In this document: positions 1 through 64,000 of the stretch, in pieces
Position numbering within the stretch: the stretch's first letter is position 1
Layout of the letters: the number at the start of each line of letters is the position of its first letter
Assembly: GCA_902633985.1 (NCBI GenBank)
Contig: CACPHV010000001.1
Coordinates: 1 to 64,000 of the forward strand
Direction: 5' to 3'
Length of the DNA stretch: 64,000 nt
DNA from: an uncultured Pelagibacteraceae bacterium
GTDB lineage: Bacteria > Pseudomonadota > Alphaproteobacteria > Pelagibacterales > Pelagibacteraceae
Notes under the pieces: model-generated
Told to the model about the DNA's origin: nothing
The model's input: the letters and a program-made list of their open reading frames with translations, nothing else
The model's database searches: none
Translations under genes and position numbers: made by a program

Positions 1-666
1 AAATTAAATCAAGCTGGAGCAAATATTTTAGCTTCAGGTACAAGAATAGAAAAACTTGAAGAACTAAAAAATAAATTTGGAAATATTAAAACATTAAAGT
101 TTGATATTTCTCAAAGCGATAAAATTGAGGAGTTTGTTGAAAACGCAACTAAAGAACTTGGTGGCAGCTTAGATTGTATAGTTAACAATGCAGGTATCAC
201 ACAAGATAATTTAGCAATAAGGATGAGTTTAGAGGAATGGAAAAAAGTAATTGATATTAACTTAACATCAACTTTTTTAATGAGCAAATCAGCAATTAAA
301 AAAATGCTTAAAAATAAATCTGGGAAGATTGTTAACATTACATCTGTTGTTGGACATACAGGTAATTTAGGACAGGCCAATTACACTGCTTCTAAAGCTG
401 GTATAATTGCGATGTCTAAGAGTTTGGCAATAGAATATGCAAAGAAAAATATAAATATAAATTGTATTTCACCAGGTTTTATTAAAACAGCAATGACAGA
501 TAAATTAGATGATAAATTTAAAGATTCCATAATATCAAAAATACCATCAGCGCGTCTAGGGGAGCCAGATGATATTGCAAATGCAGTACTTTTTTTATGC
601 TCAAGTAAATCTAGTTATATAAATGGTGAGACCTTACATGTTAATGGAGGCATGTATATGGCTTGA
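1..666 (+). CDS. fabG: 3-oxoacyl-[acyl-carrier-protein] reductase (FabG), 5' end outside window
   Basis: NADPH-dependent reduction of 3-oxoacyl-ACP in fatty acid elongation; cytosolic short-chain dehydrogenase. The reading frame is open from base 1 and enters at K-L-N-Q-A-G-A-N, so the N-terminal Rossmann glycine motif lies upstream of the window. The NNAG motif, the catalytic Ser in NITSVVG and the Tyr/Lys pair in NYTASKAG are all visible, as is the C-terminal HVNGGMYMA ending typical of FabG. An internal ATG at 223 is not the true start because conserved sequence precedes it. It is followed 48 bp later by acpP, the usual partner. Family assignment is secure, and FabG rather than another SDR is supported by the neighbour. 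Confidence 0.95.
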   Translation, partial: KLNQAGANILASGTRIEKLEELKNKFGNIKTLKFDISQSDKIEEFVENATKELGGSLDCIVNNAGITQDNLAIRMSLEEWKKVIDINLTSTFLMSKSAIKKMLKNKSGKIVNITSVVGHTGNLGQANYTASKAGIIAMSKSLAIEYAKKNININCISPGFIKTAMTDKLDDKFKDSIISKIPSARLGEPDDIANAVLFLCSSKSSYINGETLHVNGGMYMA

Positions 667-714
667 CAAAATAGGTTTTTAAACTATTAAGAATTATTAA
701 CAAAAAGGATCAAT

Positions 715-954
715 ATGTCAGAAGACGTTTCAAGCAGGGTAAAAAAAATTGTAGCTGATCACTTAGGTATAGATGAAGCCAAAGTTTCTGAAGAATCAAG
801 TTTTATAGATGACTTAGGCGCTGATAGTTTAGATACAGTTGAACTAGTGATGGCTTTCGAGGAAGAATTTGGATCTGAAATTTCAGACAGTGAGGCTGAG
901 AAAATTTTAACTGTAGGAGATGCAGTTAAATTTATCGAAGGAAAAGCTAACTAG
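715..954 (+). CDS. acpP: Acyl carrier protein
   Basis: Carrier of growing acyl chains on a 4'-phosphopantetheine arm. The protein has 79 residues, is strongly acidic, and carries the DSL motif with the modified serine at residue 38 (GADSLDTVE). An AAAGGA Shine-Dalgarno lies just before the ATG. Length and the LGADSLD context match the canonical family. The gene sits directly after fabG, but fabF, which normally follows acpP, is absent here: gmk begins only 9 bp downstream. Confidence 0.97.
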
Positions 955-962
955 AAATTTTA

Positions 963-1595
963 ATGCCATCAGAAAAAGATGGAGTAATGATAATATTATC
1001 TTCTCCTTCAGGAGCAGGTAAAACTACTCTAGTAAAAAAGTTATCTGAAAGAGATAATTATGAAATCTCGATATCACATACAACTAGGCAGCCCAGACCT
1101 AATGAAAATCAAAATGAAGATTATTATTTTGTTGATGAGACTGAGTTTAAAAGATTAATCAATAATGAAGAGTTCCTTGAATACGCGAAAGTATTTAATA
1201 ATTTTTATGGCACTACAAGAACACCAGTCATTGATAGTTTAAACAAAGGCAAAAACATTCTTTTTGATATTGATTGGCAAGGTGCTGATCAAATTAAGAA
1301 CAAAAAACTAGATTATAAACTAATTACTTTTTTTATACTCCCTCCCAGTAAAGAAGTTTTATTTCAAAGGCTATCTAAAAGACATATGAATGACAAATTA
1401 ATTGCTGAGGAAAGAATGAAACAATTTGAGAGAGATGTCTTACATTGGATAAATTATGACTATGTTGTTATTAATAACGATCTTAACGAATGCTATTCTA
1501 AAATTACAAATTTAATTGATGCAGTATTAAATAATGGTTCAAAAGACTATGATCTAAATTATATAAGAGATCATGTTGAAAAACTAACTTATTAA
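963..1595 (+). CDS. gmk: Guanylate kinase
   Basis: Phosphorylates GMP to GDP. The P-loop SPSGAGKTT sits near residues 14-22, followed by the GMP-binding [11 protein letters not shown] and [11 protein letters not shown] segments typical of bacterial Gmk. At 210 residues it is near the usual length. Two starts are possible: ATG at 963, or ATG at 987, which would begin the protein right at the first beta strand (MIILSSPSG) and has a GGAG stretch upstream; the choice is not settled. The 3' end overlaps the convergent rsmA gene by 12 bp. In other alphaproteobacteria mltG and a yicC-type gene usually stand between acpP and gmk; here they are missing. Confidence 0.95.
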
Positions 1596-2369
1596 ATTTT
1601 CATATTCATTAACTAAATGATAATATGTATCACAACTAAGATTTTGTGGTCTCAAATTCAAATTAATATTCAATTTGTTTAAAACTTTTTCATTACCATT
1701 GAATAATTGATTGAAAGGTTTTTTTAACATTTTTCTTCTTTGATTAAAAAAAATTCTAGTTATTTTTTCCAAATTATTTGGATCTTTAATTTTTACAAAA
1801 TTTTTTTTAGGATAAAAACACAAAAGAGTACTATCTATTTTTGGTTTAGGTGAAAAAGCATCAGGTTTTATATCACATATTTTTTTTATATTTAGTTTCC
1901 AAGAACTTATAATTGATAATCTTCCATAATTTGAAGTATTAAATTCTGCTATGATTCTATCAGCAACTTCTTTTTGAAACATTAAGACTAACAAATCAAA
2001 CCAAAAACAATCTTTTAAATTAATTATCCACTTACTTAAAATTTCTGTTGAAATGTTATAAGGTAAGTTACCAAAGACTGTTAGTTTGTCTTTACAAAGT
2101 TTAGTTTCATCAATTTTAAGAACATCATCATTAATAACTTTTACTTTATCTTTAAATTTTTTTTCTAACATTTCCGCTAAATTAAAATCTTTTTCAATTA
2201 CAATTACTTTTTTTGGATTTTTATTTAAGATATGAGATGTTAAATTTCCAGTGCCAGGTCCTATCTCTAATATTGTTTTATTTTTGACATCAGTAATATT
2301 AATGATTTTTTTTAATATATTTTTATCTATTAAAAAATTTTGACCTAAACTTTTTTTTGCTTTAATCAA
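1584..2369 (-). CDS. rsmA: 16S rRNA dimethyladenosine transferase (KsgA/RsmA)
   Basis: Dimethylates two adjacent adenines at the 3' end of 16S rRNA during 30S maturation, using S-adenosylmethionine. The SAM motif ILEIGPGTG lies at residues 33-41 and the catalytic NLPYNIS motif at 101-107; the protein starts with the family signature [11 protein letters not shown]. 261 residues is normal. The start codon is TTG and overlaps the stop of pdxA (TTGA arrangement), so translation is probably coupled. It is the last gene of the leftward lptF-lptG-lptD-surA-pdxA-rsmA run, the standard alphaproteobacterial order. Confidence 0.95.
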
Positions 2370-3334
2370 TTTTTATCTAAAAATTTTATTGCTTTAATTA
2401 AACTGAGTGGATTTGAAATATTTTTACCCATCATTGTTTCGTTAGGACCATGGTCAGGTGATATTCTTATAAAAGGTAGACCAACAGTTATATTGATAGC
2501 ATCATATTCATATAAGGATTTAAGTGGTGTTAAAACTTGATCGTGGTACATTCCAATAATCACATCAAATTTTTTTCTATTCTTTTTCATAAAAATTGTA
2601 TCTGCTGGGTATGGGCCAGAAATATCATACTTTTTATTTTTTAAAAATTTGATAGCTGGTTTGATGATTTTTTCGTCTTCGTTAAATTTATCAATACTTT
2701 CACAATGGGGATTAAGACCTAATACACCAATTTTAGGTTTTTTATATAATTTGATTTTATAAAATTTATTTATAACTTTGATTTTATCGATTATTAACTT
2801 TTTATTTATCGTTTTGGCGACTGATTTCAAAGGCAAATGCGTAGTTATCGGGCAAACTGCTAATTCTTTATTATAAATTAACATCGCACTATTCACTACT
2901 TTGAATTCTTTTGAAATATACTCTGTCATACCTAGAAAATTTTTATTAAGAAAATTTTTTTTACTTATTGGACCATTAACAAATTTTTTTAATTTGTTTT
3001 TTTTTATTATTTTAAATGCTATTTCAAAACATTCTTTAATATATTTTTGTGATTTATTTGTAATTTTTTCGAAACCATTAATTTGATTGAAATTAACATC
3101 TATTAAATTAACACACTTATTATTTAATTTATATTTTAATAAATTGTTATAATTTAAGATTTTAATTTTTTTTCTAAGATTTAATTTTTTCATTTGTAGC
3201 TTTATTAATTTGTATGACGCTATTAATATTAAAGGGTTTTTAAATTTTGTTTTATTGAGTGACTTAATAAAAATTTCTATAAAAATACTATTAGGCTCAC
3301 CTGCAACAATTAAGATAGAATTATTAAAATGCAT
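2366..3334 (-). CDS. pdxA: 4-hydroxythreonine-4-phosphate dehydrogenase (PdxA)
   Basis: Oxidises 4-phosphohydroxy-L-threonine in the deoxyxylulose-dependent vitamin B6 route. The three metal-binding histidine regions are present: ITTHLPL, the NPHCES segment, and GMYHDQVLTPLK near the C-terminus, followed by the RISPDHGPNETMMG block. The N-terminus (VAGEPNSIFIEIF) is diverged from the usual GDPAGIGPE but aligns in place. 322 residues is typical. The ATG overlaps surA by 11 bp. No other vitamin B6 gene lies in the window, so whether the pathway is complete cannot be judged. Confidence 0.9.
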   Translation of the reverse strand: MHFNNSILIVAGEPNSIFIEIFIKSLNKTKFKNPLILIASYKLIKLQMKKLNLRKKIKILNYNNLLKYKLNNKCVNLIDVNFNQINGFEKITNKSQKYIKECFEIAFKIIKKNKLKKFVNGPISKKNFLNKNFLGMTEYISKEFKVVNSAMLIYNKELAVCPITTHLPLKSVAKTINKKLIIDKIKVINKFYKIKLYKKPKIGVLGLNPHCESIDKFNEDEKIIKPAIKFLKNKKYDISGPYPADTIFMKKNRKKFDVIIGMYHDQVLTPLKSLYEYDAINITVGLPFIRISPDHGPNETMMGKNISNPLSLIKAIKFLDKN

Positions 3335-4250
3335 TTATCTGAATTTCTTTTTTTATTTTATTAAAAAAAATATTTGAGTATTGATTAAGCTGCTGGTTTG
3401 TTCTCAATCGAATTAAATCATTTAATTCTGTATCCACATCTAATTTTCTTTTTGAATTTTTTTTCTCTTCAAGCATTAAAATCAAAAAACCACTAGGTAT
3501 TAAAATAGGTTCAGATATCTCACCTATATTAAGATTATTAACAATTTTTAAAACTTTCTTATTTAGTGAGTTTTGATTTATCCAGCCAATATCTCCACCA
3601 TTACCAGAGGAATCAGCAATACTATGCATGAATGCTGCTTGTTTAAATCCTTGTTTTTGTATATCAGACTTAATTTCATTAAATTTTACTTGTATTTCAG
3701 ATTTATTTGATGCTTGGAAAACAATTTCAGAAAGCAAGTAAGATACTATATCTTGGTTTTGGAGATTTTTAATTTCATTCCTTAGCTCATCTTTATTTAT
3801 TTTAATTTTAGAGGAATACTTTTTAAAAATTAAATTATTCCATAAAATTTCTATAATTAGGGAGTCTCTCATAGTGTCAAAGTTTAAATCTAAATTTTTT
3901 GTAAAATTTTTATAATCTTGCAGGTTATTAATATTTTTTGAGGAAAAAATAGATTTTATATATGAATTCAAAATTTTATCCTCAGTATAAAGATCTATTT
4001 CCTCTTTGTTAATTGTAATTTTTTTAATTTTCTCTCTTATAAGTAAATTCTTAGATAGCTCAAATATTTCCTCTTGACTTAAATTTTTAATATCTGGGTC
4101 TAAAGCAGTGAGATATTTTGATTTATTATATATATCTATACTAGTTATTAACTCATCATCAACTTTAAAGAGTATTTTATTTTCTATAGAAAATACGTTT
4201 TGATAAAAACAGAACAACAGAATTAGATTATATTTAATTAAATTTCTCAT
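3324..4250 (-). CDS. surA: SurA-like periplasmic peptidyl-prolyl isomerase/chaperone
   Basis: Outer-membrane protein folding factor that escorts porins and LptD. I chose the ATG at 4250 because it gives a clean signal peptide (MRNLIKYNLILLFCFYQNVFS) and follows the lptD stop in a TGAAATG junction; an upstream start at 4277 would add nine residues before it. After the N-terminal chaperone-like helices, a parvulin domain is visible in the last third: FKQAAFMHSIADSSGNGGDIGWI, then the LKIVNNLNIGEISEPI and SGFLILML segments. Only one parvulin-type domain is apparent, against two in E. coli SurA. The position between lptD and pdxA supports the call. Confidence 0.85.
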   Translation of the reverse strand: MRNLIKYNLILLFCFYQNVFSIENKILFKVDDELITSIDIYNKSKYLTALDPDIKNLSQEEIFELSKNLLIREKIKKITINKEEIDLYTEDKILNSYIKSIFSSKNINNLQDYKNFTKNLDLNFDTMRDSLIIEILWNNLIFKKYSSKIKINKDELRNEIKNLQNQDIVSYLLSEIVFQASNKSEIQVKFNEIKSDIQKQGFKQAAFMHSIADSSGNGGDIGWINQNSLNKKVLKIVNNLNIGEISEPILIPSGFLILMLEEKKNSKRKLDVDTELNDLIRLRTNQQLNQYSNIFFNKIKKEIQINAF

Positions 4251-4251
4251 T

Positions 4252-6867
4252 TCAGTTTCTATCAAAACTTTTTTCATAAGTTGTTAGAGGAAATATTGTG
4301 ACACTAAACATTAGATTTTCGGTAGGTAGTAAATCCCTATCCTGATAGTAAGTTTTTTTATATTTTAAACCAGCTGTTAAACAATCATTTTTATACTCAT
4401 AAATTAAATCATAAAACTCAGTCAGATTAATTTTTCTATTCCTCCTTGTGCTAAAGGATAAAAAATTATTATCATCAAATTTATAACTAATTGTATTTTC
4501 TATAGAATTTGCATCTCCTATTTTCCCATTTTCCTCGATGAATTTCAAACCGGTTGAAAATTTGTTTAAACTTAGATTTGCTGTAAGTGAATTATATTCT
4601 ACTGTTTCTAGATCATTATCTATTGAAAAATCATATATAAAATTCAAATTTTGATTGACGTTATTTTTCATAAATCCAATCAAATTACCACTTTGTTTTA
4701 TTGAGCTTGAGGTGGGTATTTTTTGTTCAATTTTATCTCTAAATACAGAGGCAATTTTAAACTCAAAATATTTATTTATATTTTCTATATTTTCGAATTT
4801 ATAATCTAATCCAACCGTTAGAGATTTGCCTCCCTCAAATGAGTCTGTGAGTCCCAATCTATTAATACTGAAAATGTTTGATGTTCCAATTTTTCGATCA
4901 CTACCTGAATAATCTTTCATATCACCTGGATTAAATCTTAATGAGAACTTTGGCTCTAAATAACTATCATATGTTTGACCATATTTTATCAAAGGTAAAC
5001 TAGACGTTGCTTCAAAAATACTCATTAATTCAATTTGAGGACTTGATTTATAAATCGTATCGTTTTTAGCGACTGTATTTAAATTTTTGAAATTAATACC
5101 AAAATTATTTTTAAATCCAAAATTTGAGATGTAATCAAGACTTGTAAAGTTTACATCATTAACTATCCTAGATCTTAAATTATTTGTGTCTTTTAAATTA
5201 TTACTACCACTAGAATTTAAATTAATTGTACCAATATTTTGATTTGTAAATAGGTTTTTTGAAAAATTGTAGTAAGGTAATATAAATTGATATCTATCAC
5301 TATTTTTTCCATCTAAAGTTTCATAGCTAGTTAAACCAGTAGAGAAATTATAATTTTCATGTTCAAAAGTTAGATTTAAAGAAGATGAAAGTTTGTCCTG
5401 ACTTGGTTTAATTGCAGTCTCTGATAAATTACCATCAAAAACCTTTAAATATGTATCATTAGTTACTTTTTGTAGATCAAGATCAAGATTGCTCGAAATA
5501 AAATCATTTAAATTTAAATCCAGTTTATATTTTGCAAATAAATGAGATATATTCTTTTTCTTGTTTGATAGACTCGATTTGTATCCTTTTGTAAATCCAA
5601 AATCTGCTAATAACGAGGAATATTCAGTTTTTTTTCTATATTCATTCTGTAACATAAATATGTGATTATCAAAAATATTTGGTCGGATTGTTATATCCTC
5701 TTTTTTTGACAAAACATGAAAGTAAGGTATTTGAATAGATGATCCTAAAATTTGTGACTCGTTTAAAATGGGCACTAAAATCCCAGACTGTCTTTCTACA
5801 GATGGATCAGGATGAAAAAATTTTGGAAAATAAACAACAGGAAAATTATAAATTTTTAACAATGCATTATCATAAATTAATTGTTTTTTATTTTTGTCGT
5901 GTTTAATTTTTTTTGCCTCTATAACCCATGGGGGGCAATCATCATGTTTTTTGTTACAACTTGTAAAAATTCCTTTATTGATTTGTGTTATTTCATCTTT
6001 CTTAAAAGAGGAAACCCCATTTAACCTAGGGTCATTTTCTTGATTACCAAAAAGATTTTTATGCATTAAAACCTTGGTTTTCGAGGCTTTAAAATTGTTT
6101 TGTTTTAAATTAAAAAAACCATTATCAAAAGTAAAAACATCAGACAGCTCGGTATTATTAATATTTGTTGTAATTTTTACGTTGTTACCTTTTAATAATC
6201 CCTCTTTTTTGAAATATTTAAAATTATCTAATTGATAAAAATTAAAATTATCATCATAAATTTTAGTTATATTATTTGAACTGAGTTCCATAATATTTCT
6301 ATTAAGATAAACATTTTTTGATATAAAATTATATTTACTTTGAATTTTAGCTTCAGCATTTCCTCTAGCAAAAATATTTTCAATATTTTTTTTATAGACG
6401 ATTTCTTCAGCTAATATAATTATATCATCTTTTTCATCCTCTATTTTTACTTTTTTTTTTGCTTTAATGATATTTTGGTTTTTGTCATACTCAAATTCAA
6501 CTGCAGTAATTTTGGTATTTAAATTTATTGCCTTTGAATTTCCATAAGTAAAAATTTTTTCCTCATTTTTCAAATATATGATTTCATCAGAATAAATTAC
6601 ATACTCATTTATTTCATCTAACACTTTAACTTTCCCTTTTGTTTTTAAAATATTTGAGATTTTGTCATAATTAAATTCATCAGCTTCTATTTTTATTCCG
6701 TTGTCTACTGTTATAGTTCCTCTTTTATAACCGCTAAAAACATTTCCTTTTTCAGTTATTTCAACCTCAGTAATATCAAAATTAAATTGCTCAACTCCAG
6801 AAACATTAGTTGAAAGTAAAAGAAAAGATTTTAAGATAAATATTATAAATTTTAATTTATTTTTCAT
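4252..6867 (-). CDS. lptD: LPS-assembly outer membrane protein LptD
   Basis: Inserts lipopolysaccharide into the outer leaflet of the outer membrane. Signal peptide at residues 1-25. An OstA/LptA-like jellyroll region follows with repeated FEYDK / AEEIVYKK / GNAEA-type strands over roughly residues 40-200, then a large beta-barrel with many alternating aromatic strands to residue 871. A pair of cysteines lies in SCNKKHDDC before PPWVIEAKKI, as in alphaproteobacterial LptD, and another occurs near the C-terminus (NDCLTAGLKYKK); these are candidates for the interdomain disulfides. It overlaps lptG by 11 bp. Size is in the family range. The gene indicates that this lineage exports LPS. Confidence 0.92.
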   Translation of the reverse strand: MKNKLKFIIFILKSFLLLSTNVSGVEQFNFDITEVEITEKGNVFSGYKRGTITVDNGIKIEADEFNYDKISNILKTKGKVKVLDEINEYVIYSDEIIYLKNEEKIFTYGNSKAINLNTKITAVEFEYDKNQNIIKAKKKVKIEDEKDDIIILAEEIVYKKNIENIFARGNAEAKIQSKYNFISKNVYLNRNIMELSSNNITKIYDDNFNFYQLDNFKYFKKEGLLKGNNVKITTNINNTELSDVFTFDNGFFNLKQNNFKASKTKVLMHKNLFGNQENDPRLNGVSSFKKDEITQINKGIFTSCNKKHDDCPPWVIEAKKIKHDKNKKQLIYDNALLKIYNFPVVYFPKFFHPDPSVERQSGILVPILNESQILGSSIQIPYFHVLSKKEDITIRPNIFDNHIFMLQNEYRKKTEYSSLLADFGFTKGYKSSLSNKKKNISHLFAKYKLDLNLNDFISSNLDLDLQKVTNDTYLKVFDGNLSETAIKPSQDKLSSSLNLTFEHENYNFSTGLTSYETLDGKNSDRYQFILPYYNFSKNLFTNQNIGTINLNSSGSNNLKDTNNLRSRIVNDVNFTSLDYISNFGFKNNFGINFKNLNTVAKNDTIYKSSPQIELMSIFEATSSLPLIKYGQTYDSYLEPKFSLRFNPGDMKDYSGSDRKIGTSNIFSINRLGLTDSFEGGKSLTVGLDYKFENIENINKYFEFKIASVFRDKIEQKIPTSSSIKQSGNLIGFMKNNVNQNLNFIYDFSIDNDLETVEYNSLTANLSLNKFSTGLKFIEENGKIGDANSIENTISYKFDDNNFLSFSTRRNRKINLTEFYDLIYEYKNDCLTAGLKYKKTYYQDRDLLPTENLMFSVTIFPLTTYEKSFDRN

Positions 6868-7930
6868 TAATATTTTTTAACATTATCATATTTAGTATAC
6901 TTAAAATCATTAGAGGAATCCAAATCGAAAATAAAAGAGAAATTCTTTCTGTATTTCCTAAAACATAGAAAAAATTATTAACATAATAAATTATTACTGA
7001 AGAAAATAGTCCTAAAGAAATAATAACACCTGAATTTTTCAGTTTTCTTGAATTGAACATTATTATTGAAGAAAAAATTGTCATAAGCAAGAAATAAAAA
7101 GGATAAGATGTTAATTTATTTATTTGAACATCTACTTCAACAGTAGAATACCCAAGTAATTTGTAATTCTTTTTGAGCTCAAATAGTTCTAAGATTGATA
7201 AAGATGATAAATTTGAAAACAAACTTTGAATTCTTTGATAATTAAAATTTGAAATAATTTTAAGTTCTGTTTGTTCTTCAGATCTATTTTTTATGAATAT
7301 TTTAGGATTTTCTATGATCCACTCATTATTTTTAATATTAATTTTATCACTTTTAATATTTCTAATAATTTCGAAGTTTGTGTCAAATTCACTAATAAAG
7401 GTTTCAACTAAATAATTTGGTTCAATTTTGTTAGAATTAATTATAAGTATTTTGTCATCAATTTTGTCTTTAATCCACAATCCATTATTTGTAATGACGG
7501 CAAGGTACTTATTATCAGAAGTATAATTAGATTTTAATTCTAGATAAAAATTTTTAAAATTAGAGGACAAATTATAAAAAAAAATAATAATTAATATTCC
7601 CATAAAAAAAGTCAAAAAACTCAATATTTTAACTATATTTGAATTTTTCAGACCTGAGTATTTAAAAATATCCAGCTCATTGTTTTTAAAAAAGTTAATA
7701 AAGAAAAATTGTGTACTAATTAAAAAAATGAATGGAAACATTTCAAAGATTAAAGAAAGAGAATTTAATAATGATAAATACAATGGAAAATAAGTATTAA
7801 CCTCAATATCTTTAAAGAAATCTAATTCACTTAATAAATTCAAAATCAATACTAAGCCAAACATTATTAGAAAAATATTTGTAAATGATTTTAAAAAAGT
7901 AAAAATTATAAATTTAACATATGTTCTCAT
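6857..7930 (-). CDS. lptG: LPS export ABC transporter permease LptG
   Basis: Inner-membrane subunit of the LptB2FG transporter that lifts LPS onto the periplasmic bridge. Three hydrophobic helices precede a periplasmic domain of about 190 residues and three helices follow it, the YjgP/YjgQ layout; 357 residues is typical. It lies 1 bp after lptF and overlaps lptD, so the three genes are one transcription unit. Assignment as LptG rather than LptF rests on order (F before G) and on the second-position ELDFFKDIE-type region. The ATPase LptB and the bridge proteins LptA/LptC are not in this window. Confidence 0.88.
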   Translation of the reverse strand: MRTYVKFIIFTFLKSFTNIFLIMFGLVLILNLLSELDFFKDIEVNTYFPLYLSLLNSLSLIFEMFPFIFLISTQFFFINFFKNNELDIFKYSGLKNSNIVKILSFLTFFMGILIIIFFYNLSSNFKNFYLELKSNYTSDNKYLAVITNNGLWIKDKIDDKILIINSNKIEPNYLVETFISEFDTNFEIIRNIKSDKINIKNNEWIIENPKIFIKNRSEEQTELKIISNFNYQRIQSLFSNLSSLSILELFELKKNYKLLGYSTVEVDVQINKLTSYPFYFLLMTIFSSIIMFNSRKLKNSGVIISLGLFSSVIIYYVNNFFYVLGNTERISLLFSIWIPLMILSILNMIMLKNINEK

Positions 7931-7931
7931 T

Positions 7932-9059
7932 TTATCTGAATTTATGTTTAAGTTTATAATTTATATATTGGTAAAAAATTAATGTTAAAAAAATAGGTAT
8001 TAACATTATTTTAATATTTTCATTAAGATTATTCTGAATAAATCTAAGAGTTGTCTCAGAAAATATAATAATAAAAAAGCCTATTAAAAATATTGTGATT
8101 TTACTTTTCAAATAATTTGTATTTTCTTTAGATATTAAAATTAATAATAATGAGGTAAGAATTAACATTGGTATATATAATGGTATAATCATTCTTTTAT
8201 AAAGCTCACCTAAAATATTAGATAAATTTGATAAACTACAATTTTCAACTTTAAAAACTTTATTATTTGTTTTATTTGAATTAAGACTTTGATAACATCT
8301 AATCAAATCTATTGAGGTATTTTCTTGGGTTTTTTTATAAGTTGTAGTGTTTGACTCAAGATTACTAAGATTAAAGTCAGATTTAGAAAAACTAAAACTA
8401 TCTAAATTATTATCATTTCCCTTAATATTATGTCCGTCATACAAAACAAGAATTTGTGTATTATCATATTTTTTGATAACCCCTGTTTTTGCATATGTGA
8501 TTTCGAAATTAGTAGGACTAGAAGTTTTTTTAATATAAATATTTTTTAATGTGCCATCTTTTTCTTTTTTATCAGAATAAATCGTTACACCTTTTATTAT
8601 ATCATTAAACTTTTTTGGTTTTAAAAAATTTTCGAAAAAATTAATATTTGAATTTCTGAGTGTTGATCTTGCTAGATCTTGTGTTTTTGGCACTAAAAAA
8701 GTAAGAAATAAAATTTGAAAAATCATTAATGCAAAAGATGCTCTAAGAAAAAAATTTATTACTTGCAATTTATTAATACCGTGTGTCCAAAATATTACTA
8801 ACTCATTATTGTTTTCATATTTTGAAATAACGTAATAAAAAGAGATAAATAAAGCAAAAGGGTAAATCTTGCTTATAATTTTAGGAAAATTTAAAATAGT
8901 ATATTTAAAGTATACTAAATAATTTCTTCCATCCTCTACCATTATATCAAGATAATTTACAGCTTGAAATACCCATACAATTGCACTGATTCCAACAATA
9001 GCTATGAAAAAAAATTTTAAACAATCAAACAGTAATTTTCTGAATAATATTTTTTTCAT
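7932..9059 (-). CDS. lptF: LPS export ABC transporter permease LptF
   Basis: Partner of LptG in LPS extraction from the inner membrane. It has N-terminal helices (FFIAIVGISAIVWVFQAVNYLD is the first), a large periplasmic domain over about residues 120-280 containing the TLKNIYIKK strand typical of the YjgP/YjgQ family, and a group of three C-terminal helices. The ATG at 9059 opens the leftward run. pepA diverges on the other strand 60 bp away, so promoters for both directions lie in that short gap. Confidence 0.88.
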   Translation of the reverse strand: MKKILFRKLLFDCLKFFFIAIVGISAIVWVFQAVNYLDIMVEDGRNYLVYFKYTILNFPKIISKIYPFALFISFYYVISKYENNNELVIFWTHGINKLQVINFFLRASFALMIFQILFLTFLVPKTQDLARSTLRNSNINFFENFLKPKKFNDIIKGVTIYSDKKEKDGTLKNIYIKKTSSPTNFEITYAKTGVIKKYDNTQILVLYDGHNIKGNDNNLDSFSFSKSDFNLSNLESNTTTYKKTQENTSIDLIRCYQSLNSNKTNNKVFKVENCSLSNLSNILGELYKRMIIPLYIPMLILTSLLLILISKENTNYLKSKITIFLIGFFIIIFSETTLRFIQNNLNENIKIMLIPIFLTLIFYQYINYKLKHKFR

Positions 9060-9119
9060 TGAAATATGCGATTTTTATACCTATATAACATTATCTCGTA
9101 GAGATTGTATTTAAAATTT

Positions 9120-10574
9120 ATGTCTGTTCAAATTACTTATAAAAATAAGATATTAAATAAAAACGCTCATAATTTGGTTTTATTTGTTGATGAGAGGTAC
9201 AGTATTTCTAGTTTAAAGAAACATATTTCAATCACAGACTATAATGTGATCTCAGACCTCATAAAAAATAGAGACACAAAAAAGAAAATAATAGCTTTTG
9301 ATATAAGCTCAAAAAAAAAAATTATACTAGTATCAATAAAAAAAAATATTATCAGTTCTGATGTCGAAAATTTAGGTGCAATTTTCTATGATCAATTTAA
9401 AGAGAGTAAAATAAATATTTTTATACTTAATTCAGAAACTTTATCAAACCAACAAAAAAATCTTGCTGGCTATTTTGTACATGGTTTAAAACTTAAATCT
9501 TATATATTTGAAAAATATAAAACCAAGAAAAATAAAAATAATATTTCAGTAATCATAACTGGTAAAAATCAATTACCGGTTAAAGACCAAGTTAAATTTA
9601 GAGCAATAGAAGAGGGAACTTTTTATACAAGGGATTTGGTTTCTGAGCCTGGTAATGTTCTGCATCCCGATGAATATGCAAAAAGATTAAATTCTTTAAG
9701 AAAGTATGGATTAAAGGTTACTGTGTATAATGATAAAAAACTAAAAGAACTTGGTATGAATACTTTACTTGGAGTTGGCCAGGGGAGTGTAAGAGGATCA
9801 TATCTTGTTACGATAGAGTGGAATGGTTTGAAAAAAAAATCAAAACCGCTAGCATTTGTTGGAAAAGGAGTTTGCTTTGACACTGGAGGTATATCTTTAA
9901 AGCCTGCAAAATTTATGGAGGATATGACTTATGATATGGCAGGATCCGCAGTAGTAGTTGGCTTAATGAAAAGTTTAGCTTTAAGAAAAGCAAAAATAAA
10001 TGCTGTAGGGGTTGTAGGTTTAGTGGAAAATATGCCTGGTGGTAATGCTCAAAGGCCAGGCGATATTGTAAAATCTTATAGTGGAAAAACTGTAGAAATT
10101 TTAAATACAGATGCTGAAGGAAGATTGGTATTAGCCGATGCTTTAACTTACACAGAAGAAAAATTTAAGCCAAAATTTATAGTAGATTTAGCGACTTTAA
10201 CAGGAGCAATTATTGTTTCTCTTGGATCTGAATACGCAGGTCTATTTTCGAATGATGATAAATTATCAAGTCAGTTAATCAAAGCAGGAGAACATGTGGA
10301 AGAGAAAGTTTGGAGAATGCCACTAAATAAAAATTTTGATAAATTAATAGACTCTAAAAATGCTGACATGCAAAATATTAATTATGTTGGAGGAGCAGGC
10401 TCTACAACAGCAGCACAATTCTTACAAAGATTTATATTAAACAAAACACCCTGGGCGCACTTGGATATAGCAGGAATGGCATTCTCTAAATATGGAGGAG
10501 CATTAAATTCAGGTGGCGCAACAGGCTACGGAGTGAGATTACTGAACAAACTGATAGAGGATAATTATGAGTAA
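9120..10574 (+). CDS. pepA: Leucyl aminopeptidase (M17, PepA)
   Basis: Cytosolic two-metal exopeptidase, normally a hexamer. The catalytic block is intact: GKGVCFDTGGISLKPAK, the DMTYDMAGSA stretch, and NTDAEGRLVLADAL, which carries the signature Asp, Glu and Arg. The N-terminal macro-like domain is diverged, as usual. I use the ATG at 9120; a TTG at 9105 would add five residues and lacks support. The stop overlaps ndk by 8 bp. In many alphaproteobacteria holC (DNA polymerase III chi) sits between pepA and ndk; it is missing here. Confidence 0.93.
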   Translation: MSVQITYKNKILNKNAHNLVLFVDERYSISSLKKHISITDYNVISDLIKNRDTKKKIIAFDISSKKKIILVSIKKNIISSDVENLGAIFYDQFKESKINIFILNSETLSNQQKNLAGYFVHGLKLKSYIFEKYKTKKNKNNISVIITGKNQLPVKDQVKFRAIEEGTFYTRDLVSEPGNVLHPDEYAKRLNSLRKYGLKVTVYNDKKLKELGMNTLLGVGQGSVRGSYLVTIEWNGLKKKSKPLAFVGKGVCFDTGGISLKPAKFMEDMTYDMAGSAVVVGLMKSLALRKAKINAVGVVGLVENMPGGNAQRPGDIVKSYSGKTVEILNTDAEGRLVLADALTYTEEKFKPKFIVDLATLTGAIIVSLGSEYAGLFSNDDKLSSQLIKAGEHVEEKVWRMPLNKNFDKLIDSKNADMQNINYVGGAGSTTAAQFLQRFILNKTPWAHLDIAGMAFSKYGGALNSGGATGYGVRLLNKLIEDNYE

Positions 10575-10977
10575 TTTAGAACAAACATTATCAATTATAA
10601 AACCAGATGCAGTGGAGAGAAATCTAGAGAATGAAATTAAAGAAATGTTTAAATCTAATGGTTTTACAATTTTAAAAGAAAAAAAAATCCAAATTGAAAA
10701 ATCAGAAGCTGAAATGTTTTATAAAGTTCATGAAACAAAACCATTTTATAATGATTTATGTGCCTATTTATCATCAGGTCCGATTGTAGTCATGGTTCTT
10801 GAAAAAGACAATGCAGTTTTAGGAAATAGAGAATTAATGGGTGCTACAAATCCAGAAGATGCAGAAGAGGGTACTATTAGAAAAAAATATGGGATTTCAA
10901 TAGACAAAAACTCTGTGCACGGATCAGATAGTGTTGAAAATGCTAAAATTGAAATAGATTTTTTCTTTAAAGATTAA
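10567..10977 (+). CDS. ndk: Nucleoside diphosphate kinase
   Basis: Transfers phosphate between nucleoside di- and triphosphates through a phosphohistidine. SIIKPDAVERN near the N-terminus, the GATNPEDAEEGTIR loop and the active-site histidine in SVHGSDS are all present. 136 residues is slightly shorter than E. coli Ndk. It is translationally coupled to pepA by an 8-bp overlap and converges with purN, overlapping its end by 11 bp. Confidence 0.97.
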   Translation: MSNLEQTLSIIKPDAVERNLENEIKEMFKSNGFTILKEKKIQIEKSEAEMFYKVHETKPFYNDLCAYLSSGPIVVMVLEKDNAVLGNRELMGATNPEDAEEGTIRKKYGISIDKNSVHGSDSVENAKIEIDFFFKD

Positions 10978-11548
10978 AAACTTTTAATATAGCTTCTGGG
11001 TATAGCTTATGTTCTTGAGTTAAAATTTTTTTAGCAAGAGAAGACTCAGTATCTTTTTTTGAAATTTTTACTTTCTTTTGTAATATAATCTTCCCCGAGT
11101 CTAATCTAGCATTTACAAAATGAACAGTGCAACCTGAGTATTTTTCTTTATTATTTAATACTCTTGCATGAGTATTTAATCCTTTATATTTGGGCAGTAA
11201 AGAGGGGTGTATATTTAAAATTTTTCCTTTAAATTTTTTTATAAAATTTTTGGACAAAATTTTCATAAATCCAGCCAGACAAATCATTTCAATATTATTT
11301 TTTTTTAAGATAGAAAGTAGCTTATTTTCACTTAATTTTTTGTTTTTAAAATTTAAAACTTTTTTTTTAATTTTAAATTTTTTGGCATAATTTAAACCCT
11401 TCGCCTTAGAGTTATTTGAAACAATAAAATTAATTGATATAGGAGATAATTTAGTTTTAGAAAATTTAACTAAAGATTTTAAATTACTGCCTGTCCCTGA
11501 AATAAATACAGCTGTTTTAATTCTATTGATACCAGTTGATACAACCAT
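10967..11548 (-). CDS. purN: Phosphoribosylglycinamide formyltransferase (PurN)
   Basis: Formyl transfer from 10-formyl-THF to GAR in purine synthesis. The GTGSNLK phosphate loop, the catalytic Asn-His-Asp set in ILNIHPSLLPKYKG with HARVL, and the VHFVNARLDSGKII segment are visible. The ATG at 11548 lies 26 bp inside the 3' end of purM in another frame; no alternative ATG precedes the first strand (TAVFISGTG). It forms a purM-purN operon, as is common. Confidence 0.94.
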   Translation of the reverse strand: MVVSTGINRIKTAVFISGTGSNLKSLVKFSKTKLSPISINFIVSNNSKAKGLNYAKKFKIKKKVLNFKNKKLSENKLLSILKKNNIEMICLAGFMKILSKNFIKKFKGKILNIHPSLLPKYKGLNTHARVLNNKEKYSGCTVHFVNARLDSGKIILQKKVKISKKDTESSLAKKILTQEHKLYPEAILKVFNL

Positions 11549-12554
11549 TTAACTTAACTTTGTTTTTACCATTTAAAATTTTTCCAATAACATATGGTTT
11601 GTATTCTTTAGAAAAAAATTTACCTAATTTTTTTAAATTTTTACTTTCAACAATAAGACAAAAACCAACTCCACAATTAAATGTTTTAAGCATTTCTTTA
11701 TCAGAAATTCCATTATTTTTAAGCCAATTAAATATTTTAGAAGTCTTAATTTTATCTAAATTTATATGTGCAGAGAGTTTATCTGGTATAATTCTTTTAA
11801 TATTGTCAGACAAACCTCCCCCAGTTATATTTGCACAACCATTGATTAAGTTGTTATTTATCAAACTCATTATTTCTTTAACATATATTTTAGTTGGTTT
11901 TAGAAGCTCAGATTTTAAAAATTTATTTTTTTTTATATTTATTTTTTTTTGTTTTAATAAATATCTTACAAGAGAATACCCATTAGAATGTAAACCACTG
12001 GAAGGAATTGCAACTATAAGATTATTTTTTTTTATTTTATTTTTATTTAAAATTCTATTCTTTCCTACAACTCCTACAGCAAAACCTGCGATATCAAATT
12101 TACCTTTTTCATACGTACCTGGCATTTCAGCAGTTTCTCCACCGACGAGCTCACATTCTGATTGATTACAGCCTTTGTTAATCCCTTTTATTATTGCTTT
12201 AAGTTTTTTAAGATCAATTTTATTTATTGATATATAATCTAAAAAAAGCAAAGGCTTAGCTCCTTGTACGATTAAATCATTTACACTCATAGCAACTAAG
12301 TCAATTCCAATGGTATCAAATTTATTTAATGTATTAGCAATTTCAATTTTAGTTCCCACACCATCAGTACAAGCAACGATTTTAGGTTGTTTAATATTAC
12401 TAGGTATATTTGTTATTGAGCCAAACCCACCTATATTTGAAAACTTTTTTTTTCCTCTTTTTTTTGATGAAAATGTAGAAATGAAATCAACAAACTTGTC
12501 TGCAGCTTTGATATTAACTCCACTTTTTTTATAGGTAAATTTTTTTTTATTCAT
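11523..12554 (-). CDS. purM: Phosphoribosylformylglycinamidine cyclo-ligase (PurM)
   Basis: Closes the imidazole ring to form AIR in purine synthesis. The N-terminal YKKSGVNIKAADKFV, the ACTDGVGTKIEIA segment, the DLVAMSVNDL metal site, the GGETAEMPG loop and the late NITGGGLSDNIKRIIP segment are the family landmarks in order. 343 residues is typical. Its start is only 11 bp from the divergent DUF2066 gene, so the promoter must extend into one of the coding regions. Confidence 0.96.
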   Translation of the reverse strand: MNKKKFTYKKSGVNIKAADKFVDFISTFSSKKRGKKKFSNIGGFGSITNIPSNIKQPKIVACTDGVGTKIEIANTLNKFDTIGIDLVAMSVNDLIVQGAKPLLFLDYISINKIDLKKLKAIIKGINKGCNQSECELVGGETAEMPGTYEKGKFDIAGFAVGVVGKNRILNKNKIKKNNLIVAIPSSGLHSNGYSLVRYLLKQKKINIKKNKFLKSELLKPTKIYVKEIMSLINNNLINGCANITGGGLSDNIKRIIPDKLSAHINLDKIKTSKIFNWLKNNGISDKEMLKTFNCGVGFCLIVESKNLKKLGKFFSKEYKPYVIGKILNGKNKVKLNGCINWYQ

Positions 12555-12565
12555 TAATATGTTTT

Positions 12566-13654
12566 ATGAAATTTATTTCTCAACTTTATAAATTAAGGCT
12601 TTTATATAATTTTTTTTTATTTCTTGCTTTAATAAATATTTTCTTTTCCACAGGAAAAAGTCATGCAAAGACATTTTCTATAAATGATATTGAAATATCA
12701 ACACCTTTTGAAATAAATTTTAATAAAAATGAAATCATCGATGAAGGATTTGTAAAGGCATTTGATGAACTTATTTTGTCAATTGTCCAAAGTAAAGATC
12801 AGTTAAAATTAAAAAATACATCAATTAATCAAATAAAAGGAATGATAGAAACTTTCTCAATTAAGGAAGAAAAGTTTATTGATGAAATTTATTATCTTGC
12901 CCTAAATGTTTCATTTAATAAAAAAAATATATTTGATTTATTAGAAACAAAAAATATTTTTCCATCTTTACCTGTGAAAAAAGATTTTTTATTCATCCCC
13001 GTAATTGTTGATCAAAATAAAAATCAAGTTTTAATGTTCTCTGAGAATAAGTTATTTTCCACTTGGAATTTAAATAATAAAAAATACAGTCTTTTAAATT
13101 ATATTTTGCCTACTGAGGATTTAGATGATTTTAGATTGATAAAACAAAATATTAATATTTTAGAAACTTATGACTTCAAAGAAATTATAAATAAATACAA
13201 TATAAATGACCACATTATTATGATTGTGTTTAAGGATAATAATAAAATAAGAGTATTTAACAAAATTTTTTTTAATAAAAATAACAATTTAAAAAATTTA
13301 AATTATTCCGAGGTTAATTTTGATGATGAAGAAGAGTTATTTCAATTTATTGATAATTTAAAATTAGTCTACGAAGATTTATGGAAATCGCAAAATCAAA
13401 TCAATACTTCAGTAAAGTTATCTTTAAATATTTCTGTTGATAATTCTAATAATATAAAAATTAATAAATTTGAAAAAATTTTATCTGATATGGATTTGAT
13501 ATATAATTTTTCAATTTATAAGTTCGATAATCGAAATAATTTTTATAAAGTTATTTTTAATGGAACCCCTGATAAGTTTTTAGAAGTTATGAGTGATCAA
13601 AATTATGATTTTGAAATTAAAAATAAAATTTGGGTTTTAAATGACAAATCTTAA
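12566..13654 (+). CDS. DUF2066-type exported protein
   Basis: I call this a DUF2066 protein mainly from its place between purM and hda, which is the alphaproteobacterial arrangement, and from its layout: an N-terminal hydrophobic export segment (LYNFFLFLALINIFF, ending near residue 35), then a soluble domain with a VPVIVDQ-like strand (FIPVIVDQNKNQVLMFS). Function unknown. It overlaps hda by 14 bp. The protein is rich in Asn, Lys and Ile, as expected from base composition. Confidence 0.65.
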   Translation: MKFISQLYKLRLLYNFFLFLALINIFFSTGKSHAKTFSINDIEISTPFEINFNKNEIIDEGFVKAFDELILSIVQSKDQLKLKNTSINQIKGMIETFSIKEEKFIDEIYYLALNVSFNKKNIFDLLETKNIFPSLPVKKDFLFIPVIVDQNKNQVLMFSENKLFSTWNLNNKKYSLLNYILPTEDLDDFRLIKQNINILETYDFKEIINKYNINDHIIMIVFKDNNKIRVFNKIFFNKNNNLKNLNYSEVNFDDEEELFQFIDNLKLVYEDLWKSQNQINTSVKLSLNISVDNSNNIKINKFEKILSDMDLIYNFSIYKFDNRNNFYKVIFNGTPDKFLEVMSDQNYDFEIKNKIWVLNDKS

Positions 13655-14303
13655 TCAGCAAATACTCAAATTTGATTATGAGCAAAATTTTAAAGATCAA
13701 GATTTTTATGTTTCAAGCAGCAACGAACACTCTTTTAACCTTTTAAATAGTTGGCCAAAATGGGATAAAAATTTTATAAACTTAATAGGTGATAAGTTTT
13801 CAGGAAAAAGTCATTTAATAAATATATTTTTAGAAAAGTATAAAGGAATTAAAATTAATGCAGAGGATATTAATAATGACTTTCTTCAGCAAATTAAAAT
13901 ATATGAAAATATTATTCTTGAGGATTTAACTGAAAAAATAAATGAAAACTTATTATTTTCACTTATAAATATAATAGATCAGGATAATAAGTACTTAATA
14001 GTAACCTCAAAAATACCAATAGTTGACTTTAATTTTAAATTAAATGATCTTAATTCAAGATCTACTAATTTTATTTTATCTCAAATTGAAAAACCTGGTG
14101 ACGATTTAATTTATGCACTAATATTAAAAAATCTTTCTGATCGTCAAATATCAATAGACCAAAAACTCATTGAATTTATAATTAAGAGAATAGATAGAAC
14201 TTATGGCAAAATTTCCGATTTCATATATAAAATCGACGAAATTAGTTTAAAAAGAAAGAAACCAATCGATTTTAAAATTATAAAAGAAGCATTAGAGGTT
14301 TAA
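13641..14303 (+). CDS. hda: Hda/DnaA-like AAA+ regulator of replication initiation
   Basis: Homologue of Hda, which stimulates ATP hydrolysis by DnaA after initiation. It opens with a clamp-binding-like QQILKF segment, has a P-loop GDKFSGKSH at residues 50-58 and a Walker B-like IILEDL, and ends with a lid region that includes a possible arginine-rich DRTYGKISDFIYKIDEISL. There is no DnaA C-terminal DNA-binding domain, so it is not DnaA. At 220 residues it matches alphaproteobacterial HdaA. The upstream DUF2066 gene and downstream aspS run in the same direction with no gap. Confidence 0.85.
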   Translation: MTNLNQQILKFDYEQNFKDQDFYVSSSNEHSFNLLNSWPKWDKNFINLIGDKFSGKSHLINIFLEKYKGIKINAEDINNDFLQQIKIYENIILEDLTEKINENLLFSLINIIDQDNKYLIVTSKIPIVDFNFKLNDLNSRSTNFILSQIEKPGDDLIYALILKNLSDRQISIDQKLIEFIIKRIDRTYGKISDFIYKIDEISLKRKKPIDFKIIKEALEV

Positions 14304-16088
14304 TTGAATAAATACAGAACACACAAGTGTAATGAGCTAAGAAAAGAGGATGTGGATAAAAAAATTTCTCTTTCAGGCTGGATAAATAAAAAAAGAGACC
14401 ATGGGAATTTATTATTTATTGATTTGAGAGATAATTATGGAATTACGCAATGTATAATTGATAAAGATAATAAATATTTTTCTGATTTAGAAAAAATGCA
14501 ATTAGAAACAGTAATTAAAGTTGAGGGGACAGTTGTTAACAGATCTAAAGAAACAATTAATTCTGAAATTGACACTGGTGAAATTGAGGTTGTTATTGAG
14601 CAGCATGAAGTTTTAGGCACTTGTAAAGAGCTCCCTATGCCAATCTTTAGTGATCAAGAATATGCAGAAGAAATAAGATTGAAATATAGATTCTTAGATT
14701 TAAGAAGAAAAAAAATTCATGAAAATATTATTTTAAGATCCAAGGTTATTTCATTTATTCGAAATGAAATGACTAAATTAGGTTTTTTAGAATTTCAAAC
14801 ACCAATTTTAACTTCATCTAGCCCAGAAGGTGCTAGAGATTTTTTAGTACCTAGTCGTTTAAATCCAGGAAAATTTTATGCACTTCCACAAGCTCCTCAG
14901 CAATTTAAACAATTAATAATGGTTTCGGGCTTTGATAGATACTTTCAAATTGCACCTTGTTTTAGGGATGAAGATGCAAGAGCAGACAGAAGTCCTGGAG
15001 AGTTTTATCAGTTAGATTTGGAAATGTCATTTGTTGAGCAAGAGGATGTATTTAATGTTGTTGAAAAGTTAATGGTTAATACATTTAAAAATTTTTCAAC
15101 TAAAAAACTGATGTTTGATAAATTTCCAAAGATTACATACAAGGAAGCTATGCTTAAATATGGTACTGATAAACCAGATTTAAGAAACCCACTCATTGTA
15201 AACGATATAACTGAAATTTTTACAAGAAAAGATGTTTCGTTTGAAATATTTAAAAAATTAGTAAAATCTGGATCTAAAGTAAGATGCATTGTTACAAAAA
15301 ATACAAAAGATAAAACCAGAAGTTTTTTTGATAATATTGATAAATGGGCTAAAGAAGAAGGTGCTTCTGGTTTAGCTTATTTTACTTTTGAAAAAGATAA
15401 AGATATTTCAGCAAAAGGCCCTATAGGAAAATTCTTTTCTCAAGATGCATTGGTTGAAATCATGAAAAAAACAAACAGTGAAATAGGGGATAGTATTTTC
15501 ATGGCTTGTGGAAAACAATACGAATTAGAAAAAATTACTACACTTGCAAGAGATAAAATTGCAAAAGATCTAGATTTAATTGACGAAAATGTTTTCGCAT
15601 TTTGCTGGATTGTAGATTATCCAATGTTTGAAAAAGATGAATTAACAAACAAGATTGAATTTAGTCATAATCCATTTTCAATGCCTCAAGGCGATTTAAG
15701 TGAAAAAGATTTTGAAAACCCACTAGATATACTTGCTTATCAATACGATATAGTTTGTAATGGCATAGAACTGTCTTCAGGAGCAATTAGAAATCATAAA
15801 CCAGAACTCATGTATAAACTTTTCTCGATTGCAGGATATGATAAAAATCAAGTAGATGAAAAATTTAGTGGTATGATTAATGCACTTAGTTATGGTGCAC
15901 CACCACACGGAGGAATAGCACCTGGTATAGATAGAATAGTAATGTTACTAGCTAATGAGAAAAATATTAGGGAAGTTACTATGTTTCCAATGAACCAAAA
16001 CGCACAAGATTTAATGATGAATGCACCATCTGAGGTAAATCCAGATCAATTGAAAGAATTAAATTTAACTTTAAAAACTAAAAAATAA
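14304..16088 (+). CDS. aspS: Aspartyl-tRNA synthetase
   Basis: Charges tRNA-Asp. It has an N-terminal anticodon-binding OB fold (SLSGWINKKRDHGNLLFIDLRD), the class II catalytic core with motif 2 (FRDEDARADRSPGEFYQLD), the bacterial GAD insertion, and motif 3 (GIAPGIDRIVMLL) near the C-terminus. The start is TTG and sits exactly after the hda stop with no spacer; the first residues MNKYRTHKCNELR align with the start of other bacterial AspRS, so no downstream ATG is needed. I cannot tell whether it is discriminating or also charges tRNA-Asn. Confidence 0.96.
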   Translation: MNKYRTHKCNELRKEDVDKKISLSGWINKKRDHGNLLFIDLRDNYGITQCIIDKDNKYFSDLEKMQLETVIKVEGTVVNRSKETINSEIDTGEIEVVIEQHEVLGTCKELPMPIFSDQEYAEEIRLKYRFLDLRRKKIHENIILRSKVISFIRNEMTKLGFLEFQTPILTSSSPEGARDFLVPSRLNPGKFYALPQAPQQFKQLIMVSGFDRYFQIAPCFRDEDARADRSPGEFYQLDLEMSFVEQEDVFNVVEKLMVNTFKNFSTKKLMFDKFPKITYKEAMLKYGTDKPDLRNPLIVNDITEIFTRKDVSFEIFKKLVKSGSKVRCIVTKNTKDKTRSFFDNIDKWAKEEGASGLAYFTFEKDKDISAKGPIGKFFSQDALVEIMKKTNSEIGDSIFMACGKQYELEKITTLARDKIAKDLDLIDENVFAFCWIVDYPMFEKDELTNKIEFSHNPFSMPQGDLSEKDFENPLDILAYQYDIVCNGIELSSGAIRNHKPELMYKLFSIAGYDKNQVDEKFSGMINALSYGAPPHGGIAPGIDRIVMLLANEKNIREVTMFPMNQNAQDLMMNAPSEVNPDQLKELNLTLKTKK

Positions 16089-16099
16089 CTTATTTTTTA
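16079..16099. terminator. Possible bidirectional AT-only hairpin between aspS and the TSCPD gene
   Basis: Perfect 10-bp inverted repeat (TAAAAAATAA / TTATTTTTTA) around a single C. It contains the stop codons of both convergent genes and gives a U tract in either direction. It contains no GC pair, so thermal stability is doubtful, and it may simply result from both proteins ending in Lys-Lys-stop. Confidence 0.3.
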
Positions 16100-16914
16100 C
16101 CTTTCAAACTTATTTTTACATCTGAAAGATCAACTAGATTTTTTTTATAATTATTTCTTACGAAACCTTTGCTAGTAATATCTTTTACAATTTTCAATAA
16201 TTGATTTTGATCCTCAGAGCTTTGATCTTCTGTATTTATTGCATCATTTCCTCCAATAGCTGGAGTATGGGCCAGATCTTCTCTATTTTGATATGAAATA
16301 GCTAATTCTCTGAAAATATAATCCAAAATTGATGTAGCACTTAAAATTCTATCATTCCCATAGACCTTACCAGACGGTTCAAATTTTGTGCCTACAAATG
16401 CACTTATAAACTCATCTAACGGAACACCATATTGAAGGCCTAGAGATACAGCAATTGCAAAATTATTCATTAAAGCTTTAACAAGCTCACCTTCTTTACT
16501 GGTATCAATAAATATTTCTCCAATTTTTCCATCTTCATATTCTCCAGTATGTAGGTAAACTTTGTGGTCACCAATAGTAGCTTTTTGAATATATCCTTTT
16601 CTTCTATCAGGCATGCTATATCTTTTACCTGACTTCTCGTTAGCTGTGTTTATACCTGTTATTACACTTTCTTTATTTATTACATTTTTTTTATCCGTTT
16701 TGGTAACTACTTCTACTTTGTTGTTTTCAAGGACTTTATTGTTTTTAGGATCCAGACTTTTTGTTTTTCGGTTATCAAGTTTTACGTCTAAAACCTCAAA
16801 TTTACCATCATCTCTTTTTTCTAAATTCTTTAACTCTGCCTCATTAATATCATCTAAATAATGATTTACTTTAAAGGTACAGGTATAATAAGTTTCAACT
16901 AAATACTTTGCCAT
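16090..16914 (-). CDS. Stand-alone NrdJ C-terminal-type protein (TSCPD domain, NrdJb-like)
   Basis: Residues from about 105 onward match the C-terminal end of class II (B12-dependent) ribonucleotide reductases: [31 protein letters not shown], then [31 protein letters not shown] and [16 protein letters not shown]. The ten-stranded catalytic barrel is absent. The N-terminal part ([13 protein letters not shown]) begins with a conserved-looking strand containing a YYTC motif, followed by a Lys-rich linker. In Pseudomonas a comparable fragment, NrdJb, pairs with NrdJa; no NrdJa is in this window. A GAGG Shine-Dalgarno lies before the ATG. Function as an RNR partner is inference, and a separate regulatory role is possible. 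Confidence 0.75.
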
Positions 16915-17028
16915 TTGACCTCAATTTAAATTTTAATTTGAATAATGATTCAATTAATTTATATACATATTCATATTTTAGTCTAATTTAAATTTTACAA
17001 TTTTTAATTGAATAAATAAAAAAATATT

Positions 17029-17388
17029 ATGTTGACACTTTTAAGAAAAATTTTCACATGGTGGAATCAAGATACTTTTGGAACAAGGTTAAAAACTATT
17101 TTTTTTGGAAAACTAGTTGGCACTGATGAGCTAGGTAATAAATATTATGAAAGTAAAAATGGAAAAAGATGGGTTATCTATTTAAACACAATTGACGCAT
17201 CAAAAATTCCTGTTGAATGGTATTCTTGGATACATTTTACACCAAATAAAATTGAGAAAAAACACACTTTAGAAAAATATGAATGGCAAAAACCGCATCA
17301 AGAAAATTTAACCGGGACTGACGCAGCATATTATCCAAATAAAAACAAAGATGGTATTAAAAAGAAATACTCAAGTTGGAAAGAATAA
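17029..17388 (+). CDS. NADH:ubiquinone oxidoreductase accessory subunit NDUFA12 family
   Basis: Supernumerary subunit of respiratory Complex I shared by mitochondria and alphaproteobacteria. The family pattern is clear: TRLKTIFFGKLVGTDELGNKYYE, GKRWVIY, IPVEWYSWIH, and a C-terminal tail with YEWQKPHQENLTGTDAAYYP. 119 residues fits. No membrane helix; expected on the matrix-equivalent (cytoplasmic) arm. The start of the DUF2155 gene lies inside its 3' end, the same neighbour pair seen in other alphaproteobacteria. Confidence 0.92.
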   Translation: MLTLLRKIFTWWNQDTFGTRLKTIFFGKLVGTDELGNKYYESKNGKRWVIYLNTIDASKIPVEWYSWIHFTPNKIEKKHTLEKYEWQKPHQENLTGTDAAYYPNKNKDGIKKKYSSWKE

Positions 17389-17758
17389 TTTTAAATTAAT
17401 CTATTTAGTTTTTTTATTTTATTTTTGTTTAGTTTTAAACTCAGATGCTAAAAATAATTTAGAGGGAACTTTTACTGATATAAAAATTTTGGATAAAATA
17501 AGTTCTAAAAACACCTTGCTTAAACTTAAAAATGGGGAATTGATAAATTTTAAAGATTTATCAATTAAAAGTCTAAAATGCAAAAATTCAGAGTTTGATG
17601 ATAATCCAGAAATAACTGCCTATATACAAGTTCGAGATCTGACTAATAAAAATAATGATGAAGTTTTTGTTTTTAATGGCTGGATGTTTTCATCTAGTCC
17701 TTCAATCGAACCTTTTGACCACCCTGTCTATGATGTATGGTTGGTAAGTTGCTATTAA
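17351..17758 (+). CDS. DUF2155 exported protein
   Basis: Short secreted or periplasmic protein of unknown function. An N-terminal hydrophobic stretch (LIYLVFLFYFCLVLNSDA) looks like a signal peptide and contains a possible lipobox-like Cys. The core carries the DUF2155 landmarks: LKLKNGE, then FVFNGWMFSSSPSIEPFDHPVYDVWLVSC at the C-terminus. The only ATG is at 17351, inside NDUFA12, giving a 38-bp overlap. It converges with accC, overlapping 4 bp. Confidence 0.85.
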   Translation: MVLKRNTQVGKNNFKLIYLVFLFYFCLVLNSDAKNNLEGTFTDIKILDKISSKNTLLKLKNGELINFKDLSIKSLKCKNSEFDDNPEITAYIQVRDLTNKNNDEVFVFNGWMFSSSPSIEPFDHPVYDVWLVSCY

Positions 17759-19092
17759 ATAATTGAGTCTTTATCTAACCAACTTACATTAAAATCTGAA
17801 TTTATAAATTTTTTATGATTAAGTAATTTTTTATGCAGAGGTATTGTTGTAGTTATACCTTCAATAACAAATTCATCTAAAGATCTATTCATTCTTTGAA
17901 TTGCTTCTGTTCTATTTCTTCCATGACAAATTAATTTGCAAACCATACTGTCGTAATAAGGTGTTACTTTATATCCTTGAAATATTGCCCCATCTACTCT
18001 AGTTCTAAAACCAGATGGTTGATGACACATAGTGATAACTCCAGGCGAAGGCTGAAAGTTTTTACTCGCATCCTCAGCATTTATTCTGCATTCGATTGCA
18101 TGCCCTCTGGGATTTATATCACTTTGTTTCAAAGCTGTTTCTCCTGAGAAAGCAATCCAAATTTGCTCTTTGATTATATCGATCCCAGTAACCATTTCTG
18201 TCACAGGATGCTCAACTTGAACTCTTGTATTCATCTCAAGGAAATAAAATTTTCCATCTTCAAATATAAACTCAACAGTCCCAGCTCCCGTATAACCAAT
18301 TTTAGTTACCATTTTTGTTGTTCTTTCAAATAAATCTTTTCTTATTTCATCACTTAAAACTGGACTCGGTGTTTCCTCTATTAATTTTTGATGTCTTCTT
18401 TGGACTGAACAATCTCTTTCATGAAGGTGAACAACTCTATTTTTTCCAGCTAATATTTGAACCTCAATATGTCGTGGATTTTGAAAAAATTTTTCAATAT
18501 ATACTTCATCATTACCAAAGTATTTTTGTGCTTCGGATTTAGCTGTTGAAAACAAGGATTCAAATTCTTCTTCATCATAAACTATTTTCATACCTTTGCC
18601 TCCACCTCCACCTGAGGCTTTGATTAAGATAGGAAAACCAATTTTTTTACATAATTCTTTTGCTTCAGAAATATCTTTTATACCTCCTTCAGAACCTTCA
18701 ATAATAGGCAATCCATTTTCTTTAGCTATTTTTTTTGCTTGGATTTTATCACCCATCATATCAATATGTTTTGATGAGGCTCCAATAAAATTAATTTTGT
18801 TCTCCTCTAAAATTTTTGCAAAATTTGCATTTTCAGAAAGAAAACCATAGCCAGGATGAACAGCATCTGTATTTGTAAGTTCTATTGCTGACATTAATGC
18901 TGGTATATTTAAATAACTATTTGCTGGTTGATGCGAACCAATACATACACTTTCATCAGCCATTCTAACATGCATACTTTCTCTATCTACATCGGAATGA
19001 ACAGCGACAGTAGAAATTCCCCATTCTTTACATGCTCTAATAATTCTAACTGCAATTTCCCCACGATTTGCAATTAAAATTTTTTTAAACAT
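17755..19092 (-). CDS. accC: Biotin carboxylase subunit of acetyl-CoA carboxylase
   Basis: ATP-dependent carboxylation of biotin on AccB, the first step of fatty acid synthesis. ATP-grasp enzyme: N-terminal ILIANRGEIAVRIIRACKE, the glycine-rich ATP loop KASGGGGGKGMKIV near residue 170, the HLHERDCSVQRRHQKL segment, and the catalytic EMNTRVQVEHPVTE with the essential Arg. 445 residues is standard. It lies 3 bp after accB. The aat gene (leucyl/phenylalanyl-tRNA-protein transferase) that often follows accC in alphaproteobacteria is missing. Confidence 0.97.
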   Translation of the reverse strand: MFKKILIANRGEIAVRIIRACKEWGISTVAVHSDVDRESMHVRMADESVCIGSHQPANSYLNIPALMSAIELTNTDAVHPGYGFLSENANFAKILEENKINFIGASSKHIDMMGDKIQAKKIAKENGLPIIEGSEGGIKDISEAKELCKKIGFPILIKASGGGGGKGMKIVYDEEEFESLFSTAKSEAQKYFGNDEVYIEKFFQNPRHIEVQILAGKNRVVHLHERDCSVQRRHQKLIEETPSPVLSDEIRKDLFERTTKMVTKIGYTGAGTVEFIFEDGKFYFLEMNTRVQVEHPVTEMVTGIDIIKEQIWIAFSGETALKQSDINPRGHAIECRINAEDASKNFQPSPGVITMCHQPSGFRTRVDGAIFQGYKVTPYYDSMVCKLICHGRNRTEAIQRMNRSLDEFVIEGITTTIPLHKKLLNHKKFINSDFNVSWLDKDSII

Positions 19093-19095
19093 TAT

Positions 19096-19530
19096 CTATT
19101 CTAGGATAATAATAGTTTGACCAAATTCCACAGGTTGGCCATCTTCAACACAAATTTCTTTCACTATACCATCTGTTGTTGAAGGAACATGATTCATTGT
19201 TTTCATTGCCTCAACAATCATTATTGTGTCACCTTTTTTAATTTTTTTTCCAACCTCAACAAACTTTTTAGCACTAGGTTCTGGAGCGTGATAGGCAGTT
19301 CCAATTATAGGTGAAGTAATTTCAGTTCCTGATTTAACATTTTGAGCTTGAGTAGTTACCGAACTTGTTGCAGTTGATGGTGAAATTGCTTGTGGTTGAT
19401 TGCTGATTGAAACATTATTTTTTGATACTTTAATTTTTGTGTCTTTTTCGGTTATCTCTATTTCAGTAAGATTAAATTCTTTTAAATAATCACTAAGTTC
19501 TTTAATTATTTTTTTATCTATTTTCATCAT
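19096..19530 (-). CDS. accB: Biotin carboxyl carrier protein of acetyl-CoA carboxylase
   Basis: Carries biotin between carboxylase and transferase. The N-terminal helical region is followed by a Pro/Ala/Ser/Thr-rich linker (about residues 45-70) and the C-terminal biotinyl domain. The biotinylated lysine is at about residue 110 in EAMKTMN; Thr replaces the usual Leu after it. Two adjacent ATG codons (19530 and 19527) are possible starts, both inside the end of aroQ. The gene is cotranscribed with accC and aroQ. Confidence 0.96.
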   Translation of the reverse strand: MMKIDKKIIKELSDYLKEFNLTEIEITEKDTKIKVSKNNVSISNQPQAISPSTATSSVTTQAQNVKSGTEITSPIIGTAYHAPEPSAKKFVEVGKKIKKGDTIMIVEAMKTMNHVPSTTDGIVKEICVEDGQPVEFGQTIIILE

Positions 19531-19963
19531 GCAAAGTCTTTTGTAATGAAATTATGGCCAAAATATATCCTTCAGCACCCAATCCAAAAATTCCTCCAGT
19601 CACAGCACCACTTATAAGTGACTTATGTCTAAATTCCTCTCTTTTATAAATATTTGATAAGTGTAACTCGATTATTGGTTTTTTGAACAAATCTAGAGCA
19701 TCTCTTATTGCTACAGAAGTGTGGGTAAATGCAGCAGCATTTATAATCATACCATGAAATTTTTTCCTAGCATCTTGAATTATATTTACCAATTCTCCCT
19801 CAACATTAGACTGAAAGAATTCTACATCAAGACCAATTTCTTGTCCTTTTTTCAAGCAACTTTCTTTCAGTTGATCAAATGTAATTGATCCATATTGTGA
19901 TTGTTCTCTTTCTCCTAATAGATTAAGATTTGGACCATTAATAATAATTATTTTATTATTCAT
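19514..19963 (-). CDS. aroQ: Type II 3-dehydroquinate dehydratase
   Basis: Third step of the shikimate pathway, a dodecameric trans-dehydratase. The INGPNLNLLGERE motif with the catalytic Arg, the tyrosine in SQYGS, the INAAAFTHTSVAIRDAL block and the ELHLSNIYKREEFRHKS block with the catalytic His are present. 149 residues is typical. It is the first gene of aroQ-accB-accC and is divergent from thiS with only 16 bp between start codons. Confidence 0.96.
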   Translation of the reverse strand: MNNKIIIINGPNLNLLGEREQSQYGSITFDQLKESCLKKGQEIGLDVEFFQSNVEGELVNIIQDARKKFHGMIINAAAFTHTSVAIRDALDLFKKPIIELHLSNIYKREEFRHKSLISGAVTGGIFGLGAEGYILAIISLQKTLHDENR

Positions 19964-19979
19964 TCAGCATTTATATACG

Positions 19980-20198
19980 ATGAAAAAAATAAAAAAAATA
20001 AAAATTAAAATAAATGGCAAAATCAAATACATAACTCAAGATTCTAATCTCTTTGTAGTATTAAAAAATCTAAAAATACCATTAAATAAAGTAGCAATTG
20101 AGCTAAATGAAGAAATAATAGATAAAAAAAAAATTAATAAAATAAAACTAAATAAAAATGATATAATTGAAATAGTTCATTTTATTGGAGGTGGTTAA
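19980..20198 (+). CDS. thiS: Sulfur carrier protein ThiS
   Basis: Ubiquitin-like sulfur carrier for thiazole synthesis; sulfur is held as a C-terminal thiocarboxylate. The 72-residue protein shows the beta-grasp pattern and ends in the required glycines (HFIGGG). Many lysines come from the A-rich sequence. The codons for the glycine tail double as the ribosome binding site of thiG. No adenylating enzyme (ThiF) is nearby. Confidence 0.9.
   Translation: MKKIKKIKIKINGKIKYITQDSNLFVVLKNLKIPLNKVAIELNEEIIDKKKINKIKLNKNDIIEIVHFIGGG
20187..20194 (+). promoter_or_regulatory. Ribosome binding site of thiG inside the ThiS glycine codons
   Basis: GGAGGTGG, 5 bases before the TTG at 20200, is a near-perfect Shine-Dalgarno. 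It is also the coding sequence for the last glycines of ThiS. It decides the thiG start. Confidence 0.75.
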
Positions 20199-20199
20199 T

Positions 20200-20973
20200 T
20201 TGAAAAAAGATAATCTGATTATTGCAAATAAAAAATTTAATTCCAGATTAATTGTTGGAACGGGTAAATATAGAAGTATGTCTGAGTGTGCAAAAGCCAT
20301 TAAACTATCTGGAGCAGAAATTGTTACAGTTGCTGTAAGAAGAGTTAATATTTCAGATAAAAATAAGCCATTACTTATGGATTATATAGATCCTAAAAAA
20401 ATTACATATCTACCAAACACAGCAGGTTGTTTTAATTCAAAGGAGGCTTTGAGAACCTTAAGATTAGCTAGAGAAATAGGTGGTTGGAAATTAGTTAAAT
20501 TAGAAGTTTTAGGAGATAAAAAAAATTTATTTCCCGACATGATAGAGACTTTAAAATCTACCGAAGTTTTAGCCAAAGAAGGATTTAAGGTTATGGTCTA
20601 TTGCAATGATGATCCTTTAATGGCTAAACGCCTAGAGAATTCTGGTGCTGACGCAATTATGCCTTTAGCTGCGCCTATTGGGTCTGGACTTGGAATTCAA
20701 AACAAAATCAATATTCAAATAATTAGAAAACAAACTAAACTTCCATTAATTATTGACGCTGGGTTAGGTCAAGCTTCAGATGCAACAATTGCAATGGAAT
20801 TAGGATGTGATGGAGTACTTGTTAACACAGCTATCGCAAAAGCAAAAAAACCTTTCGAAATGGCACTTGCATTTAAAAATGCAGTTATTGCTGGAAGGCA
20901 ATCTTTTAAATCTGGAAGAATAGATAAAATTTTGATGGGCAACCCATCATCTCCATCAAAAGGGATTATTTAG
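20200..20973 (+). CDS. thiG: Thiazole synthase ThiG
   Basis: Forms the thiazole ring of thiamine from deoxyxylulose phosphate, dehydroglycine and ThiS thiocarboxylate. TIM barrel with RLIVGTGKY, VAVRRVNI, the NTAGCFNSKEALRTLRLAREIGG segment, the catalytic lysine in VKLEVLGD, and the C-terminal DAGLGQASDATIAMELGCDGVLVNTAIAKAK block. I start it at the TTG at 20200, two bases after the thiS stop, because of the strong Shine-Dalgarno; a TTG at 20185 in the same frame would lie inside thiS. It overlaps the end of rne by 8 bp. Confidence 0.95.
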   Translation: MKKDNLIIANKKFNSRLIVGTGKYRSMSECAKAIKLSGAEIVTVAVRRVNISDKNKPLLMDYIDPKKITYLPNTAGCFNSKEALRTLRLAREIGGWKLVKLEVLGDKKNLFPDMIETLKSTEVLAKEGFKVMVYCNDDPLMAKRLENSGADAIMPLAAPIGSGLGIQNKINIQIIRKQTKLPLIIDAGLGQASDATIAMELGCDGVLVNTAIAKAKKPFEMALAFKNAVIAGRQSFKSGRIDKILMGNPSSPSKGII

Positions 20974-22780
20974 TTTTTTTAAAAAATCTTTTTTTCTTAT
21001 ATTTTTTAATTGGTTTTTTATTTACTTTTTTTTCAGTAATTTTGTCTTCCTTTATTTGAATTTCTAAATTTTTTAATTTTTCGTAATATTCAATTAATTC
21101 AATTGTTTTTTTTGATTTATTTTTAATATCTATTTTATACTCAGGTATAATTAGAGAATTATCACTAATAATATCTATTGTTATTTTGTTTTTTTTTTCA
21201 AAATAGGTTAAGTCGTTTACAAAATTTTCTTTAAGAAAGTCTGAGATTTTTTCACAAACTTTTAATTCGACAAATTTAGCTTTGTTAATTACAGCTTTTA
21301 ATTCAACAATTTTTAAAAGTTTTTGGGCGAAAGACTCGTCCGTTAATGTAACTTTCCACTTAATCGCACTTTCTCTAAGTCTTTGTCTAGACATTTCCAA
21401 AAGACCAAAATTACTTATTCTCCCAATTTGAATTCTTGCTCTATCTGATCTACATTTTTCTTTAAGTTTTCTTTCTACCAATCTTCTGTTTCCATAGCTT
21501 AACATATCAATGAAATCTATAATGATTAAGCCAGACAAATCTCTTATTTTTATTTGTCTAGCAATTTCTTCTGCAGCTTCGATATTAGTATCTAAAGCAG
21601 TACTCTCAACATTTTTTCCTTTTATTGAGCTTCCAGAATTTATATCAATAGATACTAAAGCCTCTGTTGGGTTAATAACCAAATATCCTCCTGACTTGAG
21701 TTTAATTTCAGAGTCAAAAATTTGATTTAATTTTTGTTCAATATTTTCTTGAATAAATAGTGGAATTTTTCCTCTGTATTTTTTTACTTTTTTCACACTT
21801 GATGGCAACATATTTTTCATGAATGATTGAGCTTTTTTGTAACCTTCGTTTCCTTCTACAACTATACTTTGCGTATTTTCGTCAAACATATCTCTTAAAG
21901 TTCTTTTAATTATCTCACTTTCTTGATGTATTAAAGAAGGAGCAATAGAGTTGATTGCATTTTCTTTTATTTGACCCCAAGTATTAATTAAAGTGGTTAA
22001 ATCATTATTTATCTCATTTTTTGTTTTGTTGCTTCCAGCTGTTCTAACAATTAATCCCATCTCTCTAGGTATTTGAATTTCATTTAAAATTGCTCTTATT
22101 TTTTTTCTATCAGCAGGATTAAATATTTTTCTTGATATGCCTCCTCCTTTAGGAGTGTTTGGCATTAAAACTATATATTTACCAGCAATTGAAATAAACG
22201 TGCTTAATGCAGCACCTTTTTGACCTCTTTCATCTTTTATAACTTGTACAAGAATTACCTGGTTGGGTTTAATTACTTCCTGAATTTTATATCTTTTAAA
22301 TTTAAATCTACTCTCTTTTTTTTTATCTTTTCCATCATCTAAATTTTCTTTTTCAATAATAATTTCTTTACTATTTGAGTCCTCTTCACTTTGTTCATCT
22401 GATATCTTTTCAATAGGATCGTCAATTTCTAATTTACCTTCAGCGATATTTTCCTCTTCTTTAGCTTGAACTTCTTTTGAAAGTTCTTCTCTAACTTTTT
22501 CCTCCTCTTCTTTAATTTTCTCTAAATCAGCTTTTGGAATCTGGTAATAATCTGACTGAATATCATTAAAAGATAAAAACCCATGTCTCTCTCTTCCAAA
22601 ATCAATAAAGGCAGCTTGTAAAGAGGGTTCAATTCTACTTACTTTGCCTAAATAAATATTATTTTTAATTAAGTTATTTTTTAAACCTTCGTACTCGTAA
22701 TCTTCAATATTTTCGCCTGATTTAAGAACAACTCTAGTTTCGTTAGGATGCGAAGCATCAATATATAAATTTTTTTCCAT
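20966..22780 (-). CDS. rne: Ribonuclease E/G family endoribonuclease
   Basis: Single-strand-specific RNase for mRNA decay and rRNA processing. N-terminal S1 region (YLGKVSRIEPSLQAAFIDFG), an acidic insert with Glu/Lys repeats (residues about 85-160), then the catalytic core with SIDINSGS and IIIDFIDM, which carry the magnesium-binding Asp residues, and FGLLEMSRQRLRES. After that motif most RNase E/G proteins have a CPxCxG zinc-link; here it reads SAIKWKVTLTDESF with no cysteine. At 604 residues the long C-terminal degradosome scaffold is missing, leaving a Lys-rich tail. It is divergent from mrcA. Confidence 0.92.
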   Translation of the reverse strand: MEKNLYIDASHPNETRVVLKSGENIEDYEYEGLKNNLIKNNIYLGKVSRIEPSLQAAFIDFGRERHGFLSFNDIQSDYYQIPKADLEKIKEEEEKVREELSKEVQAKEEENIAEGKLEIDDPIEKISDEQSEEDSNSKEIIIEKENLDDGKDKKKESRFKFKRYKIQEVIKPNQVILVQVIKDERGQKGAALSTFISIAGKYIVLMPNTPKGGGISRKIFNPADRKKIRAILNEIQIPREMGLIVRTAGSNKTKNEINNDLTTLINTWGQIKENAINSIAPSLIHQESEIIKRTLRDMFDENTQSIVVEGNEGYKKAQSFMKNMLPSSVKKVKKYRGKIPLFIQENIEQKLNQIFDSEIKLKSGGYLVINPTEALVSIDINSGSSIKGKNVESTALDTNIEAAEEIARQIKIRDLSGLIIIDFIDMLSYGNRRLVERKLKEKCRSDRARIQIGRISNFGLLEMSRQRLRESAIKWKVTLTDESFAQKLLKIVELKAVINKAKFVELKVCEKISDFLKENFVNDLTYFEKKNKITIDIISDNSLIIPEYKIDIKNKSKKTIELIEYYEKLKNLEIQIKEDKITEKKVNKKPIKKYKKKRFFKKTK

Positions 22781-22865
22781 AATTTTGTGAATATTAATTT
22801 CATTAATAATTTAATTTAAAAATTTTGTTTTTATTTTATTGCCATATCTTTAACAAATTCCAAGA

Positions 22866-22871
22866 TATAAT
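22866..22871 (+). promoter_or_regulatory. Candidate -10 box for mrcA
   Basis: A perfect TATAAT ten bases before the mrcA ATG would start transcription within a few bases of the start codon, giving an almost leaderless mRNA. The best upstream -35-like hexamer (TTGCCA) is about 21 bp away, which is too far, so support is limited. Confidence 0.3.
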
Positions 22872-22880
22872 GAAATTAAA

Positions 22881-25217
22881 ATGAATAAATTTTTAAGAAA
22901 TATCTTTATTTTAATCACGTCTTTTATTCTTTTATCAGCCATTTTGATAATAAGTGTTTTATGGGCTTATTCGAATGAGTTACCTGATTATAAATTTCTT
23001 AAAAATTATAAACCCCCGGTTTCCAGTAAAGTTTACTCTGGTAATGGTGATTTGGTGGCAAATTTTTCGCAAGAAAAAAGAGTATTTGTTCCATTTAATT
23101 CAATACCAAAAAATGTAATTAACGCTTTTTTATCTGCTGAAGATAAAAATTTTTTTAAACATCCAGGTGTTGACGCTAAAGGTGTAATTAGAGCTGTAAT
23201 TAACAACATTTCAAATATTTTGTCATCTAAAAGATTGGAGGGAGCATCTACAATTACTCAACAGGTAGCAAAAAACTTCTTACTAACAAATGAAGTAAGT
23301 TTAAATAGGAAAGTTAAGGAAGCAATTCTAGCTTTTAGAATAGAAAGAGCCCTATCTAAAGAAAGAATACTAGAACTTTATTTAAATCAAATTTATCTTG
23401 GAAGTGGAGCATACGGTGTAGCCGCCGCAAGTTTAGAATATTTTGATAAATCTATTAAAGATTTAAATTACTCAGAAGCTGCTCTATTAGCAGCTTTGCC
23501 AAAAGCTCCTAGTAGATATAATCCCTACAGAGATATAAATGTAGCAAAATTCAGAAGAAATTTAGTTTTAAAAAATTTATTAGAAAACAATTATTTAACA
23601 TTAGAATGGTATGAAAAACTTACAAAGGAAGAAATAATTTTAAAAAAAAATAAAAAAATTTATTTAGAAGATGCTCAATATTTTATTGAAGATGTAAGAA
23701 AAAGTGTAATTGAAACTTTGAGCTATGATAAAATTTACAAACAAGGTTTTAGTATTAATACTCCAATAGATTTAAATTTACAAACAATTGCAACAAAATC
23801 TCTTCGAGATGGGTTGATAGCATATGATAAAAGGAAAGGTTGGAGAGGACCACTTACTAATAAGATCTATAATTCAAAATGGAAAAAAGATTTAGAAAAG
23901 TATAAATTAGAAAATTTAATTAATTGGAAATTGGCAATAGTCAAAAAGATAAATAAATTTTCAGCAGAAATAGAAACAGAAGATAATATTGAAGGTGTTA
24001 TTGAATATCAGAGTATTTCATGGACAAAAAAAGAATTTAATAAATTATTAAAACCTGGTGATATTATTTATGTTAAAAATCTTAGAGAAAATATTTTTAA
24101 CTTACAACAATTACCAAAGGTAAATGGTGGAATTGTTGTGATGGATCCATTTACTGGTAGAGTTTTAGCACTAAGTGGTGGTTTTAGTTTTAAACAAAGT
24201 GAATTCAACAGAGCAACTCAAGCTAAAAGACAGCCTGGATCAGCTTTTAAACCATTTGTTTACGCATTAGCCTTAGAAAACAATTTTACACCAACATCAT
24301 TAGTTCTAGATGCACCACTGGTTTTAGACCAAGGAGATGATTTAAAAATGTGGAAACCAGAAAATTATGGAAAAAAGTTTTATGGGCCTTCGACTTTAAG
24401 GGTTGGTTTGGAGAAATCTAGAAATTTAATGACAGTAAGAATAGCCCAAAATCTTGGTGTAGAGAAAATAGTTGATTTTTCAAAAGCTTTAAAAATTTAT
24501 GATAATCCAGAAGAACTTTTATCCATATCTTTGGGATCTGCTGAAACAACTTTATTAAAACTTACATCTGCTTATTCAGTTTTTGTTAATGGAGGAAAAC
24601 TTGTTGAACCAATATTGATAGATAGAATTCAGGACAGTGAGGGAAGTACTATTTTTAATAATGATAAAAGAAAATGTATTAATTGTGATCAAATTTCTTA
24701 TTTAACCAACGATTATCCAGAGATTAAAAATAACTATACGCAAATTTTTTCTCCAGAAACAGCTTTTCAAATGACATCAATTTTAGAAGGAGTTGTTCAA
24801 AGAGGTACAGCTAAAAAACTAAAAAACTTAAATTTAAATATTGCAGGTAAAACTGGAACAACAAATAAAAATACAGATACTTGGTTTATAGGTTTTACTT
24901 CAAATCTACTAGTTGGTGTTTATGTTGGTGCAGATAATCCAACTCCATTAGGAAAATATGAAACAGGATCTAAAACGGCTTTGCCAATATTCAAAAGTTT
25001 TATAAGTGATTCTATTAACAAAAATGATGCAAGACCATTTAAGGCTGCTAAAGGTACAGTGATGATGGTTGTTGACCCTTTAACAGGTCAAAAAGCAAAA
25101 TTTAACTCAAAGAACACTATTATTGAGGTTTTTAAAAAAGAAAATGTGGTTGATGGAAAAGTACTTTATACAAATTCAGATAGATTAGATTCAAATAATA
25201 TATTAAAGTTTTACTAA
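22881..25217 (+). CDS. mrcA: Class A penicillin-binding protein 1A
   Basis: Bifunctional peptidoglycan glycosyltransferase and transpeptidase anchored in the inner membrane. One N-terminal transmembrane helix (residues 8-29), then GT51 with EDKNFFKHPGVD and the EGASTITQQVAKN motif, an OB-like insert, and a transpeptidase domain with the active serine in QPGSAFKPF, an SRN motif (KSRNLMTVR) and KTGTT. 778 residues is typical. It is followed by prfB with a 1-bp overlap, as in other alphaproteobacteria; the amidase gene that often stands between rne and mrcA is missing. Confidence 0.95.
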   Translation: MNKFLRNIFILITSFILLSAILIISVLWAYSNELPDYKFLKNYKPPVSSKVYSGNGDLVANFSQEKRVFVPFNSIPKNVINAFLSAEDKNFFKHPGVDAKGVIRAVINNISNILSSKRLEGASTITQQVAKNFLLTNEVSLNRKVKEAILAFRIERALSKERILELYLNQIYLGSGAYGVAAASLEYFDKSIKDLNYSEAALLAALPKAPSRYNPYRDINVAKFRRNLVLKNLLENNYLTLEWYEKLTKEEIILKKNKKIYLEDAQYFIEDVRKSVIETLSYDKIYKQGFSINTPIDLNLQTIATKSLRDGLIAYDKRKGWRGPLTNKIYNSKWKKDLEKYKLENLINWKLAIVKKINKFSAEIETEDNIEGVIEYQSISWTKKEFNKLLKPGDIIYVKNLRENIFNLQQLPKVNGGIVVMDPFTGRVLALSGGFSFKQSEFNRATQAKRQPGSAFKPFVYALALENNFTPTSLVLDAPLVLDQGDDLKMWKPENYGKKFYGPSTLRVGLEKSRNLMTVRIAQNLGVEKIVDFSKALKIYDNPEELLSISLGSAETTLLKLTSAYSVFVNGGKLVEPILIDRIQDSEGSTIFNNDKRKCINCDQISYLTNDYPEIKNNYTQIFSPETAFQMTSILEGVVQRGTAKKLKNLNLNIAGKTGTTNKNTDTWFIGFTSNLLVGVYVGADNPTPLGKYETGSKTALPIFKSFISDSINKNDARPFKAAKGTVMMVVDPLTGQKAKFNSKNTIIEVFKKENVVDGKVLYTNSDRLDSNNILKFY

Positions 25218-26318
25218 TGGATAATAATTATCAAAATTTAAAAGAAGAGATTGAAAAGATAAATCAAAAAATACAGGAGTATCTTTGAAAAAAACAATAT
25301 CCATTCAAAGCTACAATCTTTAAACTCACAAATGCTGAGTGCCGATTTTTGGCAAGATAAAAATAATTCTCAAAGAGTAATCAAAGAAAAAAAATTTTAT
25401 GAAGATTTAACTAATTCTTTAAATAATAATGTCGAAAAACTAAAAGATTTAGATGATTTGAGTCAACTGGCGCATGAAGAAGAAAATTTACAAGTTCAAA
25501 ATGAAGTTTTACAAAATATAAAAGATTTAAGAAGTGAAGTTAAAAAAAATGAAATTAAATGCTTTTTATCTAATGAAGCAGACCCTTTAAATTGTTATAT
25601 AGAAATACATGCTGGTGCTGGAGGCACAGAAAGTCAAGATTGGGCTGATATGCTAAGAAGAATGTATTTAAAATGGTCTGATAAAAAAAATTTTAAATCA
25701 AGTTTGATTAGTGAACATAGAGGTGACGAGGCTGGAATAAAGTCTGCAACAATTAAAATTGATGGTGACTATGTTTTTGGATGGTTAAAAAGAGAGTCGG
25801 GAATACATAGATTAGTTAGGATATCTCCATTTGATTCTGGAGCAAGAAGACACACAAGTTTTGCAAGTGTTTGGATTTATCCAGTTGTAGATCAAAATAT
25901 AAATATAGAAATTTTAGAAAAGGATTTAAGAATAGATACCTATCGTTCCAGTGGAGCAGGTGGCCAGCATGTTAATACTACTGATAGCGCAGTTAGAATA
26001 ACACACATTCCCTCAAAAATTGTTGTTCAATGTCAAAATGAAAGATCTCAACATAAAAATAAAGAAACATGCATGAATATGTTGAAAGCAAGATTGTATG
26101 ATTATGAAATAAAAAAAAGAGACGAAGAAAATCAAAATGTTGAAAGTTCTAAATCTGAAATAGGGTGGGGGCATCAAATTAGGTCTTATGTTCTCCAACC
26201 TTACAGACTTGTAAAAGATAATAGAACTAGTTTTGAAAGCACTAGTCCTGATAAAGTATTAGATGGTGATATTGATGAGTTTTTGGAACAATCGCTTTAT
26301 AAATTAAATGAAAAATAA
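25217..26318 (+). CDS. prfB: Peptide chain release factor 2 with programmed +1 frameshift
   Basis: Terminates translation at UGA and UAA. The gene starts at the ATG at 25217, reads 23 codons to CTT, meets an in-frame TGA at 25286-25288, and continues in the +1 frame from 25287 (EKNNIHSKLQSLNSQML...). The shift site AGGAG-TAT-CTT-TGA matches the classic autoregulatory site. The combined product is 366 residues, close to the E. coli length. The codon-reading SPF motif (ISPFDSG) and the catalytic GGQ (GAGGQHVN) are intact. It overlaps the next gene by 11 bp. Confidence 0.95.
25275..25288 (+). promoter_or_regulatory. prfB programmed frameshift signal
   Basis: Internal Shine-Dalgarno AGGAG three bases upstream of the slippery CTT codon, followed by the in-frame TGA. 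When RF2 is scarce the ribosome slips +1 and makes RF2. The TGA is followed by A rather than the C found in E. coli. Confidence 0.9.
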
Positions 26319-28737
26319 TATTTTAAAATATTTTATCATACTGTTGATGGTATTAGTTATTTTTACAGTTTACCTCAGCACAGTAGGTATAGAGACAGAT
26401 AAATTTAATGATCAAATTAAAAAAAGAATTTTACTAATAAATAAAAAGATAGATATAGATTTAAAAAAAATTAAATTAACTCTAGATCCTTTTAAACTAA
26501 AAATTTATGCAAAAACAATTGGTACCACAGTATATTATGCAAAGAGACCTTTAGCATTAGAAAGTATTAAAACGCAAGTTTCACTCAGTTCTCTCATTAA
26601 AAATAAGATTTCATCATCAAATATAGAGGTAAAAACTAAGTCTATATTATTAAATGATTTAATTAAATTTATTCGAACCACAAATAATAAACCTCAATTA
26701 TTTATATTAGAAAAAATTGTTAAAAAAGGTCATGTAATAATAGATATGAGTTTGAACATCGATGAAAATGGCAAAATTAAAAATGATTATGAAATTGTGG
26801 GTTTGATAAAAGATGCAAGTATTAATTTTTTAAATAAGGCTTATTTTAAGAATATAAATTTTAATTTTAATTTTCAAAAAGATAATTATCTTTTTAATGA
26901 AATAAATTTTAATGCAGAGGATGTAAATTTTACTTCAAAAAAATTAAACATAAAAAAGAAAAAAAATAGTTTTTTAGTTGATGCTATTGTTGAAAACGAT
27001 CAGTCAAGTTTAAATTCAAATATATTAAAATTATTAAATTTAAGTTTTGAAAATATAATTATTGATGACACTAAATTTAAAACAAAAAATGAATTTTCTT
27101 TGGAAATAGATGAAAAATTCAAAGTTAAAAATTTTGTATTAAATTCTGATATAAATATTAATCAACTAAAATATAAAAAATTAAAAATAATTAATAATTA
27201 TTTTCCAGAAGTTGATGACTTAATTTTACTGGATAATCATAAATTAAATTTAAATTATAATGACAAAAATTTATCAATTAACGGTGAGGGACAAATTCAG
27301 TTAAATACTGGAGAAGTAGATGAAATTAAATATTTTATAAATAAAAAAGATAAGGATTTAAGTATTGATTCAGAATTATTTTTAAAAAATATAGTTTTAA
27401 AGCAGCAAGATTTTTTAAAAATTTTCTTCCCTCAAAATAATAAAAAAATTGATTTCAATAATCAAAAATTAAAAATTAATTTTAAAAATAATAAACTTAT
27501 TTTTTCAGGGTCAGGAAAATTAAAAATCGATAAAGATTTTGAAGATATTGAATATTTAATTGAGAAAGAAAAAAATAAAATAAGTTTTAATGCTAATTTA
27601 AATGTAAAAAATACAAAATTCATAATTGATGATATTAATTATGAAAAAAAAGATGATAGCCAATTGTATCTTCAAATTAATGGAGAAATAAAAAATAATA
27701 AAAATCTTAATATAAATAACTTCCTTCTAAGTGAAGAAAATAATAGCATTCAAATCAAGAATTTACTTCTCAACGATACTAACCAAATAATAAAAATTGA
27801 TCAGGCAAATTTTAATTATATAGATACAGAAAATAAAAAGAACAATTTCTATATTAAAAACTTAAATTCAAATGACTATATTATCAAAGGAAAATCCTTT
27901 AACGCAAATACGTTAATTTCAAAATTGCTAGAAAGTGAAACTAAAAAAGAAAATAATTTTTTTCAAAACAGTTTAAACATAAAGATAAATTTAACTTTAG
28001 TTTTTCTTGATAAAATAAATTTTGTAAAAAAATTAAAAGGCAATTTAAAAATTACTAATAAAAATGTTAAATTTGCTCAAATTTCAGCTTCGTTTAACAA
28101 TTCACAAACAATTTCTTTTTCAATCAAACCAACAAACAACGGAGAAATAATTACAACATTGTTTTCATCTAAAGCAAAACCTCTAGTAGACAGATATAAA
28201 TTCATTAAAGGTTTTAAAGATGATAAAGAGGGTTATTTAGACTTTTATTCTTCAAAAAAAGATGGAGTCTCAACCTCTAAGTTAGTAATTGATAATTTTA
28301 AAGTAAAAGAAATTCCAGCGCTAGCCAAGTTATTAGCTCTTGCATCTCTTCAAGGAATAGCTGACTTACTTACAGGAGAGGGAATAAGATTTACAGATTT
28401 CGAAATGAATTTTACCAATCAAGATAAACTTATGAAAATTCAAGAGTTATATGCAATTGGTCCGGCAATATCTATTTTATTGGAAGGATACATTGAGGAG
28501 GATAAATTAATTAGTTTAAGAGGAACCTTGGTTCCAGCGACAACAATTAATAGATCTATCGCTTCAATACCTTTGCTTGGAGATTTATTGATTGGAAAGA
28601 AAGTAGGCGATGGTGTTTTTGGAGTCAGTTTTAAAATTAAAGGTCCTCCTAAAGATTTAGAAACTACTGTAAATCCTATAAAAACGTTAACACCAAGATT
28701 TATTACTAGAACATTAGAGAAAATTAAAAAAAATTAA
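26308..28737 (+). CDS. AsmA/YhdP-like envelope protein (DUF3971-type)
   Basis: Large protein with one N-terminal membrane helix (YFIILLMVLVIFTVYLST) and a long periplasmic part made of repeating short beta strands, the pattern of AsmA-like bridge proteins that move phospholipids between membranes. The C-terminal 130 residues look like the family's conserved end (ALASLQGIADLLTGEGI, GPAISILLEGYI, IPLLGDLLIGKKVGDGVFGVSF). 809 residues is shorter than many YhdP proteins. It lies between prfB and the convergent tyrS, overlapping the first by 11 bp and the second by 4. A lipid-transfer role is inference from family. Confidence 0.75.
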   Translation: MKNNILKYFIILLMVLVIFTVYLSTVGIETDKFNDQIKKRILLINKKIDIDLKKIKLTLDPFKLKIYAKTIGTTVYYAKRPLALESIKTQVSLSSLIKNKISSSNIEVKTKSILLNDLIKFIRTTNNKPQLFILEKIVKKGHVIIDMSLNIDENGKIKNDYEIVGLIKDASINFLNKAYFKNINFNFNFQKDNYLFNEINFNAEDVNFTSKKLNIKKKKNSFLVDAIVENDQSSLNSNILKLLNLSFENIIIDDTKFKTKNEFSLEIDEKFKVKNFVLNSDININQLKYKKLKIINNYFPEVDDLILLDNHKLNLNYNDKNLSINGEGQIQLNTGEVDEIKYFINKKDKDLSIDSELFLKNIVLKQQDFLKIFFPQNNKKIDFNNQKLKINFKNNKLIFSGSGKLKIDKDFEDIEYLIEKEKNKISFNANLNVKNTKFIIDDINYEKKDDSQLYLQINGEIKNNKNLNINNFLLSEENNSIQIKNLLLNDTNQIIKIDQANFNYIDTENKKNNFYIKNLNSNDYIIKGKSFNANTLISKLLESETKKENNFFQNSLNIKINLTLVFLDKINFVKKLKGNLKITNKNVKFAQISASFNNSQTISFSIKPTNNGEIITTLFSSKAKPLVDRYKFIKGFKDDKEGYLDFYSSKKDGVSTSKLVIDNFKVKEIPALAKLLALASLQGIADLLTGEGIRFTDFEMNFTNQDKLMKIQELYAIGPAISILLEGYIEEDKLISLRGTLVPATTINRSIASIPLLGDLLIGKKVGDGVFGVSFKIKGPPKDLETTVNPIKTLTPRFITRTLEKIKKN

Positions 28738-29963
28738 TTTAATTCTATTTTTATATGCCTTTTTTTTCCAAGGGAAAGTTTAAGATAGTTATCTTTAAAT
28801 AAATTTTTATTGATTTCGAATTTTTCATCCGAAATAACATCGTCATTTATTTTCACCGCATTTCCTTTTATAAGTCTTCTAATTTCGCTTTTCGAGTTTT
28901 CTAGTTTAGATAATAAAATAAGATCTACTATATTTATTTTTTCTTCTATTTTATTTGATTGAATATTAACTTTAGGTAAGTTCGAACCTAGAGTGTTTCC
29001 AGAGAAAGCTTCTTTTGCTGCTTGCTCAGAATTTTTAGCTGCTTCCTTTCCATGTAACATTTCAGTGGTTTTATTCGCAAGTAGTATTTTTAATTCATTT
29101 ATGTCTTTGTTTTTAATTGTTTCTATCTCCTTAATTTCAATTTCAGTAAACATTTTTAAAAATTTAATTACATCTCTATCATCAATGTTTCTCCAAAATT
29201 GCCAATAATCATAAGCTGATAAGTATTTTTCATCTAACCAAATAGCCCCACTTTCAGTTTTTCCCATTTTTGCACCAGTTGCTAGTGTAATTAATGGAGT
29301 TGTTAAACCAAAGGTTTGATTATTAGAATATCTTTTAATTAACTCTACACCATTAACAATGTTTCCCCATTGATCTGAACCCCCGATTTGTAAGACACAA
29401 TTTTCTTTCTTATTTAATTCAAGAAAATCATATGCTTGTAAAATCATATAATTAAACTCCATATAGCTTAGAGATTGTTCTCTATCTAATCTGAGTTTTA
29501 CACTATCAAATGTTAGCATTCTATTTATCGTGAAATGTTTTCCGATATCTCTCAAAAACGAAATATAATTTAAATCTTTAAGCCAAGTATAATTGTTTAC
29601 AAATATTGGCTTTGTATTTGGATCATCATTATCTAAAAATTTTTTTAAAATATTTTTGATATTTTTAATATTTTTTTCAATCTCATCTTCACTTAATATT
29701 TTTCTAGTTTTATCTTTACCAGATGGATCCCCAATTCTTGTAGTTCCTCCACCAAGTAAAACTATTGGTCGATGTCCATTTTTTTGAAGTAATCGTAAAC
29801 ACATTATTTGTAATAAACTACCTACATGTAAGCTTTCAGCTGTACAATCAAAACCTATGTAACCTTTTATCTTTTTTTCATCTAATTGTTTAGATAGTTC
29901 ATCTTCACTTGTGCATTGATAGAAAAAACCTCTATCTTTAAATTCTTTCAAAAATTTATTCAT
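28734..29963 (-). CDS. tyrS: Tyrosyl-tRNA synthetase
   Basis: Charges tRNA-Tyr. Class I core: GYIGFDCTAESLHVGSLL with the HIGH-type HVGS, GGTTRIGDPSGKD, the tyrosine-binding YMILQAYDFLEL and QIGGSDQWGNI, and the KMSKS-type loop KMGKTESG. A C-terminal S4 RNA-binding domain follows (SKSEIRRLIKGNAVKIND). 409 residues is normal. It is divergent from anmK with 45 bp between starts. Confidence 0.97.
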   Translation of the reverse strand: MNKFLKEFKDRGFFYQCTSEDELSKQLDEKKIKGYIGFDCTAESLHVGSLLQIMCLRLLQKNGHRPIVLLGGGTTRIGDPSGKDKTRKILSEDEIEKNIKNIKNILKKFLDNDDPNTKPIFVNNYTWLKDLNYISFLRDIGKHFTINRMLTFDSVKLRLDREQSLSYMEFNYMILQAYDFLELNKKENCVLQIGGSDQWGNIVNGVELIKRYSNNQTFGLTTPLITLATGAKMGKTESGAIWLDEKYLSAYDYWQFWRNIDDRDVIKFLKMFTEIEIKEIETIKNKDINELKILLANKTTEMLHGKEAAKNSEQAAKEAFSGNTLGSNLPKVNIQSNKIEEKINIVDLILLSKLENSKSEIRRLIKGNAVKINDDVISDEKFEINKNLFKDNYLKLSLGKKRHIKIELN

Positions 29964-30008
29964 AAGTTTATAGTCACAATATACAAATTTTTTTTAAAAA
30001 ACATATCA

Positions 30009-31151
30009 ATGAAAAAAAAATTATATACTGCAATTGGACTAATGAGCGGAACATCTATGGATGGTATTGATTTATCTATAATTAGTTCAGATGGATACAA
30101 TGAATTTTCAAACATTTTAGATGATTATTATGAGTATGATAAAAATCTTCAGGATCAGTTAGTTCGATTAAGAGATTTAGTTTTAACAAAGAAGAATCTT
30201 TTACAAAATTCAGAAAAATTAAGAGATTTAGAGCGTAATTTAACTCTTTTTCATGCCGATGCAGTTAATCAATCATTAAAAAAGTATAGATATCCCATTG
30301 ATTTGATAGGTTTACATGGTCAAACAATTTTTCATAACCCAAATGAGAAAATTACCAATCAATTAGGAGATGGAAAATTGTTATCTCAAATGGTCAAAAA
30401 AAAAGTCATTTATAATTTTAGACAAGCGGATATTAAAAATCATGGTCAAGGTGCACCTTTAACACCAATTTTCCATTATATTTTATCAAAAAAAATTAAT
30501 CAAAATTTTAATGTTAAATTTCCAGTAGGTTTCTTAAATATTGGTGGTATCTCAAATGTTACAAAAGTTATTAATGACTCAGATAATTTCCAAAATAACC
30601 TTTCTGCTTTTGATATAGGCCCTGGTAATTGTTTAATTGATGAATGGGTAAGAAAGAATTCAAATAAGAAATTTGATAAAAATGGCGAACTAGCTAATGC
30701 AGGTAAAGTTGATCAATTTATTCTAAATCAGGCAATAGATAATTTTAAAATAAATTCTTACTCTCAATCATTGGATATTAAAAGTTTCGATGTATCTTTT
30801 GCAAGAGGTTTATCATTAGAAGATGGTTGTGCTACTATAACAGATTTTACAGCATATTTGATTGCTGAAGGTTTGAAATATATTGGTCAAAAAAATAGTA
30901 TTATATTTTTACTTTGTGGTGGCGGTAGAAAAAATAGTAATTTAATTAATCGTATAAAAAATTACATATCAGAAGAAAATAATATTTCTTTGGAAATTAT
31001 AGATAATTATAATTTAAATGGTGATTATATTGAATCCCAGGCATTTGGATTTTTAGCTATAAGATCTTTTTTAAATTTGCCAATTTCTTTTAATTCTACA
31101 ACAGGATGCAAAGGATTTACAGTTGGTGGAAAATTGGTAGAAAACTTTTAA
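30009..31151 (+). CDS. anmK: Anhydro-N-acetylmuramic acid kinase
   Basis: Converts anhydroMurNAc from cell-wall turnover into MurNAc-6-phosphate. The family signature GLMSGTSMDGIDLS is at the N-terminus, followed by FNIGGISNVT-like NIGGISN, FDIGPGNCLIDEW and the C-terminal LLCGGGRKN segment. I take the ATG at 30009 because an open frame from 29916 runs into the tyrS start. 380 residues is typical. Its presence implies muropeptide recycling, although the lytic transglycosylase mltG is missing from its normal locus earlier in the window. Confidence 0.95.
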   Translation: MKKKLYTAIGLMSGTSMDGIDLSIISSDGYNEFSNILDDYYEYDKNLQDQLVRLRDLVLTKKNLLQNSEKLRDLERNLTLFHADAVNQSLKKYRYPIDLIGLHGQTIFHNPNEKITNQLGDGKLLSQMVKKKVIYNFRQADIKNHGQGAPLTPIFHYILSKKINQNFNVKFPVGFLNIGGISNVTKVINDSDNFQNNLSAFDIGPGNCLIDEWVRKNSNKKFDKNGELANAGKVDQFILNQAIDNFKINSYSQSLDIKSFDVSFARGLSLEDGCATITDFTAYLIAEGLKYIGQKNSIIFLLCGGGRKNSNLINRIKNYISEENNISLEIIDNYNLNGDYIESQAFGFLAIRSFLNLPISFNSTTGCKGFTVGGKLVENF

Positions 31152-31804
31152 TAAAGTGCTGTTTCTTTTTTTATATATTTATCAAGATATTTTATTAAAG
31201 CATCACTTGTTTTTGAAAAGAAATGGTTGGCCTCTGATATTGGGTTAAATTCTACTTTAATTCCTTTTTGAGCACTTAATCTTTTATCTAACTCTGTAAT
31301 GTATTCTACTGGTACTAATTCATCTTTTTTACCATAAACAACTAGTCCAGAAGTTGGACATGGAGATAAAAAAGAAAAATCATAAACATTAGGTTGAGGT
31401 GAAATAGCAATAAATCTGTTTATTTCTGGCCTTCTCATTAATAATTGCATTGCAATTAAAGATCCAAACGAAAAACCTGACACCCAACATTGTGAATTGT
31501 CAAAATTTTCTCTTTCAAGCCAATCTAAAGCTGCCGCTGCATCAGCGAGCTCACCTTGACCATTATCAAATTCTCCATCACTTTTGCCAACACCTCTGAA
31601 ATTTACTCTGCAAACAGAAAAATCATTATCCATAAATGTATGAAAAGTATCAACTACTACTTTATTATTCATAGTTCCTCCATATTGAGGATGAGGCTGC
31701 AATACCAAAGCAATTGGTGATGTATTTCTTTTACTTTTATAATATTTAGCTTCAAGTCTTCCTACAGGACCAGGTATAAATATTTCTAAAATTTTGTTAT
31801 CCAT
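31148..31804 (-). CDS. Alpha/beta hydrolase (COG2945-type)
   Basis: Cytosolic serine hydrolase of unknown substrate. VLQPHPQYGGTMNNKVV with the oxyanion region, the nucleophile elbow GFSFGS, the acid-bearing VYGKKDELVP and a C-terminal histidine in EANHFFS complete the triad. 218 residues. Related genes often lie beside suf/isc genes in alphaproteobacteria, and iscR starts 136 bp away on the other strand. It overlaps anmK by 4 bp. Confidence 0.85.
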   Translation of the reverse strand: MDNKILEIFIPGPVGRLEAKYYKSKRNTSPIALVLQPHPQYGGTMNNKVVVDTFHTFMDNDFSVCRVNFRGVGKSDGEFDNGQGELADAAAALDWLERENFDNSQCWVSGFSFGSLIAMQLLMRRPEINRFIAISPQPNVYDFSFLSPCPTSGLVVYGKKDELVPVEYITELDKRLSAQKGIKVEFNPISEANHFFSKTSDALIKYLDKYIKKETALY

Positions 31805-31888
31805 AAGCGATATTGATTATTATTCTCAAAAAAAATGTACGTTTATCATAAGTCAGCGACAATATGTTAGTTTTTTTTTACACTCTAA

Positions 31889-31909
31889 ACTTGACCATTT
31901 TAGTCAGGT
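31889..31909. promoter_or_regulatory. IscR-type operator in front of iscR-suf
   Basis: Inverted repeat ACTTGAC-N7-GTCAGGT; 6 of 7 arm positions pair, and the sequence resembles the type 1 IscR box. It covers the -35 element, consistent with repression by holo-IscR of its own operon. Confidence 0.7.
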
Positions 31910-31918
31910 ATGTATAAA
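31891..31918 (+). promoter_or_regulatory. Sigma-70 promoter of the iscR-suf operon
   Basis: TTGACC (31891-31896), 16-bp spacer, TATAAA (31913-31918). Predicted transcription start is near 31925, about 15 bases before the iscR ATG. Confidence 0.65.
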
Positions 31919-31940
31919 AACCCACAATTTAAGGGTAAAA

Positions 31941-32366
31941 ATGAAACTTACATCAAAAGGAAGATATGCTGTAATGGCATTAGTTGATTTAGCCAGGTTT
32001 GATAATATCAATCCAGTATCACTCAGAGACATATCATTAAGACAAGGTATATCTTTAGATTACCTAGAACAGATTTTTTCTAAATTAAAAAAAAATGAAA
32101 TTGTTAAAAGTATTAGAGGAACTCAAGGAGGCTATGTTCTTAATAAAAACCCAAATGATATTAAATTAACGAATATTTTTAATGCTGTTGATGAAAAAGT
32201 AAAAACTGTTCAGTGTAAAAAAGAATCAAAAAGAGGATGTAACGGTAAAGCCACAAAATGTATAACTCACAATCTTTGGGATGAATTAGAGATTCATATA
32301 AATACATTCTTTGAAAATAAAAGCTTAAAAGATTTGATTAATAACAATAAAGAAACAAGAGTTTAG
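31941..32366 (+). CDS. iscR: Fe-S cluster-sensing transcriptional regulator IscR
   Basis: Rrf2-family repressor controlling Fe-S assembly. The ATG at 31941 ([18 protein letters not shown]) is the conserved start. Winged helix in the first 75 residues ([24 protein letters not shown]). Cluster ligands C92, C100 and C107 are present with His110; spacing is C-x7-C-x6-C rather than the C-x5-C-x5-C of E. coli, while the last Cys to His spacing is the same. It stands 1 bp before sufB with an IscR box upstream, so autoregulation is likely. Confidence 0.92.
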
Positions 32367-32367
32367 A

Positions 32368-33810
32368 ATGGATAACAGACAAAAAGAGATAAATAATTTA
32401 AAAGACTATAAATATGGTTTTTCTACAGACATAGAAAATATTCAAGCCCCAAAAGGTTTGAATGAAGATGTCATTAAATTTATATCTAATATTAAAAAAG
32501 AACCTGCATGGATGCTCGAATTTAGACTAAAAGCTTTTGAAAGATTTAAAGTATTAAAAGAACCAGATTGGCAGAAACCTAAATTTCCAAAAATAGATTA
32601 TCAAGATTTATATTATTACTCTGCACCTAAAAGCATGAAAGATAAGCCAAAGAGCTTAGATGAACTGGATCCTAAACTTTTAGAAACTTATAAGAAACTT
32701 GGAATTCCTTTGCAAGAGCAAGCGAGATTAAATGGAATAGCTGTTGATGCTGTATTTGATTCAGTTTCTGTAGCTACTACATTTAAAGATGAATTAACTA
32801 AACAAGGAATTATATTTTGCCCTATATCAGAAGCGATTCAAAATCATCCTGAGTTAGTGAAAAAATATCTAGGATCTGTAATTCCAACAAGTGATCATTT
32901 TTTTGCAACATTAAATTCAGCAGTATTCACAGATGGTTCATTTGTATACATACCAGAAGGTGTTAGATGTCCAATGGAACTATCAACTTATTTTAGAATT
33001 AATGCATCAAACACAGGTCAATTTGAAAGAACTTTAATTATTGCAGACAAAGGAAGTTATGTAAGTTACCTAGAAGGATGTACAGCTCCAATGAGAGACG
33101 AAAATCAATTACATGCTGCTAATGTAGAATTAATTGCACTTGATGACGCGGAAATAAAATATTCAACAGTTCAAAATTGGTATCCAGGTGATAAAGATGG
33201 AAAAGGTGGAATTTATAATTTTGTAACAAAAAGAGGTTTATGCAAAGGAAAAAATTCAAAAATTTCGTGGACACAGGTTGAAACAGGTTCTGCAATTACC
33301 TGGAAATATCCCAGTTGTATTCTTAAAGGAGATAATTCTGTTGGCGAATTTTATTCAATAGCAATTACTAACAACCATCAAAAAGCTGATACAGGTACCA
33401 AAATGATACATTTAGGTAAAAATACTAAAAGTAAAATAATATCGAAAGGAATTTCAGCTGGGAGTTCAGATATGACTTATAGAGGTTTAGTTGATATTTC
33501 ATCAAAAGCCAAAAATTCAAATAATTATACTCAGTGTGACTCTTTATTAATGGGTAACAAATGTGGAGCCCACACTGTTCCTTATATAAAAAATAAAAAC
33601 TCTGAGTCAAATATTGCTCATGAGGCAACCACATCAAAGATTAGTGAAGAGCAGTTACATTATTGTCAGCAAAGAGGATTAAATCCAGAGGAAGCTGTTG
33701 GCTTAATTGTTAACGGTTTTTGCAAGGAGGTATTGCAACAATTGCCGATGGAATTCGCCGTAGAAGCTCAAAAACTTGTGGGTATTAGTCTGGAAGGAAG
33801 TGTAGGTTAA
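32368..33810 (+). CDS. sufB: Fe-S cluster assembly scaffold SufB
   Basis: Core scaffold of the SufBC2D complex. The conserved [41 protein letters not shown], and the C-terminal [26 protein letters not shown] with the functional Cys/Glu region are intact. 480 residues is standard. The ATG follows the iscR stop by 1 bp. Confidence 0.97.
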
Positions 33811-33811
33811 T

Positions 33812-34546
33812 ATGCTTAAAATAAATGATTTAAATGCAACAATTGATAATAAGTCAATTTTAAATGGGCTGTCCTTAAATATAAATGCCGGTGAGGTCCA
33901 TGCAATTATGGGTCCAAATGGATCTGGAAAAAGTACATTATCAAATATTCTATCTGGAAAAAAAGGTTATGAAGTTTCTGGGGAAGTTCTTTTTGAGGAA
34001 AAAGATTTATTTGAACTTGAAACAGAGGAAAGAGCACACAAGGGTATATTTTTAGCTTTCCAATATCCATTAGAAATTCCAGGTGTAAATACAAATATAT
34101 TTTTAAAAACTTCTTTAAATGCTGTTAGAAAAGCTAGGGGTGAGAAAGAGCTAGATGCTATTGAGTTTCTAAAATTGGTTAAAGAAAAATCTAAAGAATT
34201 AAAATTTGATGAGGAAAAATTAAACAGACAATTAAATGTTGGGTTTTCTGGAGGTGAAAAAAAGAAAAATGAAATTTTACAAATGTCTTTGCTGGCTCCA
34301 AAACTTTCAATTTTAGATGAAACAGATTCTGGTCTAGATATTGATGCTTTAAAGATTGTTGCAGATGGAGTTAACACTTTAAGAGATAAAAATAATTCAT
34401 TTTTAATTATTACCCACTACCAAAGATTACTTGATTATATCAAACCTGACTTTGTTCATGTTTTGATGAAGGGAAAAATTGTAAAATCTGGTGGTCCAGA
34501 TTTAGCTTTGGAATTAGAGAAAAAAGGATACGAAAATTTTAATTAA
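33812..34546 (+). CDS. sufC: Fe-S cluster assembly ATPase SufC
   Basis: ABC-type ATPase that drives conformational change in SufBD. Walker A MGPNGSGKST, the Q-loop LAFQYP, the modified signature NVGFSGGEKKKNEI, Walker B LSILDETDSGLD and the H-loop ITHYQR are all visible. 244 residues. It is tightly packed between sufB (1-bp gap) and sufD (no gap). Confidence 0.97.
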   Translation: MLKINDLNATIDNKSILNGLSLNINAGEVHAIMGPNGSGKSTLSNILSGKKGYEVSGEVLFEEKDLFELETEERAHKGIFLAFQYPLEIPGVNTNIFLKTSLNAVRKARGEKELDAIEFLKLVKEKSKELKFDEEKLNRQLNVGFSGGEKKKNEILQMSLLAPKLSILDETDSGLDIDALKIVADGVNTLRDKNNSFLIITHYQRLLDYIKPDFVHVLMKGKIVKSGGPDLALELEKKGYENFN

Positions 34547-35794
34547 ATGAAAGAACAATTACAAAAAGATTTTGATAATAGCATAAAGAATTTAAGTTTA
34601 TCTCAAAAAGATATTGAGATAAAAAAATTTTTTTTAGATAATTTTATAAACAAAGGTTTTCCAAATAAAAAAGAAGAAGATTGGAAATTTTCAGATATTA
34701 ATCAAATAATAAAAAAAAATATTGGAGAACTTAGTTTTTATAATGATCAAGCTTCTACAAATAAAGTTGATACCTCTTTATTTGTAGATGGATTAGAGCA
34801 CAATAAAATAGTCTTTATAAATGGCAGAATTGAAAAAATTGATTTTGAATATGAAAAAAAAGAGCAAATAGAAATAATTGATCAATCAGAAACTATAAAT
34901 GAATTTAAAAATAGCAATTCATTATCTGACTTAAATAATGCATTTACTAATAAATGTTTTAAAATATTGGTAAAGAAAGGTTATCAGTTAGTAAAACCTC
35001 TAATTATCTATCATACAACAAATTCAAAAATTTGGTCTAAAAACATTAATTTACGACTTAATTTTGAGCTAGATAAAAATAGCTCGTTAAGATTAATTGA
35101 TTTGTTTAATGATACGTCTGAAAAGAATTTTTTAAATATATTTTACAACTTTGAATTAAAGGAAAATGCAGTTTTAAAAAACTATAAAGTAGATAAATTT
35201 GAAAATAAAAATATTAAATATGCCTTTAACAATATCGATCAAGATAAGAATAGTATTTCTGAAACATTTATTTTATCCTCTGGATCAAATTTTTCTAAAA
35301 ATGAGATAAATTGTAATTTAAATGGAGTTTATGCATCAGCTTTCATAAATGGTGTTTTTTCATTGAATAATGATAAGCATCACGAAATCAGATCAATAAT
35401 TAATCATCTTACAGAAAATACAAAAAGTTACCAACTAATTAAAAGTGTATTAGATGAAAGCTCAAAAGCAGTCTATCAAGGAAAAATATTTGTAAATTCG
35501 GATGCCCAGAAAACTGATGGATATCAATTGAGTAAAGCAATATTGCTGAATAAAGAGTCAGAGTTTAATGCTAAGCCCGAATTAGAAATTTATGCTGATG
35601 ATGTTAAATGTTCGCATGGTTCAGCTTCTGGTAGTTTAAGTGAAGATTCTATATTTTATTTAATGTCTAGAGGTTTGAGTTATCAGCAATCAAGAGAGCT
35701 ATTAATCAATGGTTTTCTACTTGATGTTGTGGAAAAAATTACTGACTCGGAAATAAAAAACTTAATAAAAAATATGATTGGAATTAGAGAATGA
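34547..35794 (+). CDS. sufD: Fe-S cluster assembly protein SufD
   Basis: Heterodimer partner of SufB. The N-terminus is diverged, but the C-terminal half carries family landmarks: NHLTENTKSYQLIKSVLDESSKAVYQGKI, AKPELEIYADDVKCSHGSASG with the conserved His, and the LMSRGLSYQQSRELLINGFL segment. 415 residues. Ends in a 4-bp ATGA overlap with sufS. Confidence 0.95.
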   Translation: MKEQLQKDFDNSIKNLSLSQKDIEIKKFFLDNFINKGFPNKKEEDWKFSDINQIIKKNIGELSFYNDQASTNKVDTSLFVDGLEHNKIVFINGRIEKIDFEYEKKEQIEIIDQSETINEFKNSNSLSDLNNAFTNKCFKILVKKGYQLVKPLIIYHTTNSKIWSKNINLRLNFELDKNSSLRLIDLFNDTSEKNFLNIFYNFELKENAVLKNYKVDKFENKNIKYAFNNIDQDKNSISETFILSSGSNFSKNEINCNLNGVYASAFINGVFSLNNDKHHEIRSIINHLTENTKSYQLIKSVLDESSKAVYQGKIFVNSDAQKTDGYQLSKAILLNKESEFNAKPELEIYADDVKCSHGSASGSLSEDSIFYLMSRGLSYQQSRELLINGFLLDVVEKITDSEIKNLIKNMIGIRE

Positions 35795-37008
35795 ATATTG
35801 ATCAAATAAAAAAAGAATTTCCAATTTTTGATGAAAAAATTCAAAATAATGATCTAGTTTATTTAGATAGTGCGAATTCATCTCAAAAACCAAAGATAGT
35901 TGTGGATAGAATTAATGAATTTTATACTAAACAATTTTCAAATGTTGGCAGAAGTGTTCATTATCTTGCAGTTGCTGCTACTAATTTGTATGAAAATACA
36001 AGAACATCTGTTCAAAAATATATTAATGCTAATGATAAAAATGAAATTGTCTTCACAAAAGGTGCTACTGAAGCATTAAATTTAGTTGCTAATACATTGG
36101 GTCAGAGCTACTTACAAGAAGGTGATGAAGTATTAATTACAGAACTAGAGCATCATTCAAATTATGTACCATGGCATTTCTTGAGGAAATCAAAAAATAT
36201 AAAAATTAATTTTGCTGAAATAAATGAAGAAGGCGAAATCACTCTTGAAGAGATAGAAAAAAAAATAACTCCAAAAACAAAATTAATTTCTATTACTCAT
36301 CTATCGAATGTAACAGGTGCAATTTTACCCATAAAAGAAATTACCCAGCTTGCACACTCAAAAGGAATAATTGTTGTAGTCGATGGATGTCAGGGAGCAC
36401 CTCATTTAAAATTAGATATGCAAGATTTAGATTGTGATTTCTATGCAATTTCATGTCACAAAATGTATGGACCTACAGGTTTAGGGGTTTTGTATGGTAA
36501 AAAAAAATGGTTAGAAGAATTACCTCCATACCAAGGTGGTGGAGGAATGATAAATGAAGTTAAAAAAGATAGGATATCCTACGGTGAATTACCCAATAAA
36601 TACGAGGCTGGAACTATGGCTACAGCACAAGTAATTGCTTTTGATCAATCAATAAAATTTTTAGAAAGTATTGGTATCGAAAAGGTCATGAAACACGAAG
36701 CAGACTTAGTTGAATACGGACAAGAGCTATTACAAAGAAATAACTCAGTTAAACTCATTGGAAATCCAAAAAATAAAGGAGGGGTTTTATCTTTCACTAT
36801 AGAAGGAGTTCACCCTCATGATATTGCAACTATCTTGGATGAAGACGGGGTTGCGATAAGAGCAGGACACCATTGTTGTCAAATTCTTCATGATAAATTA
36901 AATATTCCAGCAAGCGCAAGAGCATCAGTTGGAATATATAATACAAAAGAAGATTTAGATCAGTTAAATGAGTCAATTAACAACTGTAAAAAAATATTTA
37001 ATCTATAA
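35791..37008 (+). CDS. sufS: Cysteine desulfurase SufS
   Basis: Pyridoxal-phosphate enzyme supplying persulfide sulfur. LDSANSSQKP at the start, HHSNYVPW for cofactor stacking, VDGCQGAPHLKLD, the PLP lysine in ISCHKMYGPTG and the catalytic cysteine in IRAGHHCCQ are present. Group II type, as expected for a suf operon. 405 residues. Confidence 0.97.
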   Translation: MNIDQIKKEFPIFDEKIQNNDLVYLDSANSSQKPKIVVDRINEFYTKQFSNVGRSVHYLAVAATNLYENTRTSVQKYINANDKNEIVFTKGATEALNLVANTLGQSYLQEGDEVLITELEHHSNYVPWHFLRKSKNIKINFAEINEEGEITLEEIEKKITPKTKLISITHLSNVTGAILPIKEITQLAHSKGIIVVVDGCQGAPHLKLDMQDLDCDFYAISCHKMYGPTGLGVLYGKKKWLEELPPYQGGGGMINEVKKDRISYGELPNKYEAGTMATAQVIAFDQSIKFLESIGIEKVMKHEADLVEYGQELLQRNNSVKLIGNPKNKGGVLSFTIEGVHPHDIATILDEDGVAIRAGHHCCQILHDKLNIPASARASVGIYNTKEDLDQLNESINNCKKIFNL

Positions 37009-37472
37009 TGAATTTAAAAGAACTTTATCAAGAAATTATATTAGAACACGGCAAGAACCCTAGAAATCTTCGTAAGACAGAAAATTTTAATAAAGATGCT
37101 AAAGGAAATAATCCTTTGTGTGGAGATAATGTTCATGTTTATTTAAAATTAAATGGACAAAGAATTGTAGAGGATATTTCTTTTGAGGGTAGCGGATGTG
37201 CAATTTCAATGGCATCAGCTTCAATAATGACAGATTTAATCAAAGGTAAAAACGAACATGAAGCCAAAGAAATAGTCGAAGACTTTTTAGGAATGATTAA
37301 AGAAAATCCACAATTAGAAACAGAAAATTTAGACGAAGATGAAAAAACTAAGTTGATGAGTTTATCCGGAGTAAAACAGTATCCAATGAGAGTTAAATGT
37401 GCAACACTATCATGGCATACTCTAGTTTCTGCTTTTGATGGAAATAAAGAAGAGGTAAAAACAGAGAATTAA
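37008..37472 (+). CDS. sufU: SufU-type sulfur acceptor / scaffold
   Basis: IscU-fold protein that takes sulfur from SufS. Three cysteines (NPLCGDN, EGSGCAIS, VKCATLSW) and the Asp after the first are present. The roughly 20-residue insertion before the third cysteine (around ENLDEDEKTKLMSLSGV) marks the SufU type rather than IscU. It overlaps sufS by one base. No sufE is in the operon, so this protein probably fills that role. Confidence 0.92.
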   Translation: MNLKELYQEIILEHGKNPRNLRKTENFNKDAKGNNPLCGDNVHVYLKLNGQRIVEDISFEGSGCAISMASASIMTDLIKGKNEHEAKEIVEDFLGMIKENPQLETENLDEDEKTKLMSLSGVKQYPMRVKCATLSWHTLVSAFDGNKEEVKTEN

Positions 37473-37475
37473 AAT

Positions 37476-37775
37476 ATGTCCAAAAAAGAGCAAATTATAG
37501 AGGAGATAAGAAAAATTTATGATCCTGAGTTACCTGTAAATATATACGAATTAGGATTAATTTATGATATTAAAGTAGAGAATGATAAGTTTGCTAAAAT
37601 TAAAATGACTTTGACTACACCAAATTGTCCAGTAGCAGAAAGTTTACCTAAAGAAGTAAAAGATGGTGCAATGCAAGTTGAAGGTATCGAGGATGTTGAT
37701 CTTGAGTTAGTTTGGGATCCACCGTGGAACAAAGATATGATGTCAGAAGCAGCAAAATTGGAATTGAATTTATAA
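37476..37775 (+). CDS. sufT: SufT-like MIP18/DUF59 Fe-S maturation protein
   Basis: Small helper in Fe-S delivery. The family pattern IRKIYDPELPVNIYELGLIYDI, MTLTTPNCPVAESLP and ELVWDPPWNKDMMSEAAKLEL is complete in 99 residues. Encoded between sufU and sufA, as in many alphaproteobacteria. The stop codon overlaps the sufA ATG (TAATG). Confidence 0.93.
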   Translation: MSKKEQIIEEIRKIYDPELPVNIYELGLIYDIKVENDKFAKIKMTLTTPNCPVAESLPKEVKDGAMQVEGIEDVDLELVWDPPWNKDMMSEAAKLELNL

Positions 37776-38110
37776 TGAACCCGATAATTAAATTAAGTGA
37801 TAACGCAGCATTACGAATAAAAGAGATAATGTCTAAAGCTGAAAAAGATTCTATCGGAGTTAGAGTATCAGTGAAATCTGGTGGTTGTGCAGGGATGTCA
37901 TACGTGATGGAGTACACAAAAGAGTTAAATCCTAATGATGAAGTTATAGAAGAAAAGGGCGTGAAAGTATTCGTTGATTCAGCAGCTATTATGTATCTGC
38001 TTGGCACTGAAATGGATTATAAAAAGGAGGAATTGTCCTCATCATTTGTGTTCAATAATCCTAATGAAACTGAGCGTTGCGGCTGCGGAGAGTCTTTCAA
38101 AATATCATAA
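37775..38110 (+). CDS. sufA: A-type Fe-S carrier protein (SufA/IscA/ErpA family)
   Basis: Carries assembled clusters to targets. The start is the ATG at 37775 (MNPIIKLSDNAALRIKEIM), overlapping the sufT stop; an earlier in-frame start would lie inside sufT. Conserved cysteines occur in SGGCAGMSY and the C-terminal CGCGESF. 111 residues. Last gene of the suf run; SufA is preferred to IscA by context only. Confidence 0.93.
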   Translation: MNPIIKLSDNAALRIKEIMSKAEKDSIGVRVSVKSGGCAGMSYVMEYTKELNPNDEVIEEKGVKVFVDSAAIMYLLGTEMDYKKEELSSSFVFNNPNETERCGCGESFKIS

Positions 38111-38141
38111 GTTGTATTATCCCATTTATCGCATATCTGTA

Positions 38142-38170
38142 TTGCATTTTATGCATATCTAGTATATAGA
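38142..38170 (+). promoter_or_regulatory. Possible promoter of the 56-codon gene
   Basis: TTGCAT (38142-38147), 17-bp spacer, TATAGA (38165-38170). Transcription would start at about the ATG at 38177, giving a leaderless message. The direct repeat GCATATCT occurs at 38131 and 38153 around it. Confidence 0.35.
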
Positions 38171-38176
38171 TTCTTT

Positions 38177-38347
38177 ATGAACAAATTTGAGTTTAAAAAT
38201 CTTGTTAAAAACTTAAAAGACTCTTTAAAGGAAAAAACATTCTTTAAAGAACTACGTAAAGAAGTTGAAACCGGTGCGAACGGCACACAAGATTACGTAG
38301 TTAAAAAAGGTGTTAACAAAGATACAATTGCAACAACTAGACAGTAA
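38177..38347 (+). CDS. Small hypothetical protein, 56 residues
   Basis: Open frame MNKFEFKNLVKNLKDSLKEK..., ending VNKDTIATTRQ. It fills most of the gap between sufA and the convergent glnA, has a candidate promoter just upstream, and its second half (around ETGANGTQDYVVKK) uses more G and C than the surroundings, as coding DNA does here. The N-terminal half is a predicted amphipathic Lys-rich helix; no signal peptide or membrane segment. I do not recognise a family. Whether it is translated needs comparison with related genomes. Confidence 0.5.
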   Translation: MNKFEFKNLVKNLKDSLKEKTFFKELRKEVETGANGTQDYVVKKGVNKDTIATTRQ

Positions 38348-38356
38348 TTAAATTTA

Positions 38357-39763
38357 TTAGCTACTGTAATACATCTCAAACTCTACAGGATGAGGTGCAT
38401 GTTCAAATTTGTGAATTTCTTCAAATTTAAGAGCAATGTAAGCATCAATCTGATCGTCAGTAAAGACACCGCCTTGAGTTAAAAACTCTCTGTCTTTATC
38501 TAAACTTTCCATTGCTTCTCTTAAAGAACCACAAACTGTTGGGATAGCTTTAACTTCTTCAGGTGGCAATTCATATAAATCTTTATCAAAAGACTCACCA
38601 GGATGAATTTTATTTTTAATTCCATCAATTCCAGCCATCAACATAGCTGCGAAAGTTAAATATGGGTTTCCTGCAGCATCTGGGAATCTAATCTCACATC
38701 TTGCACCTTTTTTGCTTAATGTGATCGGTATTCTACAAGAAGCAGATCTATTTCTAGCTGAATATGCAAGAAGAACTGGAGCTTCAAAACCTGGAATTAA
38801 TCTTTTGTAACTGTTTGTTGTAGAGTTTGCAAAAGCATTAATTGCTTTAGCGTGTTTTAGAATTCCACCAATATAATGTAATGCTGTTTCACTTAATCCA
38901 GAATACGCATCACCTGAAAACACCGGAGTATCACCTTTCCAAATGGATTGATGGATGTGCATACCTGAACCATTGTCACCAGCAACTGGCTTTGGCATAA
39001 AAGTTGCAGTTTTTCCAAATGAATGTGTAACCATTTGAACAACATATTTATATAATTGCACGTTATCAGCTTGGTTTACTAAAGTTCCAAAATACATTCC
39101 AAGCTCGTGCTGACTAGGAGCAACTTCATGGTGATGTTTTTCAACTTTAATACCAACTTCTTTCAAATTTTTAAGATACTCACCACGCATGTCTTGTTCA
39201 CTATCAACTGGTGGTACTGGGAAATATCCTCCTTTAATTTGAGGTCTATGACCCATATTTCCATTTTCATATTCTTTACCTGAATTGTAAGGACCTTCTT
39301 TACTATCTAATTTAAATCCGCACTCATTCATATCATTTTTGATTCTTACATCGTCAAAAACAAAAAATTCTGGCTCAGGTCCAAAAAAAGCTTTATCACC
39401 TATACCTGAAGCTTTTAAATATTCTTCAGCTTTTTTAGCAACACCTCTTGGATCTCTTTCATAAGGATCTTTTTTAATTGCATCTAGAATGTCACAAAAC
39501 AAAACCACAGTATTATGAGACGTAAAAGGATCCATGAACATTCTTGCAGTATCAGGTTTTAAAATCATGTCAGACTCATTAATTGCTTTCCAACCAGCAA
39601 TAGACGAACCGTCAAAAAAGACACCTTCATTCAACATACCTTCATCAACTATTGAAGCATCCATTGTTAAGTGTTGAAGTTTTCCCCTTGGATCAGTGAA
39701 TCTTAGATCCAAAAATTCTGCTTCTTTTTCTTTGATAAACTTTAATACGTTTGCTGCACTCAT
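38357..39763 (-). CDS. glnA: Glutamine synthetase type I
   Basis: ATP-dependent ammonium assimilation into glutamine; dodecamer. Catalytic landmarks: [22 protein letters not shown], the [19 protein letters not shown] block, NRSASCRIP, and the adenylylation tyrosine in DLYELPPEE. 468 residues. An AGGAGA ribosome binding site precedes the ATG. The adenylylation site suggests post-translational control. The 137-bp upstream region, shared with the divergent editing-domain gene, shows no convincing sigma-54 promoter. Confidence 0.97.
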
Positions 39764-39900
39764 TTTGTCTCCTATGTAATTTTGTTTGGCCTAATTAGCA
39801 AAAAAATACTTAAAAATATTGCTTATTTAATAAATAACACCTATGCAATTTTCACATAAGTAGTGTAATTAGTCACTAAAATAATAAATATATTTAACTT

Positions 39901-40383
39901 GTGAATTCAATATTAAATAAAGAGCCAGTTTTAAGAGCAGAAAAGTCGCTAAAACAATTTAACCCAGATCTTAAAGTGATTGTTTTAGAGCAAACTGCCA
40001 GGACAGCTAACGATGCAGCTACAGCTTTAAGTTGCAAAGTAGGAGCCATTGTCAAAAGCTTACTTTTTAAAGCAGGGGATAGTTATGTTTTATGTTTAGT
40101 TTCTGGAGATAAAAGGTGTTCATTAAATAAATTAAAAAAAATTTTAGATGAAAAAGATGTTTCAATGGCAAACCCAGAAGATGTTAAAAAAATTACTGGA
40201 TACACAATTGGTGGAGTATCTCCAACAGGACATTTAACAAAAATAAAAATTTTTATTGATGAAACTTTAAATAGATTTTCTTCTATTTTTGCAGCCGCAG
40301 GTCATCCTAATGCAGTATTCGAAATAAATTTTGAAAATTTAATTGCCTTAACATCTGGTGAGATAAACGAAATAACAGAATGA
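39901..40383 (+). CDS. YbaK/EbsC-type aminoacyl-tRNA editing protein
   Basis: Stand-alone prolyl-tRNA-synthetase-associated domain that deacylates mischarged tRNA. The typical ARTANDAATALSCKVGAIVKSLLFK with the conserved lysine, SGDKRCSLNKL, and the TGYTIGGVSPTGH loop are present in 160 residues. The start is GTG. It overlaps the next gene in an ATGA junction. Which mischarged tRNA it clears cannot be told. Confidence 0.85.
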   Translation: MNSILNKEPVLRAEKSLKQFNPDLKVIVLEQTARTANDAATALSCKVGAIVKSLLFKAGDSYVLCLVSGDKRCSLNKLKKILDEKDVSMANPEDVKKITGYTIGGVSPTGHLTKIKIFIDETLNRFSSIFAAAGHPNAVFEINFENLIALTSGEINEITE

Positions 40384-41267
40384 GAAAACCTCAATTAGTT
40401 GATTATTTGTTGTTGACATTGTTGTCATTAATATGGGCGTCTGCTTTTTTTAATATAAAGATTGCGACATACTCATTTGGACCTATTACAATAGGATTTT
40501 TAAGATCTTTTTTGGGAGCTATACCAGTTTTAATTTTATGTTTTTATAAAAATATAAAAATTGAAGCATTCTCAAAAGACTGGAAGTGGTTTGCAATCAT
40601 TGGATTGGTAAATTTAGTTATTCCATTCATACTTATATCTTATGGAGTAAATTTTGTTCAAAGTAACTTAGCAGCTATCTTGATGTCAACAACACCATTA
40701 AGCTCAACAGTTCTAGCTCACTTTTTTTTAAAAGGGGAAAAATTTAACTTATTAAAAACTATTGGATTATTAATAGGATTTTCAGGAATAGTATTTTTGT
40801 TTTCAGATGACTTTTTAATAAATGAAAATAACTTTGTTGCCGCACTTTTAATTCTACTTGGATCAACTTGCTATGTAATTGGAGGAGTAATAACCTTAAA
40901 AATAAGCAATAAAGAAAATGAAAATGTTACAGGTTCAATTTTAATTTGGTCAACAATTATACTTCTTCCATTCACTTTAATTTTTGAAAAACCTTGGATA
41001 TTAAATCCTTCAACAGACTCTATTATATCGGTAATATATTTAGGAATTTTTCCCACAGGGATAGCATGGTTGTTGAGATTTAAAATTTTAAAAACTAATG
41101 GTCTTATATTTCACTCACAAGTTTCATATATTATTCCAATATTTGGGATTATTTTAGGATACATATTCCTCAATGAAATAATTACTTCAAAAATTATAGT
41201 TGCATTGATTGCTGTATTTATTGGAATATATTTAGCTAGAAAAGCAGATTATAAAAACGTTATTTAA
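40380..41267 (+). CDS. EamA/DMT-family transporter
   Basis: Ten predicted transmembrane helices in two five-helix EamA repeats: first helix LLTLLSLIWASAFFNIKIA, second-repeat entry LILLGSTCYVIGGVITLKI. 295 residues is standard. Drug/metabolite transporter superfamily; substrate unknown. Cotranscribed with the editing-domain gene and convergent with the methyltransferase gene, overlapping 8 bp. Confidence 0.87.
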   Translation: MRKPQLVDYLLLTLLSLIWASAFFNIKIATYSFGPITIGFLRSFLGAIPVLILCFYKNIKIEAFSKDWKWFAIIGLVNLVIPFILISYGVNFVQSNLAAILMSTTPLSSTVLAHFFLKGEKFNLLKTIGLLIGFSGIVFLFSDDFLINENNFVAALLILLGSTCYVIGGVITLKISNKENENVTGSILIWSTIILLPFTLIFEKPWILNPSTDSIISVIYLGIFPTGIAWLLRFKILKTNGLIFHSQVSYIIPIFGIILGYIFLNEIITSKIIVALIAVFIGIYLARKADYKNVI

Positions 41268-42165
41268 GGTTTGCGATTGCTTTTATGTGTGAAGGACCTG
41301 TTTCACAGCATCCACCAAGAATAGTTGCTCCAGCGTCTTTAAATTTTTTAGCAATTTCTTGAATTTTAATTGGTGTTAAATCTTGTCTTTTTCCCAAAAT
41401 TTCATTTGGATTAGATTTTTTTCCTAAAAAAACTGATGTGTAACTTTTTCTTAGTTTAGTGGTAACAAAACCATTTAATTTGAAACCAAATGGTATATTT
41501 AAACTTTTTAAATCTGTTAAATTTTTCTCAAAATTTTCGGGAGAAACACAAGACAAAAGTACTCCAAGAGTGTTTTCATCAATTATTTTTTTGATATCTT
41601 TGATCTTTTCCCCACTTGGTAAAGTTGTTCCTTCAGATATATGTAACCCAACTAAATATGGTTTTTGAAATTCTTTTATAGCCTCAATTCCACACTTAAC
41701 CTCTTTAACACTACTCCAAACATCAAAGTAAAAAAAATCAACATATGGATTTAACGCCTTTGCTTGACTATTAAAGTTTTCTGTAATTTCGACCTCATCT
41801 CTATAATCTGCCTCATAGGTTAAATTTTGTGGAGGTATACCACCAGCAATATAGGTATTGGGAAATTTTCGTTTTGCAGCTTGAGCAATTTCACCTGCTT
41901 TTTGATTTAAATATTCAAATTTATCTAAAAGTTTATTTTCTTTTAAACGTTTTTGCCGTGTAGCAAAAGTTGTTGTGACAATGATTTCTGCACCAGCTTT
42001 TATGAAATCAATATGTGTGTCTAAAACAAGTTGATGGTAATTTTCATCTAATATCGCATTAGCACTCCATAAAGTTGAATTTGGCTTCATCCCCCTTGCA
42101 AGTAATTCTTGACCCATTCCTCCATCTAATATTCTAATTTTTTTAAAAAAATCTTTGTTAATCAT
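41260..42165 (-). CDS. Homocysteine S-methyltransferase family protein
   Basis: Zinc-dependent methyl transfer to a thiol, usually homocysteine, in a TIM barrel. N-terminal ILDGGMGQELLARG, then the first zinc cysteine in LLSCVSPENF and the adjacent pair in LGGCCETGPSH at the C-terminus. 301 residues, the size of MmuM/BHMT-like enzymes and not of cobalamin MetH. The methyl donor (S-methylmethionine, betaine or other) is not determined. Its ATG shares a base with the stop of the oxygenase-like gene upstream. Confidence 0.85.
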   Translation of the reverse strand: MINKDFFKKIRILDGGMGQELLARGMKPNSTLWSANAILDENYHQLVLDTHIDFIKAGAEIIVTTTFATRQKRLKENKLLDKFEYLNQKAGEIAQAAKRKFPNTYIAGGIPPQNLTYEADYRDEVEITENFNSQAKALNPYVDFFYFDVWSSVKEVKCGIEAIKEFQKPYLVGLHISEGTTLPSGEKIKDIKKIIDENTLGVLLSCVSPENFEKNLTDLKSLNIPFGFKLNGFVTTKLRKSYTSVFLGKKSNPNEILGKRQDLTPIKIQEIAKKFKDAGATILGGCCETGPSHIKAIANLK

Positions 42166-42755
42166 TATTTTCTAAGAATGATTTTAGCATTAAAAGAAAA
42201 AGATCTTCTTTCAGCATTGATATTAAACGGGTATGCAGTATGCATTAAATAGTTTGGAAAAATTATTAAGTCTCTTTCTTTAGGCACAATATTAAAAATA
42301 CTTCTGCTTAAAAACCCCCTTTGTCCGTTTATAAAATCAATTGTGCCATTAGTTTTATCTTTTTTATTTTTTAAAAGTTTATTTTTAGTCATATTTTTTG
42401 GCACTTTTAAATAACCTACACCAGATAAATCTCCATCATGATAATGAATAGGGTTATATTCACCTTTAAATTGACTAACTACCCATAAATTTAATATTTT
42501 TATATCTTTTACTTTTTTAATTTTTTCATTTTTAAGAAAATCTTTAATATTTTTTTTTATATCTCTTTCTAAATTTTTTTTTATAAAATTATTTGAAATT
42601 TTAATTTCTTTTTTAATTTGACTAGCTAGTTTAGAGCTATAATCGTCTTTTTTTGTTAAAACTTTATTATCAATCTCTTTATTTAAGATATTTAAAAATT
42701 TCTTTGTAATTTTTGCTTTTCCTATAGATGGACCAAAAGGCTTAATATTTTTCAT
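42165..42755 (-). CDS. Putative 2-oxoglutarate/Fe(II) oxygenase (TIGR02466-like)
   Basis: Resembles the TIGR02466 group: ILNLWVVSQFKGEYNPIHYHDGDLSGVGYLKVP supplies an HxH metal region and the SGvgYL strand, followed by RDLIIFPNYLMHTAYPF with the distal His and ERRSFSFNAKI with the Arg for 2-oxoglutarate. 196 residues. The N-terminal half is Lys-rich and poorly conserved. Substrate unknown; overlap with the methyltransferase gene suggests a shared transcript. Confidence 0.7.
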   Translation of the reverse strand: MKNIKPFGPSIGKAKITKKFLNILNKEIDNKVLTKKDDYSSKLASQIKKEIKISNNFIKKNLERDIKKNIKDFLKNEKIKKVKDIKILNLWVVSQFKGEYNPIHYHDGDLSGVGYLKVPKNMTKNKLLKNKKDKTNGTIDFINGQRGFLSRSIFNIVPKERDLIIFPNYLMHTAYPFNINAERRSFSFNAKIILRK

Positions 42756-42792
42756 AATGATTTAAATATCTTAAAAGCAAATTTATTCAATA

Positions 42793-43539
42793 TTATGCTA
42801 TTAGTTTTATTCCCATTCTTATTGCGACAAAAATTACAAGAAAAGAAGTTAGTAGAGCTAATATTTTGTTTGATAAAAATTTAATGTTTAATACGCTACC
42901 AATTTGTCCTCCAATAAGCACCGTTAAAAACAATGGCCAATAGGTAATAACTTGATCTAAAACCTGATCTTTTGTCAGCTGACCAGCTATCCCAAAAATA
43001 GAATTGATTAATATAAATAAAGATGCACTACTTGTGATATGTCTAGGGTATCCAGCTTTCATTAAAAATAAAAAAGGGCTTAAAAAAATTCCTCCACCAA
43101 TTCCCACTATACCTGACATAAAGCCAATTATTGATCCAATAGAAATTGAGATTAATCTTGGTATTTTGTTAATTTTAATTTGCTCTTTATTAAAAGATTT
43201 ACTCTCAATTAATAAAAAAATCCCTGCAACCAACAAAACACAAAATAATAAAATCTCAAATAAACTTTTTTCAATTGTTATTGATCCTCCAATAAATGCA
43301 AAAGGAATAGAGCCAATTAAATAAGGAAAAAGTAAATTAATATTTATATTTTTAGATCTTATAAAATTGATAGAATTACCAGATACAACAATAATATTAC
43401 ATACAAGAGCTATAACGGGAAATAATGTGTAAGGTACACCCCAAATTAAAAGTATTGCAAGATATGTTGAGCCTCCACCAAAACCAACACTTGAGTATAT
43501 TAATGCAGTTACAAAGAAAAGAATTGATAATATAATCAT
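42793..43539 (-). CDS. TauE/SafE (TSUP) family membrane transporter
   Basis: Eight or so transmembrane helices in two repeats. The first has SSVGFGGGSTYLAIL and the second GFMSGIVGIGGGIFLSPFLF, the paired glycine-rich motifs of the family, which exports or imports sulfur-containing anions and other organic acids. 248 residues. It diverges from moaB with just 9 bp between start codons. Substrate unknown. Confidence 0.88.
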   Translation of the reverse strand: MIILSILFFVTALIYSSVGFGGGSTYLAILLIWGVPYTLFPVIALVCNIIVVSGNSINFIRSKNININLLFPYLIGSIPFAFIGGSITIEKSLFEILLFCVLLVAGIFLLIESKSFNKEQIKINKIPRLISISIGSIIGFMSGIVGIGGGIFLSPFLFLMKAGYPRHITSSASLFILINSIFGIAGQLTKDQVLDQVITYWPLFLTVLIGGQIGSVLNIKFLSNKILALLTSFLVIFVAIRMGIKLIA

Positions 43540-43548
43540 TTTTAAATT

Positions 43549-44049
43549 ATGGATGTAAATATAGCTTTATTAACTGTAACAGATACAAGAACATTTGATA
43601 ATGATAAATCGGGTGCAATCTTAGTTGAAAAAATTAAAGAAGCAAAACATCAATTAATTGATCGAAAAATTTGTAAAGACAATAAAGAAGATATTGTAAA
43701 AATTTTAAAAGAATGGACTAATCAAAAAGATATAGACGTTATTATTACTACTGGAGGAACAGGTCTTACTGGAAGAGATATAACTCCTGAAGCAGTTAAT
43801 GAAATTGCAGATAAACATATACCTGGATTTGGAGAGATTTTTAGAACAATAAGTCTAAAAACAGTTGGAACATCATCTATACAATCTAGAGCTTGTGCAG
43901 CTTTATCTAATGGTAAATATATATTTGCATTACCAGGATCCTCAGGAGGTGTGACTGATGCATGGGATGGAATATTAAAGCATCAACTAGACGTTAATCA
44001 TAAACCTTGTAATTTTGTAGAATTATTCCCTAGACTTAAAGAGAAATAA
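43549..44049 (+). CDS. moaB: Molybdenum cofactor biosynthesis protein MoaB (MogA-like)
   Basis: Molybdopterin adenylyltransferase-type domain. LLTVTDTRTFDNDKSG, VIITTGGTGLTGRDITPEA and the ALPGSSGGVTDAWDGIL segment match. 166 residues. It begins the molybdenum island; the remaining moa genes lie 8-10 kb downstream on the other strand. No moeA is in the window. Confidence 0.92.
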   Translation: MDVNIALLTVTDTRTFDNDKSGAILVEKIKEAKHQLIDRKICKDNKEDIVKILKEWTNQKDIDVIITTGGTGLTGRDITPEAVNEIADKHIPGFGEIFRTISLKTVGTSSIQSRACAALSNGKYIFALPGSSGGVTDAWDGILKHQLDVNHKPCNFVELFPRLKEK

Positions 44050-44295
44050 TTATTTTTGATATTTGTCTTTCCATTCAGAGTAAGGCATTCCATAAACATG
44101 CTCTCTTGCATCAGGATCAGAAATTTCTATACCTTTCTTTCCAGCTTCTTCTCGGTACCATTTAGAAAGACAGTTTCTACAAAAACCCGCAAGATTCATT
44201 AGATCAATATTTTGTACATCTTTTCTTTCTCTAAGATGAGAAATTAATCTTTCAAAAGCTGCAGATTGTAATTCTTTTTTTGTATTTTCGTCCAT
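44050..44295 (-). CDS. DUF1244 family small protein
   Basis: 81-residue cytosolic protein of unknown function with the family's FERLISHLRER, NLAGFCRNCLSKWYREEA and YGMPYSEWKDKYQ segments. The CRNC pair could bind metal, though this is speculative. It abuts moaB end to end and its start is 21 bp from the divergent coxG-like gene. Confidence 0.88.
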   Translation of the reverse strand: MDENTKKELQSAAFERLISHLRERKDVQNIDLMNLAGFCRNCLSKWYREEAGKKGIEISDPDAREHVYGMPYSEWKDKYQK

Positions 44296-44316
44296 AATTT
44301 ATTATATGTTTAATTT

Positions 44317-44883
44317 ATGAAATTAACAGGATCTTATAAAATTAATTTAGAAAAACAAAAAGTTTGGGAAGCATTAAATGATCCAGAAATACTAAAACAA
44401 GCAATCCCTGGATGTGAAGAGTTTAATAAAAAATCTGAAACTGAATTTTCTGCAAAAGCTACAAATAAAATTGGACCTTTTAATGCAACATTTTCTGGTG
44501 ATATTAAGTTAAAAGATTTAAACCCTCCTAACAGCTATAAGATATTAGGATCTGGAAACTCTCTAGTTGGCTTTGCTTCAGGAGAAGCTGAAGTTAAACT
44601 TGAGGATACAGACAATGGAACAAATTTAATTTATTCTGTTGAAGCACAAGTAGGTGGTAAAATTGCACAAGTAGGTTCAAGACTTATAGATATGACAGCA
44701 AAAAAAATGGCAGATATATTTTTTGGTAAATTTTCTGAATTAATTTCCTCTGAAAAAAATGAATCTACTGAGATAACTGAGTCAGATAATCAAAAAGTAC
44801 CTGAAACAAAAATGAATTATACTTATTTTGCAGCCGCAGTAGTTTTGGGAATTTTCTTAATTTATTGGATGTTTTTAAAATAA
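44317..44883 (+). CDS. CoxG-like SRPBCC protein with C-terminal membrane anchor
   Basis: Helical-grip lipid/ligand-binding fold of the carbon monoxide dehydrogenase subunit G family: MKLTGSYKINLEKQKVWEALNDPEILKQAIPGCE, NATFSGDIKL, LVGFASGEAEVKL. A single C-terminal transmembrane helix (YFAAAVVLGIFLIYWMFLK) after an acidic linker. In other systems CoxG helps place the enzyme at the membrane. It stands 86 bp before the small subunit gene on the same strand. Confidence 0.87.
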   Translation: MKLTGSYKINLEKQKVWEALNDPEILKQAIPGCEEFNKKSETEFSAKATNKIGPFNATFSGDIKLKDLNPPNSYKILGSGNSLVGFASGEAEVKLEDTDNGTNLIYSVEAQVGGKIAQVGSRLIDMTAKKMADIFFGKFSELISSEKNESTEITESDNQKVPETKMNYTYFAAAVVLGIFLIYWMFLK

Positions 44884-44898
44884 ATTTCTAGTCCAAGT

Positions 44899-44916
44899 AG
44901 TGTTCAATTTGACACT
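44899..44916. promoter_or_regulatory. Palindromic candidate operator ahead of the CODH-like operon
   Basis: AGTGT-TC-AATT-TG-ACACT: perfect 5-bp outer arms and a central AATT. It overlaps a TTGACA hexamer at 44909-44914. An alternative promoter pair is TTGCCT at 44916-44921 with TTAAAT at 44939-44944. The regulator is unknown. Confidence 0.4.
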
Positions 44917-44969
44917 TGCCTTCATAATCTCAAAATGATTAAATCTTAGTATAATTTTAAGGAGAGATT

Positions 44970-45431
44970 ATGGGTAAAATTTCACTAGAAGTGAATGGAA
45001 GAAAAGTTGAAAAAGAAGCTCCTGATAACACTTTATTATCTACATTTTTAAGAGAGTATTTACAGCTAACAGGCACACATATCGGATGTGATACTAGCCA
45101 ATGCGGAGCATGTGTAGTTCATGTTGATGGAAATTCTTTAAAAAGTTGTACGGCGTTAGCAGCTGATGTTAATGGATCAAAAGTTACAACAATTGAAGGT
45201 TTAGAAACAAATGGAAAAATGCATCCAATGCAGGAAGCGTTCAAAAAACTTCATGGTTTACAATGTGGTTTTTGTACTCCTGGAATGGTTATGAGTGCTG
45301 TTGATCTTTTGCAAAAAAACAAAAAACCATCAGATACAGAAATTAGAGATTGGTTAGAAGGAAATATCTGCAGATGTACTGGATATCAAAATATTGTTGC
45401 AGCAGTTAAAGAAGCAGCAACAAAAATTTAA
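44970..45431 (+). CDS. Molybdenum hydroxylase [2Fe-2S] small subunit (CoxS-like)
   Basis: Electron-transfer subunit of a CODH/xanthine-dehydrogenase-like enzyme. The plant-type cluster is held by C40, C45, C48 and C60 ([10 protein letters not shown]); the second cluster by C99, C102, C134 and C136 (CGFC, CRC). 153 residues. AAGGAGAG precedes the ATG, a strong ribosome binding site in a genome where most genes lack one. First gene of a small-large-medium subunit operon. Confidence 0.95.
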
Positions 45432-45451
45432 TTTTAAGGAGGAAATATAAA

Positions 45452-47830
45452 ATGGCAAGTTTAGTAGGTTCTAGAGTTGAAAGAAAAGAAGATAAAAGAT
45501 TTTTAACCGGTAAAGGTAGATATACAGCAGATATTAATTTAGCAAATCAAACTTATGCAATTTTTGTTAGGTCTCCACATGCAAGAGCATCTATTAAAAA
45601 ATTAAATATTGATAAAGCATTAAAATCGTCAGGGGTAGTAAGTATACTTACAGGCAAAGAAATAGCTGATGATAAAATTGGGGGCTTGATTGCGGGTTGG
45701 GCAATTAGAAGTGAAGACGGTACAGAAATGAAATGTCCTGGAAACCCTCCACTGGCTAAAGATAATGTAAATTTTGTTGGAGATCCTGTTGCAGTTGTAA
45801 TTGCTGAAAGTTTAGCAGAAGCAAAAGAAGCTGCAGAAAAAGTTGAAGTTGATTACAAAGTATTAAAAGCAGTCACAAGTACTGCAGATGCTATGAATGG
45901 TGATACTATTCATGAAGGCATCGATAAAAATCTTTGTTTTGACTGGTTGTTAGGGGATAGACAAAAAGTTAAAGAAGCATTTGATAAGGCTGATAAAGTA
46001 ATTTCCATTGATATCATTAATAATAGATTAATTCCAAATGCTATGGAGCCAAGAGCATGTGTTGCCGATTACAATGCAGCATCTGAAGAGATTACTTTAT
46101 ATACAACAAGTCAAAATCCACATTTATCAAGATTGATAATGTCTGCTTTTGGAAATGTAGCTCCTGAACATAAGTTAAGAGTTGTAGCTCCAGATGTTGG
46201 TGGTGGTTTTGGTTCAAAAATTAATGTCTACAACGAAGATATTGTTTGTAGCTGGGCAGCTAAAAAAATTAATAGAGCTATAAAGTGGGTTGCAGAAAGA
46301 TCAGAATCTTTTTTAACTGACATACATGGAAGAGATCATGTAACTCATGCAGAATTAGCAGTTACTAAAGATGGAAAGTTTCTTGGTTTTAAAAATGAGA
46401 CTATAGCAAACCTTGGAGCTTATGCTCGAGTATTTGGTACAGTGACACCGACTTATTTATTTGGACCTTGTGCAACTGGAGTTTATGAAATTCCAGCAGC
46501 TTATACAAATGTCAAAGCTGTATATACAAATACAGCTCCAGTAGATGCTTATAGAGGTGCAGGAAGACCAGAGGCTACGTACACAATTGAAAGATTAGTT
46601 GAAAAAGCTTCAATGGAATTAGGGATAGATAAAACTGAACTTAGAATTAAAAATTTCCCTACTGCATTTCCTTTTAAACAAACATTAGTTCATACTGTTG
46701 ATTCTGGTGATTATGTTGCTGGAATGGAAAAGGCAAAACAGATGGCAGACTACAAAGGTTTTGAGGCAAGAAGAAAAGAGTCTGAAGCCAAAGGAAAACT
46801 AAGAGGAATAGGTGTTACTTCATATTTTGAAGCATGCGGTATTGCTCCTTCAGCTGCTGTAATGTCTTTAGGATGTGGAGTTGGATTATGGGAATCTGCA
46901 GAGGTTAGATTTAATCCAACTGGACAAGTCACTGTTTACACAGGTTCACATAGTCATGGACAAAGTCACCAAACAACTTTTGCTCAAATAGCAGCTGATG
47001 AGTTAGGTGTACCAATAGAAAATATAGATATCGTTCATGGAGATACAGATAAAGGAACATTTGGTATGGGAACATACGGTTCTAGATCTTTAGCCGTTGG
47101 TGGTATTGCTATTGTCAATGCTTGTAAAAAAATAGTTGAAAAAGGTAAAAGAGTTACAGCTAAAATGTTAGAGGCAAATCCAGAAGATGTTGAATTCAAA
47201 GACGGAGAATTTATTGTTTCTAAATCTAATAAAAAGAAAACAATAGGAGAAGTAGCTTTTGCTTGTTATTTACCTGGTGTAAGAGATGAAATGAAATCTC
47301 CATTGCCAGAAGGTGATGAACCTGGTTTAAAAGAAACTTCTTTCTATGATCCTTCAAACTTTTCTTTTCCAGCAGGAACACATATTGCTGAAGTTGAGAT
47401 AGATCCTGAAACAGGTCAAGTTAAGCTTGAAAAATATACAGCTTGTGATGATTTTGGAAGAATAATTAATCCAATGGTGGTCGAAGGACAAGTTCATGGT
47501 GGTCTTGCTCAAGGTATTGGTCAAGCATTGTATGAAAATGCAGAGTACGATGAAACAGGTCAGTTGATGACAGGTTCTTATATGGATTATACAATGCCAC
47601 GTGCAGATAATTTTCCTGAGTTTAACATTGGTTATACTTGTACGCATGCAACCACAAATCCTTTAGGAGTTAAAGGTTGTGGAGAAGCGGGAGCAATAGC
47701 AGCACCACCTACTGTGATGAATGCTGTAATTGATGCCTTAGGCGGACAAGAGGTTACAATGCCAGCTACAGCTGAAAAAGTGTGGAAGGCTTGTAAAAAT
47801 CTAAAAAAATCTAACGCAAAAGCAGCATAG
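45452..47830 (+). CDS. Molybdopterin-binding large subunit, form II CODH/xanthine dehydrogenase-like
   Basis: Catalytic subunit with the molybdenum-MCD cofactor. SLVGSRVERKEDKRFLTGKGRYTADI at the start, APDVGGGFGSKIN, the active-site loop AYRGAGR at residues 366-372, HSHGQSHQTTFAQIAAD and a late GVKGCGEAGAIAAPP carrying the catalytic Glu. True CO dehydrogenases (form I) have AYxCSFR with a copper-binding Cys; that Cys is absent, so the substrate is probably an organic compound (aldehyde, N-heterocycle or similar). 792 residues. GGAGG precedes the start. Confidence 0.93.
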   Translation: MASLVGSRVERKEDKRFLTGKGRYTADINLANQTYAIFVRSPHARASIKKLNIDKALKSSGVVSILTGKEIADDKIGGLIAGWAIRSEDGTEMKCPGNPPLAKDNVNFVGDPVAVVIAESLAEAKEAAEKVEVDYKVLKAVTSTADAMNGDTIHEGIDKNLCFDWLLGDRQKVKEAFDKADKVISIDIINNRLIPNAMEPRACVADYNAASEEITLYTTSQNPHLSRLIMSAFGNVAPEHKLRVVAPDVGGGFGSKINVYNEDIVCSWAAKKINRAIKWVAERSESFLTDIHGRDHVTHAELAVTKDGKFLGFKNETIANLGAYARVFGTVTPTYLFGPCATGVYEIPAAYTNVKAVYTNTAPVDAYRGAGRPEATYTIERLVEKASMELGIDKTELRIKNFPTAFPFKQTLVHTVDSGDYVAGMEKAKQMADYKGFEARRKESEAKGKLRGIGVTSYFEACGIAPSAAVMSLGCGVGLWESAEVRFNPTGQVTVYTGSHSHGQSHQTTFAQIAADELGVPIENIDIVHGDTDKGTFGMGTYGSRSLAVGGIAIVNACKKIVEKGKRVTAKMLEANPEDVEFKDGEFIVSKSNKKKTIGEVAFACYLPGVRDEMKSPLPEGDEPGLKETSFYDPSNFSFPAGTHIAEVEIDPETGQVKLEKYTACDDFGRIINPMVVEGQVHGGLAQGIGQALYENAEYDETGQLMTGSYMDYTMPRADNFPEFNIGYTCTHATTNPLGVKGCGEAGAIAAPPTVMNAVIDALGGQEVTMPATAEKVWKACKNLKKSNAKAA

Positions 47831-47837
47831 GAGGTTT

Positions 47838-48623
47838 ATGAAAGATTTTAATTATCATTCAGCAAAAGATAGTAAAGAGGCATCTCAACTTGCTTCATCT
47901 AGTTCTGCTTTTTTAGCAGGAGGAATGACTACTATTCCTTCAATGAAATTAGGATTGGCTACTTACCAAGATTTAATTGATATAAAAAATATTAAAAAAT
48001 TAAGTGGTATAAAAGTAAGTGGCAAATCAGTTACAATAGGAGCTGCAACTAAACATGTTGAAGTTTCAAATTCTAAAGATGTTAAAAAAGCAATTCCATC
48101 ATTGTCTAGTTTGGCTGAAGGAATTGGTGATCCACAAGTAAGAAATAGAGGAACGATAGGTGGTTCAATTGCAAATAACGATCCATCAGCTGATTATCCA
48201 TCTGCATGTATAGCTTTAAACGCAACAATACATACGAACGAAAGAAAAATTGAGGCGGCAAAGTTTTTTAAAGGAATGTTTGAGACAGCTTTAAAAAAGG
48301 GTGAGTTAATTGAAGCTATAGAATTTCAAATACCAGAAAAATCTAGCTATCAAAAACATCCTAATCCTGCATCTAGATATGCAATTGTTGGAGTATATGT
48401 GGCCAAATATAAAGGAGATGTAAACGTTGCAGTTACTGGTGCAAAATCATGTGTTTATAATGATAAAGAAATGTCGAAAGCTCTATCAGGTAATTTTTCC
48501 TCTTCTTCAATAAATGGAATGGATCTAGATAGTTCAGAAATGAACACTGATATGCATGCTTCTGCAGAATTTAGAGCTAGTTTAGTTGTCACTCAGGCTA
48601 AAAAAGCCGTTGATGCTTGTTAG
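47838..48623 (+). CDS. FAD-binding medium subunit (CoxM-like)
   Basis: Passes electrons from the clusters to the acceptor. The FAD motifs AGGMTTIPSMKLG and NRGTIGGSIANNDPSADYP are present. The C-terminal domain covers the last 90 residues. 261 residues, a little short of the usual 280-290. The ribosome binding site AGGAGG overlaps the stop codon of the large subunit. Confidence 0.93.
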   Translation: MKDFNYHSAKDSKEASQLASSSSAFLAGGMTTIPSMKLGLATYQDLIDIKNIKKLSGIKVSGKSVTIGAATKHVEVSNSKDVKKAIPSLSSLAEGIGDPQVRNRGTIGGSIANNDPSADYPSACIALNATIHTNERKIEAAKFFKGMFETALKKGELIEAIEFQIPEKSSYQKHPNPASRYAIVGVYVAKYKGDVNVAVTGAKSCVYNDKEMSKALSGNFSSSSINGMDLDSSEMNTDMHASAEFRASLVVTQAKKAVDAC

Positions 48624-48644
48624 TTAGAAACTATATTTTATCAG

Positions 48645-48974
48645 ATGAAAAATTCATTTGATGAGAAAATATTAGACGAAGCTCAAGATTGGATCAACGC
48701 TAATCAAAAAGTAGTTTTAGCAACAGTAATTCAAACCTGGGGTTCATCACCTAGACAAGTTGGTAGCAGAATGATTGTGAACGAAAAAGGAGATTTTTCA
48801 GGATCAGTTTCTGGAGGATGTGTGGAGTCTGCAGTTGTAAGCGAATGTCTATCATTAATTAAAGACAACAAGCCTTGTAAAAAAATAGAGTTTAAAGTTT
48901 CGAATGAAAGCGCGTGGGAAGTGGGTCTAGCATGTGGCGGAGAGATAGCGGTATATATTGAGCAGATACACTAA
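48645..48974 (+). CDS. XdhC/CoxI N-terminal domain protein
   Basis: Maturation factor that helps insert sulfurated molybdenum cofactor. The family's VVLATVIQTWGSSPRQVGSRMIV, SGSVSGGCVESAVV and WEVGLACGGEIAVYIE motifs are complete. Only the first XdhC domain is present in 109 residues; the second is in the next gene. The stop overlaps the next ATG by one base, so the two halves are made from one message. Confidence 0.92.
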   Translation: MKNSFDEKILDEAQDWINANQKVVLATVIQTWGSSPRQVGSRMIVNEKGDFSGSVSGGCVESAVVSECLSLIKDNKPCKKIEFKVSNESAWEVGLACGGEIAVYIEQIH

Positions 48975-49654
48975 TGAAAATTAAAACACTTGAAGAAATA
49001 TTAAAAAAAAAATCATCAAAAACTGAGTTTGCAATTCTTACAAATTTAGAAAATGGTGATAGTGAAATTTATTTGCCTGGCACTTCTCCAAAAGGAGAAT
49101 TTTCAAAATATGCTGATGAAATAGAAAATTTTTTTAAATCAAAAAAAAACGGCGTTATAGAAAATTCAGAGATATTTGTTGAAACTTATATAAAACCAAT
49201 AAAAGTAATTATTGTTGGGGCTGTGCATATTGCACAATATTTAGTTGATTTTGCAAAAAATTTAAATTTTGAAATTAGTATCATAGATCCAAGAGGATAT
49301 TTTGCATCTGAGCAAAGATTTCCTGAAATTAAAGTTATTAACAAATGGCCAAAAGAAGCTTTTGAAGAAATTGAAACAAATTCAAGTACAGCCTTAATAG
49401 CTTTAACACATGATCCAAAAATAGATGATCCTGCTTTGCAATACGCTTTAAAAAATAAATTTTATTATATTGGAGCACTTGGGAGTAAAAAAACTCACGA
49501 AAATAGATGTCAAAGATTAGCCGAAGCTGGATTTAATAATGATGAAATTAATTCAATTCACGGACCAATTGGTATTAAGCTCGGTGGTAAATCTGCTCCA
49601 GAAATTGCTTTATCAATTATAGCCCAATTAGTATCACAAACTTATAAAAAGTGA
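48974..49654 (+). CDS. XdhC Rossmann-domain protein
   Basis: The second half of a typical XdhC: a diverged N-terminal stretch, then VIIVGAVHIAQYLVDFAKNLNFEISIIDPRGYFA, ALIALTHDPKIDDPALQYAL, YYIGALGSKKTHENR and the C-terminal GPIGIKLGGKSAPEIALSIIAQLV. 226 residues. The split from the first domain is a reading-frame break with independent start codons, not a damaged gene. It overlaps the MocA-like gene in a GTGA junction. Confidence 0.92.
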   Translation: MKIKTLEEILKKKSSKTEFAILTNLENGDSEIYLPGTSPKGEFSKYADEIENFFKSKKNGVIENSEIFVETYIKPIKVIIVGAVHIAQYLVDFAKNLNFEISIIDPRGYFASEQRFPEIKVINKWPKEAFEEIETNSSTALIALTHDPKIDDPALQYALKNKFYYIGALGSKKTHENRCQRLAEAGFNNDEINSIHGPIGIKLGGKSAPEIALSIIAQLVSQTYKK

Positions 49655-50226
49655 TTAAAGTTATATTACTTGCTGCTGGCCTATCTAAAAGAATGAAATC
49701 AGAAAATAAACTCATTAAGTTATATAAAAAAAAACCTCTAATTAATTATTCACTAAATGTATTAAAAAAAAGTAAAGCAAATAAAATTATTATAGTTCTT
49801 GGTCATCAATTTAAAGAAGTTAAAAAAATAATTAAAAAAAATAAAAAGATTATTTTTATCTATAACAAAAATTACAAAAAAGGAATGGCCTCTTCTATAA
49901 AAGTGGGATTAAAAAAAGTATCTAAAAACGACGATGGCTTTATTGTAGCTCAGTCAGATATGCCATTTGTTAAACTATCAGATATAAATAAAATTTGCAG
50001 ATCTATACAAACTAAAAAATTTTTAGTCCACGCATTAAATTATAAAAATAGACTAGGTAATCCCATTGGTTTTGATATTTCTTTGATAAAAAAATTTAAA
50101 AATATTAAAGGTCAGTTTGGAGCAAAATTTATGGTTAAAAGGCTTAAAAATAGAACAAATTTTATTAATACAAGCAGCCTTAAATCCTTTAAAGATTTTG
50201 ATAAAGTTTCAGATTTTAGAAGCTGA
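49651..50226 (+). CDS. MocA-like molybdenum cofactor cytidylyltransferase
   Basis: Nucleotidyltransferase expected to make the CMP form of the cofactor used by the CODH/XDH family. VILLAAGLSKRMKSENKL is the nucleotide-binding signature, followed by KKPLINYSLNVL, KKGMASSIKVGL and the metal-binding QSDMPFVKLSDI. 191 residues. GTG start overlapping the upstream stop. MobA (GMP form) is less likely given the operon. It converges with msrQ, overlapping 18 bp. Confidence 0.85.
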   Translation: MIKVILLAAGLSKRMKSENKLIKLYKKKPLINYSLNVLKKSKANKIIIVLGHQFKEVKKIIKKNKKIIFIYNKNYKKGMASSIKVGLKKVSKNDDGFIVAQSDMPFVKLSDINKICRSIQTKKFLVHALNYKNRLGNPIGFDISLIKKFKNIKGQFGAKFMVKRLKNRTNFINTSSLKSFKDFDKVSDFRS

Positions 50227-50790
50227 TTTAGTAATTTTAATCCTAAAAAGTAAAAGAATAATTAAAAGTATTAAAAATATTAGTGGTTTAAAAAATATTG
50301 TTTTTGATAGCCAAATATAATGAAGTACGCCAAAAATCCCAATTATATAAATTAATCTATGAATTTTTTTCCAATTTTGTTTTAACAGTCTAACCATTCT
50401 ATCAGATGAGGTTATAGCAAGTGGAATTAATAATAGCCAAGCTGAAAATCCTATAAAGATAAACTTCTTCTTTAAAACATCATTTATTAGTGGTTCAAAA
50501 TCAAATCTGTAATCAAGACCAACATAACTTAACATATGAATAGATGCATAAAAAAACGTGAACAAACCAAGCATTCTTCTAAACTTGATCCACTCTACTG
50601 ACTTTGTGATTTTCTTAAGCGGTGTCATTGAAAGAGTTAAAAGAATAAAAATCAAAGTCCATTCTCCAAAGTGATTTATGATTCTATCAACAGGCTCTGG
50701 ACCTAGTTGATTAAAAATTATTTGATAAGAAATTACATAAAGTGGCCAAAGAGAGAGAAAAAAAACTAGAGTTTTATAATATCTTCTCAA
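50209..50790 (-). CDS. msrQ: Heme-binding membrane subunit MsrQ (YedZ)
   Basis: Six-helix membrane protein that passes electrons to MsrP. FGEWTLIFILLTLSMTPLK, RRMLGLFTFFYASIHMLSYVGLD, and WKKIHRLIYIIGIFGVLHYIWL supply the ferric-reductase-like helices and candidate heme histidines. 193 residues. The start codon is TTG (no suitable ATG). It follows msrP by 6 bp. Confidence 0.92.
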   Translation of the reverse strand: MRRYYKTLVFFLSLWPLYVISYQIIFNQLGPEPVDRIINHFGEWTLIFILLTLSMTPLKKITKSVEWIKFRRMLGLFTFFYASIHMLSYVGLDYRFDFEPLINDVLKKKFIFIGFSAWLLLIPLAITSSDRMVRLLKQNWKKIHRLIYIIGIFGVLHYIWLSKTIFFKPLIFLILLIILLLFRIKITKSASKI

Positions 50791-50796
50791 TTTAAT

Positions 50797-51702
50797 TTAG
50801 TAATTTTTTTTTAGATCCATACCGCTATAAAGACTTGCAACTTCATCTCCATAACCATTAAACATTAAGGTCTTTACTCTAGGTGCCCAAACACCTTCGC
50901 CTATTATTCTTTCAGTTGCTTGAGACCATCTTGGGTGATCAACATTGGGATTAACGTTTGAGTAAAATCCATATTCTCTAGGCGAAGCCCACATCCATGA
51001 TGAGGTAGGCATGTTTTCGACAAATTTAATTTTAACAATAGCTTTTGCACTTTTAAAACCATACTTCCAAGGAATAAAAATTCTTAGTGGTGCTCCGTTT
51101 TGATTAGGTAGTTTCTTGCCATATAAACCTGTCACTACTGTTGTCAAAGGATGCATAGCTTCATCAATTCTTAAACCTTCATTGTAAGGCCAGTTTAAAA
51201 CAGGGTATCTTTGACCTTTCATTTGTGCAGGGTCATACACACTTTCAAATTCAACAAATTTTGCTTTATTAGTTGGATTTACTTTTGATAGTAATTTACT
51301 TAAAGAAAAACCCATCCATGGAATAACCATAGACCAACCCTCAACACATCTTAATCGATATATTCTTTCCTCAGAAATAAACATTTCTGAGATCTCTTCT
51401 ATAGATAATTTTATTGGTTTTTCAACTTCACCCTCAATAGTTATATCCCAAGGAGTTGTTTTAAATATTTGAGAATTTCTATGAGGATCACTCTTTGATG
51501 TTCCAAACTCATAATAATTATTATAAGTCGTTATGTCTTTATAACTTGTTAATTTATCTCTCTCACTTGCTAAAGATTTATTTACAAAGGGTATAGCGGA
51601 CATTGCTAATGTGCTTGCACTAAGACCTATAGATTTAATGAAAGATCTTCTTTTTTTATAAATGTTCTCTGGTGTAATTTCTGAATTTTTAAATTTTATC
51701 AT
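50797..51702 (-). CDS. msrP: Periplasmic methionine sulfoxide reductase catalytic subunit MsrP (YedY)
   Basis: Mo-cofactor enzyme repairing oxidised methionines in envelope proteins. A Tat signal with RRSFIKSIGLSASTLA at residues 18-33 directs folded export. The molybdenum-ligating cysteine is in RLRCVEGWSMVIPW, followed by GLYGKKLPNQNGAPLRIFIPWKYGFKSAK. 301 residues. Encoded 1 bp after moaE, so the enzyme is made with its cofactor genes. Confidence 0.95.
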   Translation of the reverse strand: MIKFKNSEITPENIYKKRRSFIKSIGLSASTLAMSAIPFVNKSLASERDKLTSYKDITTYNNYYEFGTSKSDPHRNSQIFKTTPWDITIEGEVEKPIKLSIEEISEMFISEERIYRLRCVEGWSMVIPWMGFSLSKLLSKVNPTNKAKFVEFESVYDPAQMKGQRYPVLNWPYNEGLRIDEAMHPLTTVVTGLYGKKLPNQNGAPLRIFIPWKYGFKSAKAIVKIKFVENMPTSSWMWASPREYGFYSNVNPNVDHPRWSQATERIIGEGVWAPRVKTLMFNGYGDEVASLYSGMDLKKNY

Positions 51703-51703
51703 T

Positions 51704-52150
51704 TTAATTATTTAGAGATATTCCTTTTAACCACTCACTGTCCTCATTTTCATAGTGCTCTTTTTTCCAAATAGGAGATCTTTTTTTAATTTCTTCAATT
51801 ATATATCTAGACAATACAAAAGCTTGATCTCTATGTTTGCAAGCTACACCAATAATGATGCTTTTTTCTTTTAAACCTACATATCCTTTAACATGCTCAA
51901 TAAATACTGCTTTTTCTTTAATATTTAGCTTGTTATCAGCTTCTTTATAAATTTCTTCAAAACTTTTTATAACCATACTTTCTTTGGCATCATAGGTAAT
52001 ACCAGTAACTGTTTTATTTTCATTTAAATCTCTTACAGTCCCAACAAAATATATTACAGCACCAAATTTCGATTGATTTAAAAAATTTTCTGCTTTTGAA
52101 ATTTCTATCTTCTCATTTATTGAAGCATCAATAATTTTAGTATGTAGCAT
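51704..52150 (-). CDS. moaE: Molybdopterin synthase catalytic subunit MoaE
   Basis: Uses MoaD thiocarboxylate to convert cyclic pyranopterin to molybdopterin. GAVIYFVGTVRDLNENKTVTGITYDA, HVKGYVGLKEKSIIIGVACKHRDQAF and the C-terminal IKKRSPIWKKEHYENEDSEWL with the active lysines are present. 148 residues. The start overlaps the moaD stop by one base, and its ribosome binding site is inside the MoaD glycine codons. Confidence 0.95.
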   Translation of the reverse strand: MLHTKIIDASINEKIEISKAENFLNQSKFGAVIYFVGTVRDLNENKTVTGITYDAKESMVIKSFEEIYKEADNKLNIKEKAVFIEHVKGYVGLKEKSIIIGVACKHRDQAFVLSRYIIEEIKKRSPIWKKEHYENEDSEWLKGISLNN

Positions 52151-52419
52151 TAACCGCCTCCTATAGGAGGTATAATGCTAAAGTTTTGTTTTTTAACTAT
52201 TTTATAATTGTCTGAGACAATTTTATCATCAGACGAACAAAAAGCTGATGATTTAATAATTTTTTTAAAAGTTTCATTTCCTTTAAATTTTATATCAATA
52301 AACTCTATCATTTGGTTTCTAAGATCTTTTATTGAGGAATTTTCAATTAATTCAAAGTCTAAATGGGATTTAGTACTAAATTCTCTAGCTGCGCCAAATA
52401 GTTCAACTGATATTTTCAT
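52150..52419 (-). CDS. moaD: Molybdopterin synthase sulfur carrier subunit MoaD
   Basis: Ubiquitin-like sulfur carrier ending in Gly-Gly (SIIPPIGGG); the terminal glycine is activated and thiocarboxylated. The N-terminal ISVELFGAAREF is the family opening. 89 residues. Overlaps moaC and moaE by one base on each side. Confidence 0.94.
   Translation of the reverse strand: MKISVELFGAAREFSTKSHLDFELIENSSIKDLRNQMIEFIDIKFKGNETFKKIIKSSAFCSSDDKIVSDNYKIVKKQNFSIIPPIGGG
52157..52170 (-). promoter_or_regulatory. Perfect 14-bp palindrome masking the moaE ribosome binding site
   Basis: On the coding strand CCTCC-TATA-GGAGG. The GGAGG is the moaE Shine-Dalgarno, 6 bases before its ATG. Folded, CCUCC pairs with GGAGG in a five-pair stem with a UAUA loop, hiding the site until a ribosome finishing moaD melts it. 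Confidence 0.6.
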
Positions 52420-52964
52420 TAAAAAATATTTTTTAAAAAATCTGGGAGACCATCAGGGTTTTTCCATAGTCCACTTTTTCCACCTTCTTTAATTAATAAT
52501 TTTACATTATCAATTTTAAGATGTGGATTTACTATTTTGCTTAAATCATAAATTGTGATTAAGGCAGAGTTAACACCCATTATAGCTTCCATTTCAACAC
52601 CTGTTTTTGCTACTGCAGAAACTACACAAAAAACTTCTAATGAACTGTCTAATTCATTCATAATTATTTTAGTAGCCGTATGGTCAATTGGAAGTGGGTG
52701 ACATAGAGGAATAAGTTCACTAGTTTTTTTTACACCCAACACAGCTGATACCTCAGCTAAAGTAATAGGATCTCCTTTAGGCATCTTCTTATTTTTAATT
52801 AGATCAAAAACCTCTTTTCCAACATAAATTTTACCTGACGCAAGTGCTCTTCTAAAAGTTTCTTTTTTTGAAGAAACATCAACCATATTGAAAGAGTTTT
52901 TTTGAAATATTTCTTTAGCCCAATCATTAAGTTCTTCTTGATTTATAATTTTTAAATTTGACAT
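52419..52964 (-). CDS. moaC: Cyclic pyranopterin monophosphate synthase MoaC
   Basis: Second step of molybdopterin synthesis, acting on the product of MoaA. NMVDVSSKKETFRRALASGKI, LIPLCHPLPIDH, VSAVAKTGVEMEAIMGVNSALITIYDL and the C-terminal LLIKEGGKSGLW match throughout. 181 residues is slightly long at the N-terminus. One-base overlap with moaA. Confidence 0.96.
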   Translation of the reverse strand: MSNLKIINQEELNDWAKEIFQKNSFNMVDVSSKKETFRRALASGKIYVGKEVFDLIKNKKMPKGDPITLAEVSAVLGVKKTSELIPLCHPLPIDHTATKIIMNELDSSLEVFCVVSAVAKTGVEMEAIMGVNSALITIYDLSKIVNPHLKIDNVKLLIKEGGKSGLWKNPDGLPDFLKNIF

Positions 52965-53956
52965 TAGCCACCCGTAGTAGATAAATTTTTAGTTAAACCA
53001 GTTTCGCCTAGTTCCAAATAGTGAGATTCTTTTTTAAATTTCATTTGACCCATTATAAGATCTTGTAATTCTTCAATTTGATCATCTTTTTGCAATAAAT
53101 GTCTTATACTTATTCCAGTATTTCCAAATAGGCATAATCTAAGATCTCCTCTTGATGTAATTCTTAATCTGTTACAGCTTCTACAAAAATCTTTAGAGTA
53201 GGGCGCTATAATTCCAAATTTCCCTTTGTATTCTGGATTGATATAATTTAGCGACGGCCCTGCATCTTTACCTAAGGTTTGATAAATCCAATTATTTTTA
53301 TTTAAGTAATCTTTAAAAATTTTTGAAGATACATGATATTTTTTAAAATAATCTAGGTTATCACCTGTTTGCATAAGTTCTATATATCGAAAATCCACTT
53401 TGTTCTTTTTTATAAATTTCCCCCAAGACTCAAAATCTTTTTCTGATGCATTTATTCCATTTAAAAGAACTGCATTAATCTTAATATTTTTAAAATTTAA
53501 ATCTTGTAGAATATTAATTCCTTTTAAAATCTCTGGTAATCGATCATGACCTGTAACATTTTTAAATGTATTTCTATCTAGACTATCAATGCTAATATTA
53601 ATACCGTTTAAGCCACTATCTACTAAAATCTTTGCTTTTTCATCTAAATGATAACCGTTTGTGGTAATTACAACTTTTTTTATTCCAGCTTCATTTTTTA
53701 AGATCTTGATTATATCAAAAAAATCTTTTCTTACTGTTGGTTCACCTCCAGTAAGTCTAATTTTACATACACCCAATTTTGAAAAAACTTTTGCTAGGCG
53801 CTTAATTTCCTCTAAGTGAAGAAATTTTCTATTATCGCTCTTATCAATTTGATATCCATTTGGTAAACAATACCCACACTTAAAATTACATACATCGGTA
53901 ATCGACAGTCTTATATATGGAAAAGTTCTGCCAAAGCTATCTCTTAATATATTCAT
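52964..53956 (-). CDS. moaA: GTP 3',8-cyclase MoaA
   Basis: Radical SAM enzyme starting molybdopterin synthesis from GTP. N-terminal cluster site CNFKCGYC, the SAM-binding LTGGEPTVR, and the C-terminal cluster region with FCRSCNRLRITSRGDLRLCLFG. It ends in the functionally required Gly-Gly (TTGG). 330 residues. It heads the moaA-C-D-E-msrP-msrQ transcript. Its start codon directly abuts a long inverted repeat. Confidence 0.96.
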   Translation of the reverse strand: MNILRDSFGRTFPYIRLSITDVCNFKCGYCLPNGYQIDKSDNRKFLHLEEIKRLAKVFSKLGVCKIRLTGGEPTVRKDFFDIIKILKNEAGIKKVVITTNGYHLDEKAKILVDSGLNGINISIDSLDRNTFKNVTGHDRLPEILKGINILQDLNFKNIKINAVLLNGINASEKDFESWGKFIKKNKVDFRYIELMQTGDNLDYFKKYHVSSKIFKDYLNKNNWIYQTLGKDAGPSLNYINPEYKGKFGIIAPYSKDFCRSCNRLRITSRGDLRLCLFGNTGISIRHLLQKDDQIEELQDLIMGQMKFKKESHYLELGETGLTKNLSTTGG

Positions 53957-54024
53957 TTAAGTTAAAGCTATCATAATTAATAAAATTAATCATGATAGAA
54001 TTAACTTAAAAATTTAGCTTTAAC
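53957..54024 (-). other. Leader of moaA with two mutually exclusive hairpins
   Basis: Structure A: 9-bp arms at 53957-53965 and 54001-54009, then 7-bp arms at 53968-53974 and 53992-53998, then 6-bp arms at 53976-53981 and 53985-53990 around a 3-base loop. Structure B: 10-bp perfect arms at 53961-53970 and 54015-54024. Both use the segment just before the moaA ATG, so they compete; B also covers the stop codon of the upstream GYD gene. Confidence 0.6.
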
Positions 54025-54346
54025 CTGCTGGTTTATAATTAGCCATAGCCTTTGATGCCATGCCAGCAGCTTTACCCATATCCATCTCTTCTAATATGGT
54101 AAAATTTGTTATAGCTCCAGAAGCTTCAACCGCTAGCTTAACTGCTGCTGCGCCTTCAAATCCAATACTACCGCTCACAACTCCTACAAAATCATAAGCT
54201 CCTCTTGTGATCATAAAAGATTCCATCTTTCCTCCTACTGCCTCTGATAAAGCAGTAGCTGCTGCAGCTCTATCTTGGTCTGGATTACCTATAAATCCTT
54301 TAAAAGCTTGAGCTGTATAGTTTCCCATTACTATAAATTTAGCCAT
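54020..54346 (-). CDS. GYD-domain protein
   Basis: Small cytosolic alpha/beta protein of the GYD family; function unknown. Starts at ATG 54346 (MAKFIVMGNYTAQAFKGFI), not at the upstream open-frame start, because a perfect AAAGGAGGT ribosome binding site precedes it. GGKMESFMITRGAYDFVGVVSG contains the GxYD signature. 108 residues. The strong ribosome binding site and regular codon use suggest high expression. It lies just upstream of moaA on the same strand and may share its transcript. Confidence 0.88.
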   Translation of the reverse strand: MAKFIVMGNYTAQAFKGFIGNPDQDRAAAATALSEAVGGKMESFMITRGAYDFVGVVSGSIGFEGAAAVKLAVEASGAITNFTILEEMDMGKAAGMASKAMANYKPAG

Positions 54347-54350
54347 AAAT

Positions 54351-54359
54351 ACCTCCTTT
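54351..54359 (-). promoter_or_regulatory. Strong ribosome binding site of the GYD gene
   Basis: AAAGGAGGT on the minus strand four bases before the ATG at 54346. It decides the start against an in-frame upstream ATG at 54388. Confidence 0.8.
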
Positions 54360-54437
54360 ATTAGTATATAATTTAAATTACATCGCACAAAAAATAAATA
54401 AATTTTTTGTAAAAGTCTAAATTAAAAATTTAATTTA

Positions 54438-55415
54438 TTATCCTGGTGTATAAACCCTATCAGATTCAGGGTCTTTACTTGAAAAAGGTAATTTTAAAAT
54501 TTCATCCCAACATTCTTGTGGTATCTCAATGCTTGCCCATTCAAGATTTTTTTCGATACTTTGTACACTTGTAACTCCACAGAGAGTTGATGTAATTCTT
54601 TTATCTTTGATTGAAAATTGTAATGCAGCAGCACCAATATCGATATTGAAATTTTTACAAATTTTTTCAATTTTTCTTGCAGGTTCTAACTTTTTCTCTG
54701 AGACATTTTGATAAGTTATCTTTTTAAAAATATCAGGTCCCTTTGCAAGAACTCCACCAGCATATGGAGCTGCATTAATTATAGCTATATTTTTATTATG
54801 AGCATAATCGTACATTTCATTAGCTTCTCTATTAAGCAAAGTAAATCTGTTATGATTTATGAGAACATCAAAATCCCAATTTTTAATCATTGGAAACATA
54901 ATGTCTATTTTACCCATGGCTAGACCTATCGCTTTTGCTAATCCCTCCTCTTTTAATTTGAAAAGTTCATCAATAGCACCATCTTTTTTTGTAATATCGT
55001 TAATATCTTTTACATATTCTGGATCATGTAGAAAAAGTATATCTACCGAATCTACTGATAAAGTTTTTAAACTTTCTTCTATAGACTCCCTTGTACGTCT
55101 TTTATCTAGAACCAGTGTTTCCATATTTCTATCAACTTTAGTGGATAAAACAAAATTTTTTGGCCAAGCTCCAATTTTTTTAATTGCTTTTCCAATTCTT
55201 TTTTCACTCTCTCCCATTGCGTAGTTTCTTGATGTATCCAGCATATTAACTGGTCCTTGAAAAAACCTATCAAGCGTCTCTAAAGCTCTTTGTTCTGGAA
55301 CTTCATATCCATATGTATCTGGCATGCTACCTAGTGAAGATGTACCAAAACTTAATTCAGTTATTTCAACGCCAGTATTTCTTATTTTATTTTTTTTTAG
55401 GAATAAATTTTTCAT
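54438..55415 (-). CDS. Aldo/keto reductase, D-threo-aldose dehydrogenase-like
   Basis: NAD(P)-dependent oxidoreductase. The catalytic tetrad is visible: Asp and Tyr in NMLDTSRNYAMGESEKRIG, Lys in VLSTKVD, His in LFLHDPE. The early SFGTSSLGSMPDTYG pattern resembles D-threo-aldose / L-fucose 1-dehydrogenases. 325 residues. The ATG directly follows the stop of the IolG-like gene, so the two are cotranscribed. A sugar or inositol derivative is a plausible substrate, by inference. Confidence 0.85.
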   Translation of the reverse strand: MKNLFLKKNKIRNTGVEITELSFGTSSLGSMPDTYGYEVPEQRALETLDRFFQGPVNMLDTSRNYAMGESEKRIGKAIKKIGAWPKNFVLSTKVDRNMETLVLDKRRTRESIEESLKTLSVDSVDILFLHDPEYVKDINDITKKDGAIDELFKLKEEGLAKAIGLAMGKIDIMFPMIKNWDFDVLINHNRFTLLNREANEMYDYAHNKNIAIINAAPYAGGVLAKGPDIFKKITYQNVSEKKLEPARKIEKICKNFNIDIGAAALQFSIKDKRITSTLCGVTSVQSIEKNLEWASIEIPQECWDEILKLPFSSKDPESDRVYTPG

Positions 55416-56417
55416 CTAAAATTTGACATTTATAACCTTACCACTTTTTAGAGATTTGTATGCAGCGTTTGCAATTATTAAAGCATTTTTTCCATCTTCA
55501 AAGGTTACCTTTGGAGTAGTTTTTTTTATTACACATTTTACAAATTCATTAAATTGATCTTTATAAGCTTGTTCATATCTTTCAATAAAGAAAAAGTGTA
55601 AAGTATCCTTAGTATTAGTTGATTTACTTGTAAATCTCTCGACAGAATTGGGAACTTGATTATTTGATATTATCATTCCCTTACTTCCAAACACTTCAAC
55701 CCTTTGATCGTATCCATAAACAGCTCTTCTTGAATTATTAATATGTATCAGAACACCTTTTTTTGATTTTAAAATAAACATAGCAGTATCTTGATCCTTA
55801 ATTTTCTTTGCATTTTTATCAAAAAGTGCCCCACCAAATGCGGAAATTTGTACAACAGGGTCGTCTCCTAATATAAACCTTGTTAAATCAAAATCATGTA
55901 TTGTTGCATCTCTAAAAAATCCTCCTGCAGCTTTTAAATAATCTATTCCCGGAGGTTTAGGATCACGACTTGTTATGACAATCATTTCTAGTTCACCTAT
56001 TTCTTTATTGGCTCTAGCTTTCTGAGCTTTTAAGTGGCTCAAATCAAATCTTCTATTAAACCCAATCTGTATTGGTACTTTAAAATTTTGAATATCTCTC
56101 TGACAAGCGTTTACATTATTTATATTTAAATCTATAGGTTTTTCACAAAATACTGCTTTTCCTGCTTTAGCTGCTAATGTTATGTATTTTGTGTGAGTTG
56201 GAGTAGCTGAAGCTATTAAAACTGCATCTACATTTTTTGAATTGATCGCTTGTTCTATTGACTTTGCTTTTGTACAGCCAATTAATTTAACTACATCATT
56301 TGCTAATTTAGAATTAACGTCAAAAACATACTTTAAATTAGTTTTTGGATGAGCTTTTATAATTTTTGCATGCATCTTACCAATTCTACCTGCACCAATA
56401 AGAGAAAAATTTAGCAT
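55416..56417 (-). CDS. Inositol 2-dehydrogenase-like oxidoreductase (Gfo/Idh/MocA family)
   Basis: NAD-dependent dehydrogenase of polyols. Rossmann SLIGAGRIGKMHAKII at the N-terminus, catalytic lysine in FCEKPIDL, and the GGFFRDATIHDFDLTRFI motif with the Asp/His pair used by IolG. I start it at the ATG at 56417 (MLNFSLIG), since the upstream extension is a run of Ile/Leu/Phe coded by AT-rich DNA. 333 residues. It diverges from the IolE-like gene with 138 bp between them. Confidence 0.87.
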   Translation of the reverse strand: MLNFSLIGAGRIGKMHAKIIKAHPKTNLKYVFDVNSKLANDVVKLIGCTKAKSIEQAINSKNVDAVLIASATPTHTKYITLAAKAGKAVFCEKPIDLNINNVNACQRDIQNFKVPIQIGFNRRFDLSHLKAQKARANKEIGELEMIVITSRDPKPPGIDYLKAAGGFFRDATIHDFDLTRFILGDDPVVQISAFGGALFDKNAKKIKDQDTAMFILKSKKGVLIHINNSRRAVYGYDQRVEVFGSKGMIISNNQVPNSVERFTSKSTNTKDTLHFFFIERYEQAYKDQFNEFVKCVIKKTTPKVTFEDGKNALIIANAAYKSLKSGKVINVKF

Positions 56418-56508
56418 AATAAAATAGAACAGAATTAAAATTAAAATCAAGATACTTTTTAAAAAACGAAATATTATTAAAAATCTAAAAATTTCTTGAT
56501 GCCAATTA

Positions 56509-56525
56509 ATTCATATTCTATGAAT
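56509..56525. promoter_or_regulatory. Palindromic candidate operator between iolG-like and iolE-like genes
   Basis: ATTCATA-TTC-TATGAAT with perfect 7-bp arms. On the plus strand it overlaps a possible promoter (TTGATG at 56496-56501, 17 bp, TATGAA at 56519-56524). Position between two divergent, functionally related genes favours a shared operator. Confidence 0.45.
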
Positions 56526-56555
56526 AAATATTATTATAAAAACTTGTAAAAGATT

Positions 56556-57458
56556 ATGTCTGTAAAATTAGGAGTTGCACCAATTGCCTGGAGTAATGAT
56601 GATATGCCAGAACTAGGAGGGGAGACATCATTAGAACAATGCTTGTCTGAAGCGAGACAGGCAGGATTTATTGGAATAGAGTCAGGAGGAAAATTTCCCA
56701 AAACATCCGAGGAGTTAATTCCGATATTAAAAAGATTTAATTTAGACCTCTGTTCTGGATGGTATGGAGCAAATTTAAGAACAAATACAGTAGATGAAGA
56801 AAAAAATGTTATACAAGCTCAGCTAAAATTGTTTAAGGATTGTAATGCACCCTGCATAGTCTTTGCGGAAGTATCTGGTTCAATCCAAGGAGATCCAAAT
56901 AAAAAATTGTCCACAAGGCCAAAAATGAATCTAGAAGAGTCAAAGAAATATTATAAAAAAATTTCAGAAATGGGAAAATATCTTCAGGATGAAGGAATGC
57001 CACTTGCTTTTCATCATCACATGGGCACCGTTATTGAAAGTCAAGTTGATACTGTAAGGTTGTTAGAAAATACTAATGATAGTGTTAAACTGACTTTGGA
57101 TACTGGTCATATGCTATTTGCAAAAGGAAATTCGTTGGAAATTTTAAAAAATTTTGGTGAAAGAGTTATTCATATTCATTGTAAAGATATAAGAAAAAAT
57201 ATTTTAGAAAAATCTTTAAAAGAAGATTTTAGCTTTAGAGGAGCTTTTTTAGAAGGTGCTTTTACTGTTCCAGGTGATGGATGTATAAATTATACGCCAT
57301 TATTTGACATTTTAAAAAAAAATAATTATTCAGGGTGGCTAGTTGTCGAAGCAGAACAAGATCCTGCCATAGCTAATCCATTTGAATACGCAAAAATTGG
57401 TTATAATTATCTGACTGATACTCTGAATAAGAGTGGAATTAATATTTATAAAAAATAA
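56556..57458 (+). CDS. Myo-inosose-2 dehydratase-like protein (IolE family)
   Basis: TIM-barrel sugar isomerase/dehydratase fold. APIAWSNDDMPELGGETSLEQCLSEARQAGFIGIESGGKFP is the IolE opening; the metal ligands are expected in FHHHMGTVIES, LTLDTGHMLFAKG, VIHIHCKDIR and LVVEAEQDP. 300 residues is standard. The enzymes IolD, IolB and IolC that complete inositol degradation are not in the window. Confidence 0.88.
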   Translation: MSVKLGVAPIAWSNDDMPELGGETSLEQCLSEARQAGFIGIESGGKFPKTSEELIPILKRFNLDLCSGWYGANLRTNTVDEEKNVIQAQLKLFKDCNAPCIVFAEVSGSIQGDPNKKLSTRPKMNLEESKKYYKKISEMGKYLQDEGMPLAFHHHMGTVIESQVDTVRLLENTNDSVKLTLDTGHMLFAKGNSLEILKNFGERVIHIHCKDIRKNILEKSLKEDFSFRGAFLEGAFTVPGDGCINYTPLFDILKKNNYSGWLVVEAEQDPAIANPFEYAKIGYNYLTDTLNKSGINIYKK

Positions 57459-57471
57459 TTGTTTTTATATT

Positions 57472-58428
57472 CTATAATTTAACAATTTTTGATTTTTCTA
57501 GTTTTTCATCAAAAAAATCAATAATATTTTGAATTGTTTCTTTTCCCATCCTAGTCATACATTCTTCTGTGAATGCAGCAGTATGTGGACTTAAAAATAC
57601 TTTATTATTTTTTAGCAAAGGATTATTTGGATCAGGTGGTTCAATCTCAAAAACATCTAAACCAGCTCCAAGAATTAAATCTTCATTTAAAGCTTTATCA
57701 AGATCAATTTCATTTATCACTCCACCTCTTGCAGCATTGATTATGATGCAATTTTTTTTCAGATTTTTTAGTAAATCGTAATTGATAATATTCTTAGTTT
57801 TTTCATTAAGCGGTACATGAAGGGATATAGCATCCATGCTTTTCGAGGCTTCTTCTAAACTATCTACTTTTGTACCACCGTGTTTTTCAATTATTTCTTT
57901 AGAAACAAATGGATCATAGACAAAAACTTTCATTTCAAATCCATGACATCTTTTTATTAAGGCTTGTCCAATACGACCAAATCCAGCAATTAATATATTT
58001 TTATTCCACAATTCAACAGTTTTGGGCAATTTATTTCGATCATTGAATTTACCACTTTTAACAGTTTCATCATACATATTTCCTTTTTTAGAAATATTTA
58101 GCAGCATAAACATTACATGCTCAGCTACAGCCACTGCATTCGCACTTGCCGTAATTGCAAGAGTGATGTTATTTTTTTTAGTGCTCTCTAAGTCGATATT
58201 ATCATAGCCAACACCATGTCTTGATATTATTTTAAGTTTATTTGCACTATCAATTACTTCTCCAGCTAGTTTTGCAGTTCTAATTGAAACGCCATCACAA
58301 TCTTTTATTTTTGTTTTAAGAAATTCAGTATCTGTGTTTTCTATAACCTCGAAGTCGTAATCTGGATTATTTTTAACAAGCTCTATTCCAGCTTTATGTA
58401 TAGGTTGGATTACTAATATTTTTTTCAT
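57472..58428 (-). CDS. D-2-hydroxyacid dehydrogenase (SerA-like)
   Basis: NAD-dependent oxidation or reduction of a 2-hydroxy acid. NAD site LIAGFGRIGQALIKRC, catalytic Arg in INAARGGVI, Glu in VFEIEPPDP and His in SPHTAAFTEE. 318 residues and no ACT domain, so a role in serine synthesis is not assured. I use the ATG at 58428 rather than the GTG two codons upstream. It converges with the IolE-like gene with 13 bp between stops. Confidence 0.87.
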   Translation of the reverse strand: MKKILVIQPIHKAGIELVKNNPDYDFEVIENTDTEFLKTKIKDCDGVSIRTAKLAGEVIDSANKLKIISRHGVGYDNIDLESTKKNNITLAITASANAVAVAEHVMFMLLNISKKGNMYDETVKSGKFNDRNKLPKTVELWNKNILIAGFGRIGQALIKRCHGFEMKVFVYDPFVSKEIIEKHGGTKVDSLEEASKSMDAISLHVPLNEKTKNIINYDLLKNLKKNCIIINAARGGVINEIDLDKALNEDLILGAGLDVFEIEPPDPNNPLLKNNKVFLSPHTAAFTEECMTRMGKETIQNIIDFFDEKLEKSKIVKL

Positions 58429-58470
58429 AAGCACTTATACACAAATATAAGTTTTATAAAATATTAATTA

Positions 58471-59454
58471 TTAAATTAAATTAGATAAATCTCTTTTATT
58501 ATTTTTGAAAGTTGGCAGAGGATATTTAAAAGCAAATTTTCTTGGAATACATTTTTGTTTAGCTTTTTCCCAGAGAGCTAGCCATTGTTTAAAATTTTTA
58601 ATTTTAAGATTTTTTTTATTTTTACTTCTAACATAAAAATTGGGAAGAGGTTCTCTTCCAGATGGTTGTCCAGCAATATTATATCTTAGATCGGCACTTA
58701 TTCTAAAATCATTTGATCTATTTGGCAAAGAGCAGTGTATTGAATGTTTGTGCAAAAGTATCAAATCACCAATGTTCGCCTCTAAATAAATATGCTTCAT
58801 GTCATCTAATAATTCACTATTTTTTAATTCTACCTGTCCTCTGTATCCTGATATGTGATTTAGCAATCCCATTTTATTGATTTTTTTAACAGTAATCATA
58901 CATCCATTTTTTTTAGTAGTTTTAGTAAACGGAATCCATACAGTAACCATGTCAGTCAATTTTTGTCCTCTTGTATTTAATACAGCCGCATCCTGATGCC
59001 AAGGTGTTCTTCCACTTAGACCATCATAAATTGATCCTTTTGGTAATTTTTTTTCAGGTTGTTTAATTCTAGTATTTTGAACAGGGTTAGACATTATTTC
59101 TTTACCCAAAATTTTTTCTACAACATCCAAAATTTTTTTATTAGTAATTAAATTCCACAATGATTGGGTCGCAAAATAATCACTATCTCGCTTTACATGA
59201 TCTCTTGGTAATCTTGTATTAAAATATTGATCCAAATCATAAATATTAAGTTTTGAAATATATGAATATTTTTTTTTAAAATCTAAGTTAAGAACTTTTT
59301 TGATCTCTCTTTTTTTTGCATATTTTTGAATAAGACAGTCCATTACAAATTCCATATCATTAAGAATTGGTTTTAAATCTGTGTTAAAGTTAAGTACATT
59401 TTTGACGATTAGGTAACCGTTCTCGTGTAGTTTTTTTTGAAGACTATTTGTCAT
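58471..59454 (-). CDS. Phytanoyl-CoA dioxygenase (PhyH) family protein
   Basis: Fe(II)/2-oxoglutarate oxygenase. The facial triad is seen as HQD in TPWHQDAAVLNT and His in LHKHSIHCSLPNRS, with the 2-oxoglutarate Arg in FRISADLRYN. A cis-proline-rich C-terminus GREPLPNFYVRS is typical of bacterial PhyH. 327 residues. Third gene of the leftward run that starts with the PanE-like gene. Substrate unknown. Confidence 0.87.
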   Translation of the reverse strand: MTNSLQKKLHENGYLIVKNVLNFNTDLKPILNDMEFVMDCLIQKYAKKREIKKVLNLDFKKKYSYISKLNIYDLDQYFNTRLPRDHVKRDSDYFATQSLWNLITNKKILDVVEKILGKEIMSNPVQNTRIKQPEKKLPKGSIYDGLSGRTPWHQDAAVLNTRGQKLTDMVTVWIPFTKTTKKNGCMITVKKINKMGLLNHISGYRGQVELKNSELLDDMKHIYLEANIGDLILLHKHSIHCSLPNRSNDFRISADLRYNIAGQPSGREPLPNFYVRSKNKKNLKIKNFKQWLALWEKAKQKCIPRKFAFKYPLPTFKNNKRDLSNLI

Positions 59455-59485
59455 AACTAAAATTTATTTTATCATTTAGATAATT

Positions 59486-60355
59486 TCAATGTTTTGGTGC
59501 TGCGGTTAAATAGTTTGCATCATGAAAAGAGGTTAGCATTCTTTTTTTTGTATTAATTATATGTGGATAATATGAGATTCCTTTGTAATTCCATATAACA
59601 GGTTTATTTAAAGCGTAACTACCATAAATGAAAAAACGTTTTGGGCAATTTCTCTCAATAAACCGCTTAACTCCGTGATAGGAATTTGGAGTAGATTGAA
59701 AAAAAACAACGGTTCCTTTTTTGGGGGTAAAAGATTTGACTATTTCAAGCTCACTTATTTTAGGAAATCTTCTAAAACTTTTTCTTAAATTTTTTTTTGC
59801 TTTTTTCCTATAGATGGTAAGAGAGCCGCCGTTTTTTTTTGGTATGTCTGTTAAATAAATTAAGAAATTATATAATCTAGTTATATCATCCCTATGAGGT
59901 CTTAATCTATATCCTCCTTTTGATACAGAAAAGTCTATATCTAAATTTACTTTAGGATTGGTGTAATTGTTACCCAATATTTTTTTTAATTCAGTAGAAT
60001 TTAATTTTTTTTTAATAGTGAACTTTTTAGGATTAAATGATTTAGGTTTATGTAAATTTACCCATGATCCATCCTTAAAATTTTTTGTAAAAAGATTTTC
60101 AATTTTTTTATAAAAAGACTTGCTATTAAACAGTCTAAAAAGCTTTGCAGAGTTAATTGAATTTTTAATATATAAATTAAAATTTTTAGAACCTTTATTA
60201 ATCCTGTTTCTGCCCCCCATAATCATATCATCAAATGATTTTGATTTACTTATTTCTTTAATTAATAAATTACAGATGTTTTTTGAAACAACGTTGTCTC
60301 CAACTAAAACAGGAAAGTTACTTTTGATTTTTTTTAATTTGTTTGTACTGAGCAT
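59486..60355 (-). CDS. 2-oxoglutarate/Fe(II) oxygenase superfamily protein
   Basis: Cupin-fold oxygenase: HRD of the metal site in RLRPHRDDITRLYNFLIYLTD, GGSLTIY strand, and the distal region GTVVFFQSTPNSYHGVKRF with His and a following basic residue. 289 residues; the N-terminal third is Lys-rich. The ATG is immediately next to the stop of the PanE-like gene and the stop is 31 bp from the PhyH gene. Protein or small-molecule substrate cannot be told. Confidence 0.8.
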   Translation of the reverse strand: MLSTNKLKKIKSNFPVLVGDNVVSKNICNLLIKEISKSKSFDDMIMGGRNRINKGSKNFNLYIKNSINSAKLFRLFNSKSFYKKIENLFTKNFKDGSWVNLHKPKSFNPKKFTIKKKLNSTELKKILGNNYTNPKVNLDIDFSVSKGGYRLRPHRDDITRLYNFLIYLTDIPKKNGGSLTIYRKKAKKNLRKSFRRFPKISELEIVKSFTPKKGTVVFFQSTPNSYHGVKRFIERNCPKRFFIYGSYALNKPVIWNYKGISYYPHIINTKKRMLTSFHDANYLTAAPKH

Positions 60356-61300
60356 TTAGCTGTACATTCCTTCTTTCACTTTAATCATTTTATACATCAG
60401 ATCATTTAAAGGTGTCTTAACACTATGTTTTTTGCCTATTTTAGAAACTGCACCACTAATAAAGTCTATTTCAGTTTTTCTTTTATATTGAACATCAAAA
60501 GCCATTGAAGATTTATTGGTTTGCATAGAATCTACAATTTTATTGAACATAAATAAGCACTCATCTTCAGAAACATTCACACCATCAGCAAGTGCAACTT
60601 CTCGAGTTTCTAAAATTATTTCTTTACCTAAACCACGAGATACTTCGTTTGCTTTGTTGTTTATGTATAAGTCAGTATGATGAAGATCAAAAATCGCAGA
60701 CAATGGTCCAATTGCTGTTAAAGCAAAAAGTTTCATCCATTTTCTTTTTTTTACATCTTCAGCAGCAATCATTTCAAGATTATGAGCTGTAAAAGTATCT
60801 GCTATTTCTTTTATTCGATCAGAAATTCCCCCTTCGTACTCACCTATCCAAGATGGTAACGAACCATGATTCATTATATGTCCTGGTCCCAAAATATTTG
60901 AAGCCTGAGTTGTTGTTCCACCAATTACTTTTTCATCACCCACAATACTTTGAATAATTGCTTCATGACCAATACCATTTTGAAAAGACATGAACACCGT
61001 TTTATCTCCTATAATATTTTTAATACTATTTAATGCTGGATCTAAAGCTGTTGCTTTACACATAACAATTACAGCATCTACTTTGTCTAAAGAGGATGGA
61101 TTTGAAGTGGCTTTGACTTTAATTATTCGATCACCTCCATAACCGTCTATTTTCAAACCATTTTTATTTATTGCATCTACATGTTCTTTCCAAACATCAA
61201 TTAAAATTACATTTAAACCTTTTTCTGCAAGTAAACCGCCAAATAAGCAACCCATTGCTCCTGCACCAAGGACAGCTACCTTCAAATGTTTGTTTATCAT
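60356..61300 (-). CDS. Ketopantoate reductase-like dehydrogenase (PanE/ApbA family)
   Basis: Family of NADP-dependent 2-hydroxyacid dehydrogenases. Rossmann LGAGAMGCLFGGLLAEKG, VMCKATALDPAL, MSFQNGIGHEAII with the substrate Asn, and the lysine in RKWMKLF. By recalled alignment the two asparagines that follow this lysine in E. coli PanE are Leu and Gly here (FALTAIGPLSA), so the substrate may not be ketopantoate. 314 residues. First gene of a three-gene leftward run; divergent from the DUF1907-like gene. Confidence 0.82.
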   Translation of the reverse strand: MINKHLKVAVLGAGAMGCLFGGLLAEKGLNVILIDVWKEHVDAINKNGLKIDGYGGDRIIKVKATSNPSSLDKVDAVIVMCKATALDPALNSIKNIIGDKTVFMSFQNGIGHEAIIQSIVGDEKVIGGTTTQASNILGPGHIMNHGSLPSWIGEYEGGISDRIKEIADTFTAHNLEMIAAEDVKKRKWMKLFALTAIGPLSAIFDLHHTDLYINNKANEVSRGLGKEIILETREVALADGVNVSEDECLFMFNKIVDSMQTNKSSMAFDVQYKRKTEIDFISGAVSKIGKKHSVKTPLNDLMYKMIKVKEGMYS

Positions 61301-61340
61301 CGTTACCTTATTTAAAATTATTTATGTATAGAAATTATAT

Positions 61341-61360
61341 ATATTATCTATAGACAATAT
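61341..61360. promoter_or_regulatory. 20-bp palindromic candidate operator in the divergent region
   Basis: ATATTATCTATAGACAATAT: 9 of 10 base pairs are symmetric about 61350/61351. It is centred in the 88-bp gap between the PanE-like and DUF1907-like genes, where it could control both directions. The winged-helix protein encoded at 62394 is the natural candidate to bind it. Confidence 0.55.
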
Positions 61361-61388
61361 GCAAAATAAATAATAGCTTATTATCAAC

Positions 61389-62366
61389 ATGCAATTAAAA
61401 ATAGAAAAAGGAACTTTTAAAAATTATCCACTAGAAGATATTTCAGATGCATTAAGAAAAGGATTGTCTGAAAATTTCAAAAAAGTTGAGGTAGAGGTGG
61501 TAGATTGTCCTAATCTTAGAGATTGGGATTGTCCATCAGAAGGAATCAGTGGAAATCAAAAAATAATAGACGTTGGTGGAGAGCCTTATATGCATGATCC
61601 AAAATTTATTGGTGCAGAGTTTGACTACCAAGAAATATCTAAAATGATTGACTCTGAAAAATCTTATGCCTTAGGAGCTGGATCAGGCGCAATGTCATGT
61701 TTAGATGGTCACTGTGGAGAATTAATTATTAATGAAAATTTAATTACTGATGAGTCTAAATCAATAATTGCAAGAGTAAGTCCAGATAAAAAATGTATTG
61801 TTGAAAAATATTCTGCAAAAAAACATGGTGGACTTGGAAATATTTATTACACAGATGGTAAACAAGGAAAAGTTATTAAAATAAAAATCAAAGGAAGAAA
61901 TGGAGAACAAGGTTCTTTACCTCAAGCAATGAGGTCTTCTTTATCAAAAAATTTAAATATTAAAAATAATGAGCATATGTCTCTATCTGGTGTATTTAGA
62001 GTGTTAGATGGAAAAATAAGATCACATGTTCAGCCAGATTATAAAAATATAAAACATGAGTATTACGATCCAAAACAAATGAAATGTGTTAAGAATTTTC
62101 TTCAATTCTATGAGCCAGTTGGACCAAAATTGCAGTGTTATACAGTTCTTTGGACTGGTGATCCTACAGGAGGAGACTTAAATCTAAGAGAGTCTGGTGA
62201 GCATACCCACTTTCATTCTTATGAGCACGATAGAGATGCTGGTCATTATCATTTTGACGTGACACCTAATGAGATAGAATATGAGGGATATTTCAATACT
62301 GCAAATGAAGTACACAGAGTAAACAATATTTATAAAGAACTTCTAAACAAAAATAGTATTGAATAG
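61389..62366 (+). CDS. C11orf54/DUF1907-like metal-dependent ester hydrolase
   Basis: The protein resembles human C11orf54 (PTD012) along its length: ALRKGLSENFKKVEVEVVDCPNL at the start, IDVGGEPYMHD, YALGAGSGAMSCLDGHCGELI, KKCIVEKYS, and EHTHFHSYEHDRDAGHYHFD, then TPNEIEYEGYF near the C-terminus. The last block gives an HxH (272, 274) and a distal His (286), equivalent to the zinc-binding histidines of the human protein; the spacing is two residues longer. 325 residues. It heads a rightward operon with the regulator and the PanB-like gene. Esterase or lactonase activity is inference from family. Confidence 0.8.
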   Translation: MQLKIEKGTFKNYPLEDISDALRKGLSENFKKVEVEVVDCPNLRDWDCPSEGISGNQKIIDVGGEPYMHDPKFIGAEFDYQEISKMIDSEKSYALGAGSGAMSCLDGHCGELIINENLITDESKSIIARVSPDKKCIVEKYSAKKHGGLGNIYYTDGKQGKVIKIKIKGRNGEQGSLPQAMRSSLSKNLNIKNNEHMSLSGVFRVLDGKIRSHVQPDYKNIKHEYYDPKQMKCVKNFLQFYEPVGPKLQCYTVLWTGDPTGGDLNLRESGEHTHFHSYEHDRDAGHYHFDVTPNEIEYEGYFNTANEVHRVNNIYKELLNKNSIE

Positions 62367-62393
62367 AAAACTGAATGTGTTTAAATTTATTTA

Positions 62394-62810
62394 ATGAAAA
62401 GACAGTTTAAATACCCAAAACACTTCGAAGAACAAAAAAAAATTCCAAAACTAACTCAAAAAAGAATTCAACTAGCAGAAATATCACTTGGTGATTTTGA
62501 AGGAAGATTAGCCAATGAATTATTGAATTGGTTTTCTTTAACTCCACAACATTGGATAATGTTGCATATGGTTATGCTTGCTTATTATAAAAATAAATCA
62601 ATTACTAAAAATCAACTACTTAAAGTAATTGAGAAATCGTATTTGACTTCAAACGTCTATATCGATACAGCAATTAAAAAAGGTTATTTTAGAATTATTA
62701 GAAATGAGAGAGACAAAAGATCTATTTTTATTTTACCTTCAGTAATTACTATCAAAACCTTTGAGGAGTTTATTGATAGAAGAGATATTCTTTATAAAGG
62801 AATTAAATGA
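62394..62810 (+). CDS. Winged-helix (MarR-like) transcriptional regulator
   Basis: 138 residues with a helix-rich DNA-binding layout: TPQHWIMLHMVMLAYYKNKSITKNQLLKVI, then a recognition-helix-like SYLTSNVYIDTAIKKGYFRIIRNERDKRSIFILPS, the wing and strand typical of MarR proteins. A ligand pocket is not evident from sequence. It sits between the DUF1907-like gene and the PanB-like gene and overlaps the latter in an ATGA junction, which argues that it regulates this module. Confidence 0.75.
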   Translation: MKRQFKYPKHFEEQKKIPKLTQKRIQLAEISLGDFEGRLANELLNWFSLTPQHWIMLHMVMLAYYKNKSITKNQLLKVIEKSYLTSNVYIDTAIKKGYFRIIRNERDKRSIFILPSVITIKTFEEFIDRRDILYKGIK

Positions 62811-63622
62811 AGAATATTTATACATGGGCTGCTAAACCAGCAAAGCGAACTTTAACTGTTGGAGACTTAAAAACAGCTAAAGGAAAAAGAAAATTTACAC
62901 AAGTTACTGCTAACAGTATTGAAGAAGCGGAGGCAGCAGAAAAGGTGGGATTTGATATGATTATATCAAACGCAAAAAATGTAATACCTGTAAGAGAGGG
63001 TTCAAAAAATTTATTTTTAACAGCTGCTTTAGTATTAAATGAGTTTGTAACTGCAGAGGATATTATGCGTGGAGCTTTTAAAGCTTTAGAAAATGGTGCA
63101 GATGCAGTTATGACTCCTAGAAGTATGGACATAGTTGAAATGCTAGCTAAGGAAGATGTTCCTGTAATGGGGCATTTAGGTTTGGTTCCAAGAAAATCTA
63201 CTTGGATTGGTGGTTTGAGAGCAGTGGGCAAAACTGCAGAGGAAGCATATGATCTATTTAAAAAATTTAAAAGATTAGAAGATGCAGGCGCTTTTTCTGC
63301 AGAGTGTGAAGTTATACCAGAAAATGTAATGGGTGAAATTTCAAAGCGTACAAATATTGTTACTGTTTCATTAGGTTCAGGGAAAAATGCTGATGTAATG
63401 TATTTATTTATGGAAGATATTTGTGGTGATACTGAAAATCCTCCAAGACATTCTAAAGCATATGGAAATTTATTAAGATTAAGAAATGAAATTAAAATTG
63501 AAAGAGTAAAAGCTCTTAAAGCTTTTAAAAAAGACACAATGACTGGTAAATTTCCTGGAAAAAAACAATCATCTAATTTAGAGAAAAAACAATTTGAGAA
63601 ATTTTTAGATCAACTAGATTAG
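62807..63622 (+). CDS. Divergent PanB-like protein (ketopantoate hydroxymethyltransferase superfamily)
   Basis: TIM barrel related to PanB: KFTQVTANSIEEAEAAEKVGFDMII, ADAVMTPRSMDIVEMLAKEDVPVMGHLGLVPRK, and FSAECEVIPENV. The VMGHLGL block with its Gly-His-Leu-Gly-Leu is the clearest family mark. By recalled alignment the metal-binding Asp of the GDS motif and the second Asp are not present (IISNA and LTAALV stand there), so normal PanB chemistry is unlikely. 271 residues. It converges with the aldolase gene, overlapping 4 bp. Confidence 0.7.
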   Translation: MKNIYTWAAKPAKRTLTVGDLKTAKGKRKFTQVTANSIEEAEAAEKVGFDMIISNAKNVIPVREGSKNLFLTAALVLNEFVTAEDIMRGAFKALENGADAVMTPRSMDIVEMLAKEDVPVMGHLGLVPRKSTWIGGLRAVGKTAEEAYDLFKKFKRLEDAGAFSAECEVIPENVMGEISKRTNIVTVSLGSGKNADVMYLFMEDICGDTENPPRHSKAYGNLLRLRNEIKIERVKALKAFKKDTMTGKFPGKKQSSNLEKKQFEKFLDQLD

Positions 63623-64000
63623 TAAGTAGCGTTATCATCTTTTTTTGATAAAGAACCCTTCATTTTGTCAACTGTAGCTTTGGCACCAGCACTTAAGGCC
63701 CTTAAATCAGATGCTATAGTTACAAAATTAAAACCTATTTCAATCATCTTAGTTGCATATTCTGTAGTACCATTATGAATTCCTGCAAAAATATTATTTT
63801 TTTTAGCATGTTCTAAAATTCTTAAAATTTCGGAATAAGCTTTTGTAGACTCAGGTCTGTCAAACCCCGGTTTTTCACCTATAGCTAAACTTAAATCTGC
63901 TGGCCCAATATAAATACCGTCAACCCCAGGTGTAGACATAATTTCATCAAGATTTTCTAGTGATTCTTTTGTTTCTATCATTGCTAATTTTAGTATTTCA
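63619..64000 (-). CDS. HpcH/HpaI-type aldolase, 5' end outside window
   Basis: Class II aldolase cleaving 4-hydroxy-2-oxo acids to pyruvate and an aldehyde. The visible C-terminal part reads through the window edge as EILKLAMIETKESLENLDEI, then PGVDGIYIGPADLSLAIG with the metal/substrate region and the GIHNGTTEYATKMIEIGFNFVTIASD strand. The ATG at 63981 is internal, since the conserved sequence continues upstream. Only about 127 residues are in the window. Its placement next to the PanB-like gene suggests both act on related oxo acids. Confidence 0.88.
   Translation of the reverse strand, partial: EILKLAMIETKESLENLDEIMSTPGVDGIYIGPADLSLAIGEKPGFDRPESTKAYSEILRILEHAKKNNIFAGIHNGTTEYATKMIEIGFNFVTIASDLRALSAGAKATVDKMKGSLSKKDDNATY

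Follow-up and report, generated by a model that had tools for sequence, protein, structure and literature searches.

The question raised by this locus is whether a long palindrome abutting the moaA start codon acts as a folded RNA or is read as DNA. The window, by which is meant the whole 64,000-nucleotide stretch of DNA that was analysed, comes from a bacterium whose relatives are Pelagibacter, of the SAR11 group. SAR11 is one of the most numerous groups of bacteria in the ocean, and its set of regulators is thought to be small. A conserved site controlling its molybdenum-cofactor operon would offer a starting point for learning how SAR11 controls its molybdoenzymes. No literature on the control of moaA in SAR11 was found, and a survey of structured RNAs in Pelagibacter (PMC2704228) does not mention the gene.

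Organization of the locus

The genes are arranged on the minus strand in the order GYD-domain gene, moaA, moaC, probable moaD, moaE and an MsrP/MsrQ-like pair (Table 1). The stop codon of the GYD-domain gene (hereafter GYD) is separated by a gap of 63 nt from the moaA ATG (53956-53954). The product of the probable moaD ends in GG; it has no Pfam match.

Table 1. Coordinates of the features at the moaA locus
Feature	Position	Strand	Basis or remark
53-nt interrupted palindrome TTAAGTTAATTCTATCATGATTAATTTTATTAATTATGATAGCTTTAACTTAA	53957..54009 (read 54009 to 53957)	-	folding and pairing
27-nt core dyad ATCATGATTAATTTTATTAATTATGAT	53970..53996	-	same in the commonest haplotypes of g1 and g2
TATGAT, proposed moaA -10 element in the 3' arm	53970..53975	-	similar hexamers in relatives; moderate
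Predicted moaA transcription start	53961..53965	-	deduced from the -10 position
5' half of second repeat GUUAAAGCUA, over the GYD stop codon (54020-54022)	54014..54023	-	
moaA (Radical_SAM and Mob_synth_C)	52964..53956	-	domain matches
GYD-domain protein gene with AGGAGG Shine-Dalgarno	54020..54346	-	
Rest of operon: moaC, probable moaD, moaE, MsrP/MsrQ-like molybdo-oxidoreductase and membrane partner	50209..52964	-	

The region 44317-53956 of the window is a molybdenum gene cluster. It includes the moa genes and the MsrPQ-like pair as well as a xanthine/CO dehydrogenase-like enzyme (Fe-S, MoCoBD and FAD subunits) and CoxG-like and XdhC-like proteins.

Structure of the palindrome

The palindrome fills the 53 nt of the gap nearest to moaA, its final base directly preceding the ATG. 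It is held together by 22 Watson-Crick pairs and one G-U pair. The outer stem has 9 pairs (54009-54001 with 53965-53957) and is separated by a 2x2 internal loop from the inner stem, which has 14 pairs including the G-U (53998-53985 with 53981-53968) and is closed by a terminal loop of 3 nt (53984-53982). An RNA of 101 nt containing the palindrome folds at -25.5 kcal/mol, compared with -11.3 +/- 2.9 kcal/mol for 200 dinucleotide shuffles, none of which folded as well (z -4.97). Of the merged 65-nt folds on both strands of the 64-kb window, only one ranks above that of the palindrome. The interrupted inverted repeat of 53 nt with 22 paired bases adjoining the moaA ATG, as described in the initial annotation, was thus confirmed by both the pairing and the shuffled folds.

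No convincing second copy of the core, allowing up to three mismatches, was found in the same genome. A repeat family or mobile element was ruled out, as the dyad is single-copy in its own genome. Those weak matches elsewhere in the genus that were examined fall in A+T-rich sequence unrelated to the dyad, and many of them represent one tRNA-adjacent locus.

Occurrence among relatives

Judged by a strong DNA match, the element is present in 22 of the 399 genus genomes sampled. In a sample of 397 family genomes covering 14 genera it was found in 13, all of them in the genus of the window. Searches for moaA, run on 101 genomes of the genus and on a set with a single genome for each species, yielded 131 usable moaA upstream regions, a number that counts repeats of one genome across collections.

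The element occurs in two gene arrangements. In the group of the window (g1; 53 rows, 35 non-redundant) the GYD gene lies upstream of moaA on the same strand. In the loci read from the second group (g2; 17 rows, 12 non-redundant) the upstream gene encodes a divergent ABC-transporter ATPase on the opposite strand, and the fetched g2 flanks contain no GYD gene. The same core is found in g1 and g2, so that its conservation is independent of the upstream gene and the element belongs to moaA rather than to the GYD-moaA pair. A role as GYD terminator only was ruled out, since the dyad also occurs in g2, which has no GYD upstream. The sequence common to the two groups upstream of moaA starts at the dyad, whereas the sequence further upstream is not common to them, showing that the shared moaA control signals lie inside the dyad.

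In the moaA tree, g1, g2 and a dyad-less set having a different GYD gene (L064 and others) form one fully supported clade. The dyad appears at one place in the tree, within one subclade, and the tree is compatible with a single origin. GYD-moaA pairs without the repeat also exist (L064, L066, L078, L090 and others).

The gene upstream of moaA varies widely across Pelagibacter genomes. In one genome the moaA match (G084:C4:63870-64860) is divided between two overlapping pieces, each of which has internal stops, and is either a decaying pseudogene or a poor assembly.

Conservation and covariation

At the four-fold degenerate sites of moaA the difference is 0.14 within g1, 0.25 within g2 and 0.35 between the groups; the corresponding values for the 27-nt core are 0.0085, 0.017 and 0.0135. 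On the joint tree the 27-bp core has undergone 6 parsimony changes, compared with about 82 expected at the moaA four-fold rate. The 5' arm of the core is conserved at least as well as the 3' arm. Constraint over both arms indicates that the whole core is functional and not just the -10 element. The sequence comparison thus supports the presence of a cis element under strong selection abutting moaA. It is highly improbable that the palindrome arose by template switching at the promoter and was kept by chance or recent descent. Its single occurrence in the tree, in one subclade, would fit such an event, but the moaA four-fold sites differ by 14-35% in the same genomes in which the core differs by about 1-2%.

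The initial annotation proposed that covariation in related genomes would prove the stems functional. Among 13 haplotypes, one cell is changed on both sides of a pair, a count reached by 161 of 500 shuffles; the stem changes are uncompensated, and the proposed proof fails. In a positive control, the hairpin found 3' of other GYD genes gave 13 such cells against 4.4 in shuffles (reached by 0 of 500), although the rows were picked by a visible hairpin and the count is biased upward. Two adjacent inner pairs of g1 are broken in g2 (C12-G42 to C-U and U13-A41 to A-A), and the g2 outer stem is broken at several places. As a consequence the g2 sequences fold at only -9 to -15 kcal/mol while their core sequence is nearly fixed; the folding energies of the g1 alleles all lie between -19 and -23.5 kcal/mol. 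The lack of compensatory changes, together with the pairs broken in g2, suggests that the dyad is read as DNA sequence rather than as RNA structure. With the caveat of low variation, the moaA element behaves as a conserved sequence dyad and not as a conserved RNA structure. Two observations that the annotation itself had named as evidence against its reading, stem variation without compensation and absence of the repeat from other members with the same gene pair, were therefore made in part, the latter for some of the GYD-moaA pairs. The case shows that a promoter palindrome can resemble an RNA switch until covariation is checked.

The outer stem of g1 has accumulated 5 changes against 46 expected, and that of g2 10 against 31 (one-sided binomial p ~0.035, on few events). 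The better-kept g1 outer stem suggests some selection at the level of the hairpin in g1.

Proposed promoter and candidate operator

Hexamers resembling the proposed -10 element (TATGAT, TATGATT, TAAGAT or TATGCT) are found near the moaA start in relatives that lack the hairpin. The hairpin-less sister clades L066, L078 and L064 keep TATGAT or a close variant before moaA, while the intergenic sequence around these hexamers is otherwise hard to align. Over 39 divergent moaA upstream regions the best -10 scores peak 6-16 nt before the start. The mean score of the 10-16 slot was reached by 13 of 500 shuffles, which is a modest control, and near-start promoters at other first genes in the window (23 genes) are noisy. 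No good -35 hexamer is recognisable at the moaA dyad, and a strict consensus promoter scan did not call a promoter there. The missing Shine-Dalgarno sequence of moaA was dropped as an argument for a short leader, since such sequences precede just 11 of 50 genes in the window.

We give an even chance to the interpretation that the palindrome serves as the promoter region of the moaA operon itself and contains a DNA dyad, which is a probable operator, and that the leader is very short. RNA polymerase would use TATGAT (53975-53970) and initiate near 53963, some 7 nt upstream of the ATG, so that the leader would measure about 5-9 nt. With a start within the 3' arm, the normal moaA mRNA would be made without the hairpin. 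The conserved 27-bp core would extend over the promoter between about -33 and -7 and would most likely bind a putative dimeric regulator, either a repressor or an activator. We infer the use of the promoter, its start site, the regulator and the role in read-through described below. No regulator gene was found among the 20 neighbouring genes scanned, and the occurrence of the core site just once per genome was counted against an operator. The element resembles the promoter-operator dyads of bacterial biosynthetic operons in that it extends across the presumed -35 to -10 region of a first gene and has both half-sites constrained. It differs from them in its unusual length of 53 nt, in the one site per genome and in that the promoter here is a predicted one.

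A symmetric divergent promoter, in which each arm carries a ATNATGAT -10 element firing outward, is quite improbable. The left arm read backwards is ATTAATCATGAT, and g2 does have a divergent gene. However, the 5' arm is the best-conserved part of the element in g1, which has no such gene, and the g2 ABC gene starts about 40 nt further out and has a possible -10 of its own.

In another moaA lineage (L011, L081 and L086) GGAAAGATTTTTCC or a close variant of it, which is a short dyad, lies just 5' of a TATGCT/TGTGCT -10-like element. This dyad is possibly a different control site.

Comparison with leader RNAs and terminators

The initial annotation proposed an attenuator or translational switch of two competing hairpins. 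The second, perfect 10-bp repeat that it described, sharing an arm with the palindrome and covering the upstream stop codon, is present: GUUAAAGCUA (54023-54014) pairs with UAGCUUUAAC (53970-53961). The two hairpins were said to be unable to form together. This is correct for the outer stem, which the second helix excludes, but 11 bp of the inner stem can remain. The second helix with this retained inner stem has an energy of -18.8 kcal/mol, compared with -24.5 kcal/mol for the main fold. Being about 6 kcal/mol weaker, it would be hardly populated. The second-repeat arm drifts in g1, and the repeat is probably due to chance. Two exclusive folds that are comparably stable and conserved, as would characterize a two-state switch, were thus not found. 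Given also the uncompensated changes, the weak g2 fold and the lack of a terminator, the proposed switch is unsupported.

More generally, it is improbable that the element is a regulatory leader RNA, whether attenuator or ligand switch, controlling the translation of moaA. Such a leader would account for a conserved element with a strong fold abutting the AUG of a cofactor-synthesis gene. It would not be expected to lack covariation, to have pairs broken in g2, or to rely on a weaker, drifting alternative fold, and neither a terminator nor a known riboswitch was found. Moreover, the sequence 5' of the dyad is not shared, and so there is no shared upstream promoter from which the leader would be transcribed.

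The window has no Rfam match at the gathering score, and between 53700 and 54500 there is no match to the Moco family (RF01055) at E <= 10, bearing out the earlier remark that no Moco riboswitch fold is apparent. The Moco RNA motif is built of several stems (up to P1-P5), has a conserved central junction and shows covariation (PMC2408646). The moaA element shares with it the position upstream of moaA, but is a single 53-nt hairpin lacking a multistem junction, with covariation not above that of shuffles. Similarly, it resembles an intrinsic terminator in being a strong hairpin just after a stop codon, but its stem is A+T-rich and there is no U-tract on the minus strand. A terminator scan did not find the hairpin, whose 3' arm is followed by ATGAATATATTAAG.

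Possible read-through from the GYD gene

Elsewhere in the genus, the stop codon of a GYD gene is usually followed closely by a hairpin belonging to that gene, whereas in g1 the moaA dyad is the sole hairpin 3' of GYD. Most GYD 3' ends fold to -12.9 kcal/mol or better, but only 2.3% of the 60-nt stretches of the window do. These observations bear on a further possibility, in which the hairpin acts at the RNA level as an insulator, closing the moaA start in GYD read-through RNA and/or serving as the 3' end of GYD. MoaA would then be made only from transcripts starting inside the 3' arm. In the fold-back inhibition of IS10 and IS50, an inverted repeat holds the promoter and abuts the start, and only RNA coming from outside folds the transposase start shut. 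The moaA inverted repeat likewise includes a presumed promoter and abuts the start, but it belongs to a host cofactor operon and no transposon, and g2 keeps the core without read-through.

We consider the insulator on its own somewhat unlikely. In its favour, all g1 alleles fold stably directly after GYD, g1 is without the covarying 3' hairpin that other GYD genes have, and the outer stem has been preserved more faithfully in g1 than in g2. On the other hand, read-through is unexpected in g2, where the upstream gene is divergent, and yet both core arms are constrained there as in g1; there are, in addition, no compensatory changes and no U-tract.

The promoter and operator interpretation can accommodate these features. 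In g1, where GYD lies upstream on the same strand and has lost its usual 3' hairpin, the dyad is more perfect and probably takes on an additional role in read-through RNA from GYD. This RNA would fold up to the moaA AUG, mark the GYD 3' end and stay untranslated as moaA. The geometry fits, by analogy with the insertion sequences, a hairpin present only in read-through RNA and blocking its translation, which makes this arrangement plausible. A wider extension of the analogy, rather unlikely as it stands, is that the promoter-embedded palindrome lets only its own short-leader mRNA be translated and silences upstream read-through. The moa cassette could then work in changing neighbourhoods, as fold-back inhibition allows for transposase genes.

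The GYD genes of Pelagibacter are usually followed, directly after the stop codon, by TTAACTTCCAG-loop-CTGGAAGTTAA. This hairpin was read at loci chosen by a visible hairpin (L011, L017, L028, L070, L085, L092, L097, L101, L105, L110, L167-L171 and others). Its compensatory variants, CTTCTAG/CTAGAAG and CTTCTGG/CCAGAAG, are Watson-Crick only. The lack of G-U intermediates hints at a dyad that is read on both strands, for example a bidirectional terminator between convergent genes.
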